DNA of 29,817 bases. It comes from a virus. The position numbers and the translations under genes were made by a program. This document shows positions 1 to 29,817 of the stretch, piece by piece. Position 1 is the stretch's first letter; each line of letters begins with the position of its first letter. The stretch covers positions 1 to 29,817 of IMG/VR virus record IMGVR_UViG_3300042553_000242. One strand, given 5' to 3'. The notes under the pieces are model-generated. The model saw only the letters and a program-made list of their open reading frames with translations. It ran no database searches and was not told the origin of the DNA.

Positions 1-62
1 AAGGAAATCCGCACAGAATCTTTCAAAAAAGTTAGTGCGTTTGAGATTTAGGGAGGGGTGAG

Positions 63-476
63 TTGTTTGCACTTAAGAGCGTTTCCGACGTGCGACTGGT
101 AGGTAGAGCCTTGAAAGCCAAGTGGGATGTTAATCGCCAGAAAATAAAATCCGCATTGATGGCTGCATTAAGCGATCCGGACCTGACGATCGACGCGGCG
201 AAAGTTTTAATGCTGGCTGATGCTCTCGATGTGAAGCGCGAAGAGATCGAGAACAAAAAACAAGCGAAAGAAAATGAGCAGCGACTACGACTTCTTGAAC
301 TCGCTCGATCTGTCCCAGCTACAGAGCTTGCTCGTCTTGCATCCGAAAACGGCATCTGCAGCGGATCCGATCAAAGGGGACGAGCGTCTGAAACAGCGTC
401 AACTGATGGCGCGAAAGCGAGCAGCGGAACGCGATCTCGTAATACCTCAACCAGAAAACATCGAAAGAAGACTTGA
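63..476 (+). CDS. Hypothetical protein, possible small terminase subunit
   Basis: A 137-residue ORF starts at TTG just after a strong purine-rich ribosome site (GGGAGGGG, 51-58). The first 100 or so residues look like real helical coding sequence, rich in Ala, Leu and Lys with a charged stretch around residues 75-100. The last 35 residues are Ser/Thr/Arg-rich and read like an out-of-frame tail. The gene lies directly before the large terminase, where the small DNA-recognition subunit normally sits, but I recognise no terminase small-subunit motif and only weak helix-turn-helix character. It overlaps the terminase by about 200 bases, which is large even for a phage. Either the terminase starts later than annotated or both frames are used. 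The function is inferred from position only. Confidence 0.5.
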   Translation: MFALKSVSDVRLVGRALKAKWDVNRQKIKSALMAALSDPDLTIDAAKVLMLADALDVKREEIENKKQAKENEQRLRLLELARSVPATELARLASENGICSGSDQRGRASETASTDGAKASSGTRSRNTSTRKHRKKT

Positions 477-2487
477 TGCGCAAAGCGATCCTAAGAAATG
501 GCTAGACACGTATTTCGCGGACATATTCCGCGAAGACTGGACAACCGACCGATTAGCCATGCTTCACTCAATAATCGACGCCGCACTCTACGGAGGCGAT
601 CAGGCAATTGCCGGACCTCGGGGAGAAGGCAAGACGACGATCGCAACGCATGCGGCTTTGTATCTGATGATTCGCGGGCTTTCGACGTTTCCGGTTGTCA
701 TCGGGAAAAGTCAAGGCAAAGCACAACTGGAGCTCAAGGCAATCAAGGAACAGCTCCAGCAAAATGAATTGTTTATTGCGGACTACCCTGAGATCGGTAC
801 GCCGATGCAAGCGGTTGGCGGCTGGTCATCTCGGGCCCGGATGCAGACCGTTGGTGGACTGAACACGAACATTGAGCTCGCAGCGGATCACATTGCGTTC
901 CCTACAATTTCTCGATCGCAGATTCCGGACTGGCCAGAGAGTATCGAGGTCGCAAGCTGCGGCCAGGTGCTTTACTGTCTCGGTATCGACGGTCCTGTTC
1001 GCGGAACAAAGTTTCGCAACAACCGACCAACGCTGGCAATTATTGACGACATTGAAGATCGCGAAGCAGCGGCATCGGAAGCGTTGATCGAGAAGAACGA
1101 GGAGATTCTGGAAAAGGATGTTGCGGGCCTGGGTGCCAGCTCCGAGCGGATTCCTCGCGTCATGCTCTGCACGGTGCAAAATCGCAAGTGCATCGCCTAT
1201 CGATTCACCGATCCCAAAATTAAGCCAAGCTGGAGAGGTAAGAGATACCGCAAGATGTTGCGGGAGCCAGACCGCAAGGATCTTGTTGAGCAGTATATCC
1301 AGATGCGTCAAGCCAGGTCCGCAGACGATCCGGACGCTAGAACTGCGTTTCGTTTCTGGCGTGACAACCAAGCTTTGATCGAAGCTGGTTGCGAGGTCTC
1401 AAACGTCAACAGCTATTCCAAAAAGCTCCACTCAGACGGCGAACCGCTTGAACTGTCTGCGGTCCAAGCCTACTACAATCGCGTCGCAGACGTTGGCGCA
1501 AAAGCTGTCGCGACCGAAATAGACAACGATCCTCCAGCAGATTCCGGGCCGACCGGGAACGGAATCACTGCGGACATTGTCGCATCGCGTATCAGCGGTC
1601 TTGTGCGTCGCCAGGTTCCCGCTAACGCAACTGCAATCACCGCAGCAATCGACGTGGGCAAGTATCGATGCCATTGGGTGGTATGTGCATGGTGGCAAGG
1701 TGCTGGCGGTTGCGTCATCGATTACGGAGTTGCCGAAGTCGTCGGCACCGACACATCGATGGACAACGTCGCATCCCAGCCTCAAATCTACAAAGCCCTG
1801 CTCAACTGGCGAGATGAACTGCTCACGAAGGAGTACATCGACACAACCGGCACACCGCGAAAGATTGATTTCGTGCTGTGCGACTCCGGAACCTTTACTG
1901 ACGCGGTCTATGAATTCGTTCGTCAAGTTCGCGGCGTGTTTCATGTTTCCAAAGGCATGTCGCCATACCACGGACGAAAAGAAAGCACCAGTGAAATCAT
2001 CGCCTCATCGCACCTGCACGCGAGCCGTCTGAATAACGAACAGGTCTGGCTCTACAACCTCGACACCGATTACTGGAAACAGTGGGTGCATGAGCGATTC
2101 ATGACTCCAACCTTCGACGAAGAGAACATGCTTCGACGCGGTTCGATGTCGCTGTTCAGTCCAGAAGGATCCAATCGGCATTACTCGTTTGCGAATCACA
2201 TTGCAGCCGAGGAACTGCTCTCGGAATTCAAGGAGGGAAAAGGTGTCAAGACGTTTTGGCACGTCCGCAATGAAAACAATCACTGGTTGGATGCGACATA
2301 CCTGGCCGCAGCCGCCAGCGAAGTTTGCGGAATTAAACTTGTCGGGGAATCGTTTCAGGAGGTCAGCCCAAGGCATGTCAACGATGGAAAAACGAAAAAC
2401 AAACCAGAGCAAGCAAAACCGAAAGCGCAGCAGCACGGACGATTCAGAACCCGTCCAGGCGGATGGATTCCCCGCCGAAATCAATGA
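274..2487 (+). CDS. Terminase large subunit (lambda gpA-like)
   Basis: This is the ATP-driven DNA-packaging motor and headful or site-specific nuclease, which docks on the portal. The 737-residue protein has a Walker A motif GPRGEGKTT at residues 114-122, a Walker B LAIIDDIED around 254-262, and a C-terminal RNase-H-like nuclease domain. The nuclease acidic residues are Asp460 (AAIDVGK), Asp536 (VLCDSGTF) and the late HWLDATYLAA motif near residue 695. This order is typical of the GpA-type terminase superfamily, and the length is somewhat above the usual 640-700. The start at 274 keeps the conserved-looking N-terminal segment LDLSQLQSLL, although it overlaps the upstream ORF. The portal and capsid genes follow downstream, as expected for a packaging module. 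Confidence 0.93.
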   Translation: MSSDYDFLNSLDLSQLQSLLVLHPKTASAADPIKGDERLKQRQLMARKRAAERDLVIPQPENIERRLDAQSDPKKWLDTYFADIFREDWTTDRLAMLHSIIDAALYGGDQAIAGPRGEGKTTIATHAALYLMIRGLSTFPVVIGKSQGKAQLELKAIKEQLQQNELFIADYPEIGTPMQAVGGWSSRARMQTVGGLNTNIELAADHIAFPTISRSQIPDWPESIEVASCGQVLYCLGIDGPVRGTKFRNNRPTLAIIDDIEDREAAASEALIEKNEEILEKDVAGLGASSERIPRVMLCTVQNRKCIAYRFTDPKIKPSWRGKRYRKMLREPDRKDLVEQYIQMRQARSADDPDARTAFRFWRDNQALIEAGCEVSNVNSYSKKLHSDGEPLELSAVQAYYNRVADVGAKAVATEIDNDPPADSGPTGNGITADIVASRISGLVRRQVPANATAITAAIDVGKYRCHWVVCAWWQGAGGCVIDYGVAEVVGTDTSMDNVASQPQIYKALLNWRDELLTKEYIDTTGTPRKIDFVLCDSGTFTDAVYEFVRQVRGVFHVSKGMSPYHGRKESTSEIIASSHLHASRLNNEQVWLYNLDTDYWKQWVHERFMTPTFDEENMLRRGSMSLFSPEGSNRHYSFANHIAAEELLSEFKEGKGVKTFWHVRNENNHWLDATYLAAAASEVCGIKLVGESFQEVSPRHVNDGKTKNKPEQAKPKAQQHGRFRTRPGGWIPRRNQ

Positions 2488-2647
2488 GGCTCCCAAGCCT
2501 CGCGAGTTTGAGGCACGGCCATGCTCGTCCTGTTGCGAAGTACGGCCATATGGAAAGAACTACAGCCGCGTCTATTGCACGCGAGGATCGATCCGTTATT
2601 GCCGCTGCGACTATTGCGGACACACTTGGTCTCAAGAAGGAAAGTAA
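2375..2647 (+). CDS. Small zinc-ribbon protein
   Basis: A 90-residue protein starts at ATG 2375 behind a strong Shine-Dalgarno (AGGAGGT, 2358-2364) located inside the end of the terminase gene, so the two genes overlap by 113 bases in different frames. The N-terminal half is basic and polar and probably disordered. The C-terminal half contains CSSCCE and later CRCDYCGHTW, a CxxC...CxxC zinc-ribbon pattern. Its position between terminase and connector suggests a DNA- or packaging-associated role, but no specific family is recognised. A longer reading upstream in the same frame exists but has no ribosome site and would overlap more terminase. Confidence 0.6.
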   Translation: MSTMEKRKTNQSKQNRKRSSTDDSEPVQADGFPAEINEAPKPREFEARPCSSCCEVRPYGKNYSRVYCTRGSIRYCRCDYCGHTWSQEGK

Positions 2648-2658
2648 TTTCATCCTTT

Positions 2659-2676
2659 GTACTATCCTAATAGTAC
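2659..2676. promoter_or_regulatory. 7-bp perfect hairpin upstream of head genes
   Basis: GTACTAT and ATAGTAC form a perfect inverted repeat around the four-base loop CCTA. It lies in the only gap between the zinc-ribbon gene and the gpW-like gene. No T-run follows, so it is not a standard terminator. It could be an operator or an RNA processing site. Confidence 0.4.
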
Positions 2677-2701
2677 AGCGATCTAGTATTGAAAACGTGC
2701 T

Positions 2702-2720
2702 ATGCAAAACTTTATTGCAT
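2702..2720. promoter_or_regulatory. Operator-like dyad TGCAAAAC...TTGCA
   Basis: An inverted repeat (ATGCAA/TTGCAT) overlaps the start codon of the gpW-like gene. Its left half-site TGCAAAAC and right half-site TTGCA are the same as in the perfect 16-bp palindrome at 19210-19225, so one regulator may bind both. No family is identified. Confidence 0.35.
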
Positions 2721-2937
2721 GGCATCAGCGGCATCTCTGCTTGCACAGATTGATCTAGCTATCGAAGCCCTCCTGACGGGAGGTGCGTCTTCGTATTCGA
2801 TCGGTTCAAGGTCGGTTACTAAACTCGACTTGTCGCAGTTGCTCAACGAGCGGCGAATGCTTCAACGTCAAGTAGAGAGGGAATCTTCCGCCTCCGGTGC
2901 GTTTCGCCTTGGTCGTATCGTGCGAGGTGGATCTTGA
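2719..2937 (+). CDS. gpW-like head-tail connector protein
   Basis: A 72-residue protein starting MASAASLLAQ. Length, gene position (between terminase and portal) and pattern match lambda gpW-type connectors: an N-terminal amphipathic helix, a short beta hairpin around YSIGSRSVTK, a second helix (LDLSQLLNERRMLQRQV) and a basic tail. In phages of this type gpW plugs the portal after packaging and prepares tail attachment. An upstream TTG at 2689 would add ten residues but has no Shine-Dalgarno, so ATG 2719 is preferred. The ORF overlaps the portal start by four bases, consistent with translational coupling. The assignment rests on length, layout and predicted fold, not on a diagnostic motif. 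Confidence 0.65.
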   Translation: MASAASLLAQIDLAIEALLTGGASSYSIGSRSVTKLDLSQLLNERRMLQRQVERESSASGAFRLGRIVRGGS

Positions 2938-4973
2938 TCGGTTCCGCAATTGATACTCTCGTCGGCCTGTTTTCGCCTACCTCGCAAATCAGGCGAATAC
3001 AGGCCCGCAATGCGATCGGCAAGCTGAAACGGTCCTACTCCGGTTCGGAACCAAGCCGCATCGCTGCCGGACGCAAGCCGAAAAACTACTCTGCCGACCA
3101 GGAGCTTCTCGGTCCGTGGGGTGCCGACACGATGCGAGCGTGGGCTAGAGACCTGGTCCGCAACCAGGCCTACGCAAACGGCGTGGTGGACACGATCGTC
3201 TCTTCCGTTGTCGGTTGCGGCATCAACCCCCAAAGCGTCTACGAAACGCCAGAAGGCGACGACATCGAGCTAGTCAACGACATTCGTGATCGGACCTTCG
3301 AACTGTGGGCCGAGGCTTGCGACATCAACGGTGCCATGTCGTTTTGGGAGCTGCAAGCACTGTCCCTGCGAGAAATGGTCGAGGCTGGCGAAGTCCTGCT
3401 CCGCATCCACCGAACCTCGGGCAAAGAAAGCCGAGGCGTCAGCCGTCCGGTTCCGTTGGCACTTGAGCTGATCGAAGCCGACCGACTCGCAGGCGACAAA
3501 GACACCTACGCCTCGCGACTGGCAAAGAGCGGCGAAAACCGTATTACTCGTGGCGTCGAACTGGATCGCTACGGCAAGCCTGTAGCGTACTGGATCTACC
3601 CCGACCATCCGCTTCAACCGTACACTTTCGATCGAACTCCGGAACGGATCCCGGCGGGTGAGATCATCCACCTGTTCCGACGCGACCGGGTCGGGCAATC
3701 GCGTGGCGTCTCTTGGTTCGCACCTGTGCTCTCGTGGCTTCGCGACCTCGGTATCTACGTTGACAACGAACTTCAAGCTTCCGCAGTCGCATCCTGCTTC
3801 ACGGTCGCGATCAAGAGCGAGACTCCTGTCGGCAGTTTGATCGACCCAGACGGCGGCGACGCGACCGACTCGGCTGGCAACTTGTACGAGCAAGTCTCTC
3901 CCGGCATGGTTATGCGTCTCAACCCGAACGAAGACGTCGTGGGTCTCAACCCAGGCCGACCGAACTCAGCCTCGGAGCCGTGGATCGGGTTGATGCTCCG
4001 AGCCATCGCTGTTGGTACAGGTCTCTCTTACGAGATCGTCGCACGCGACTACTCGCAGACCAACTACAGCAGCAATCGAGCAAGTCAACTCGAAGACCGA
4101 CGTCGATTCCGTCGCATCCAAGCATATCTGCAGCATCACCTTTGTCAGCCTGTCTGGGATGCGTTTTGCGAGCAAGCGGCATTGGCTGGCGTTGATGGAT
4201 TCCCCTCGTCGACCGAACTGCTCGACGATCGACGCAAATACGCTCCCGTCGAGTGGCAGACGCCGGAGTGGGAATGGGTTGATCCGACCAGCGAGCAATC
4301 TGCCGCCCAGTCCGCGATCGACTCGTTCATGAGCACGTACCAGACAGAGCTTGGTTCGCGGGGCCGATCGTGGCGCACGGTTTTTTATCAGCGGGCCAAA
4401 GAGGACAAGCTTAAGACTCGTCTCGGCTTGCTATCGCCAGCAGAAAAAGAGATCGAAGCAACCGCTTCATCGCAACCATCTCCAGGCGTCGTAGGCGCAC
4501 CCGAAGTCAATGTTGCATCGACGGCTCTGAACGGTGCTCAAGTGACAAGCCTGATGGAAGTCGTTACCCAGGTCGGTACTGGTGCGATGCCAAAGGCTAC
4601 TGCAGTCGCGGTCATCACGGCTGCGTTTCCAACCATGTCGATGGACACGATCAACGCAATCATCGATCCAATCGAACCCGGCTCCGTATCGGCGGACGGT
4701 GCACCTGTTGCCGTCGATGCAACTGCAAGCGGTGCTGTCGAGATGGGCACGTCTGAGATGGCTGGCTTGTCGACTCAGCAATGGAACCGCAACCGCAAGG
4801 CTATCCAGAAAACTCTCACCGAACTTGCTGAAGGCACCATGTCTGAAGCAGCCGCGAGGGTGTTCTTGTCTTCAACAGGCATGAACGCGACTAACGTCGA
4901 CATCCTGATCGCTGACGCCCTAGACGGAACCGTAGACACGCCAATCACGGAGGAACAACCCAGTGCCGTTTAA
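2934..4973 (+). CDS. Portal protein (lambda gpB-like)
   Basis: The portal forms the dodecameric DNA gateway at one head vertex, where terminase docks and DNA enters and leaves. The 679-residue protein starts at TTG 2934, within the stop of the gpW-like gene and behind a GAGGTGG ribosome site (2924-2930). Residues about 60-450 carry the family features of lambda-type portals: a RAWARDLVRNQAYANGVVD segment near 65-83, a following GCGINPQS, and a conserved YSSNRAS motif near 380. The C-terminal 200 residues are Ala/Thr/Ser-rich and helical (MSEAAARVFL), an extension seen in larger portals. It overlaps the protease-capsid gene by 11 bases. Confidence 0.93.
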   Translation: MIGSAIDTLVGLFSPTSQIRRIQARNAIGKLKRSYSGSEPSRIAAGRKPKNYSADQELLGPWGADTMRAWARDLVRNQAYANGVVDTIVSSVVGCGINPQSVYETPEGDDIELVNDIRDRTFELWAEACDINGAMSFWELQALSLREMVEAGEVLLRIHRTSGKESRGVSRPVPLALELIEADRLAGDKDTYASRLAKSGENRITRGVELDRYGKPVAYWIYPDHPLQPYTFDRTPERIPAGEIIHLFRRDRVGQSRGVSWFAPVLSWLRDLGIYVDNELQASAVASCFTVAIKSETPVGSLIDPDGGDATDSAGNLYEQVSPGMVMRLNPNEDVVGLNPGRPNSASEPWIGLMLRAIAVGTGLSYEIVARDYSQTNYSSNRASQLEDRRRFRRIQAYLQHHLCQPVWDAFCEQAALAGVDGFPSSTELLDDRRKYAPVEWQTPEWEWVDPTSEQSAAQSAIDSFMSTYQTELGSRGRSWRTVFYQRAKEDKLKTRLGLLSPAEKEIEATASSQPSPGVVGAPEVNVASTALNGAQVTSLMEVVTQVGTGAMPKATAVAVITAAFPTMSMDTINAIIDPIEPGSVSADGAPVAVDATASGAVEMGTSEMAGLSTQQWNRNRKAIQKTLTELAEGTMSEAAARVFLSSTGMNATNVDILIADALDGTVDTPITEEQPSAV

Positions 4974-7203
4974 CGTGACTTTGCGAGTCCCATCCTCCGA
5001 CATTCCACAGGTCTTGCGGTCCGTCGATCGTCGCATTGAGCGCGGCGTGGTCGTCATTGCAACCGAGACGCCGATTGACCGCTACGACGAAAAGCATGGG
5101 CTCTATCGCGAAGTGCTCCTCATGTCCGGCGTCCGATTCCGCGGTGGTCGCAACCAGATCCCGATCGTCGACTCCCATGACGACTCGACGGTTCGCAACA
5201 TCCTTGGTAGCGTTCGAAACATCGTCATCGATCGAGCCAACGGAGAGCTGTTCGGCGTCGAGTCCTATTCAAGCACCATCGAAGCCAAAGACACCGCGAC
5301 CAAGATCGCGGAGGGTCACATCACGGACTATTCGATCACTGCCATGCCACTCGACGGCATCTGGGTCGATCGAGGCCAGACCTACACCACCGAACGCGGC
5401 GCGGTGATCGAAGGACCAGCCCACATTATCACCGCGTGGGAACCCCACAACGCAAGCGTCTGCGCAACGGGTGCAGACGTCAACTCAGTTGTCCGAAGGT
5501 CATACACAGACCTAAACCGAAAGGATCGAAGCATGGACGAGGCAATCATGGCCCAGTTGTCTTCGCTCGGTGTGCCGGAAGGTATGACCGACGCGAACCA
5601 GATCATCGCATTCCTGGCAGGCAAGCTGCAAAGCAAGCCCGCCGAAATGGAGACACCAGACGCTCCCGAAATGGTCGAGAGCATGGAAGAAGAAGTGCCT
5701 GTTGTACCAACAGAGGAGGTCCAGAAGATGGACGAAGCAGTGAAGGAAGAAGTGGCACGGGCACTTGCAGCAGATCGCAAGCGACGCGCCGAAATTGTTG
5801 CCGATTGCAAGCTGGCAAAGCTGGAGCGATCTTTCGCTGACAAGCTCTGCGAGAGCGGCGTTTCGGCTGACGACGCACGCAAGGCGATCCTCAAGGAATC
5901 GTCCACGCGAACGATTACCCGTTCCGCATCGAGTCAAGACTTCGTGTTCAACGGCGACACCGACCAGGAAGGCATCTCTGGAGAATCCTTCACGGTCACC
6001 CGCTCCAGCGAAGACAAATTTTACGACGCGGCTCGCGATGGCTTGATTCTTCGATCGCTTCAAGCGACTGGAAAGACTGGGGCCGCAAAAGATTTCAAGG
6101 CTGCCGAAGGTGCGAGCGAGTTCAAGAACCTGGGACTGATGCGACTCGCTGAACAGTTCTTGCTCCGGCGTGGAATCAATACCAGCCGCATGAACGCTCC
6201 GGACATTGCCAAGCTTGCAATGGGCAGTCCATCCGCACTCCAGCGAAACCGGATCGAACGTGCTGATTTCAGTGCGTACCACACGACCGGCAGCTTTGCA
6301 AACTTGATGCTCGACGCCTCCAACAAGACGCTCTTGAACGCCTACGAAGAAGCCCCATACACATGGAATATGTGGGCTCGTCAAGGGGCTTCGGTCCCTG
6401 ACTTCAAGGCCATCAATCGCGTACGGTTCTCCGAGTCTCCAAACTTGGAAATCGTTCCTGAGCGAAACGATTACCCAGAAAAGACGATGAGCGATCTCCG
6501 CGAATCGTACTCGGTCACCAAGTACGGTGCCTCGTTCAGCGTTTCGTGGGAAACGATCGTCAATGACGACCTTGACGCACTGTCGCGAATCCCTGCTCTG
6601 CATGGCAACGCAGCAAGACGCGAGCAGAACAGGGCTGTCTATGCAGTCCTGACCGCTAACGCTGCACTTTCGGACGGTGGTGCATTGTTCAACACGACTG
6701 CCGTGACGACTGCTGGCGGTCACGCCAACCAGTCCTCATCGGCGGGCGTCATCGCCGCAGGAACAATGAACGCGGCATACGTTTCGATGTTGACTCAACG
6801 TGGCTTGAATAGCTCAGTGATTCTGAACATTCAGCCTCGCTTCCTGATTGTTCCCGCTGCGATCTCGCACACTGCTTTGCAGTTCGCAAACTCGATCGCT
6901 GATCCAGGTGCAGGCGGCAACGTTGCCGGTAACAGCAACACGCTGAACATCTACGGCCCGAACGGGATGCGAAATCTGCAAGTGATCGTCGAGCCACAAC
7001 TCGACGCCAGCTCCGCTTCGATTTGGTATCTCGCTGCCGACTCCTCGCAGATCGACACCGTCGAACTCACCTTCCTGCAAGGCGAAGAAAGCCCAGTTCT
7101 TGAGTCCGAGTGGAACATCAAAAACGACACTTGGCTTTACAAGGTTCGCCAGACGTTTGCTGCCAAGGCAATCGACTTCCGAGGCTTGTACCGAAACGCC
7201 TAG
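4963..7203 (+). CDS. Prohead protease / scaffold / major capsid fusion
   Basis: A single 746-residue polypeptide that appears to supply three head-assembly functions. Residues 1-185 resemble HK97-type prohead proteases, with His72 (DSHDDS) and Ser124 (TDYSIT) as likely catalytic residues. Residues 190-320 are charged and helical (acidic 228-265, basic 268-290), as in a scaffold delta domain. Residues about 440-746 resemble the Mu gpT-type major capsid, including NDYPEKTMSD, YGASFSVSWE and IVNDDLDALS. It starts at GTG 4963 behind GGAGGA (4949-4954). An internal ATG at 5533 with AAGGA at 5521-5525 could yield a scaffold-capsid product without the protease. The gene ends just before an intrinsic terminator, consistent with strong expression. 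Confidence 0.88.
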   Translation: MPFNVTLRVPSSDIPQVLRSVDRRIERGVVVIATETPIDRYDEKHGLYREVLLMSGVRFRGGRNQIPIVDSHDDSTVRNILGSVRNIVIDRANGELFGVESYSSTIEAKDTATKIAEGHITDYSITAMPLDGIWVDRGQTYTTERGAVIEGPAHIITAWEPHNASVCATGADVNSVVRRSYTDLNRKDRSMDEAIMAQLSSLGVPEGMTDANQIIAFLAGKLQSKPAEMETPDAPEMVESMEEEVPVVPTEEVQKMDEAVKEEVARALAADRKRRAEIVADCKLAKLERSFADKLCESGVSADDARKAILKESSTRTITRSASSQDFVFNGDTDQEGISGESFTVTRSSEDKFYDAARDGLILRSLQATGKTGAAKDFKAAEGASEFKNLGLMRLAEQFLLRRGINTSRMNAPDIAKLAMGSPSALQRNRIERADFSAYHTTGSFANLMLDASNKTLLNAYEEAPYTWNMWARQGASVPDFKAINRVRFSESPNLEIVPERNDYPEKTMSDLRESYSVTKYGASFSVSWETIVNDDLDALSRIPALHGNAARREQNRAVYAVLTANAALSDGGALFNTTAVTTAGGHANQSSSAGVIAAGTMNAAYVSMLTQRGLNSSVILNIQPRFLIVPAAISHTALQFANSIADPGAGGNVAGNSNTLNIYGPNGMRNLQVIVEPQLDASSASIWYLAADSSQIDTVELTFLQGEESPVLESEWNIKNDTWLYKVRQTFAAKAIDFRGLYRNA

Positions 7204-7220
7204 TCAGGCGATTGATTCAT

Positions 7221-7248
7221 AACCCAGCGGCTCCGGTCGCTGGGTTTT
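7221..7248 (+). terminator. Intrinsic terminator after the capsid gene
   Basis: AACCCAGCG (7221-7229) pairs perfectly with CGCTGGGTT (7238-7246) around an eight-base loop, and TTTT follows. It lies 17 bases after the capsid stop codon. It separates the head operon from the tail operon or attenuates read-through. Confidence 0.85.
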
Positions 7249-7288
7249 CCAAAACAAAAAACACATCAAAAAAACGAGGTAACGAAAC

Positions 7289-7951
7289 ATGGCTGGTATT
7301 CAAGATTTCATGAACTACTCCGATGACTTCATCGGGACTTCGGCGACGTTTCCAACGTCTGCCGACCCTGCGACTCCTTGGCTCATCGTCGATACGTCGG
7401 CGTCTGGCACTCCGACCTACACGCGGGCCGCTTCGGTGGCTACGTTGACACTCGCAGCGACGAGCGAAGTAGAGAATATCTGCTTGGCTCACGGTGATTC
7501 GTTGGCCTTCGATATCGACTTGATCCAGTCGATAGAGATGCGGTGTCGGTTGACGGCTGCAATGACCTCCGGGACCGAACTCGTCTGGGGTCTTGCTTCG
7601 GCCCGAAACGACACGACCGACAGCGTTACCGCAAACGCATGGTTCAAGATGGTTGGCGCAAACTCGACCACGCTGGTTTACGTCGAGACCGACGACGGAA
7701 CCCGTGACGTTGACGACGTCTCCACTGGCCAGACGCTCGGAACCACCTTCAAGAAGTTCTTCATCGACTTCACCGGCGGCAAGTCGAACGTCAAGTTCTA
7801 CATCGACGGCATCCAGGTCGCTGCATCGCAACGCTTCGACATGAGTGCGTACAGTGTAGGCTTGCAACCGCTGATCCAGTTGCAGAAGGCGGCGAATACG
7901 AACGTCGACGCTATCGTGGTCGATTACGTAGACATCACTTGCAAGCGGTAA
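7289..7951 (+). CDS. Virion structural protein, possible LamG/concanavalin-like decoration protein
   Basis: A 220-residue protein with an ATG start behind GAGGTAACG. The composition is beta-rich, low in Lys and rich in Thr/Ser/Ala. The central part (about 80-215) runs SGTELVWGLA, WFKMVGANS, FFIDFTGG, VKFYIDGIQVA, which looks like a jelly-roll of the LamG/concanavalin type. The gene sits directly after the capsid gene, where head decoration or head-fibre proteins are often encoded. It is the first gene after the terminator at 7221-7248, so it depends on read-through or a local promoter I cannot see. Fold and role are inferred. Confidence 0.6.
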   Translation: MAGIQDFMNYSDDFIGTSATFPTSADPATPWLIVDTSASGTPTYTRAASVATLTLAATSEVENICLAHGDSLAFDIDLIQSIEMRCRLTAAMTSGTELVWGLASARNDTTDSVTANAWFKMVGANSTTLVYVETDDGTRDVDDVSTGQTLGTTFKKFFIDFTGGKSNVKFYIDGIQVAASQRFDMSAYSVGLQPLIQLQKAANTNVDAIVVDYVDITCKR

Positions 7952-7954
7952 CCG

Positions 7955-8302
7955 ATGAGTTTGCACGACACGATCCAAGCTGATGCTGCCACCGTGTTCT
8001 GCAATGTCAACGACTTTGCGGAGGCCGTTACGTATCACAAGCGTAACGGCCTTGCTCGGTCGATCAACGCCGTCGTCATTCGCGAGGCGTTATCCATCAA
8101 CCCCGAAGACGGCGATACCGTAACTCCCGTCTTCGAGATCCACGTCGTCAACGATTCCGTATCCGGGATCGCCAGCGACGAAATCAACATCGGCGGCGAC
8201 ATGCTGGAGTTTGCTCCACGAGTCGGCCAGCCAAAATCAAGACGTTCGATCACTCGATTGCTTTCGCATGACGAAGGAATGCTAACCCTCGAATGCCGCT
8301 AA
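7955..8302 (+). CDS. Head-tail joining protein (gpFII-like)
   Basis: A 115-residue protein starting MSLHDTIQADA. It has the usual size, order and beta-rich composition of lambda gpFII-type head-tail joining proteins. These form a ring at the head-tail interface after the gpW layer. Features include an early DTIQADAATVF helix and a central EIHVVNDSVSG strand pair. It follows the preceding stop by three bases and overlaps the next gene by ten. The identification relies on position and general pattern. Confidence 0.6.
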   Translation: MSLHDTIQADAATVFCNVNDFAEAVTYHKRNGLARSINAVVIREALSINPEDGDTVTPVFEIHVVNDSVSGIASDEINIGGDMLEFAPRVGQPKSRRSITRLLSHDEGMLTLECR

Positions 8303-8772
8303 CGATCCTGGATCAAATCAACTCGGTTCTCTTCGACCGGCTCACCGCTATGGTTGATGATCCCGATTATGAGATCGGCATCGTGGAGGTTATCCAACCG
8401 ACGCGGATCGGAGAGTTCACGCCTCGCGATCGCCAGATCCTGCTTGTCCAAGGCGATGACGAACGAGTCGACGAACTCGACATCCCTGGCAACCCGCCAG
8501 GCGTCGCACGTCGCCAGACATTCAACGTCCGATGCCATCTGATGCCTGACGAAACCTCCGGCGAAGATGTCATCAACCAAGCTGCTGCCGACATCATCAC
8601 CGCCATCACCACTCCCAACGCAGGATGGCACCACATGGACGGCCTGGCGATCGATTCGCAGATCGGCAAATTCGAATACGTCTCCTTCGACGGCGGGCCG
8701 GACGGCGTCAACGTCCCTGTCCAAGTGACCTATCGCGTCTCAGAATACTCTCCGTTCGTATCGAGGCTCTGA
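8293..8772 (+). CDS. Tail terminator / tail completion protein (gpU-like)
   Basis: A 159-residue protein starting MPLTILDQIN. Proteins of this length immediately after the head-tail joiner are usually the tail terminator that caps the tail tube. The sequence fits: an N-terminal helix (residues 3-20), alternating strands (GEFTPRDRQILLVQG, ARRQTFNVRCHL), an Ala-rich helix (INQAAADIITAIT) and a final strand VNVPVQVTYRVSEY. It overlaps the upstream gene by ten bases. No catalytic residues are expected. Confidence 0.6.
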   Translation: MPLTILDQINSVLFDRLTAMVDDPDYEIGIVEVIQPTRIGEFTPRDRQILLVQGDDERVDELDIPGNPPGVARRQTFNVRCHLMPDETSGEDVINQAAADIITAITTPNAGWHHMDGLAIDSQIGKFEYVSFDGGPDGVNVPVQVTYRVSEYSPFVSRL

Positions 8773-8773
8773 G

Positions 8774-9433
8774 ATGCAAATCCAAAGCGATGTCAATCAA
8801 GACCAGTTCAAGGATCTGATCGTAGCACTTGGCTCGATGCGTCATCACTTGCCGCGTCATCTACGAGCGGCCGTCAGCAAGACCGGCGCATCGGTTCGGG
8901 TCCAAGTCGCCAAAGCACTTGGCCAGGTCATGTACCTCAAGAGTCAACACAACCCAGAATTCAAAAAGGCCAAGACGCTCAAGAAGGTCATCAAGCGAAA
9001 GAACGCACCAACGCTCGAGAACCCGACCGTCACGATCGCACTGACGACTGGATACAACTTTCCGCTCAAATACTACGACGCCAAGCCTTACATCAAAAAG
9101 CGAAAAGGCAAGAAAGAATATCGCGGCGTCACCTTCCGCTACAAGCCAGTAAACTGGTCCAAGAGCGGCACATTCAAAGGCATCGCGTCCGACGCATTCA
9201 TCATCGCCCGATATGGGCACAATGTCTACCGGCGAGCCACCAACGGCGTTAATCGATTCGTTCGCGTCGTCGGTCCTGCCCCCGGCGACTACTACGGGCA
9301 AATCGGTGCAAAGCAGATCGCGACCAACGTGGCACGCGATCGATTGCCAAAGGAAATAAAGCGTCGGATTCGAGCGATCATGCTCGAGCAAAAAGGAATC
9401 ATCAAACTAAAAACCTCACGAGGGAGTACCTGA
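8774..9433 (+). CDS. Minor tail protein Z-like
   Basis: A strongly basic 219-residue protein, one base after the preceding gene. It resembles lambda gpZ / HK97 gp10-type tail completion proteins. It has an N-terminal helix of about 60 residues, a basic middle (KKAKTLKKVIKRK, YIKKRKGKKEYRG) and a C-terminal VYRRATNGVN...VVGPAPGDYY segment like the 'Fxr...GP' end motif of this family. It is probably needed to connect the finished tail to the head. The basic middle is longer than I would expect and may contact DNA or the tube interior. Family-level call only. Confidence 0.6.
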   Translation: MQIQSDVNQDQFKDLIVALGSMRHHLPRHLRAAVSKTGASVRVQVAKALGQVMYLKSQHNPEFKKAKTLKKVIKRKNAPTLENPTVTIALTTGYNFPLKYYDAKPYIKKRKGKKEYRGVTFRYKPVNWSKSGTFKGIASDAFIIARYGHNVYRRATNGVNRFVRVVGPAPGDYYGQIGAKQIATNVARDRLPKEIKRRIRAIMLEQKGIIKLKTSRGST

Positions 9434-9435
9434 TT

Positions 9436-10371
9436 ATGGTAATGCTCAAACGCAAACGAATCCTTGCTGCAAAGATTGAGGGCACGAGCGGTACTGCCGA
9501 GACGCTCGCCGCAGCGGACGCGGCATTCAACTGCTACAACGTCGCGATCCAGCTCGAAATTGAAAAGACGCCTCGCGAAGGCCAGGGCTCGCTCGGTCAC
9601 TTGTCCAGCGTCACCGGCGGGCACAAAGGCAAGGTCACATTCTCCATCGACCTCGGATGGGACGGAACCGCTACCGAGCCGCTGTGGGCCGACACATTCT
9701 TGACTGCTTGCGGACTGGTCAAGGCAACAAACACCTTCCGACCGAGCAGCTCCGTGCCGAGCACTTCGGTAAAGACGCTGACGATCGGCGTTTACGAAGA
9801 CGGCATGTTCAAATCGATTCGCGGTGCGTCCGGCAACATGAAACTCATCTGTGAAGCAGGCAAGATGGTCACTGCCGAATTTGAGTTCTCCGGTATTTGG
9901 GTTGCTCCAACCGACGTTGCTTTGCTGGCACCGACCTACCCGACCGTCGCACCGCTCCGGTACGCACGAGGCGTCACCACGTTCAGCGGTGTCGATCTGT
10001 TTGCTCAAAGCGTCACGCTCGATCTGGCAAACACGATCACGTACCGCGAATCTGCCGCAGCCAACAACGTCAGCGGCTACATCTCCACGGTCATCACCAA
10101 CCGACGACCGACCATCACCGTCAACCCGGAAGCCAAGCTCGTCGCGACCCGCGATGACTTTGGCCAGTTTCTGGCATCCACCGAGGCAGCGTTCGTCTAC
10201 GAGATCGCGGGACCGACAACCTCGAAGATCGTCATCACCGCTCCCAAGGCGTCCATGGAATCGATCGCCGAAGGCGACCGCAGCATGCTCCAAACGAATG
10301 ACATCACCTTCCTCTGCGGCCAGAACGGTTCGACCGCAGACCAGGAAATAGAACTCGTCTTCACACCGTAA
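9436..10371 (+). CDS. Major tail tube protein
   Basis: A 311-residue protein starting MVMLKRKRILAAK, two bases after the previous stop. Tail tube proteins of siphoviruses polymerise in hexameric rings around the tape measure. The protein shows the typical beta-rich pattern with KGKVTFSIDLGWDG near 65-80, GASGNMKLICEAGK near 132-145 and EFEFSGIW, followed by a second half of similar type. It precedes the gpG/gpGT chaperone pair and the tape measure, which is the standard gene order. The length is above the usual 150-250, so it may carry an extra surface domain. Confidence 0.8.
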   Translation: MVMLKRKRILAAKIEGTSGTAETLAAADAAFNCYNVAIQLEIEKTPREGQGSLGHLSSVTGGHKGKVTFSIDLGWDGTATEPLWADTFLTACGLVKATNTFRPSSSVPSTSVKTLTIGVYEDGMFKSIRGASGNMKLICEAGKMVTAEFEFSGIWVAPTDVALLAPTYPTVAPLRYARGVTTFSGVDLFAQSVTLDLANTITYRESAAANNVSGYISTVITNRRPTITVNPEAKLVATRDDFGQFLASTEAAFVYEIAGPTTSKIVITAPKASMESIAEGDRSMLQTNDITFLCGQNGSTADQEIELVFTP

Positions 10372-10375
10372 CCCA

Positions 10376-10723
10376 ATGCCAATTGCACTTGAGCCAAACC
10401 AGAGATTCCCAGTCGTCCTCGACAGCGACACCGACAAGCCTGCCGAGTCCAGGCCGACGTTCTTTTCCAGATCGCTGACCATGCGCGAGCAGCAGCGACT
10501 CTCGGAAGAGATGGACGAATCGATCCGAGACAAGACCACGCAACAGATCTTCGACGCCACCTGCGAGCTGCTGAAAAAGTACCTCGTAGGCTGGTCGAAC
10601 ATGGGAGCGTTTGCGTTCGAGGATTGCGACTTGGCGTCGCTCCTAAGCCACAACGAAGCCCGCGAACTGCTGAGAAAGATTCTCGCGAATCAGTTCTTGC
10701 AGCATGACGAAAAAAAAGTTTAA
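10376..10723 (+). CDS. Tail assembly chaperone (gpG-like)
   Basis: A 115-residue helical protein, four bases after the tail tube gene. Its place between tail tube and tape measure is the classical position of the tail assembly chaperone, which binds the tape measure and recruits tube subunits. The first 45 residues are a polar lead, and residues 38-112 are mainly helical (MREQQRLSEEMDESI, NEARELLRKILANQF). The final codons GAA AAA AAA GTT TAA contain a heptameric slippery site just before the stop. A -1 shift there would fuse the protein to the downstream zinc-cysteine ORF (gpGT). Confidence 0.7.
   Translation: MPIALEPNQRFPVVLDSDTDKPAESRPTFFSRSLTMREQQRLSEEMDESIRDKTTQQIFDATCELLKKYLVGWSNMGAFAFEDCDLASLLSHNEARELLRKILANQFLQHDEKKV
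10711..10717 (+). other. Programmed -1 frameshift site (AAAAAAA)
   Basis: The zero-frame codons AAA AAA at 10712-10717 are preceded by A, giving a perfect X XXY YYZ heptamer two codons before the gpG stop. Slipping back one base reads AGT TTA AGG and continues open through to 11055, giving a fusion of about 226 residues. The site lies exactly where lambda and most siphoviruses shift between gpG and gpGT. Confidence 0.75.
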
Positions 10724-10734
10724 GGGTTGCTGCA

Positions 10735-11055
10735 TTGATCCGGCACGGCAAGCTGTGCCGGGACTGCAACAACCAATGCAAAGACCTTGGAACTGACACC
10801 GAACCAATAGAGATCGAATGCCCGAGCTGTCACGGCGACGGCTGTACTCGTTGCGAGGCCGGTATGATCCGAATCACTGGATGCCCAAACGATCACGCTC
10901 GATGCATGTCTTCGACCATCCATCTGATTGAGTTGTTCGGCAAGGGTGTATTGCCTGTCTCTGGCGGTGCTCTCGATCAATCCGCTTGGTTCCTCGCTGC
11001 CGAGCGATGCTACCGCATCGAGGAAGCTCTCATAAGGAGCGAATCGGATGTCTAG
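10735..11055 (+). CDS. T-part of the gpGT tail chaperone, cysteine-rich
   Basis: This is the downstream frame reached by the -1 shift at 10711-10717; the reading region runs from 10717. The given start is a possible TTG, but there is no convincing Shine-Dalgarno, so synthesis as a gpGT fusion is more likely than separate initiation. The 106 residues include CRDCNNQC, then CPSCHGDGCTRC and CPNDHARC, a DnaJ-like pattern of paired cysteines expected to bind zinc. This is unusual for a tail-chaperone T domain. The rest is helical and ends overlapping the tape measure gene by eight bases. Confidence 0.65.
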   Translation: MIRHGKLCRDCNNQCKDLGTDTEPIEIECPSCHGDGCTRCEAGMIRITGCPNDHARCMSSTIHLIELFGKGVLPVSGGALDQSAWFLAAERCYRIEEALIRSESDV

Positions 11056-12673
11056 CGAAGCAGTCGAAGTCATTATCAGTGCCGACGACCAGGCGTCGCA
11101 AAAGTTCGCCCAGGTCGCTGCCAACGCCGAGCAGTCGGTCAAGAAGATCAAGGACACGACCAAGGCGACCAAGTCGACTGCCGAATTCGCTGGCGTGCTT
11201 GGCAACTTACTCGGTGGTAGCGAGCTGGGCCAGATCGCTAGCCAGATCGGACAAATCTCCGAAAAGACCTCGCAGTTCTCGGAGGTCTCAACCAAGGGCG
11301 GAATGGGTGCTCTGGCGTTCAAGGCGGGACTGGTCGCGATGGCCGGAGCGTTGAGCTATCAAGTAGGCTCTGCGATCGGTAACGCAATTTTCGGAATCGA
11401 CGAGCTCAACAAAAAGCAAGAAGAGGCTGCTCGCAAAAGCCAAGAACTTGCAGACAAGGCACTCCAAAGCAATCAGCGTGTTTTCTCTGAGCAGATGCAA
11501 GACATCGAGTTAATTCGCGATCCCGAACGAAAACAAGCCGCATATGAACAGCTTACAAATTCGCTGACGTCTGGGCTTGGAAGCGTCGAGCAATCGATGG
11601 CTAGTCTTCAAAAAGAAATTAAAGGACTAAGCACTTGGCAAGGTTGGCTCAATGACGCTCGGTCAGACGAACTGGAGTATTTAGGAAATCTTGAAAGCGA
11701 GCGAGCCGCAGACCTAAAGCAAAAGCAAGAGGAACTGGAAAAAGAAAAAGCCAAGCATGCGTTGCTGATGCAGCAAAGACAAGCCATTGCTGAACTGACC
11801 AACGAACGCGCCAAGGACATCGAAGAAATCAAGAAGCGTAACTCCGAACTTGACAAGGAAGACAGCTACATTGCTGGTCTCGAAAAACAACTTGCACTTC
11901 TTGAAGCACGCAACAATAGCCAAGAAGAATTTAACGCGGCGACCGCCGCACAAAACGCTATCACCGACGAGGGACGTGCAAAGGCCGAGGCTTTACTTGC
12001 TTCAATCGAAAAGCAGAACCAGCAAGCCGAAGAGAAACGAAACGCGGACGCGGAAGCGAAGAAAGCGAAAGACGACGAGATCCGTCAACAGCAGGCACTC
12101 GACGATTTATTCGATCGCGAACTAGACGCACTTGAGATCCGCCGCGAGGCGTTCGAGAACGGTGCCGAAGCCGCTAAGAAGATGGCTCTCATTTACGAGG
12201 GTCTGTCTCCGGAGATCGCTGGTCGCATTGCTGCCGAAGAAGCCGCACTCGATGCCGAGATCAAGGCCGCAGACGAAAAGAAGCAACGTGAAGAGGCGTT
12301 ATCCGAACTCCGCAAAAAGACGCTTGCAGACCTTGAGCAACAAAAGATCCTGATCGAACAAGGCGAAGAAGCTGCCCGTTCGTTTGCGTTGCAGCAGGAG
12401 GGATTCGCCAAGGCCGAAGCCGACCGCATCGCTGCTCAAGAAAAAGCACTCAAGGACAGAGAGAAAGAAAAGGAACTACAGAAGAAACTTGCACAGGGAC
12501 CAGGCGACCTAAACGCCGTCGAGTCGCGATTGCTCGTGCGGGGTGGCGGAACTAACTCCATGCTGCAAATTGCCAAGGAACAACTCGCGACCCAGAAACG
12601 ACAAACGGAATTGCTGGAGCAGCAAAAGAACGACCGACCGCTCCGAATTCGCAGAGTAGGAGCGGGCGTGTAA
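11048..12673 (+). CDS. Tail tape measure protein
   Basis: A 541-residue protein that should set tail length and be ejected with the DNA. It starts at ATG 11048 behind AAGGAG (11035-11040). Residues 1-60 are soluble and charged, and 85-120 contain a hydrophobic Gly/Ala segment (GALAFKAGLVAMAGALSYQV) like the membrane-active patch of tape measures. Residues 120-510 are almost continuous coiled coil, rich in Glu, Lys, Gln and Ala. At roughly 0.15 nm per residue a tail of about 80 nm would be expected. No lysozyme or peptidase domain is visible. Confidence 0.85.
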   Translation: MSSEAVEVIISADDQASQKFAQVAANAEQSVKKIKDTTKATKSTAEFAGVLGNLLGGSELGQIASQIGQISEKTSQFSEVSTKGGMGALAFKAGLVAMAGALSYQVGSAIGNAIFGIDELNKKQEEAARKSQELADKALQSNQRVFSEQMQDIELIRDPERKQAAYEQLTNSLTSGLGSVEQSMASLQKEIKGLSTWQGWLNDARSDELEYLGNLESERAADLKQKQEELEKEKAKHALLMQQRQAIAELTNERAKDIEEIKKRNSELDKEDSYIAGLEKQLALLEARNNSQEEFNAATAAQNAITDEGRAKAEALLASIEKQNQQAEEKRNADAEAKKAKDDEIRQQQALDDLFDRELDALEIRREAFENGAEAAKKMALIYEGLSPEIAGRIAAEEAALDAEIKAADEKKQREEALSELRKKTLADLEQQKILIEQGEEAARSFALQQEGFAKAEADRIAAQEKALKDREKEKELQKKLAQGPGDLNAVESRLLVRGGGTNSMLQIAKEQLATQKRQTELLEQQKNDRPLRIRRVGAGV

Positions 12674-13533
12674 TGACTGTCTACTCTGTCAATCAAATGT
12701 GGTCGCGAGCGAACAGCAACCTTTCGCTCACGGACAACTTCCGCAAATTCAATGCCTCGTTCACGACCTCGTTCCAAATCCTGCACGATCCCAACGAGCC
12801 GGACGCGAACATTTATTCCGCACAAGGAATCCCGAACGCTGGATCGTCCTATCCGAATTTCCCATTCGTCTACGCAGACGCCGCCACGATCGAGCGTGTC
12901 TCACCGACCTACTCGATTGTCTCGATCAACTACAACGGCGAAATCGGATCGACCGCCAACCAGAACAGCCCCGTCTTTAATTTTCCGCGCATCGATTGGG
13001 ATGACGTCGAAACCGAGGAGGACATCGACGAGGACTTTGACGGTAATCCGATCGTCACGGTCAACAACGAACCAATCGTCGGAATCAAGCGACCGATTCC
13101 TGACCAGGTCGTCACGATTAGACGCAACATGCCGTTTTTCAATCCCTGGGTCCAGGCCGTCTACCGTCAGTCGGTCAACTCCGACAACTTCCTCGGCTTC
13201 CCTCCGGGCACTGGGCGACTGACGAAGCTATCAGCCACCAACGTCTTCGATCAAGCGATCGGCTACTACGAGGTTACGGCCGTAGTCCAGTTCCGGTACC
13301 CCTATCGCACCACACCGGCAAAGGCTTGGTACAAGCGCGTGCGGCACGAAGGCTATTACGTCAAATATGGTTCCAAGATACTTCGCGCCGTCGACGACGC
13401 AAATCAACCAGCATCGAAGCCAGTCCTGCTTGCCCAAGACGGAACACGGTTACCAAACGGATCTGATCCCGTTTGGCTTGAATTCAAAATCTTCGACTCA
13501 CTTCCATTCAATGCTCTCGGCTTGACCCTATAG
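12673..13533 (+). CDS. Tail protein of unknown type, possible distal tail component
   Basis: A 286-residue protein starting in a TAATG overlap with the tape measure stop. It is beta-rich with many aromatic residues (FNPWVQAVYR, YYEVTAVVQFRYPYR, EGYYVKYGSKIL) and an acidic loop near 113-127 (DWDDVETEEDIDEDFDG). Genes at this position in siphoviruses encode distal tail or baseplate hub proteins, and the ending LEFKIFDSLPFNALGL would fit a beta-sandwich. I do not recognise a named family, so the role is inferred from order. Confidence 0.55.
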   Translation: MTVYSVNQMWSRANSNLSLTDNFRKFNASFTTSFQILHDPNEPDANIYSAQGIPNAGSSYPNFPFVYADAATIERVSPTYSIVSINYNGEIGSTANQNSPVFNFPRIDWDDVETEEDIDEDFDGNPIVTVNNEPIVGIKRPIPDQVVTIRRNMPFFNPWVQAVYRQSVNSDNFLGFPPGTGRLTKLSATNVFDQAIGYYEVTAVVQFRYPYRTTPAKAWYKRVRHEGYYVKYGSKILRAVDDANQPASKPVLLAQDGTRLPNGSDPVWLEFKIFDSLPFNALGLTL

Positions 13534-13542
13534 GAAACCAAA

Positions 13543-14181
13543 ATGAGCCAACTCCAAAACGTCTCGTTGACGATTCCCGCCGCATCGATCTCCGGCAACG
13601 CATTATCCGGCAACGCCGAAATCCTACACTCTCAGATGCGTCAGCGAGTCTTGCAGCCATTCCCCGTCAACTGGGCCGACTTCCGTGTCTGGGATGCCCA
13701 TGTTTCGAACCCCGTCGCTGTCGCGGCCAACGACGACTTGGCACTCCTGCCCGCGGCTTTCACTGCGTCGGGGGCGTCGACGCTGATCTCCGCTGGCGAC
13801 TGCAAGAACCTCGGAGCGACCACGCGACGAGTCGCCTTCTTCACTGCGGTTCCCGCCGAGTACGACGACGGCGAAACGATCCAGATCCGCATCCGTGCGT
13901 TCATGGGTACCACCGTCGCCTCCACGAGCTGCACCGTCGACCTCGAAGCGTTCATCGTCGGCTCATCCAGCACCGTCGGATCCGACCTCGTAACGACCGC
14001 TGCAACCACGATGAACTCGCTGACTGCCTCCGACAAAGACTTCACGATCGACGCCGCGAGCGTGAACCCTGGCGACCTGCTCCTGTGCAGGCTTACCATC
14101 GCCTGCAACGACACCGCCACGGCAACCGCCGTAACACCTACGGTTTCGTCCGTGGTTCTTCTTTGCGATACACGAGGCTAG
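13543..14181 (+). CDS. Virion-associated beta-rich protein
   Basis: A 212-residue protein with AGGAAA ahead of its ATG. It is rich in Thr, Ala, Ser and Val with long alternating hydrophobic runs (ETIQIRIRAFMG, VDLEAFIVGSSS, PGDLLLCRLTIACND), as in a beta-sandwich fibre or tail-tip domain. There is no signal peptide and no enzymatic motif. It sits between two other structural candidates in the tail operon. Function unknown; likely a tail-tip or fibre component. Confidence 0.5.
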   Translation: MSQLQNVSLTIPAASISGNALSGNAEILHSQMRQRVLQPFPVNWADFRVWDAHVSNPVAVAANDDLALLPAAFTASGASTLISAGDCKNLGATTRRVAFFTAVPAEYDDGETIQIRIRAFMGTTVASTSCTVDLEAFIVGSSSTVGSDLVTTAATTMNSLTASDKDFTIDAASVNPGDLLLCRLTIACNDTATATAVTPTVSSVVLLCDTRG

Positions 14182-14187
14182 TCATCG

Positions 14188-14898
14188 ATGTCTCTCGAGG
14201 AAATCGGAGCATTCTCAACCGCCGATGCCCGCCGCGTTTGGCAAGCAACGCTTGCTATGGAGCGGCGTTCGAAGACCGCATCACCAGGCGACTTCCTGCC
14301 GGAAGCGGAGCCGATCACATTCCGCAACGATTCCGGCGAGACGATTCCCGCCTACGCATGCGTCCAATTGTTTTCAACTGCCGACGAATCCGACCGAAAT
14401 ATCTTCGTCGCGAAAAAGCCAGTCACCACAACATCCGCCAACGTCGATCAATTCGTTTTCAATAACGAATTCGAGGTCGCGATCGACGCCTACGGAACCG
14501 CACAATCCGGCTCAGTGTTCCGAGCGATCAAGACCGCATCGCTCGTTTCCGGCGCGAGAGTCGGCCCAGTCAACTCGTCCTGGAAAATCGATCGCGGAGC
14601 ATTCTGGACAAACCTTGGCACCGACGACGTCCAGACCGATTGCGTACGCCTGATGTCCAACGATTCGCTCCTGCTTGCGGTGGCAACCACCGGAGTACCT
14701 GCCCGCAGCGGAACCACATTAGGAAAGGCCGCCGTAGCAGTCCGGCACCTGACCGTCTCCAGTTCGAATCGAGTCATCTCAGATTCAGGGTACAACGTCG
14801 ATGCATTCAATGTCGCGGCGACCGCTGTCGCCTCCGGCGCGTACGTCATGCTGATGCGACTCTCCGATGTCTTTGTCGTCGTCTGGGAGGAGTGCTAA
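14188..14898 (+). CDS. Virion-associated protein of unknown function
   Basis: A 236-residue protein, six bases after its neighbour. It has a short helical N-terminus (FSTADARRVWQATLAMERR) followed by beta-rich sequence (EPITFRNDSGETIPAYACVQLF, EFEVAIDAYG, LLLAVATTG, GAYVMLMRLSDVFVVVWEEC). The DSGETIPAYA segment resembles small beta domains that recur in tail-tip proteins, but this is only an impression. Its end carries the GGAGG ribosome site of the next gene, so the two are coupled. Confidence 0.5.
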   Translation: MSLEEIGAFSTADARRVWQATLAMERRSKTASPGDFLPEAEPITFRNDSGETIPAYACVQLFSTADESDRNIFVAKKPVTTTSANVDQFVFNNEFEVAIDAYGTAQSGSVFRAIKTASLVSGARVGPVNSSWKIDRGAFWTNLGTDDVQTDCVRLMSNDSLLLAVATTGVPARSGTTLGKAAVAVRHLTVSSSNRVISDSGYNVDAFNVAATAVASGAYVMLMRLSDVFVVVWEEC

Positions 14899-14899
14899 C

Positions 14900-17434
14900 G
14901 TGGCAGGAAAGAACCGGGCGGGATGCACATGCTGCGGCGAGTACGACTGCGACAACCCAGGTCAGTTTGCGGTGTCGATGAATTCCGGCCCTTGCATTAA
15001 CTCCACCTCGATATGCCGCCGAGCCGATGACGGGTTTAATTGCTGTGCGTGCGTTGTGCTCTATCCGTTCACGTCCGGCTGCCGCGAAATGCTCTGCTCT
15101 GGGACTGGGTTCCCTGACACGTTCGCCGCACAGTTCACTTTTTCCGGCACTGCTCAGCACAATTACTACACGGCAGGGTATGGTGCAGATGTTGTTCCGA
15201 CTAGTGCAGCACCGCCAGCATCTTCCTCGACTTGCTGCTGTAACGGTCCGGAGTTGCAAGCCACGCTTGACTACGAGTTTACCAAGACAATCAATGTCAA
15301 GCCGATCATCACTTCGATACCCCTTTACGTTCGCGTTTGCGTTTACTTCACGGACACATTGACAACCGGAGACACTGAACCCGTTAAACGTTGGGTTGTG
15401 TATTCTGAGTACTGGAAGCGTTACGCCGTTTCTTATTCCGGTTACGGAAGCACAACGTACTCAAGAACAATTCCACCAGATCCTCCGTGTCACGAGCGAT
15501 GGAATATCGCTTCGTGCGAATCCAACTGCGCTCTTAGCCAATTAACGTGCAATCCAAATGACCCTGACAATGTCAACTTCTGGATCGGCCAAGCCTACGA
15601 ATACCAAGACGTTCCAACGGCAAGGGTTAAGATTTTCGATACCAAACCTTCTGGAAGCATCGGCTTCACCGACGAAGACCTTGGCGAAGACTATGAGATA
15701 TTCAATTGCAAAGCGATCGGTCAATTATACGAAGACACACAACTAGATTTCAAGATACCTGACGCGCCGTGCCTGTGCGATGGAATTAACACGCGAGACG
15801 TTTACAGCCCGACTCTAAAAAACCGCCCAAGATGCGCTACGGGTGTTCCGAGAGATTGTGAGTGCGGAGTAGTAGAAAGCTCTGCTCCAGAGTGTCCTCC
15901 GTTTGCAGGCGATCCAGGTGTCACTCCGTGCGATTTCATTAACGACAACCCATGTATACTTGACCCGGTAAACTTTGGCGGAAACGGCACTCTCTGCTGG
16001 GAGTTTACTCCGGTCATTCCAGATGCTTTAGATTTCTGTTCTCCACGATGTTATGGAGCAGGCGGACCGAATGCGGATTGGTTCACTACCTGCTTAACTC
16101 CAAGTGCAAGTTCAATCGGTCAATACTGCGCAAACCCTTGCACCGGCACGGCTATTGATTTTCCAGATATATCCGCTGATGCGTTTGATGTCTCGCAAGG
16201 GAATTGTAATCGCCGCGATCCGCTAACTGGCGAGAAAGGATGCTGGGGTTATGGTCCGCGAGTTATTGGAACGAATGTTGGCACCTCTCCAATCAATTGC
16301 AACATCATGCCGGTATGCGGGTTCAATCGATTGATTTTTCCCACAAACTGCTCGTACGTTGTCGGTGAGTGTCCAATAACTTGCTACGATAAATTCGGCG
16401 TTCCAACAACGCCTGATTCCTCATGTTTTAATTTTCTATGGCCTGATGGTGGATGTCCAGAAAGGCCATGTCTTTGCAGAGGGCTTCGTTGTGAAGGCAA
16501 TTGCTACAAACACGGCTACCAAGACTTTGCGCAACCTCCCGATGTGCAATCGTCGCAAAGACCGGTTGCACACCTCCAGATCAACTCCGTTTCCTACTCC
16601 GTGACGTGCAGCGTCGGAGATAAGGTACTAGTCCAAGCACCAAGCCCGACATGGGGAATCAATCTCGATTGGACGCAAGAGCCCGATCCAACAAACTGGA
16701 CAACAATCGAATACGACTGCACACCAAACACTTCAACGATCACCAGCAAGCAGATCACAGGAATCTCCGTCGCTGGATCGATTCAACTACGCATCAATCC
16801 CGGAACCGGATCCGCTCCTGTCTTGTATTACAAAATCACTTCCTCGCAGCAAACCGGAACCGTCACTGGACCTCCTGACGGAACATGGACGGCAATAACG
16901 GCAACCACCACCATCACCGTCAACAATAACGAATGGGTCAGCTTTTGCACTTACGACTCGACATTCAGCACCAGCTCTCGCAACGCAACCATCACCGCTA
17001 ATCCAGGAGCGTGCGAAAGCGAACTTGATACTTTTACTTATCAATCGACATGCCCAGCGGACGTCACGCCATGCTCCGTGAATTGGACCACCACTACCTA
17101 CTCCGGCGTGAACGACGAAGCAAACATCGTCAGTCAGCAGATCACTTGCATCAACACTCCGATCACGCTGCAAATTCAACCAGGCAGCGGATCCATACCA
17201 ACGCTCTACTACAAGATCACATCGACTCAGCAAACTGGCAACGTCACCGGAACACCAGACGGAACGTGGACTGCTGTTACAGCAAACACAAACATATCCG
17301 TTTCCAACAATCAGTGGCTCAGCTTTGTTGCGTTTACCAATCCGTCCAACAACGGAACGCGAACCGCAACAATCGTGAACATCAGCGATTCTAGTACCAC
17401 ACTCGACACGTTCAGCTATGTCAGCACAATCTAA
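14900..17434 (+). CDS. Giant cysteine-rich tail/fibre protein
   Basis: An 844-residue protein starting at GTG 14900 behind GGAGG (14886-14890); an earlier ATG at 14867 lacks a ribosome site. The first 590 residues hold about 48 cysteines in clusters such as GCTCCGEYDC, NCCAC, STCCCNG, CLCDG and DCECG. They look like many small disulfide or metal-linked modules, and no enzymatic motif is visible. Residues about 600-844 contain two related beta repeats, each with YYKITS-QQTG, PDGTW and NN-W-SF, like fibronectin or Ig-like adhesion domains. Position after the tail genes and the adhesion-like end suggest a tail fibre or receptor-binding protein. Assembly would need disulfide formation, and a possible Erv-like protein is encoded next. 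Confidence 0.65.
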   Translation: MAGKNRAGCTCCGEYDCDNPGQFAVSMNSGPCINSTSICRRADDGFNCCACVVLYPFTSGCREMLCSGTGFPDTFAAQFTFSGTAQHNYYTAGYGADVVPTSAAPPASSSTCCCNGPELQATLDYEFTKTINVKPIITSIPLYVRVCVYFTDTLTTGDTEPVKRWVVYSEYWKRYAVSYSGYGSTTYSRTIPPDPPCHERWNIASCESNCALSQLTCNPNDPDNVNFWIGQAYEYQDVPTARVKIFDTKPSGSIGFTDEDLGEDYEIFNCKAIGQLYEDTQLDFKIPDAPCLCDGINTRDVYSPTLKNRPRCATGVPRDCECGVVESSAPECPPFAGDPGVTPCDFINDNPCILDPVNFGGNGTLCWEFTPVIPDALDFCSPRCYGAGGPNADWFTTCLTPSASSIGQYCANPCTGTAIDFPDISADAFDVSQGNCNRRDPLTGEKGCWGYGPRVIGTNVGTSPINCNIMPVCGFNRLIFPTNCSYVVGECPITCYDKFGVPTTPDSSCFNFLWPDGGCPERPCLCRGLRCEGNCYKHGYQDFAQPPDVQSSQRPVAHLQINSVSYSVTCSVGDKVLVQAPSPTWGINLDWTQEPDPTNWTTIEYDCTPNTSTITSKQITGISVAGSIQLRINPGTGSAPVLYYKITSSQQTGTVTGPPDGTWTAITATTTITVNNNEWVSFCTYDSTFSTSSRNATITANPGACESELDTFTYQSTCPADVTPCSVNWTTTTYSGVNDEANIVSQQITCINTPITLQIQPGSGSIPTLYYKITSTQQTGNVTGTPDGTWTAVTANTNISVSNNQWLSFVAFTNPSNNGTRTATIVNISDSSTTLDTFSYVSTI

Positions 17435-17909
17435 AGAAATCGGCATCAAAGTAGAGGGTTGGAAAACCACCTCGCACACCTCCGGAGACGCGCCTCGCGT
17501 CGTCACCGAACCTTTGCCGAACGCACCGAACGCACCTTCGGATCTTGCCACGCAAGACCCCACGATCGCTGCCGGTCGTCGCGCCTGGTCACTACTCCAC
17601 AACTATCGCGGTTGCGATCCTCAATGGGTGGAACTCTGGGAGCACTTCATCCCGAGCGGCGGATGTCCCTGCAAAGAAGGCTACAAGGCGATCCTGAAAG
17701 ACCATCCCTTTGATTACTCATCGCCAGATGCGTTCTTCGAGTCGGGCGTCGCACTACACAACGCCGTCAATCGCAAACTTGAAAAGCCAGAGATCACGCT
17801 CGACAAAGCTCGCCAGATTTGGAACCGAACCGACAGCCAAACACAGGAGTGCTGCAATGGGATGGAGTCTGCGAAAACTGGAAAGAAATGTTGTCGAGAT
17901 CAAGATTGA
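17418..17909 (+). CDS. Erv/ALR-like small cysteine protein
   Basis: A 163-residue protein whose ATG lies inside the end of the cysteine-rich gene (17-base overlap). It contains AWSLLHNY (Trp57, His61), a GGCPCKEG motif (Cys83-x-Cys85) and ALHNAVNRKL (HNxVN at 114-118). In Erv1/ALR sulfhydryl oxidases the W...H and HNxVN elements hold FAD and a CxxC is the active site. Here the candidate motif is CxC, and the first 45 residues are a Pro/Thr-rich lead. Extra cysteine pairs lie near the C-terminus (ECC, KCC). The likely role is thiol chemistry for neighbouring virion proteins, or a structural zinc protein that only resembles Erv. Confidence 0.5.
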   Translation: MSAQSKEIGIKVEGWKTTSHTSGDAPRVVTEPLPNAPNAPSDLATQDPTIAAGRRAWSLLHNYRGCDPQWVELWEHFIPSGGCPCKEGYKAILKDHPFDYSSPDAFFESGVALHNAVNRKLEKPEITLDKARQIWNRTDSQTQECCNGMESAKTGKKCCRDQD

Positions 17910-18720
17910 TCTGGCTCGCAACTCGGATTGGGAACAGTGGGTTTTGCTCCGATCCGACGTTCACCACGACAACCCGAAATGCGACCAATCGCTGGAGAAA
18001 AAGCACCTCGACGAAGCCGTCGAGTTTCACGCCCCAATCATCGATAACGGCGATCTATTCTGCGCCATGCAAGGTAAGTGGGACAAACGAGCCGACAAGA
18101 ACGCATTGCGTCCGGAGCATCAAGGCAGCAACTACTTCGATTTACTGGTCGATACCGCTGCCGATTTCTACCGACCGTACATGCAACAATTCGCGGTAGC
18201 GGGTCGAGGCAACCACGAAACCGCGATCACCAAACAACACGAAACCGACCTAACCGACCGCCTCGCTTCTCGCATGCGACAGATGGGCGGCATCGTTGAG
18301 GCAAGCGGCTATGGAGGTTGGGTGTTTTTCCGATTCGTCGACAGCAAATCAATCAAAGACACTCTAGCACTTTATCACTACCACGGATCCGGTGGTGGGG
18401 GGATTATCACAAAGGGAACATTGCAGCCTTCTCGGATTGCTGGATTTACCCCTGACGCAAATATCGTATTAACAGGCCACACTCACGATGAGTGGTCGTT
18501 TACAATCCCTCGTCAACGCATCAGCGATCGCGGCGTGATCTACCAAGACGAGCAACTACACATCCGTTGCCCAGGCTACAAAGACGCCTGGGGTGATGGC
18601 TCAGGCGGTTGGGAAGTCGAGCGCATGCTCGGGCCGAAAGCCCTCGGATCCGCTTGGTTGCGTTTTTACTGGCACAACGCTTCTAGTCGGGTCCGCTACG
18701 ACACCATGAGGGCCAAATGA
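17857..18720 (+). CDS. Calcineurin-like metallophosphoesterase
   Basis: A 287-residue protein starting at ATG 17857 behind AGGAG (17845-17849) within the previous gene. It has the full set of metallophosphoesterase metal ligands in order: SDVHHDN (Asp34, His36), DNGD (63-66), GRGNHE (GNH 118-120), YHYHG (173-177) and GHTH (207-210). These enzymes hydrolyse phosphomono- or diesters, including DNA ends, with two bound metal ions. The substrate cannot be read from the sequence. A location in the late tail region is unusual for a DNA-repair nuclease, so it may act on nucleotides or on DNA during infection. Confidence 0.88.
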   Translation: MGWSLRKLERNVVEIKIDLARNSDWEQWVLLRSDVHHDNPKCDQSLEKKHLDEAVEFHAPIIDNGDLFCAMQGKWDKRADKNALRPEHQGSNYFDLLVDTAADFYRPYMQQFAVAGRGNHETAITKQHETDLTDRLASRMRQMGGIVEASGYGGWVFFRFVDSKSIKDTLALYHYHGSGGGGIITKGTLQPSRIAGFTPDANIVLTGHTHDEWSFTIPRQRISDRGVIYQDEQLHIRCPGYKDAWGDGSGGWEVERMLGPKALGSAWLRFYWHNASSRVRYDTMRAK

Positions 18721-18721
18721 C

Positions 18722-18982
18722 ATGCGAGTCCGCATCCGAGGCCGCTACTTCACCATGACCTTCGAGCGACTTCCTCGAACGCATGACGGCATCTGCAACT
18801 ACGCAGACCGCCAGGTAAAGATCCGCAAGACCCTCCGTGGCGAGCGTCAGCTAGAGGTGATCATCCACGAGCTGCTCCACGCGGCCCACTGGGACTTAGA
18901 CGAAACCGCCGTCACGGAAACCGCCGAAGACCTCGCTAGGATCCTCTGGCGACTCGGCTACCGCTTGAAAAAAGACAATTGA
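18722..18982 (+). CDS. Small zincin metallopeptidase-like protein
   Basis: An 86-residue protein, one base after the phosphoesterase stop. It contains HELLHAAHWDLDE: the HExxH zinc motif is at residues 49-53 and a candidate third ligand Glu61 follows at short range. This is the compact phage zincin pattern, distantly like SprT or ImmA/IrrE catalytic helices. Upstream residues 8-40 form beta strands (RYFTMTFERLP). The substrate is unknown; the enzyme core is complete but very short. It is the last gene before the regulatory region with the promoter at 18979. Confidence 0.65.
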   Translation: MRVRIRGRYFTMTFERLPRTHDGICNYADRQVKIRKTLRGERQLEVIIHELLHAAHWDLDETAVTETAEDLARILWRLGYRLKKDN

Positions 18983-19007
18983 AAAACACTGTACAGATGG
19001 TTACAAT
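18979..19007 (+). promoter_or_regulatory. Sigma70-type promoter, leaderless start
   Basis: TTGAAA at 18979-18984 and TACAAT at 19002-19007 are separated by exactly 17 bases, close to consensus. The expected transcription start, 6-7 bases after the -10 box, falls on or next to the ATG at 19014, so the message for the HTH gene would have no leader or Shine-Dalgarno. Confidence 0.7.
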
Positions 19008-19013
19008 CTGAGC

Positions 19014-19196
19014 ATGACCGCAACAGAGGCCGCATCGAAAATTGGTTGTTCCGTCGCCACCGTGACCCGGTGGGCAAAATTTCTTGGTTTTTCCAAAAAG
19101 TACGGAAGTGCTCTTTTTCTCAACGAAAAGCAAGTGAAAACGATCAAAGCGAGATGGCATCAGCGGAGAGGCAATCCGAATTTTGTCAAAAAATAG
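19014..19196 (+). CDS. Small helix-turn-helix DNA-binding protein
   Basis: A 60-residue protein whose ATG coincides with the predicted transcription start, so it is probably leaderless as lambda cI is from PRM. Residues 4-25 (EAASKIGCSVATVTRWAKFLG) form a clear helix-turn-helix of the MerR/excisionase type, and the rest is basic (RWHQRRGNPNFVKK). A regulator or recombination directionality factor is likely. A perfect 16-bp palindrome begins 14 bases after its stop codon, a plausible binding site, and a related dyad occurs at 2702-2720. Confidence 0.65.
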   Translation: MTATEAASKIGCSVATVTRWAKFLGFSKKYGSALFLNEKQVKTIKARWHQRRGNPNFVKK

Positions 19197-19209
19197 CGGC
19201 ATACTCTAT

Positions 19210-19225
19210 TGCAAAACGTTTTGCA
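19210..19225. promoter_or_regulatory. Perfect 16-bp palindrome (operator candidate)
   Basis: TGCAAAACGTTTTGCA is fully self-complementary. It lies between the HTH gene and the next small gene. A weak promoter (TTGTCA at 19183-19188, TCTATT at 19205-19210) ends at its edge, so a bound dimer would cover the transcription start. Confidence 0.6.
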
Positions 19226-19294
19226 CGCCGATAAAGTACATCACACAAGCGACGCACGGGGCGACGCGGGAAACACAAACCGGGAGATAGAGAG

Positions 19295-19453
19295 ATGACC
19301 ATCAATCAAGCACAAGCAGTAGCAATGGAAGTTCTGAACAATGACAACGCAGCGGTTTCAGTAGTTGTCGAGTTTGTATCGACCACGACGCAGCAAACTA
19401 TGTACGCGACCTTTAATCGCAACGGATTGCAATCGGTGGCATCGCACCAATAA
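19295..19453 (+). CDS. Small hypothetical protein (52 aa)
   Basis: A 52-residue ORF starts at ATG behind GGGAG (19282-19286). The protein is rich in Gln, Asn, Thr and Val, with an N-terminal helix (TINQAQAVAMEVLNN) and a beta-rich second half (AAVSVVVEFVST, QTMYATFNRNG). It lies downstream of the palindrome and is closed by an intrinsic terminator, so it forms its own transcription unit. No family recognised. Confidence 0.55.
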   Translation: MTINQAQAVAMEVLNNDNAAVSVVVEFVSTTTQQTMYATFNRNGLQSVASHQ

Positions 19454-19471
19454 ATTGTCACCCGCCCTTCC

Positions 19472-19494
19472 GCCGGGATGGGCTCCGGCTTTTT
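19472..19494 (+). terminator. Intrinsic terminator
   Basis: GCCGG (19472-19476) pairs with CCGGC (19485-19489) around an eight-base loop and is followed immediately by TTTTT. It is 19 bases after the 52-residue gene's stop. The stem is short, so termination may be partial. Confidence 0.6.
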
Positions 19495-19514
19495 ATTCAC
19501 TAGGGAGAACAATT

Positions 19515-19706
19515 ATGAAAGCGTTTCAAACGAACAAAGTTACCAAAGACGGTCTCACAATTTACGATCTTGACCCACAGGCTTCCGAACTGTGGGCAGT
19601 CGCTGGGCCTGCTGGTCACGATCCAACGGCTATTGATCCGGACAATCTGCCCGCAGGGTTCCGCTGGGTTGAGGCTTGGGAGTTCGACGAACCGATCGTT
19701 CCATAG
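19515..19706 (+). CDS. Small hypothetical protein (63 aa)
   Basis: A 63-residue acidic protein starts at ATG behind AGGGAG. It has a short beta N-terminus (MKAFQTNKVTKDGLTIYDLD), Pro/Asp-rich turns and an aromatic C-terminus (FRWVEAWEFDEP). It lacks membrane segments and cysteines. It sits just upstream of the structured leader of csrA and may be transcribed with it. Function unknown. Confidence 0.5.
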   Translation: MKAFQTNKVTKDGLTIYDLDPQASELWAVAGPAGHDPTAIDPDNLPAGFRWVEAWEFDEPIVP

Positions 19707-19733
19707 CGGCAAGTCTCCCGCTGCTAGGTCGCT

Positions 19734-19786
19734 CCTGCTCGTAGCAGGGGCGGCTTCCTGCCCTTTCGCGGAAGGGTGCGAAGCCG
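19734..19786 (+). promoter_or_regulatory. Two hairpins in the csrA leader
   Basis: CCTGCT (19734-19739) pairs with AGCAGG (19743-19748). A second hairpin pairs CGGCTTC (19751-19757) with GAAGCCG (19780-19786) and contains an inner CCCTT/AAGGG stem whose loop end carries GGA. No T-run follows. Together with the GGA motifs at the csrA ribosome site, these may form CsrA-binding RNA for autoregulation. Confidence 0.45.
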
Positions 19787-19821
19787 TTTGTGCAGGTTAA
19801 ATTTCAACGGAGGACGCAAGG

Positions 19822-20016
19822 ATGTTGGTTTTAGGACGCAAGGAAAACGAGTCGATTCGAATTGGCGATCGCATCAAGATCACGGTGCGGGAGGTCGTTG
19901 GCAATCGGGTCAAGCTGGCGTTCGACGCGCCAAAGTGGATCACGATCAGGCGCGAAGAGGTTCCAGCGAGAGAGATTGCGGTTAAAGAGAAGAACGAAAG
20001 CGAGGTGCAAGCATGA
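19822..20016 (+). CDS. csrA: CsrA/RsmA-family RNA-binding translational regulator
   Basis: A 64-residue CsrA homologue. CsrA dimers bind GGA motifs near ribosome sites and block or stabilise mRNAs. The family signatures are present: MLVLGRK at the start (Leu4, Arg6), SIRIGD, the GNRVKLAFDAP strand pair and the RNA-binding ITIRREEV segment with Arg44. The ribosome region GGAGGA (19809-19814) and GGATG (19820-19824) contains GGA motifs itself, so self-repression is likely. A phage copy could redirect host translation or time phage genes. It overlaps the next gene by four bases (ATGA), at the head of the replication/recombination operon. Confidence 0.92.
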   Translation: MLVLGRKENESIRIGDRIKITVREVVGNRVKLAFDAPKWITIRREEVPAREIAVKEKNESEVQA

Positions 20017-20411
20017 ACGACAAACAACGCGATTATTTGCTTGAGGCATACGTGGCGGACTCGGTCCATGAGATCGAATGTCCTCGATGCGTCAGCCGCA
20101 GCGAGTTGACCGACGACTGCCCATACTGCGGTGGTCGATGGATGATACCGCTCGGGCGGATCAAGCATGAGTGGCTCGATTCGGAGTTCGCGGCAGCGGC
20201 TCATGGCGATCGGCCCGAGTGGATGCACAACGGTCTGTATCATGTGGTCGATCAATGCAGCGGTGAGATCGATCGCTGGTTGGTCAGTCATTACGGAGTG
20301 TGGTGGGTCAGCCGCGAGGATTATTTGGCGGCATGGGAGCGACGCAAAACGCGACGTGAGTACTCGGCGTTTATCGACGGCACAAAGAAAATTTGGGGAG
20401 ATCAGTCATGA
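20013..20411 (+). CDS. Zinc-ribbon hypothetical protein
   Basis: A 132-residue protein overlapping csrA by four bases. It contains CPRC (residues 24-27) and CPYCGG about 14 residues later, a zinc ribbon. A Trp/His-rich region follows (EWMHNGLYHVV, WLVSHYGVWWVSREDY) and a basic C-terminus. The zinc ribbon with a Trp-rich beta domain is common among small phage proteins of unknown function. It is probably co-translated with csrA. No enzymatic motif. Confidence 0.6.
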   Translation: MNDKQRDYLLEAYVADSVHEIECPRCVSRSELTDDCPYCGGRWMIPLGRIKHEWLDSEFAAAAHGDRPEWMHNGLYHVVDQCSGEIDRWLVSHYGVWWVSREDYLAAWERRKTRREYSAFIDGTKKIWGDQS

Positions 20412-20626
20412 GTGAATCATTGGCTAGGAAGATTTTAGCGGAGTCGGCAGCGGATGGCATGTGGACCTACATCACTGCAATACGCGACATCATCGACGAC
20501 GCCGACATGCTCGGCGACACCGACGCGAACCGACAATTGGCAGCGATCAAGCGATTGGTGGCGAGTGCGGCTAAGGACGCAGATTGTTACTCGAAGGCGA
20601 GAGGATTCAACGATGCCAAGGTATGA
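20408..20626 (+). CDS. Small helical hypothetical protein
   Basis: A 72-residue protein starting at ATG 20408, overlapping the previous gene by four bases. It appears fully helical (SLARKILAESAADGMWTYITAIRDIIDD, ANRQLAAIKRLVASAAKDAD). It overlaps the exonuclease start by 14 bases, so it is a coupled member of the recombination operon. No family recognised. Confidence 0.55.
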   Translation: MSESLARKILAESAADGMWTYITAIRDIIDDADMLGDTDANRQLAAIKRLVASAAKDADCYSKARGFNDAKV

Positions 20627-21434
20627 AAGCGGGTCGGTAAGTAACTCGCAACTGACGACGCTCAAGCGATCGGTTGCGGAGTTTTATCAGCGGTACATCC
20701 TCAACAGTTGGCCGGACAAGGAAGAGAGCGACACGCTTAGGCTGGGCTCGCTGGTGCATTGTTTAGCGTTGGAGCCCAGCAAGGTGCATGAAAAGTTTGC
20801 GGTGGCTCCGGACGTGAAGGGGAATACAAAAGAAGGCAAGGCTGCAAAAGCGGCGTTTGCCGAAACGATTCAAGGCAAGACTATCGTCTCGTCTGGTGTA
20901 TTCGATCGTGCTCAAACGTGCCTTCTAGCGTTGCGGGAGCATGCCGAGGCGTCAGCGATCCTACAGTTTGCCAAGCGATCGGACGCAATGATAGAGAAGC
21001 CTATCCACGGCGAATGGAATGGCGTTGCTGTTGCCGGAACTCCGGACTTGGTGGTTCTTGAGTTGGGCCTGATTGTCGATGTCAAAACGACCAGCGATGC
21101 GAGTCCGGCTGAATTCTCAAAGTCGGTCGTCAACTACGGCTATCACCGTCAAGCCGCGATGTATCTGGAGCTGTGTCAGCAGGCTTACGGAATGGCAGAT
21201 CGTTTTCTGTTTGTGGTCGTCAAGACCACCGACCCGTTTGAGGTCGCAGTGTACGACCTGAACTTTCAGGCACTTCGGCAAGGACGGTCGGAGTTGATCG
21301 AGTTGATCGACGAATACAAACGCCGGAGCGAGTCAGGTGACTGGTCCGCAGATTGGCAAAAAGGTGTGATTGAGTTGCCGTTGCCGCGTTGGTATCGCGA
21401 CCAGTCGTTTCAGTTTAGTGAGGTGGAGTCATGA
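20613..21434 (+). CDS. PD-(D/E)XK exonuclease, RecE/ExoVIII-like
   Basis: A 273-residue protein starting MPRYESGSVS. It carries the core of phage PD-(D/E)XK exonucleases: GSLVHCLALEP (His49), GTPDLVV (Asp145), IVDVKTT (Asp156, Lys158) and YHRQAAMY (Gln180, Tyr184). These resect double-strand ends to expose 3' single strands for an annealing partner, and RecT is the next gene, overlapping by four bases. Family length for the catalytic C-terminal half of RecE is about 260-290, a good match. It acts in replication-linked recombination and repair. Confidence 0.88.
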   Translation: MPRYESGSVSNSQLTTLKRSVAEFYQRYILNSWPDKEESDTLRLGSLVHCLALEPSKVHEKFAVAPDVKGNTKEGKAAKAAFAETIQGKTIVSSGVFDRAQTCLLALREHAEASAILQFAKRSDAMIEKPIHGEWNGVAVAGTPDLVVLELGLIVDVKTTSDASPAEFSKSVVNYGYHRQAAMYLELCQQAYGMADRFLFVVVKTTDPFEVAVYDLNFQALRQGRSELIELIDEYKRRSESGDWSADWQKGVIELPLPRWYRDQSFQFSEVES

Positions 21435-22198
21435 GCACAGAGATTACGACCAACAAGAAGACGAGCATCAAGGAACACTTGAACTCGGAGGCATTTAAGC
21501 AGGAGGTGGCAAGGGTTTTGCCGAAGCACATTACTCCGGATCGCATGGTGCGGACTGGGCTGACGGCGATGATCCGGACTCCGGAGCTGGCGAAGTGTAC
21601 GCCGGAGAGCGTACTCCAATGCATGATGCAATTGTCGCAGTGGGGACTCGAACCAGACGGTCGGCATGCTCACTTGATTCCCTACGGAACGACATGCACT
21701 CTCGTCCTTGACTACAAGGGCATTGTTGATCTCGTCCTGCGCGGCGGCAGCGTACGAACGATTCATGCGGATGTGGTTTTCGAGGGCGATTTGTTTGAGT
21801 ACTCGCTTGGTGAGGTCAAGCATCATACGCCGCACTTCCTGCGAACGGACGCGGGCAAGCCGGAATCGGCGGGCAAAGTGATCGCGGCGTACTGCCACGT
21901 GACGTTCTTGGATGGCGTCACCAAGTCTGAGGTCATGAGCACGGAAGAGATCGAAAAGGTCAGGCGATCGAGCAAGGCTGGTCAGTCCGGCCCGTGGAAA
22001 GATTGGTGGTCGGAGATGGCGAAGAAGACCGTGTTCAAGCGAGCGTCAAAATGGCTCAAATTGAGTGCGGAGGTGAAGGAAGCGATCGACAGAGACCATG
22101 ATCAGCCAGAGCGGATCTCGAACACCGAGCCGCAGCGGTTGCGGTTGGTTGAGGGGTTTGCGGTTCCATCAGTCGTCGAATCGGAGCCGCAGGAATGA
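21431..22198 (+). CDS. recT: RecT-family single-strand annealing protein
   Basis: A 255-residue protein that pairs with the upstream exonuclease. RecT coats single strands and anneals complementary ends. Family features include the N-terminal helices (IKEHLNSEAFKQEVARVLP), the TPESVLQCMMQLSQWGLEPDG segment, ATLVLDYKG-like TCTLVLDYKGIVDLVLR, the strand YCHVTFLDG and the WWSEMAKKTVFKRASKWL segment typical of RecT. The C-terminus is Pro/Glu-rich. Overlaps at both ends (ATGA) indicate tight coupling. Confidence 0.93.
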   Translation: MSTEITTNKKTSIKEHLNSEAFKQEVARVLPKHITPDRMVRTGLTAMIRTPELAKCTPESVLQCMMQLSQWGLEPDGRHAHLIPYGTTCTLVLDYKGIVDLVLRGGSVRTIHADVVFEGDLFEYSLGEVKHHTPHFLRTDAGKPESAGKVIAAYCHVTFLDGVTKSEVMSTEEIEKVRRSSKAGQSGPWKDWWSEMAKKTVFKRASKWLKLSAEVKEAIDRDHDQPERISNTEPQRLRLVEGFAVPSVVESEPQE

Positions 22199-22608
22199 GC
22201 GTCAGCGATCTGTTCGAGTGGGCGGAACGTGCGAGGACGACCGACGCAGAAACCTCCATACAAGCGGCGAGTGAGATACGAGTTTCGCTTGCTGTCCGAA
22301 GAGGGCAGTTCCTGGACGGTCTGACGCGATGCGGCGGATCGGCGACGGCACGCGAGGCGGCATCACAGATCGACGGAGGGAATATTGCACTTCACGATTC
22401 GATTCGTCGCCGGGCATCGGACTTAGCCAGAGACGGATTGATTCGCGAAACAGGGTCGCGAATTTGTGCGGTCAGTGGTAAGCGAGCGACGGTCTACGAA
22501 CGCGGTGGCACATTAGGAGTACAGACACCCTTAACAACGAAAACTCCCGGCCTAGTGGGATGCCAGGCAATTTTTGAACAGTCAACGCAGAAAGGGTGTG
22601 GATCATGA
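22195..22608 (+). CDS. Winged-helix-like hypothetical protein
   Basis: A 137-residue protein overlapping recT by four bases. After a helical lead (SVSDLFEWAERARTTDAE) residues 40-100 resemble a winged helix, with GGSATAREAASQI as the helix-turn-helix and LARDGLIRETGSRICAVSGKRATVYE as wing and turn. This is the pattern of phage 'DNA-binding, MarR-like wing' proteins often found with RecT. The last 30 residues look unstructured. No named family. Confidence 0.55.
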   Translation: MSVSDLFEWAERARTTDAETSIQAASEIRVSLAVRRGQFLDGLTRCGGSATAREAASQIDGGNIALHDSIRRRASDLARDGLIRETGSRICAVSGKRATVYERGGTLGVQTPLTTKTPGLVGCQAIFEQSTQKGCGS

Positions 22609-22694
22609 TTTGGGTTGAGTTGGCAATGATCGGTGCAACATGGATCGGCACCGCAGCATTCGGCTGGATGTTTGCGAGAGAGTTGACGCGGTAA
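22605..22694 (+). CDS. Single-pass membrane micropeptide (29 aa)
   Basis: A 29-residue ORF overlaps the previous stop (ATGA). It is almost entirely one hydrophobic helix (WVELAMIGATWIGTAAFGW), flanked by Glu/Arg at the end. The overlap supports translation, but the ORF is short. It could be a small inner-membrane protein. Function unknown. Confidence 0.4.
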   Translation: MIWVELAMIGATWIGTAAFGWMFARELTR

Positions 22695-22720
22695 ACGATT
22701 TCTTGAAAAGGTGGTTTGGG

Positions 22721-24193
22721 ATGCAATTAACATTTGATACAAGCTCGGTGGAAAGCTACGAGAAGTTTTTGCAGCTTCGTGATTCGCCTGTGTATCACTT
22801 TCGCGGAAATGCGGCTGTGGTTCCAGATGAGTACGCGGCTAGATTCGGCATGGAGTTTAAAGCAAAACCAGCCGAATACATACCGATAAAGCAAGCGTTT
22901 GACTACCAGCAGGATATTGCTAAGGCCGCCATACATAAACGCAAGTACGCAGTTTTCGCTGATTGCGGATTAGGCAAGACGCTGATCCTTTTGGAATACG
23001 CCAGGCACACGCTAAAGCAGTGCGGTGGAAGGGTGTTGATTGTTTCTCCGCTTATGGTTTGCAAGCAGACAATCGAAGAAGCTGGAATATTTTACAAGTC
23101 AATGAATATTAGCCGAGTTGCTGCTGCTGGTCTTCAAGAATGGCTTGACGAAAAAGAGTCCGCAATTGGAGTGACAAACTACGAAGCGATCCGAGAGGGA
23201 TTGACGCAAGGAAATTTAACTGGATTGATCCTTGACGAATCCAGCATGCTCAAGAGCCACTACGGAGCTTGGGGTACTCGATTGATTGAATTGGGCAGGG
23301 GGCTGGAATGGAAACTCTGCGCGACGGGCACGCCAGCACCGAATGATCGCATTGAGTTTGCCAACCACGCAGTCTTTCTAGACCGGGCGAAGACCGTTAA
23401 TGAATTCCTGGCAACGTACTTTATCAACCGAGGTGAGACTCAGAATAGGTGGGAATTGAAACCTCATGCATTGAAGCCATTCTACCGCTCGCTTGCGGAC
23501 TGGTCGATTTTTTTGACGAATCCTGCTGTGTATGGGTGGAAAGACAATGTTGGGGTGACTCCTCCAATCATTGTTCATGTTGACCACATCGAACTGACTG
23601 AAGAGCAGCGTACGGCAGCACGCAACCTGACTGGCGACCTATTGACGACTTCGCTAGGTGGAATTGGCACGAGAGGCAAGTTGTCGCAGATTGCCAAAGG
23701 CAAGAATGGCATCGAATCAAATAAGAATGCGTTTATTCGCAATATGGTTGATGGATGGCCGGACGAGTCAACAATTATCTGGTGTCATTACAACGACGAG
23801 CAGGAACAGATGGAGCGTACGTTTCCGGAAGCTGTTTCGGTGAGCGGCGACACATCGGAGGCTAAACGCGAATCAGCAATCCAACAATTCAAATCGGGAG
23901 AGAAAAAGATTCTGATCACTAAGCCAAAGATTCTTGGATTTGGGCTCAATCTTCAAATTTGCACCAGGCAAGTTTGGAGCGGATTGAAGGACAGCTATGA
24001 AGAATACTACCAGGGGGTAAAGCGATCTAATCGTATTGGCTCAACGCGACCATTGAACGTGCATATCCCGGTCACAGAATTGGAGGTTCCGTTTGTTGAA
24101 AACGTGCTCAGGAAAGCAAGCAGGGTTGAGTCGGACACTAATGAGCAAATGCAGTTATTTAAGGAGGTCGGGCATGCTGCTTTCAAGCATTGA
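22721..24193 (+). CDS. SNF2/DEAD-like superfamily 2 helicase
   Basis: A 490-residue protein with the SF2 motifs in order: Q-like FDYQQD (60-65), Walker A DCGLGKT (81-87), IVSPLMV (107-113), the Walker B LDESSM (161-166), motif III ATGTPAPND (191-199), and a C-terminal GVKRSNRIGSTRP motif VI. Phage SNF2-like ATPases of this size are common in replication modules and translocate on double-stranded DNA. The start at ATG 22721 is chosen for length and motif spacing; a longer upstream reading has no ribosome site and overlaps the micropeptide. The methyltransferase is encoded downstream. Confidence 0.88.
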   Translation: MQLTFDTSSVESYEKFLQLRDSPVYHFRGNAAVVPDEYAARFGMEFKAKPAEYIPIKQAFDYQQDIAKAAIHKRKYAVFADCGLGKTLILLEYARHTLKQCGGRVLIVSPLMVCKQTIEEAGIFYKSMNISRVAAAGLQEWLDEKESAIGVTNYEAIREGLTQGNLTGLILDESSMLKSHYGAWGTRLIELGRGLEWKLCATGTPAPNDRIEFANHAVFLDRAKTVNEFLATYFINRGETQNRWELKPHALKPFYRSLADWSIFLTNPAVYGWKDNVGVTPPIIVHVDHIELTEEQRTAARNLTGDLLTTSLGGIGTRGKLSQIAKGKNGIESNKNAFIRNMVDGWPDESTIIWCHYNDEQEQMERTFPEAVSVSGDTSEAKRESAIQQFKSGEKKILITKPKILGFGLNLQICTRQVWSGLKDSYEEYYQGVKRSNRIGSTRPLNVHIPVTELEVPFVENVLRKASRVESDTNEQMQLFKEVGHAAFKH

Positions 24194-24404
24194 ATTTATT
24201 TCCCAGTACGCAGATATTGTGGAGCAAATTGAGCGGGTTGTTCGACCTGAATACTTTGCTGCTATTCGAGAGTTGTACTGCATTGATCCGCATGATCTGG
24301 TTGAGCCTGATCATTACTTTCATTCACGCAATGCCGCGATCGGCTTTGTGTTTAGCCATATGGAACGAATTTACAAGGAACAAGCAAATGCTGTTAGCAA
24401 ATAA
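24174..24404 (+). CDS. Small hypothetical protein (76 aa)
   Basis: A 76-residue protein starts at ATG 24174 with an excellent AAGGAGGTC ribosome site (24161-24169) inside the helicase gene. It is helical and acidic with several aromatic residues (EFISQYADIVEQIERV, HYFHSRNAAIGFVFSHMERIY). It overlaps both neighbours, which supports it as a real co-translated gene. No family recognised. Confidence 0.5.
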   Translation: MLLSSIEFISQYADIVEQIERVVRPEYFAAIRELYCIDPHDLVEPDHYFHSRNAAIGFVFSHMERIYKEQANAVSK

Positions 24405-25317
24405 CGAACAATGGAAAGTGCATCATGGGGATTGTATTCCCCATATGCTCCAGGACATGCCAGAATCTTCGGTAGACTTTTCGGTGTTTAGCCCGCCGTT
24501 TCCGAGTCTGTACGCTTACACGGATTCGGTATCGGATGTTGGCAACGTGGATAGCGTTGGCGCAGAAGCAAGAATCCATTTATCGTTTTTCTTTAAGGGA
24601 CTCGCAAGGGTTCTTAAACCAGGGCGGGCGGCAATTGTTCACGTTTGCCAAATACCACGCATGAAGCGATCCGGCGGCGTTGGTTTGTGCGACTTTCGAG
24701 GCATAAACATACGACTTGGTGAACGTGCTGGACTTACCTACGAATACGATTGGAGTGTCAGAAAGAATCCGCAGGCTCAGGCAATTCGTACACGTTCCAG
24801 AGAGTTGCAGTTTAGTGGACTTGAGAACGACAGATCCGCACAACGCGGAACCTTGCAGGACTACTTAATCAAGTTCCGCAAGCCTGGTGTAAGCGAAAAA
24901 AAGATCGACACGAAAGGCCAGGTAAGTCGCAACGAGTGGATTGACTGGGCCGAAGGATGCTGGAGCGACATTCACGAAACCGACACGCTGAACACATCCG
25001 CAGCGAAAAGTGAGGAAGACACGAAGCATATTTGTCCGCTCCAGTTGGAGGTGATCCGGCGTTGCGTTCTTTTGTTTTCCGATCCCGGAGAGATCGTGTT
25101 TAGTCCGTTTACTGGCATTGGATCTGAGGGCTACGTTTCGCTAGGCGGAAAATCTCCGAAGACCGGAAAGCGGATCTTGGATCCAAGACGATTTTACGGA
25201 TGCGAATTGAAGCCGGAGTACTACGCTCAGGCATGCAGGAATCTACAGAAAGCGAGTTTAGGACAGGACGTTGGCAATCAGCGGACATTGTTCGATGTGA
25301 TGGAAGCGACAGTTTAG
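24388..25317 (+). CDS. DNA methyltransferase, N4-cytosine type (beta class)
   Basis: A 309-residue S-adenosylmethionine-dependent methyltransferase. Motif IV SPPF (35-38) comes before the cofactor motif FTGIGSEG (241-248), the order of beta-class enzymes; SPP[YF] suggests N4-methylcytosine, though N6-adenine cannot be excluded. Residues 10-40 (VHHGDCIPHMLQDMPESSVDFSVF) resemble the usual start of phage DNA methylases. The middle (120-190) is a basic target-recognition region. No restriction endonuclease is nearby, so it is likely an orphan enzyme that protects phage DNA. The start at ATG 24388 has AAGGAA upstream. Confidence 0.85.
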   Translation: MLLANNEQWKVHHGDCIPHMLQDMPESSVDFSVFSPPFPSLYAYTDSVSDVGNVDSVGAEARIHLSFFFKGLARVLKPGRAAIVHVCQIPRMKRSGGVGLCDFRGINIRLGERAGLTYEYDWSVRKNPQAQAIRTRSRELQFSGLENDRSAQRGTLQDYLIKFRKPGVSEKKIDTKGQVSRNEWIDWAEGCWSDIHETDTLNTSAAKSEEDTKHICPLQLEVIRRCVLLFSDPGEIVFSPFTGIGSEGYVSLGGKSPKTGKRILDPRRFYGCELKPEYYAQACRNLQKASLGQDVGNQRTLFDVMEATV

Positions 25318-25321
25318 AGTC

Positions 25322-25507
25322 ATGACAGTTTCGGACCGAGACATCCTTGAGATGTTCAACGAACGGATCGCGATCATGACGATCGACGGCCAGCAGCCGG
25401 AGGTGATGGCGATTAAGCATGCGTACCAAGTCGTCCGCGAAAGGTACGGGCGGAAGGAGATTCCGCAGTGTGTGGTGGATGCGTGGGCGAAGGCGATGAA
25501 AGGATAA
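25322..25507 (+). CDS. Small helical hypothetical protein (61 aa)
   Basis: A 61-residue protein, four bases after the methyltransferase gene. It is helical (SDRDILEMFNERIAIM, VMAIKHAYQVVRERYG, PQCVVDAWAKAM). No cysteine clusters or membrane segments. Possibly a DNA-metabolism accessory; unrecognised. A 66-base gap without a gene follows before the next ORF, in which I see nothing clear. Confidence 0.5.
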   Translation: MTVSDRDILEMFNERIAIMTIDGQQPEVMAIKHAYQVVRERYGRKEIPQCVVDAWAKAMKG

Positions 25508-25573
25508 CGCCGAAAGGCAACGGAGACGCGGCAACCGTTTCAAAGAGCCGCACAATGAGAAGGACTGTTTGTT

Positions 25574-26179
25574 ATGGCTGAAAAGGCAATGTTGAAACCG
25601 ATTACTCGTGCTTTGGTGCGGTTCACGATCAAGGGAACGTCGCCATTGATTACGCATGCTTGGAGCGAGAAGGCCAAGTTGCAAATGCGAGAGAAGCACG
25701 CTGGCAAAAAGACGAAGAACCGGGAGGTTCGCGACGCGAAAGCGGAGATGGAGGCGGCGACCTATCGCACGGCTGACGGCTCTTATGGAGTCCCAGGCTT
25801 GGCGTTAAAAGCCGCGATCATCAATGCGGCTCACAAGGATCTTGGCATCGAAAAGACGTTGGTGCGGAAGTCGCTGTTCTTGCGCACGGATGATCCGAAC
25901 AAGGTTATCCCGTTGGTGATGGCAGAAGAGCCGACCATGCGAGAAGACATGGTGCGAGTCGGAATGAATCAGACTGATATGCGTTATCGTCCTCAGTGGG
26001 ATAACTGGTCAATCGATGTTGAATTTGAGGTCGATGCTGAGTTGCTCCAACCGGACGACGTTTTTACGTTGGTCAATCGTGCGGGATTTGGTGTCGGAAT
26101 TTGCGAGTGGCGACCAGAGAAAGGAGGCGAGTTCGGTAGGTTTTGCGTCGACACGACGCGACCTGTCGAGATCGAGTAG
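25574..26179 (+). CDS. Conserved phage protein, possible RAMP-like fold
   Basis: A 201-residue protein starting MAEKAMLKPI. The pattern is VRFTIKGTSPLITHAW at 16-31, GSYGVPGLALKAAIINAAH near 69-87, then a beta region RYRPQWDNWSIDVEF and VGICEWRPEKGGEFGRF near the C-terminus. The Gly-rich, Arg/Lys end motif and the ITHAW/PGLALK segments recall phage proteins placed beside RecT, and are loosely reminiscent of a ferredoxin-like (Cas7/RAMP) RNA- or DNA-binding fold. That comparison is an impression, not a demonstrated homology. The stop codon is ten bases from a long GGCNN repeat tract. Confidence 0.5.
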   Translation: MAEKAMLKPITRALVRFTIKGTSPLITHAWSEKAKLQMREKHAGKKTKNREVRDAKAEMEAATYRTADGSYGVPGLALKAAIINAAHKDLGIEKTLVRKSLFLRTDDPNKVIPLVMAEEPTMREDMVRVGMNQTDMRYRPQWDNWSIDVEFEVDAELLQPDDVFTLVNRAGFGVGICEWRPEKGGEFGRFCVDTTRPVEIE

Positions 26180-26189
26180 TCAACTCGGT

Positions 26190-26503
26190 TTGGTGTGGCA
26201 GGCTGGGCGTGGCCTGGCAAGGCTGGGCAGGTCGTGGCCCGGCGCGGCATGGCATGGCAGGCGTGGCGCGGCACGGTATGGCCTGGCGGGGCGTGGCGTG
26301 GCAGGCAGGGCTAGGCTCGGCACGGCTAGGCGGGGCGGGGCGAGGCGCGGCGTGGCAGGCAAGGCGGGGGTAGGCATGGCCAGGCTGGGCAGGGCAGGGC
26401 GAGGCACGGCATGGCGGGGCGTGGCAGGCAGGGCAGGGCTAGGCATGGCTTGGCGTGGCGGGGCGGGGCAGGCAGGGCGGGGCTGGGCAGGGCAGGGCAA
26501 GGT
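26190..26503 (+). repeat. Degenerate GGCNN pentanucleotide tract (about 62 units)
   Basis: A run of about 314 bases made almost entirely of GGC every five bases with two freely varying bases between (for example GGCAT, GGCGT, GGCAG, GGCGG), with occasional four-base slips. It begins ten bases after a stop codon and ends just before the next gene's ribosome site. Both strands are largely free of stops, so long Gly/Arg- or Pro/Ala-rich ORFs cross it; these are shadows. A dense G-run block at 26460-26497 has seven runs of three or more G. The sequence is G-rich on the coding strand. Confidence 0.95.
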
Positions 26504-26535
26504 TTTTATTTCGTTTCAATTTGGAGGATAGCGTT

Positions 26536-27048
26536 ATGAAGGTTGAATCGGTTCGATGGAAGCAGCACGGCAAGCAATTAGATGTACCGGCAGAAGTCGC
26601 GTACAAAGAATTGTTGCAAGTGAAAAAGCGTAACGGTGGAAATTTGACACCGGACGATGTTGTTGAGTCCGCAAAGAATCCTGAGTCGGTCATGCACGCA
26701 TGGTTCACTTGGGAAGATACGGAAGCGGCACGCAAGTATCGTCTTACGGAAGCTGGGGCACTGATCCGGTCGATCGAGATCGTCTACAAGGAAGCTCCCA
26801 AGATGGAGCGACGGGCGTTCGAGATTCAGTACAAGAAGAAGACTGGAGACGTTGAATCGAGAACGGTTTATAAGACGGCTGAGGAAGCGGCCTCGGACCC
26901 AGACAATCACGCGCGATTGATTGCCGAAGCGGTGCGAACGCTGATGGCTTGGCGGAAACGGTTCGCGGCTTTGCAGGAGTTGCACCACTTGATGGTTGCA
27001 ATCGATGAGACGATCGAACAGATTGCAGAGAAAGAAGCGGTCGGTTGA
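26536..27048 (+). CDS. Conserved phage hypothetical protein between repeat tracts
   Basis: A 170-residue protein starting at ATG 26536 behind GGAGG (26523-26527). It has a LTPDDVVESAKNPESVMHAWFTW segment near 37-59 and a following EAARKYRLTEAGALIRSIEIVY, a pattern I associate with a widespread phage protein of unknown function. The rest is helical and basic (LMAWRKRFAALQELHHLM). Flanked on both sides by GGCNN repeats, which makes it look like a discrete insertable unit. No catalytic residues are apparent. Confidence 0.55.
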   Translation: MKVESVRWKQHGKQLDVPAEVAYKELLQVKKRNGGNLTPDDVVESAKNPESVMHAWFTWEDTEAARKYRLTEAGALIRSIEIVYKEAPKMERRAFEIQYKKKTGDVESRTVYKTAEEAASDPDNHARLIAEAVRTLMAWRKRFAALQELHHLMVAIDETIEQIAEKEAVG

Positions 27049-27050
27049 TC

Positions 27051-27143
27051 GTGGCAGGCATGGCAGGGCCGGGCAAGGCTTGGCATGGCGTGGCATGGCG
27101 AGGCTTGGTATGGCAGGCGTGGTAGGGCGTGGCAGGCGGGGCA
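27051..27143 (+). repeat. Second GGCNN pentanucleotide tract (about 18 units)
   Basis: The same degenerate GGC-every-five-bases pattern as at 26190-26503, starting five bases after a stop codon. It is about 93 bases long and also G-rich on the + strand. Together the two tracts frame the gene at 26536-27048. Confidence 0.93.
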
Positions 27144-27152
27144 ATCAACACA

Positions 27153-27239
27153 ATGCAATCCAACACAAACAAGGCCGAGCGAATGCAAGTTTTGGAGGCG
27201 ACGATTTCGGAGGTTGTCGAGGAGTGTTTGATCCATTGA
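27153..27239 (+). CDS. Possible micropeptide (28 aa)
   Basis: A 28-residue ORF (MQSNTNKAERMQVLEATISEVVEECLIH) begins ten bases after the second repeat tract. There is no good Shine-Dalgarno. Helical and polar. It may be only chance. It lies in a 263-base interval (27049-27311) that is otherwise repeat tract and hairpin. Confidence 0.2.
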   Translation: MQSNTNKAERMQVLEATISEVVEECLIH

Positions 27240-27244
27240 GTTTT

Positions 27245-27271
27245 TTCGACACGTTTTTGGGATGTGTCGAA
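27245..27271 (+). other. 8-bp inverted repeat TTCGACAC/GTGTCGAA
   Basis: TTCGACAC (27245-27252) pairs perfectly with GTGTCGAA (27264-27271) around an 11-base loop, just left of the first attC-like site. Two further TCGACA copies follow (near 27275 and 27304). The group marks the boundary of the cassette array and could be a protein-binding or ancillary site; there is no direct evidence for which. Confidence 0.35.
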
Positions 27272-27311
27272 CGGTTCGACAAGTCGGGATATCGGAAGAA
27301 GTCTCGACAAT

Positions 27312-27400
27312 TCCGAACGCACAGGATAACCCAGTGCGAGAAGGAGATTAACAATGACAGAAAACACTAACGAGCACTTGGGTTCATCCGATTGTTCGGC
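27312..27400 (-). repeat. attC-like site A
   Basis: Outer cores CCGAAC (left) and GTTCGGC (right) are complementary. Inner arms GGATAACCCAGTGC and GCACTTGGGTTCATCC pair except for extra T27378 and C27385 in the right arm, six bases apart. The loop (about 36 bases) carries AAGGAG at 27341-27346 and ATG at 27354. Nearly identical to site E. It is the leftmost site, hence the distal end of the array in minus-strand polarity. Confidence 0.85.
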
Positions 27401-27402
27401 GG

Positions 27403-27528
27403 GGTTCTGCGGCGTGTGGGAAACGCTGACAAACGAAGATGCTACCTACCGTCAGCGTAAGTCGTTTCAGTACGTCGCTGGAGGTCAGAACGGTGTGCAA
27501 AAAGCAGGTTCGAATCCTGCCAGAACCA
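27403..27528 (+). ncRNA. tRNA-like element in a non-coding cassette
   Basis: GGTTCTG (27403-27409) pairs perfectly with CAGAACC (27521-27527), a seven-base acceptor-like stem with A as discriminator. A perfect T-arm sits inside: GCAGG, loop TTCGAAT, CCTGC (27504-27520), directly adjoining the acceptor as in tRNA. A possible D-arm GCGT/ACGC with GTGGGAA loop lies at 27412-27426. The total of 125 bases is about 50 too long; an extra hairpin (ACGCTGAC/GTCAGCGT, 27423-27458) competes with the D-arm, and no credible anticodon arm is found. CCA is not encoded. Alternatives are a tRNA 3'-end fragment serving as a phage attP core, or an ORF crossing it (27354-27596), whose sequence is just the T-arm read in frame. 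Confidence 0.4.
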
Positions 27529-27561
27529 TTGAGGAAACGTCTGGAATTGCGAAGATGTCCC

Positions 27562-27650
27562 GACGAACGCCAACCCATCACCCAGCGGCGGGGTGATGGT
27601 TTCCAAGATAGAGCACCCAATCGCCGCTTGGGTGCATGGGTTTGTTATCG
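27562..27650 (-). repeat. attC-like site B
   Basis: Cores GACGAAC (left) and GTTATCG (right). Arms AACCCATCACCCAGCGGCG and CGCCGCTTGGGTGCATGGGTT pair with T27628 and C27635 unpaired, six bases apart, in the right arm. The loop contains GTGATG, whose ATG at 27596 opens the next ORF. An inner GGGTG/CACCC stem can extend the fold. Confidence 0.85.
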
Positions 27651-27949
27651 TGCCAAAAGTTGAATTACCGCAAGAATTGATTGATAAGTTTGAACGCTCT
27701 GGATTTTGCCCGCAAGATACAATCAGGGGCAGGCCAGAAACTGGAACCGCATGGAACACGTTGGAAATCGAGTACGATCCAGGGAGCGAGTCTAGTTATT
27801 CAGTTACGTCGATGTTCTACGTTTCTCACTGGGACGGGAAGACGACCAAAGCCGAACGCCCTTGGGGTCAAATGAGTGGCAAGCACGATGGTGAGTTCAT
27901 TGAGGCAGTTATCTTGTGGTTCCAAAGCATGACACAAGCCAGGTCATGA
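27596..27949 (+). CDS. Cassette-encoded hypothetical protein
   Basis: A 117-residue protein whose ATG lies in the loop of site B; GTG at 27593 is an alternative start. Its first 18 residues (MVSKIEHPIAAWVHGFVI) are encoded by the right arm of the site. The remainder, with ELPQELIDKFERSGF, a Pro/Gly/Thr-rich centre and a beta-rich SSYSVTSMFYVSHWDGK segment, reads as genuine coding sequence. The stop TGA is part of the left core of site C (TGATAAC). No family recognised; cassette ORFs are commonly novel. Confidence 0.55.
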   Translation: MVSKIEHPIAAWVHGFVIVPKVELPQELIDKFERSGFCPQDTIRGRPETGTAWNTLEIEYDPGSESSYSVTSMFYVSHWDGKTTKAERPWGQMSGKHDGEFIEAVILWFQSMTQARS

Positions 27950-28036
27950 TAACGCTCGCGGTAACCGAGTCGCCGCCAAGAGACTTGGGCTTAAGAACTA
28001 GGTGACCGGCGACTTCGGTTCACCGCTTTGTTATCG
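27947..28036 (-). repeat. attC-like site C
   Basis: Cores TGATAAC (left, containing the preceding stop codon) and GTTATCG (right). Arms CGCGGTAACCGAGTCGCCG and CGGCGACTTCGGTTCACCG pair with T28014 and C28021 unpaired, six bases apart. The loop has no start codon. Confidence 0.85.
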
Positions 28037-28045
28037 GTGGATTTT

Positions 28046-28273
28046 ATGGGTACAGCTAGACAGTCTTTGTATCGCATGGGCGCGATGGGCGATCGCGTGG
28101 CAGCAATGCGGAAGGAAATGGAGTTGGCCATCGAACAGGCTTCTGACAGTGTTCACAATTCAGTAGAGTGGTGGGACGACTTTTACACGGAGGGTGGAAA
28201 AACACTGATTGAGAATTTACTGGATCGTCTTGAGCGTATTGCAGCACGGTACGCCGAAGACTTAACCAGATAA
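28046..28273 (+). CDS. Cassette-encoded helical protein (75 aa)
   Basis: A 75-residue protein starting at ATG 28046, nine bases after the right core of site C, behind GGTGG. It is helical and acidic (RVAAMRKEMELAIEQASDSVHNSVEWWDDFYTE, LIENLLDRLERIAARYAEDL). The TAA stop overlaps the left core of site D, so gene and site are fused edge to edge. Function unknown. Confidence 0.55.
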   Translation: MGTARQSLYRMGAMGDRVAAMRKEMELAIEQASDSVHNSVEWWDDFYTEGGKTLIENLLDRLERIAARYAEDLTR

Positions 28274-28357
28274 CGATTGGATTAACCCAGCCGCCGTGGT
28301 TGGGCTTCCATTGCAAAAAGACATTTTCGGCGGCTTGGGTTGAATCCTTTGTTCGTC
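28268..28357 (-). repeat. attC-like site D
   Basis: Cores AGATAAC (left, containing the stop TAA) and GTTCGTC (right). Arms GGATTAACCCAGCCGCCG and CGGCGGCTTGGGTTGAATCC pair with T28335 and G28342 unpaired, six bases apart. It is the only site with G instead of C at the outer bulge. No start codon in the loop. Confidence 0.85.
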
Positions 28358-28373
28358 GTCCTTGAGAGTTGAT

Positions 28374-28757
28374 ATGTCAGACCCAACACTGCTTGCAAGA
28401 CTTAACGATGGTCGTGAATTACCGATACAGCCGTGTAATTGCGGACATTGTAATAACGAATGGTTTATGGCCGCGTTGAGTCCAGAGTGGATGCCGTCGT
28501 ACTGTCCTTACTGCGGCATTAAGTTTGTTCGAAAGACCACTGGAGAAGGTGACGACGAGGAACCAGACAATTTTCTCCCAGCGTCAGGACTTGCGTTGCC
28601 GGTGCAATACGGGGTCAGGCTCGTACTTGCGACTGGAAGCGAGTTTGTCCCGGCGCTGCGGTGGAGTATATGGGATCATGCAGCGGAATACGGTGAGGAT
28701 GAGGTGGATTCTGGCAGAGCTACTGGTTTCTGGGTTTTTGAGGAAAGTGCCGTTTAG
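28374..28757 (+). CDS. Cassette-encoded zinc-ribbon protein (127 aa)
   Basis: A 127-residue protein starting at ATG 28374, 17 bases after the right core of site D, behind GAGAG. CNCGHCNNEW (residues 20-29) and CPYCGIKF about 25 residues later form a zinc ribbon, as in small phage restriction-alleviation-type (Lar-like) or DNA-associated proteins. The second half is beta-rich with a DHAAEYGEDEVDSG stretch. It ends four bases before the left core of site E. Confidence 0.6.
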   Translation: MSDPTLLARLNDGRELPIQPCNCGHCNNEWFMAALSPEWMPSYCPYCGIKFVRKTTGEGDDEEPDNFLPASGLALPVQYGVRLVLATGSEFVPALRWSIWDHAAEYGEDEVDSGRATGFWVFEESAV

Positions 28758-28761
28758 GTAC

Positions 28762-28851
28762 GACGAACGCACAGGATAACCCAGTGCGAGAAAGGAAAGC
28801 AACAATGGCAGAAGACAGTACCGAGCACTTGGGTTCATCCGATTGTTCGTC
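28762..28851 (-). repeat. attC-like site E
   Basis: Cores GACGAAC and GTTCGTC are perfectly complementary. Arms GGATAACCCAGTGC and GCACTTGGGTTCATCC pair with T28829 and C28836 unpaired. The arms equal those of site A, but the loops differ while both keep a ribosome site and ATG (AAAGGAAAG, ATG at 28805). Confidence 0.88.
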
Positions 28852-29080
28852 GGGATTACCGGATGCAAGAGCGGACGGAGTTTGCGTGGATTGTCTCGGC
28901 AAGCAGTCGGTTACTAGAGACGGGAGGTTTTGCTTGGCGTGTTTGCGAAAGCGAATCAACCATGACAATCCAGTCGAGCACAGGAAGCCGCGAATGGCTG
29001 GCATGAGAGGGTATAAGGCGAGAAGTACGCAAACGCTTGGTGGTTCGGCAGAAATGCTGAATGACGGAGACGACGAGTAA
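28805..29080 (+). CDS. Cassette-encoded zinc-ribbon protein with attC-encoded N-terminus
   Basis: A 91-residue protein whose ATG lies in the loop of site E behind AAAGGAAAG (28791-28799). The first 16 residues (MAEDSTEHLGSSDCSS) come from the attC loop and right arm, matching the equivalent peptide of site A (MTENTNEHLGSSDCSA). The rest has CVDC followed 14 residues later by CLAC, a zinc ribbon, then a basic segment. The stop codon is immediately followed by the left core of site F. Function unknown, probably nucleic-acid-binding. Confidence 0.55.
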   Translation: MAEDSTEHLGSSDCSSGLPDARADGVCVDCLGKQSVTRDGRFCLACLRKRINHDNPVEHRKPRMAGMRGYKARSTQTLGGSAEMLNDGDDE

Positions 29081-29171
29081 GACGAACGCTTGGGATCAAT
29101 GGGCAACCGGAGAAAAACTATGACTACAGAAAACGGCCAATCGGTTGCTCCATTGCATCCCATTGTTCACA
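29081..29171 (-). repeat. attC-like site F
   Basis: Cores GACGAAC (left) and GTTCACA (right, the most diverged). Arms TGGGATCAATGGGCAACCG and CGGTTGCTCCATTGCATCCCA pair with T29149 and C29156 unpaired, six bases apart. The loop carries GGAG at 29109-29112 and ATG at 29120. It is the rightmost recognisable site. Confidence 0.82.
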
Positions 29172-29758
29172 TGCCGGTAGCGGTTTTGTGTGTTGCCAGA
29201 AGCAGCATCTACAAGCAGATAGAAGGCATCGAGTGTTACGACGCGAAGCGAGATGCAAGGACATTTAGCGGCGGTATGCCAGTAGTGGCCCATCCGCCAT
29301 GTCGCGCGTGGTCGGCATTTTGTAGCCACCAAGCAAAGCCAGAGCTTGGCGAAAAAGATTTAGCACCAATGTGTGTTGATTGGTTGAAGCAATGTGGTGG
29401 AGTGCTAGAGCACCCAGCGTACTCAAAGCTGTGGGATCATTGCAGATTGCCAAAGCCAGGCGAGCGAATGCGAGACGGAATGTGGTCTACCAGAGTGAGT
29501 CAAGCGTGGTGGGGCGACACGAGATCAAAGCAAACATGGTTGCTGTTTGTGGGCGTTTCTCCAAATGAAATAGAGATACCGTACAGGCTTCATTGCGCAA
29601 GCGGTGATCGAGGAAGGTGGAACACCATGAGCAAGCAGAAGCGAGCGGCAACGCCGCCACTGTTTGCGAATTGGTTAATTGAGGTAGCACGGGCCAGTAG
29701 CATAGCGGTTAATGCTCCGACTCGCTTAGCGGCGAGTAGGCTTTGCGAAGTCAAGTAA
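29120..29758 (+). CDS. Cassette-encoded phage protein, possible cytosine-methyltransferase-like
   Basis: A 212-residue protein with start ATG 29120 inside the loop of site F (GGAG, seven bases ahead); an internal ATG at 29171, on the right core, would start at MPVAVLCVARSS. The body contains VVAHPPCRAWSAF, reminiscent of the PPC motif of cytosine C5-methyltransferases, GGVLEHPAYSKLW, WWGDTRSKQTWLLFVGV and TPPLFANWLIEVAR, which resemble a widespread phage/environmental family usually annotated as unknown or DNA methyltransferase-like. The final 20 residues after VAR look like read-through beyond the usual end. No cofactor-binding motif is clear, so an active methyltransferase is uncertain. Confidence 0.65.
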   Translation: MTTENGQSVAPLHPIVHMPVAVLCVARSSIYKQIEGIECYDAKRDARTFSGGMPVVAHPPCRAWSAFCSHQAKPELGEKDLAPMCVDWLKQCGGVLEHPAYSKLWDHCRLPKPGERMRDGMWSTRVSQAWWGDTRSKQTWLLFVGVSPNEIEIPYRLHCASGDRGRWNTMSKQKRAATPPLFANWLIEVARASSIAVNAPTRLAASRLCEVK

Positions 29759-29817
29759 GGGTTGATCGCCAGAAAGACGACGCGAGGAAACGGGACTACG
29801 CGCCCGTGAGTGCGGTT

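Follow-up and report, generated by a model that had tools for sequence, protein, structure and literature searches.

An integrase-less attC array with inverted genes in a phage probably infecting Planctomycetota

The direction of a gene relative to its attC site is taken as part of the definition of an integron cassette, and the strand choice of the integrase is said to ensure that the gene is expressed. Arrays of attC sites lacking an integrase (CALINs) are already known from the virulent tailed phages TJE1, PH101 and P12002L, and IntI1 was shown in E. coli to act on attC bottom strands from this source (Qi et al. 2023, PMC9892861). The locus studied here resembles these arrays in being an integrase-less attC array in a tailed phage. 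However, the cassettes of TJE1 and PH101 have the canonical gene direction, while P12002L has divergent attC sites, and neither consistently inverted arrays nor translation starts encoded by attC were described there (PMC9892861). An orientation anomaly is also known from the 'reverse' integrons of spirochaetes, but in these it is the integrase gene that is reversed and not the genes against their own attC (PMC9668308). Likewise, the recombination site attI1 carries translation-initiation signals and can provide a cassette gene with its ribosome-binding site; that platform site serves adjacent cassettes deficient in a TIR, whereas in the phage the signals lie in each cassette's own attC, inside the hairpin loop (PMC8876359). 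The closest relatives by site structure are the sedentary chromosomal integrons of Planctomycetota (Roseiconus, Neorhodopirellula, TBK1r and others), which share the attC family as judged by a covariance model, the core motifs, the extrahelical bases and the circle signature described below, but differ in gene direction, in the near absence of starts inside attC, in cassette length and in the presence of IntI. In the open-access literature, to which our search was confined, no description of systematic cassette inversion or of attC-encoded leaders was found. What is new here is thus the attC-borne Shine-Dalgarno (SD) motif and ATG together with the systematic inversion, and not the occurrence of attC arrays in phages as such.

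The stretch of DNA analysed (the window) is a 29.8 kb IMG/VR virus record whose genes include a terminase, a portal, a capsid-protease, RecT and a helicase. Six palindromes lie within its last 2.5 kb, among short plus-strand genes in a run. The sequence-only reading had taken them for integron attC-type sites pointing opposite to their genes. All six, 89–91 bp each, were recovered (Table 1) with the architecture it had described, namely AAC/GTT cores, two bulged bases exactly 6 nt apart in the right arm of the plus strand, and a variable loop. The stems measure 4–7 + 6 + 4–7 bp and the loops 31–37 nt. The core context also fits the minus strand, with TTGTT before the right core in 6/6 sites and AACGC after the left core in 5/6. 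A structural finder that requires AAC, a spacer, a stem interrupted by two single-base bulges with six pairs between them, a loop, the mirror arms and GTT picked out the six palindromes and nothing else in the window. Every one of them is on the minus strand; the plus strand and 20 dinucleotide shuffles gave no site. With the bulges placed on the other arm the finder favours the plus strand, which is the same statement mirrored.

Table 1. Positions of the attC sites and their cargo in the window (R1, covariance model of host attC sites)
Feature	Position	Strand	Basis and remarks
attC S1, leader type; AAC 27316 ... GTT 27396; plus-strand SD and ATG (27354) in loop	27312..27400	-	R1 E=7e-12, finder
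tRNA-like element, cargo of cassette 1	27403..27528	+	7-bp acceptor GGTTCTG/CAGAACC, D-arm-like hairpin, intact T-arm, expanded middle
attC S2	27562..27650	-	R1 E=2e-13
Cassette 2 ORF; start is GTG past the core or loop ATG 27596; homologue in L008 behind a different attC	27650..27949	+	
attC S3	27947..28036	-	R1 E=4e-19
Cassette 3 ORF, 75 aa; TAA stop inside the next left core GATAAC	28046..28273	+	Codon score opposed to attC
attC S4	28268..28357	-	R1 E=6e-19; weak plus shadow, 29 bits
Cassette 4 ORF, 127 aa	28374..28757	+	No Pfam family; codon scoring
attC S5, leader type	28762..28851	-	R1 E=2e-11
Cassette 5 ORF, start within attC S5, leader MAEDSTEHLGSSDC; common to L017 at 97% DNA identity	28805..29080	+	
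attC S6, leader type; same site in L002 before another gene	29081..29171	-	R1 E=1e-18
Gene behind S6, phrog_12600, start within attC, leader MTTENGQSVAPLHPIV; L001 homologue behind a different attC	29120..29758	+	

The covariance model (R1) was made from planctomycete chromosomal attC sites only, from loci collected with a degenerate pattern, and is independent of the phage sites. In its alignment of 60 host sites 99.9% of the cells were paired, with a covariation score of 0.607 against 0.137 after shuffling; the lack of G-T pairs in this alignment is partly selected, because the best-scoring sites were chosen. A search of both strands gave six minus-strand matches with 47–73 bits and E-values from 4e-19 to 2e-11. 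The expectation that matches would be confined to the minus strand held for all six sites, apart from the weak plus-strand shadow at S4. The sites display the R and L boxes, the unpaired spacer and the variable loop of attC, and their R''/L'' arm bears the two extrahelical bases. In agreement with host sites, these bases lie 6 nt apart and were G in 92/97 and A in 96/97 sites. With six sites in 1.9 kb and no intI nearby, the locus is a CALIN; with no IntI found, it is not a complete integron (intI, attI and Pc together).

Array-bearing virus records were gathered by pattern and protein scans of IMG/VR, which gave about 40 records after duplicate removal and 128 sites; related sites and partly overlapping records are included in these counts, which do not represent independent events because the records and attC types are related, and many of the records are fragments. 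The window's portal protein was matched in 8 of the 38 array records tested (29–70% identity) and the phrog_15 terminase family in 9 of 38, and several phage lineages therefore seem to carry the arrays. The window itself is from a tailed phage whose host, assigned by attC similarity alone, is probably among the Planctomycetota. No DNA match to its array was found among 50,697 isolated phage records.

The opposed polarity of genes and sites proved to be general. Gene direction was called by codon scoring, since ORF length alone left many cassettes unclear. By this scoring, for which the model was trained on long ORFs of the loci themselves, 77 cassettes from the viral records were opposed to their attC, none was co-directional and 11 were unclear; these calls rest on the codon statistics of short ORFs. 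The same scoring of planctomycete chromosomal cassettes gave 40 co-directional, 2 opposed and 28 unclear. The canonical form, in which attC lies downstream of a co-directional gene, is thus not that of the phage arrays. As a positive control, phage TJE1 was run through the finder, which assigned its attC to the strand of the preceding gene, orf2. Phage genes flanking the arrays ran opposite to attC in 29 cases and in the same direction in 16, indicating that the inversion is not simply a matter of array position. In one virus record from an isolate genome, L175 (9031–11335), host-type attC sites have the canonical direction; this array stops only a few bases short of the end of the locus and is probably the chromosomal flank of a provirus. 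Contigs labelled Kuenenia, Acidobacteria and Burkholderiaceae (L061, L066, L098) also gave matches to the planctomycete-type attC pattern, and the structural finder located sites in L061 and L066 and none in L098.

With regard to the cargo, all ORFs of the array lie on the plus strand as had been reported; the cassette between S1 and S2, however, seems to hold a tRNA-like RNA and not a protein gene. Pfam and PADLOC assigned no function to the window's cassette proteins, and Rfam gave nothing above threshold for the window array. The genes behind S5 and S6 start inside the hairpin, while those behind S2, S3 and S4 probably start past it.

Starts of the former kind are common in the phage arrays. 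An SD-like motif and an ATG within the site, from which an open frame leads across the right arm and the core to the cargo gene, were present in 54 of 128 phage sites, but in only 1 of 120 host sites and in none of these in the canonical direction. With a stricter criterion the numbers were 39/102 for phage and 0/117 for host. About 40% of the phage sites accordingly encode an in-frame leader peptide of 10–20 residues. The distance from the ATG to the end of the core was 31, 39, 42, 43, 48, 49 or 60, and two of the three reading phases therefore occur (0 and 1 alone). Four gene families (g9, g10, g11 and g27) have kept their phase behind clearly different attC sites, and the window and L002/L003 share the leader MTTENGQSVAPLHPIV in front of unrelated proteins. 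At the 3' end of several genes the TAA stop is supplied by the core, as GATAAC or GCATAAC. The median site-to-site distance of 296 nt in phage arrays (533 nt for the longer host cassettes), compared with a median ORF of 309 nt, leaves almost no spare DNA.

When an integron cassette is circular, the bases just outside its core pair with each other; in an array, the two partners are therefore separated by the gene and not by the hairpin. The outer four core bases were perfectly complementary across the gene in 69 of 88 phage cassettes, whereas shuffled partners gave a mean of 13 and a maximum of 25. Across the site's own hairpin they were complementary in only 27 of 128 sites. Host cassettes behaved alike (51/70 across the gene, 9/120 across the hairpin). 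Within the window, S2 and S4 show no match at all between their own outer flanks, while the right flank of S4 fully matches the left flank of S5 and the right flank of S2 matches the left flank of S3 in 3/4 positions. The units in the window are genuine integron-type cassettes.

A separate matter is which enzyme moves them. No match to the IntI model TIGR02249 was found in the window record and none over the cut-off in 40 array records, an absence that carries little weight because many viral records are fragments. Instead of a host IntI, homologous recombination at near-identical attC sites or a different tyrosine recombinase might now be shuffling genuine attC cassettes. Several sites have identical stems, loops have been swapped between S1-type sites, and some of these viral records without IntI encode other tyrosine recombinases, all of which would suit such shuffling. 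We nevertheless regard it as unlikely, given that cassettes are exchanged despite dissimilar attC sites (most are about 0.6–0.7 identical), that the cores carry the circle signature, and that array-bearing host genomes have IntI, above the curated cut-off in 7 of 10 planctomycete genomes. At five host loci, attC lies on the usual side of IntI.

The position of the crossover was judged from related sites with one neighbouring gene in common. Viral site pairs sharing the right gene and not the left had kept their attC in 12 of 17 cases (identity 0.87–1.0), whereas pairs sharing the left gene and not the right had kept it in 0 of 12. Host sites gave 5/5 and 0/4, respectively. A single extra cassette, placed precisely at the left core, is all that separates the arrays of L018 and L021. 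Because attC travels with the right gene and this indel lies at the left core, the crossover is the canonical one, between the G and the TT of R' on the minus strand, and the gene is the inverted part. The opposite assignment, with mirror-polarity attC sites that cross over between the G and the TT of the right plus-strand core, would make the gene and the attC following it a canonical cassette with only the side of the bulges reversed. It accounts for the 5 of 17 same-gene pairs, L001 and window S6 included, in which the gene was kept and its left attC was not. Still, we hold it to be very improbable: it is at odds with the 12/17 and 0/12 above and with the L018/L021 indel, and host sites, in which the genes are canonical and the bulges on the same side, show the same behaviour relative to the hairpin. 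In the five exceptions the attC was swapped and the break is at the right core, so some exchange departs from a simple left-core rule; rare recombination of the other strand, or homologous exchange, would give such swaps. Pairs with the same gene, a different attC and a break at the right core are L005/L011 (g9, g10), L001/window S6, L008/window S2, L017/L135 and L005/L017.

That the palindromes are instead RNA hairpins of a phage operon (e.g. translation enhancers or processing sites), shuffled by ordinary mosaicism without site-specific recombination, is the least credible reading despite the SD and ATG in many loops, which make an additional RNA role likely, since core bases pair across genes and not across hairpins, the host attC model matches the sites, the extrahelical G and A are conserved, and breakpoints fall exactly at cores. 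The sites do not vary only as RNA structures, as the earlier reading had allowed for, but mark cassette turnover between related phages. Their stems are also nearly pure Watson-Crick, with 5 G-T pairs among 1644 in all parsed viral sites and 7 among 2081 in host sites, and covariation restricted to Watson-Crick pairs suggests a DNA hairpin.

Taken together, we estimate a probability of roughly 0.8 that the window carries an integrase-less array (CALIN) of genuine integron-type cassettes, with their genes inverted, in a tailed phage probably infecting Planctomycetota. In plus-strand coordinates the proposed cassette unit begins at the C of one left core (cut between AA and C), includes attC and the gene behind it, and closes with the AA of the left core that follows. 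The sequences show a canonical attC on the minus strand and an inverted gene whose 5' end adjoins R''. As attC is on the minus strand, the recombinogenic bottom strand is the plus strand, that is, the coding strand of the cargo. Exchange takes place mainly at the left core as the normal R' crossover; a host integron integrase would act in trans on the folded plus strand.

It follows from the inversion that the hairpin sits at the start of the gene, where it can supply a ribosome-binding site, a start codon and a leader. Inversion may be kept since each cassette would thereby become translationally self-sufficient wherever it is inserted in a phage operon, the best-supported of the reasons considered. 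It might also place the recombinogenic strand on the lagging-strand template with the genes still co-directional with transcription. The bottom strand of attC is the better substrate for recombination by a factor of about 1000, with a preference for the lagging-strand template (PMC8946536, PMC5371416), and 25 of 30 sedentary chromosomal integrons are in the other replication configuration (PMC5371416). GC skew is positive on the plus strand at 18–27 kb of the window (one contig), and the plus strand may therefore be the lagging-strand template, the configuration favouring attC folding. A founder site inserted in reverse would likewise select for reverse cassettes; the direction of arrays relative to neighbouring phage genes is mixed, however.

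The phage-type S1 attC arm was absent, within two mismatches, from 392 Planctomycetota genomes, and phage cassette DNA has hardly any match to the host loci examined, in line with a separate phage cassette pool. We give even odds to the wider proposal that Planctomycetota phages maintain their own inverted-cassette pool apart from that of their hosts, with attC serving at the same time as a portable translation-initiation module and recombination swapping genes, at times with in-frame leaders, via a host integrase acting on the coding strand. The data suggest that phages built their own version of the integron cassette. A cassette class that breaks the rule of gene direction, so far found in phages and with its start moved into the recombination site, would mean that viruses have re-engineered integron logic. 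Such arrays would be a source of inverted cassettes and would put the lagging-strand hypothesis of attC folding to a natural test; such cassettes would also open a route for gene trade between hosts and phages. Tools that assume the canonical direction may misread inverted arrays.

L021 is a close relative of the window, with 82–86% DNA identity in the backbone and an array content that differs throughout. In the more distant L022, the contig stops 0.7 kb past the corresponding conserved gene, and that segment is free of sites. A search for an empty site of the L002 cassette returned L002 itself as the sole record. Degenerate GGCAN/GGCGN repeats with a period of about 5, up to 300 bp long, lie on both sides of the phrog_15946 gene of the window (26197–26502 and 27050–27143); they are also present in L021 (8615–8775 and 9325–9600) and L022 (5063–5290), retained despite sequence drift.

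ARAGORN found no tRNA in the window, and neither ARAGORN nor Rfam recognises members of the family to which the cargo of cassette 1 belongs. These tRNA-like elements, 98–165 nt long, keep the acceptor, D-like and T arms intact, and their anticodon region is expanded and non-canonical. Their acceptor stems differ by compensatory changes. A second element in the window (about 29693–29817) is cut by the contig end and is whole in L001 (1685–1829). Others lie in L003 (4608–4711 and 5031–5157), L006 (257–354), L007 (295–394), L009 (3554–3674), L014 (5271–5387) and L115 (3065–3181).
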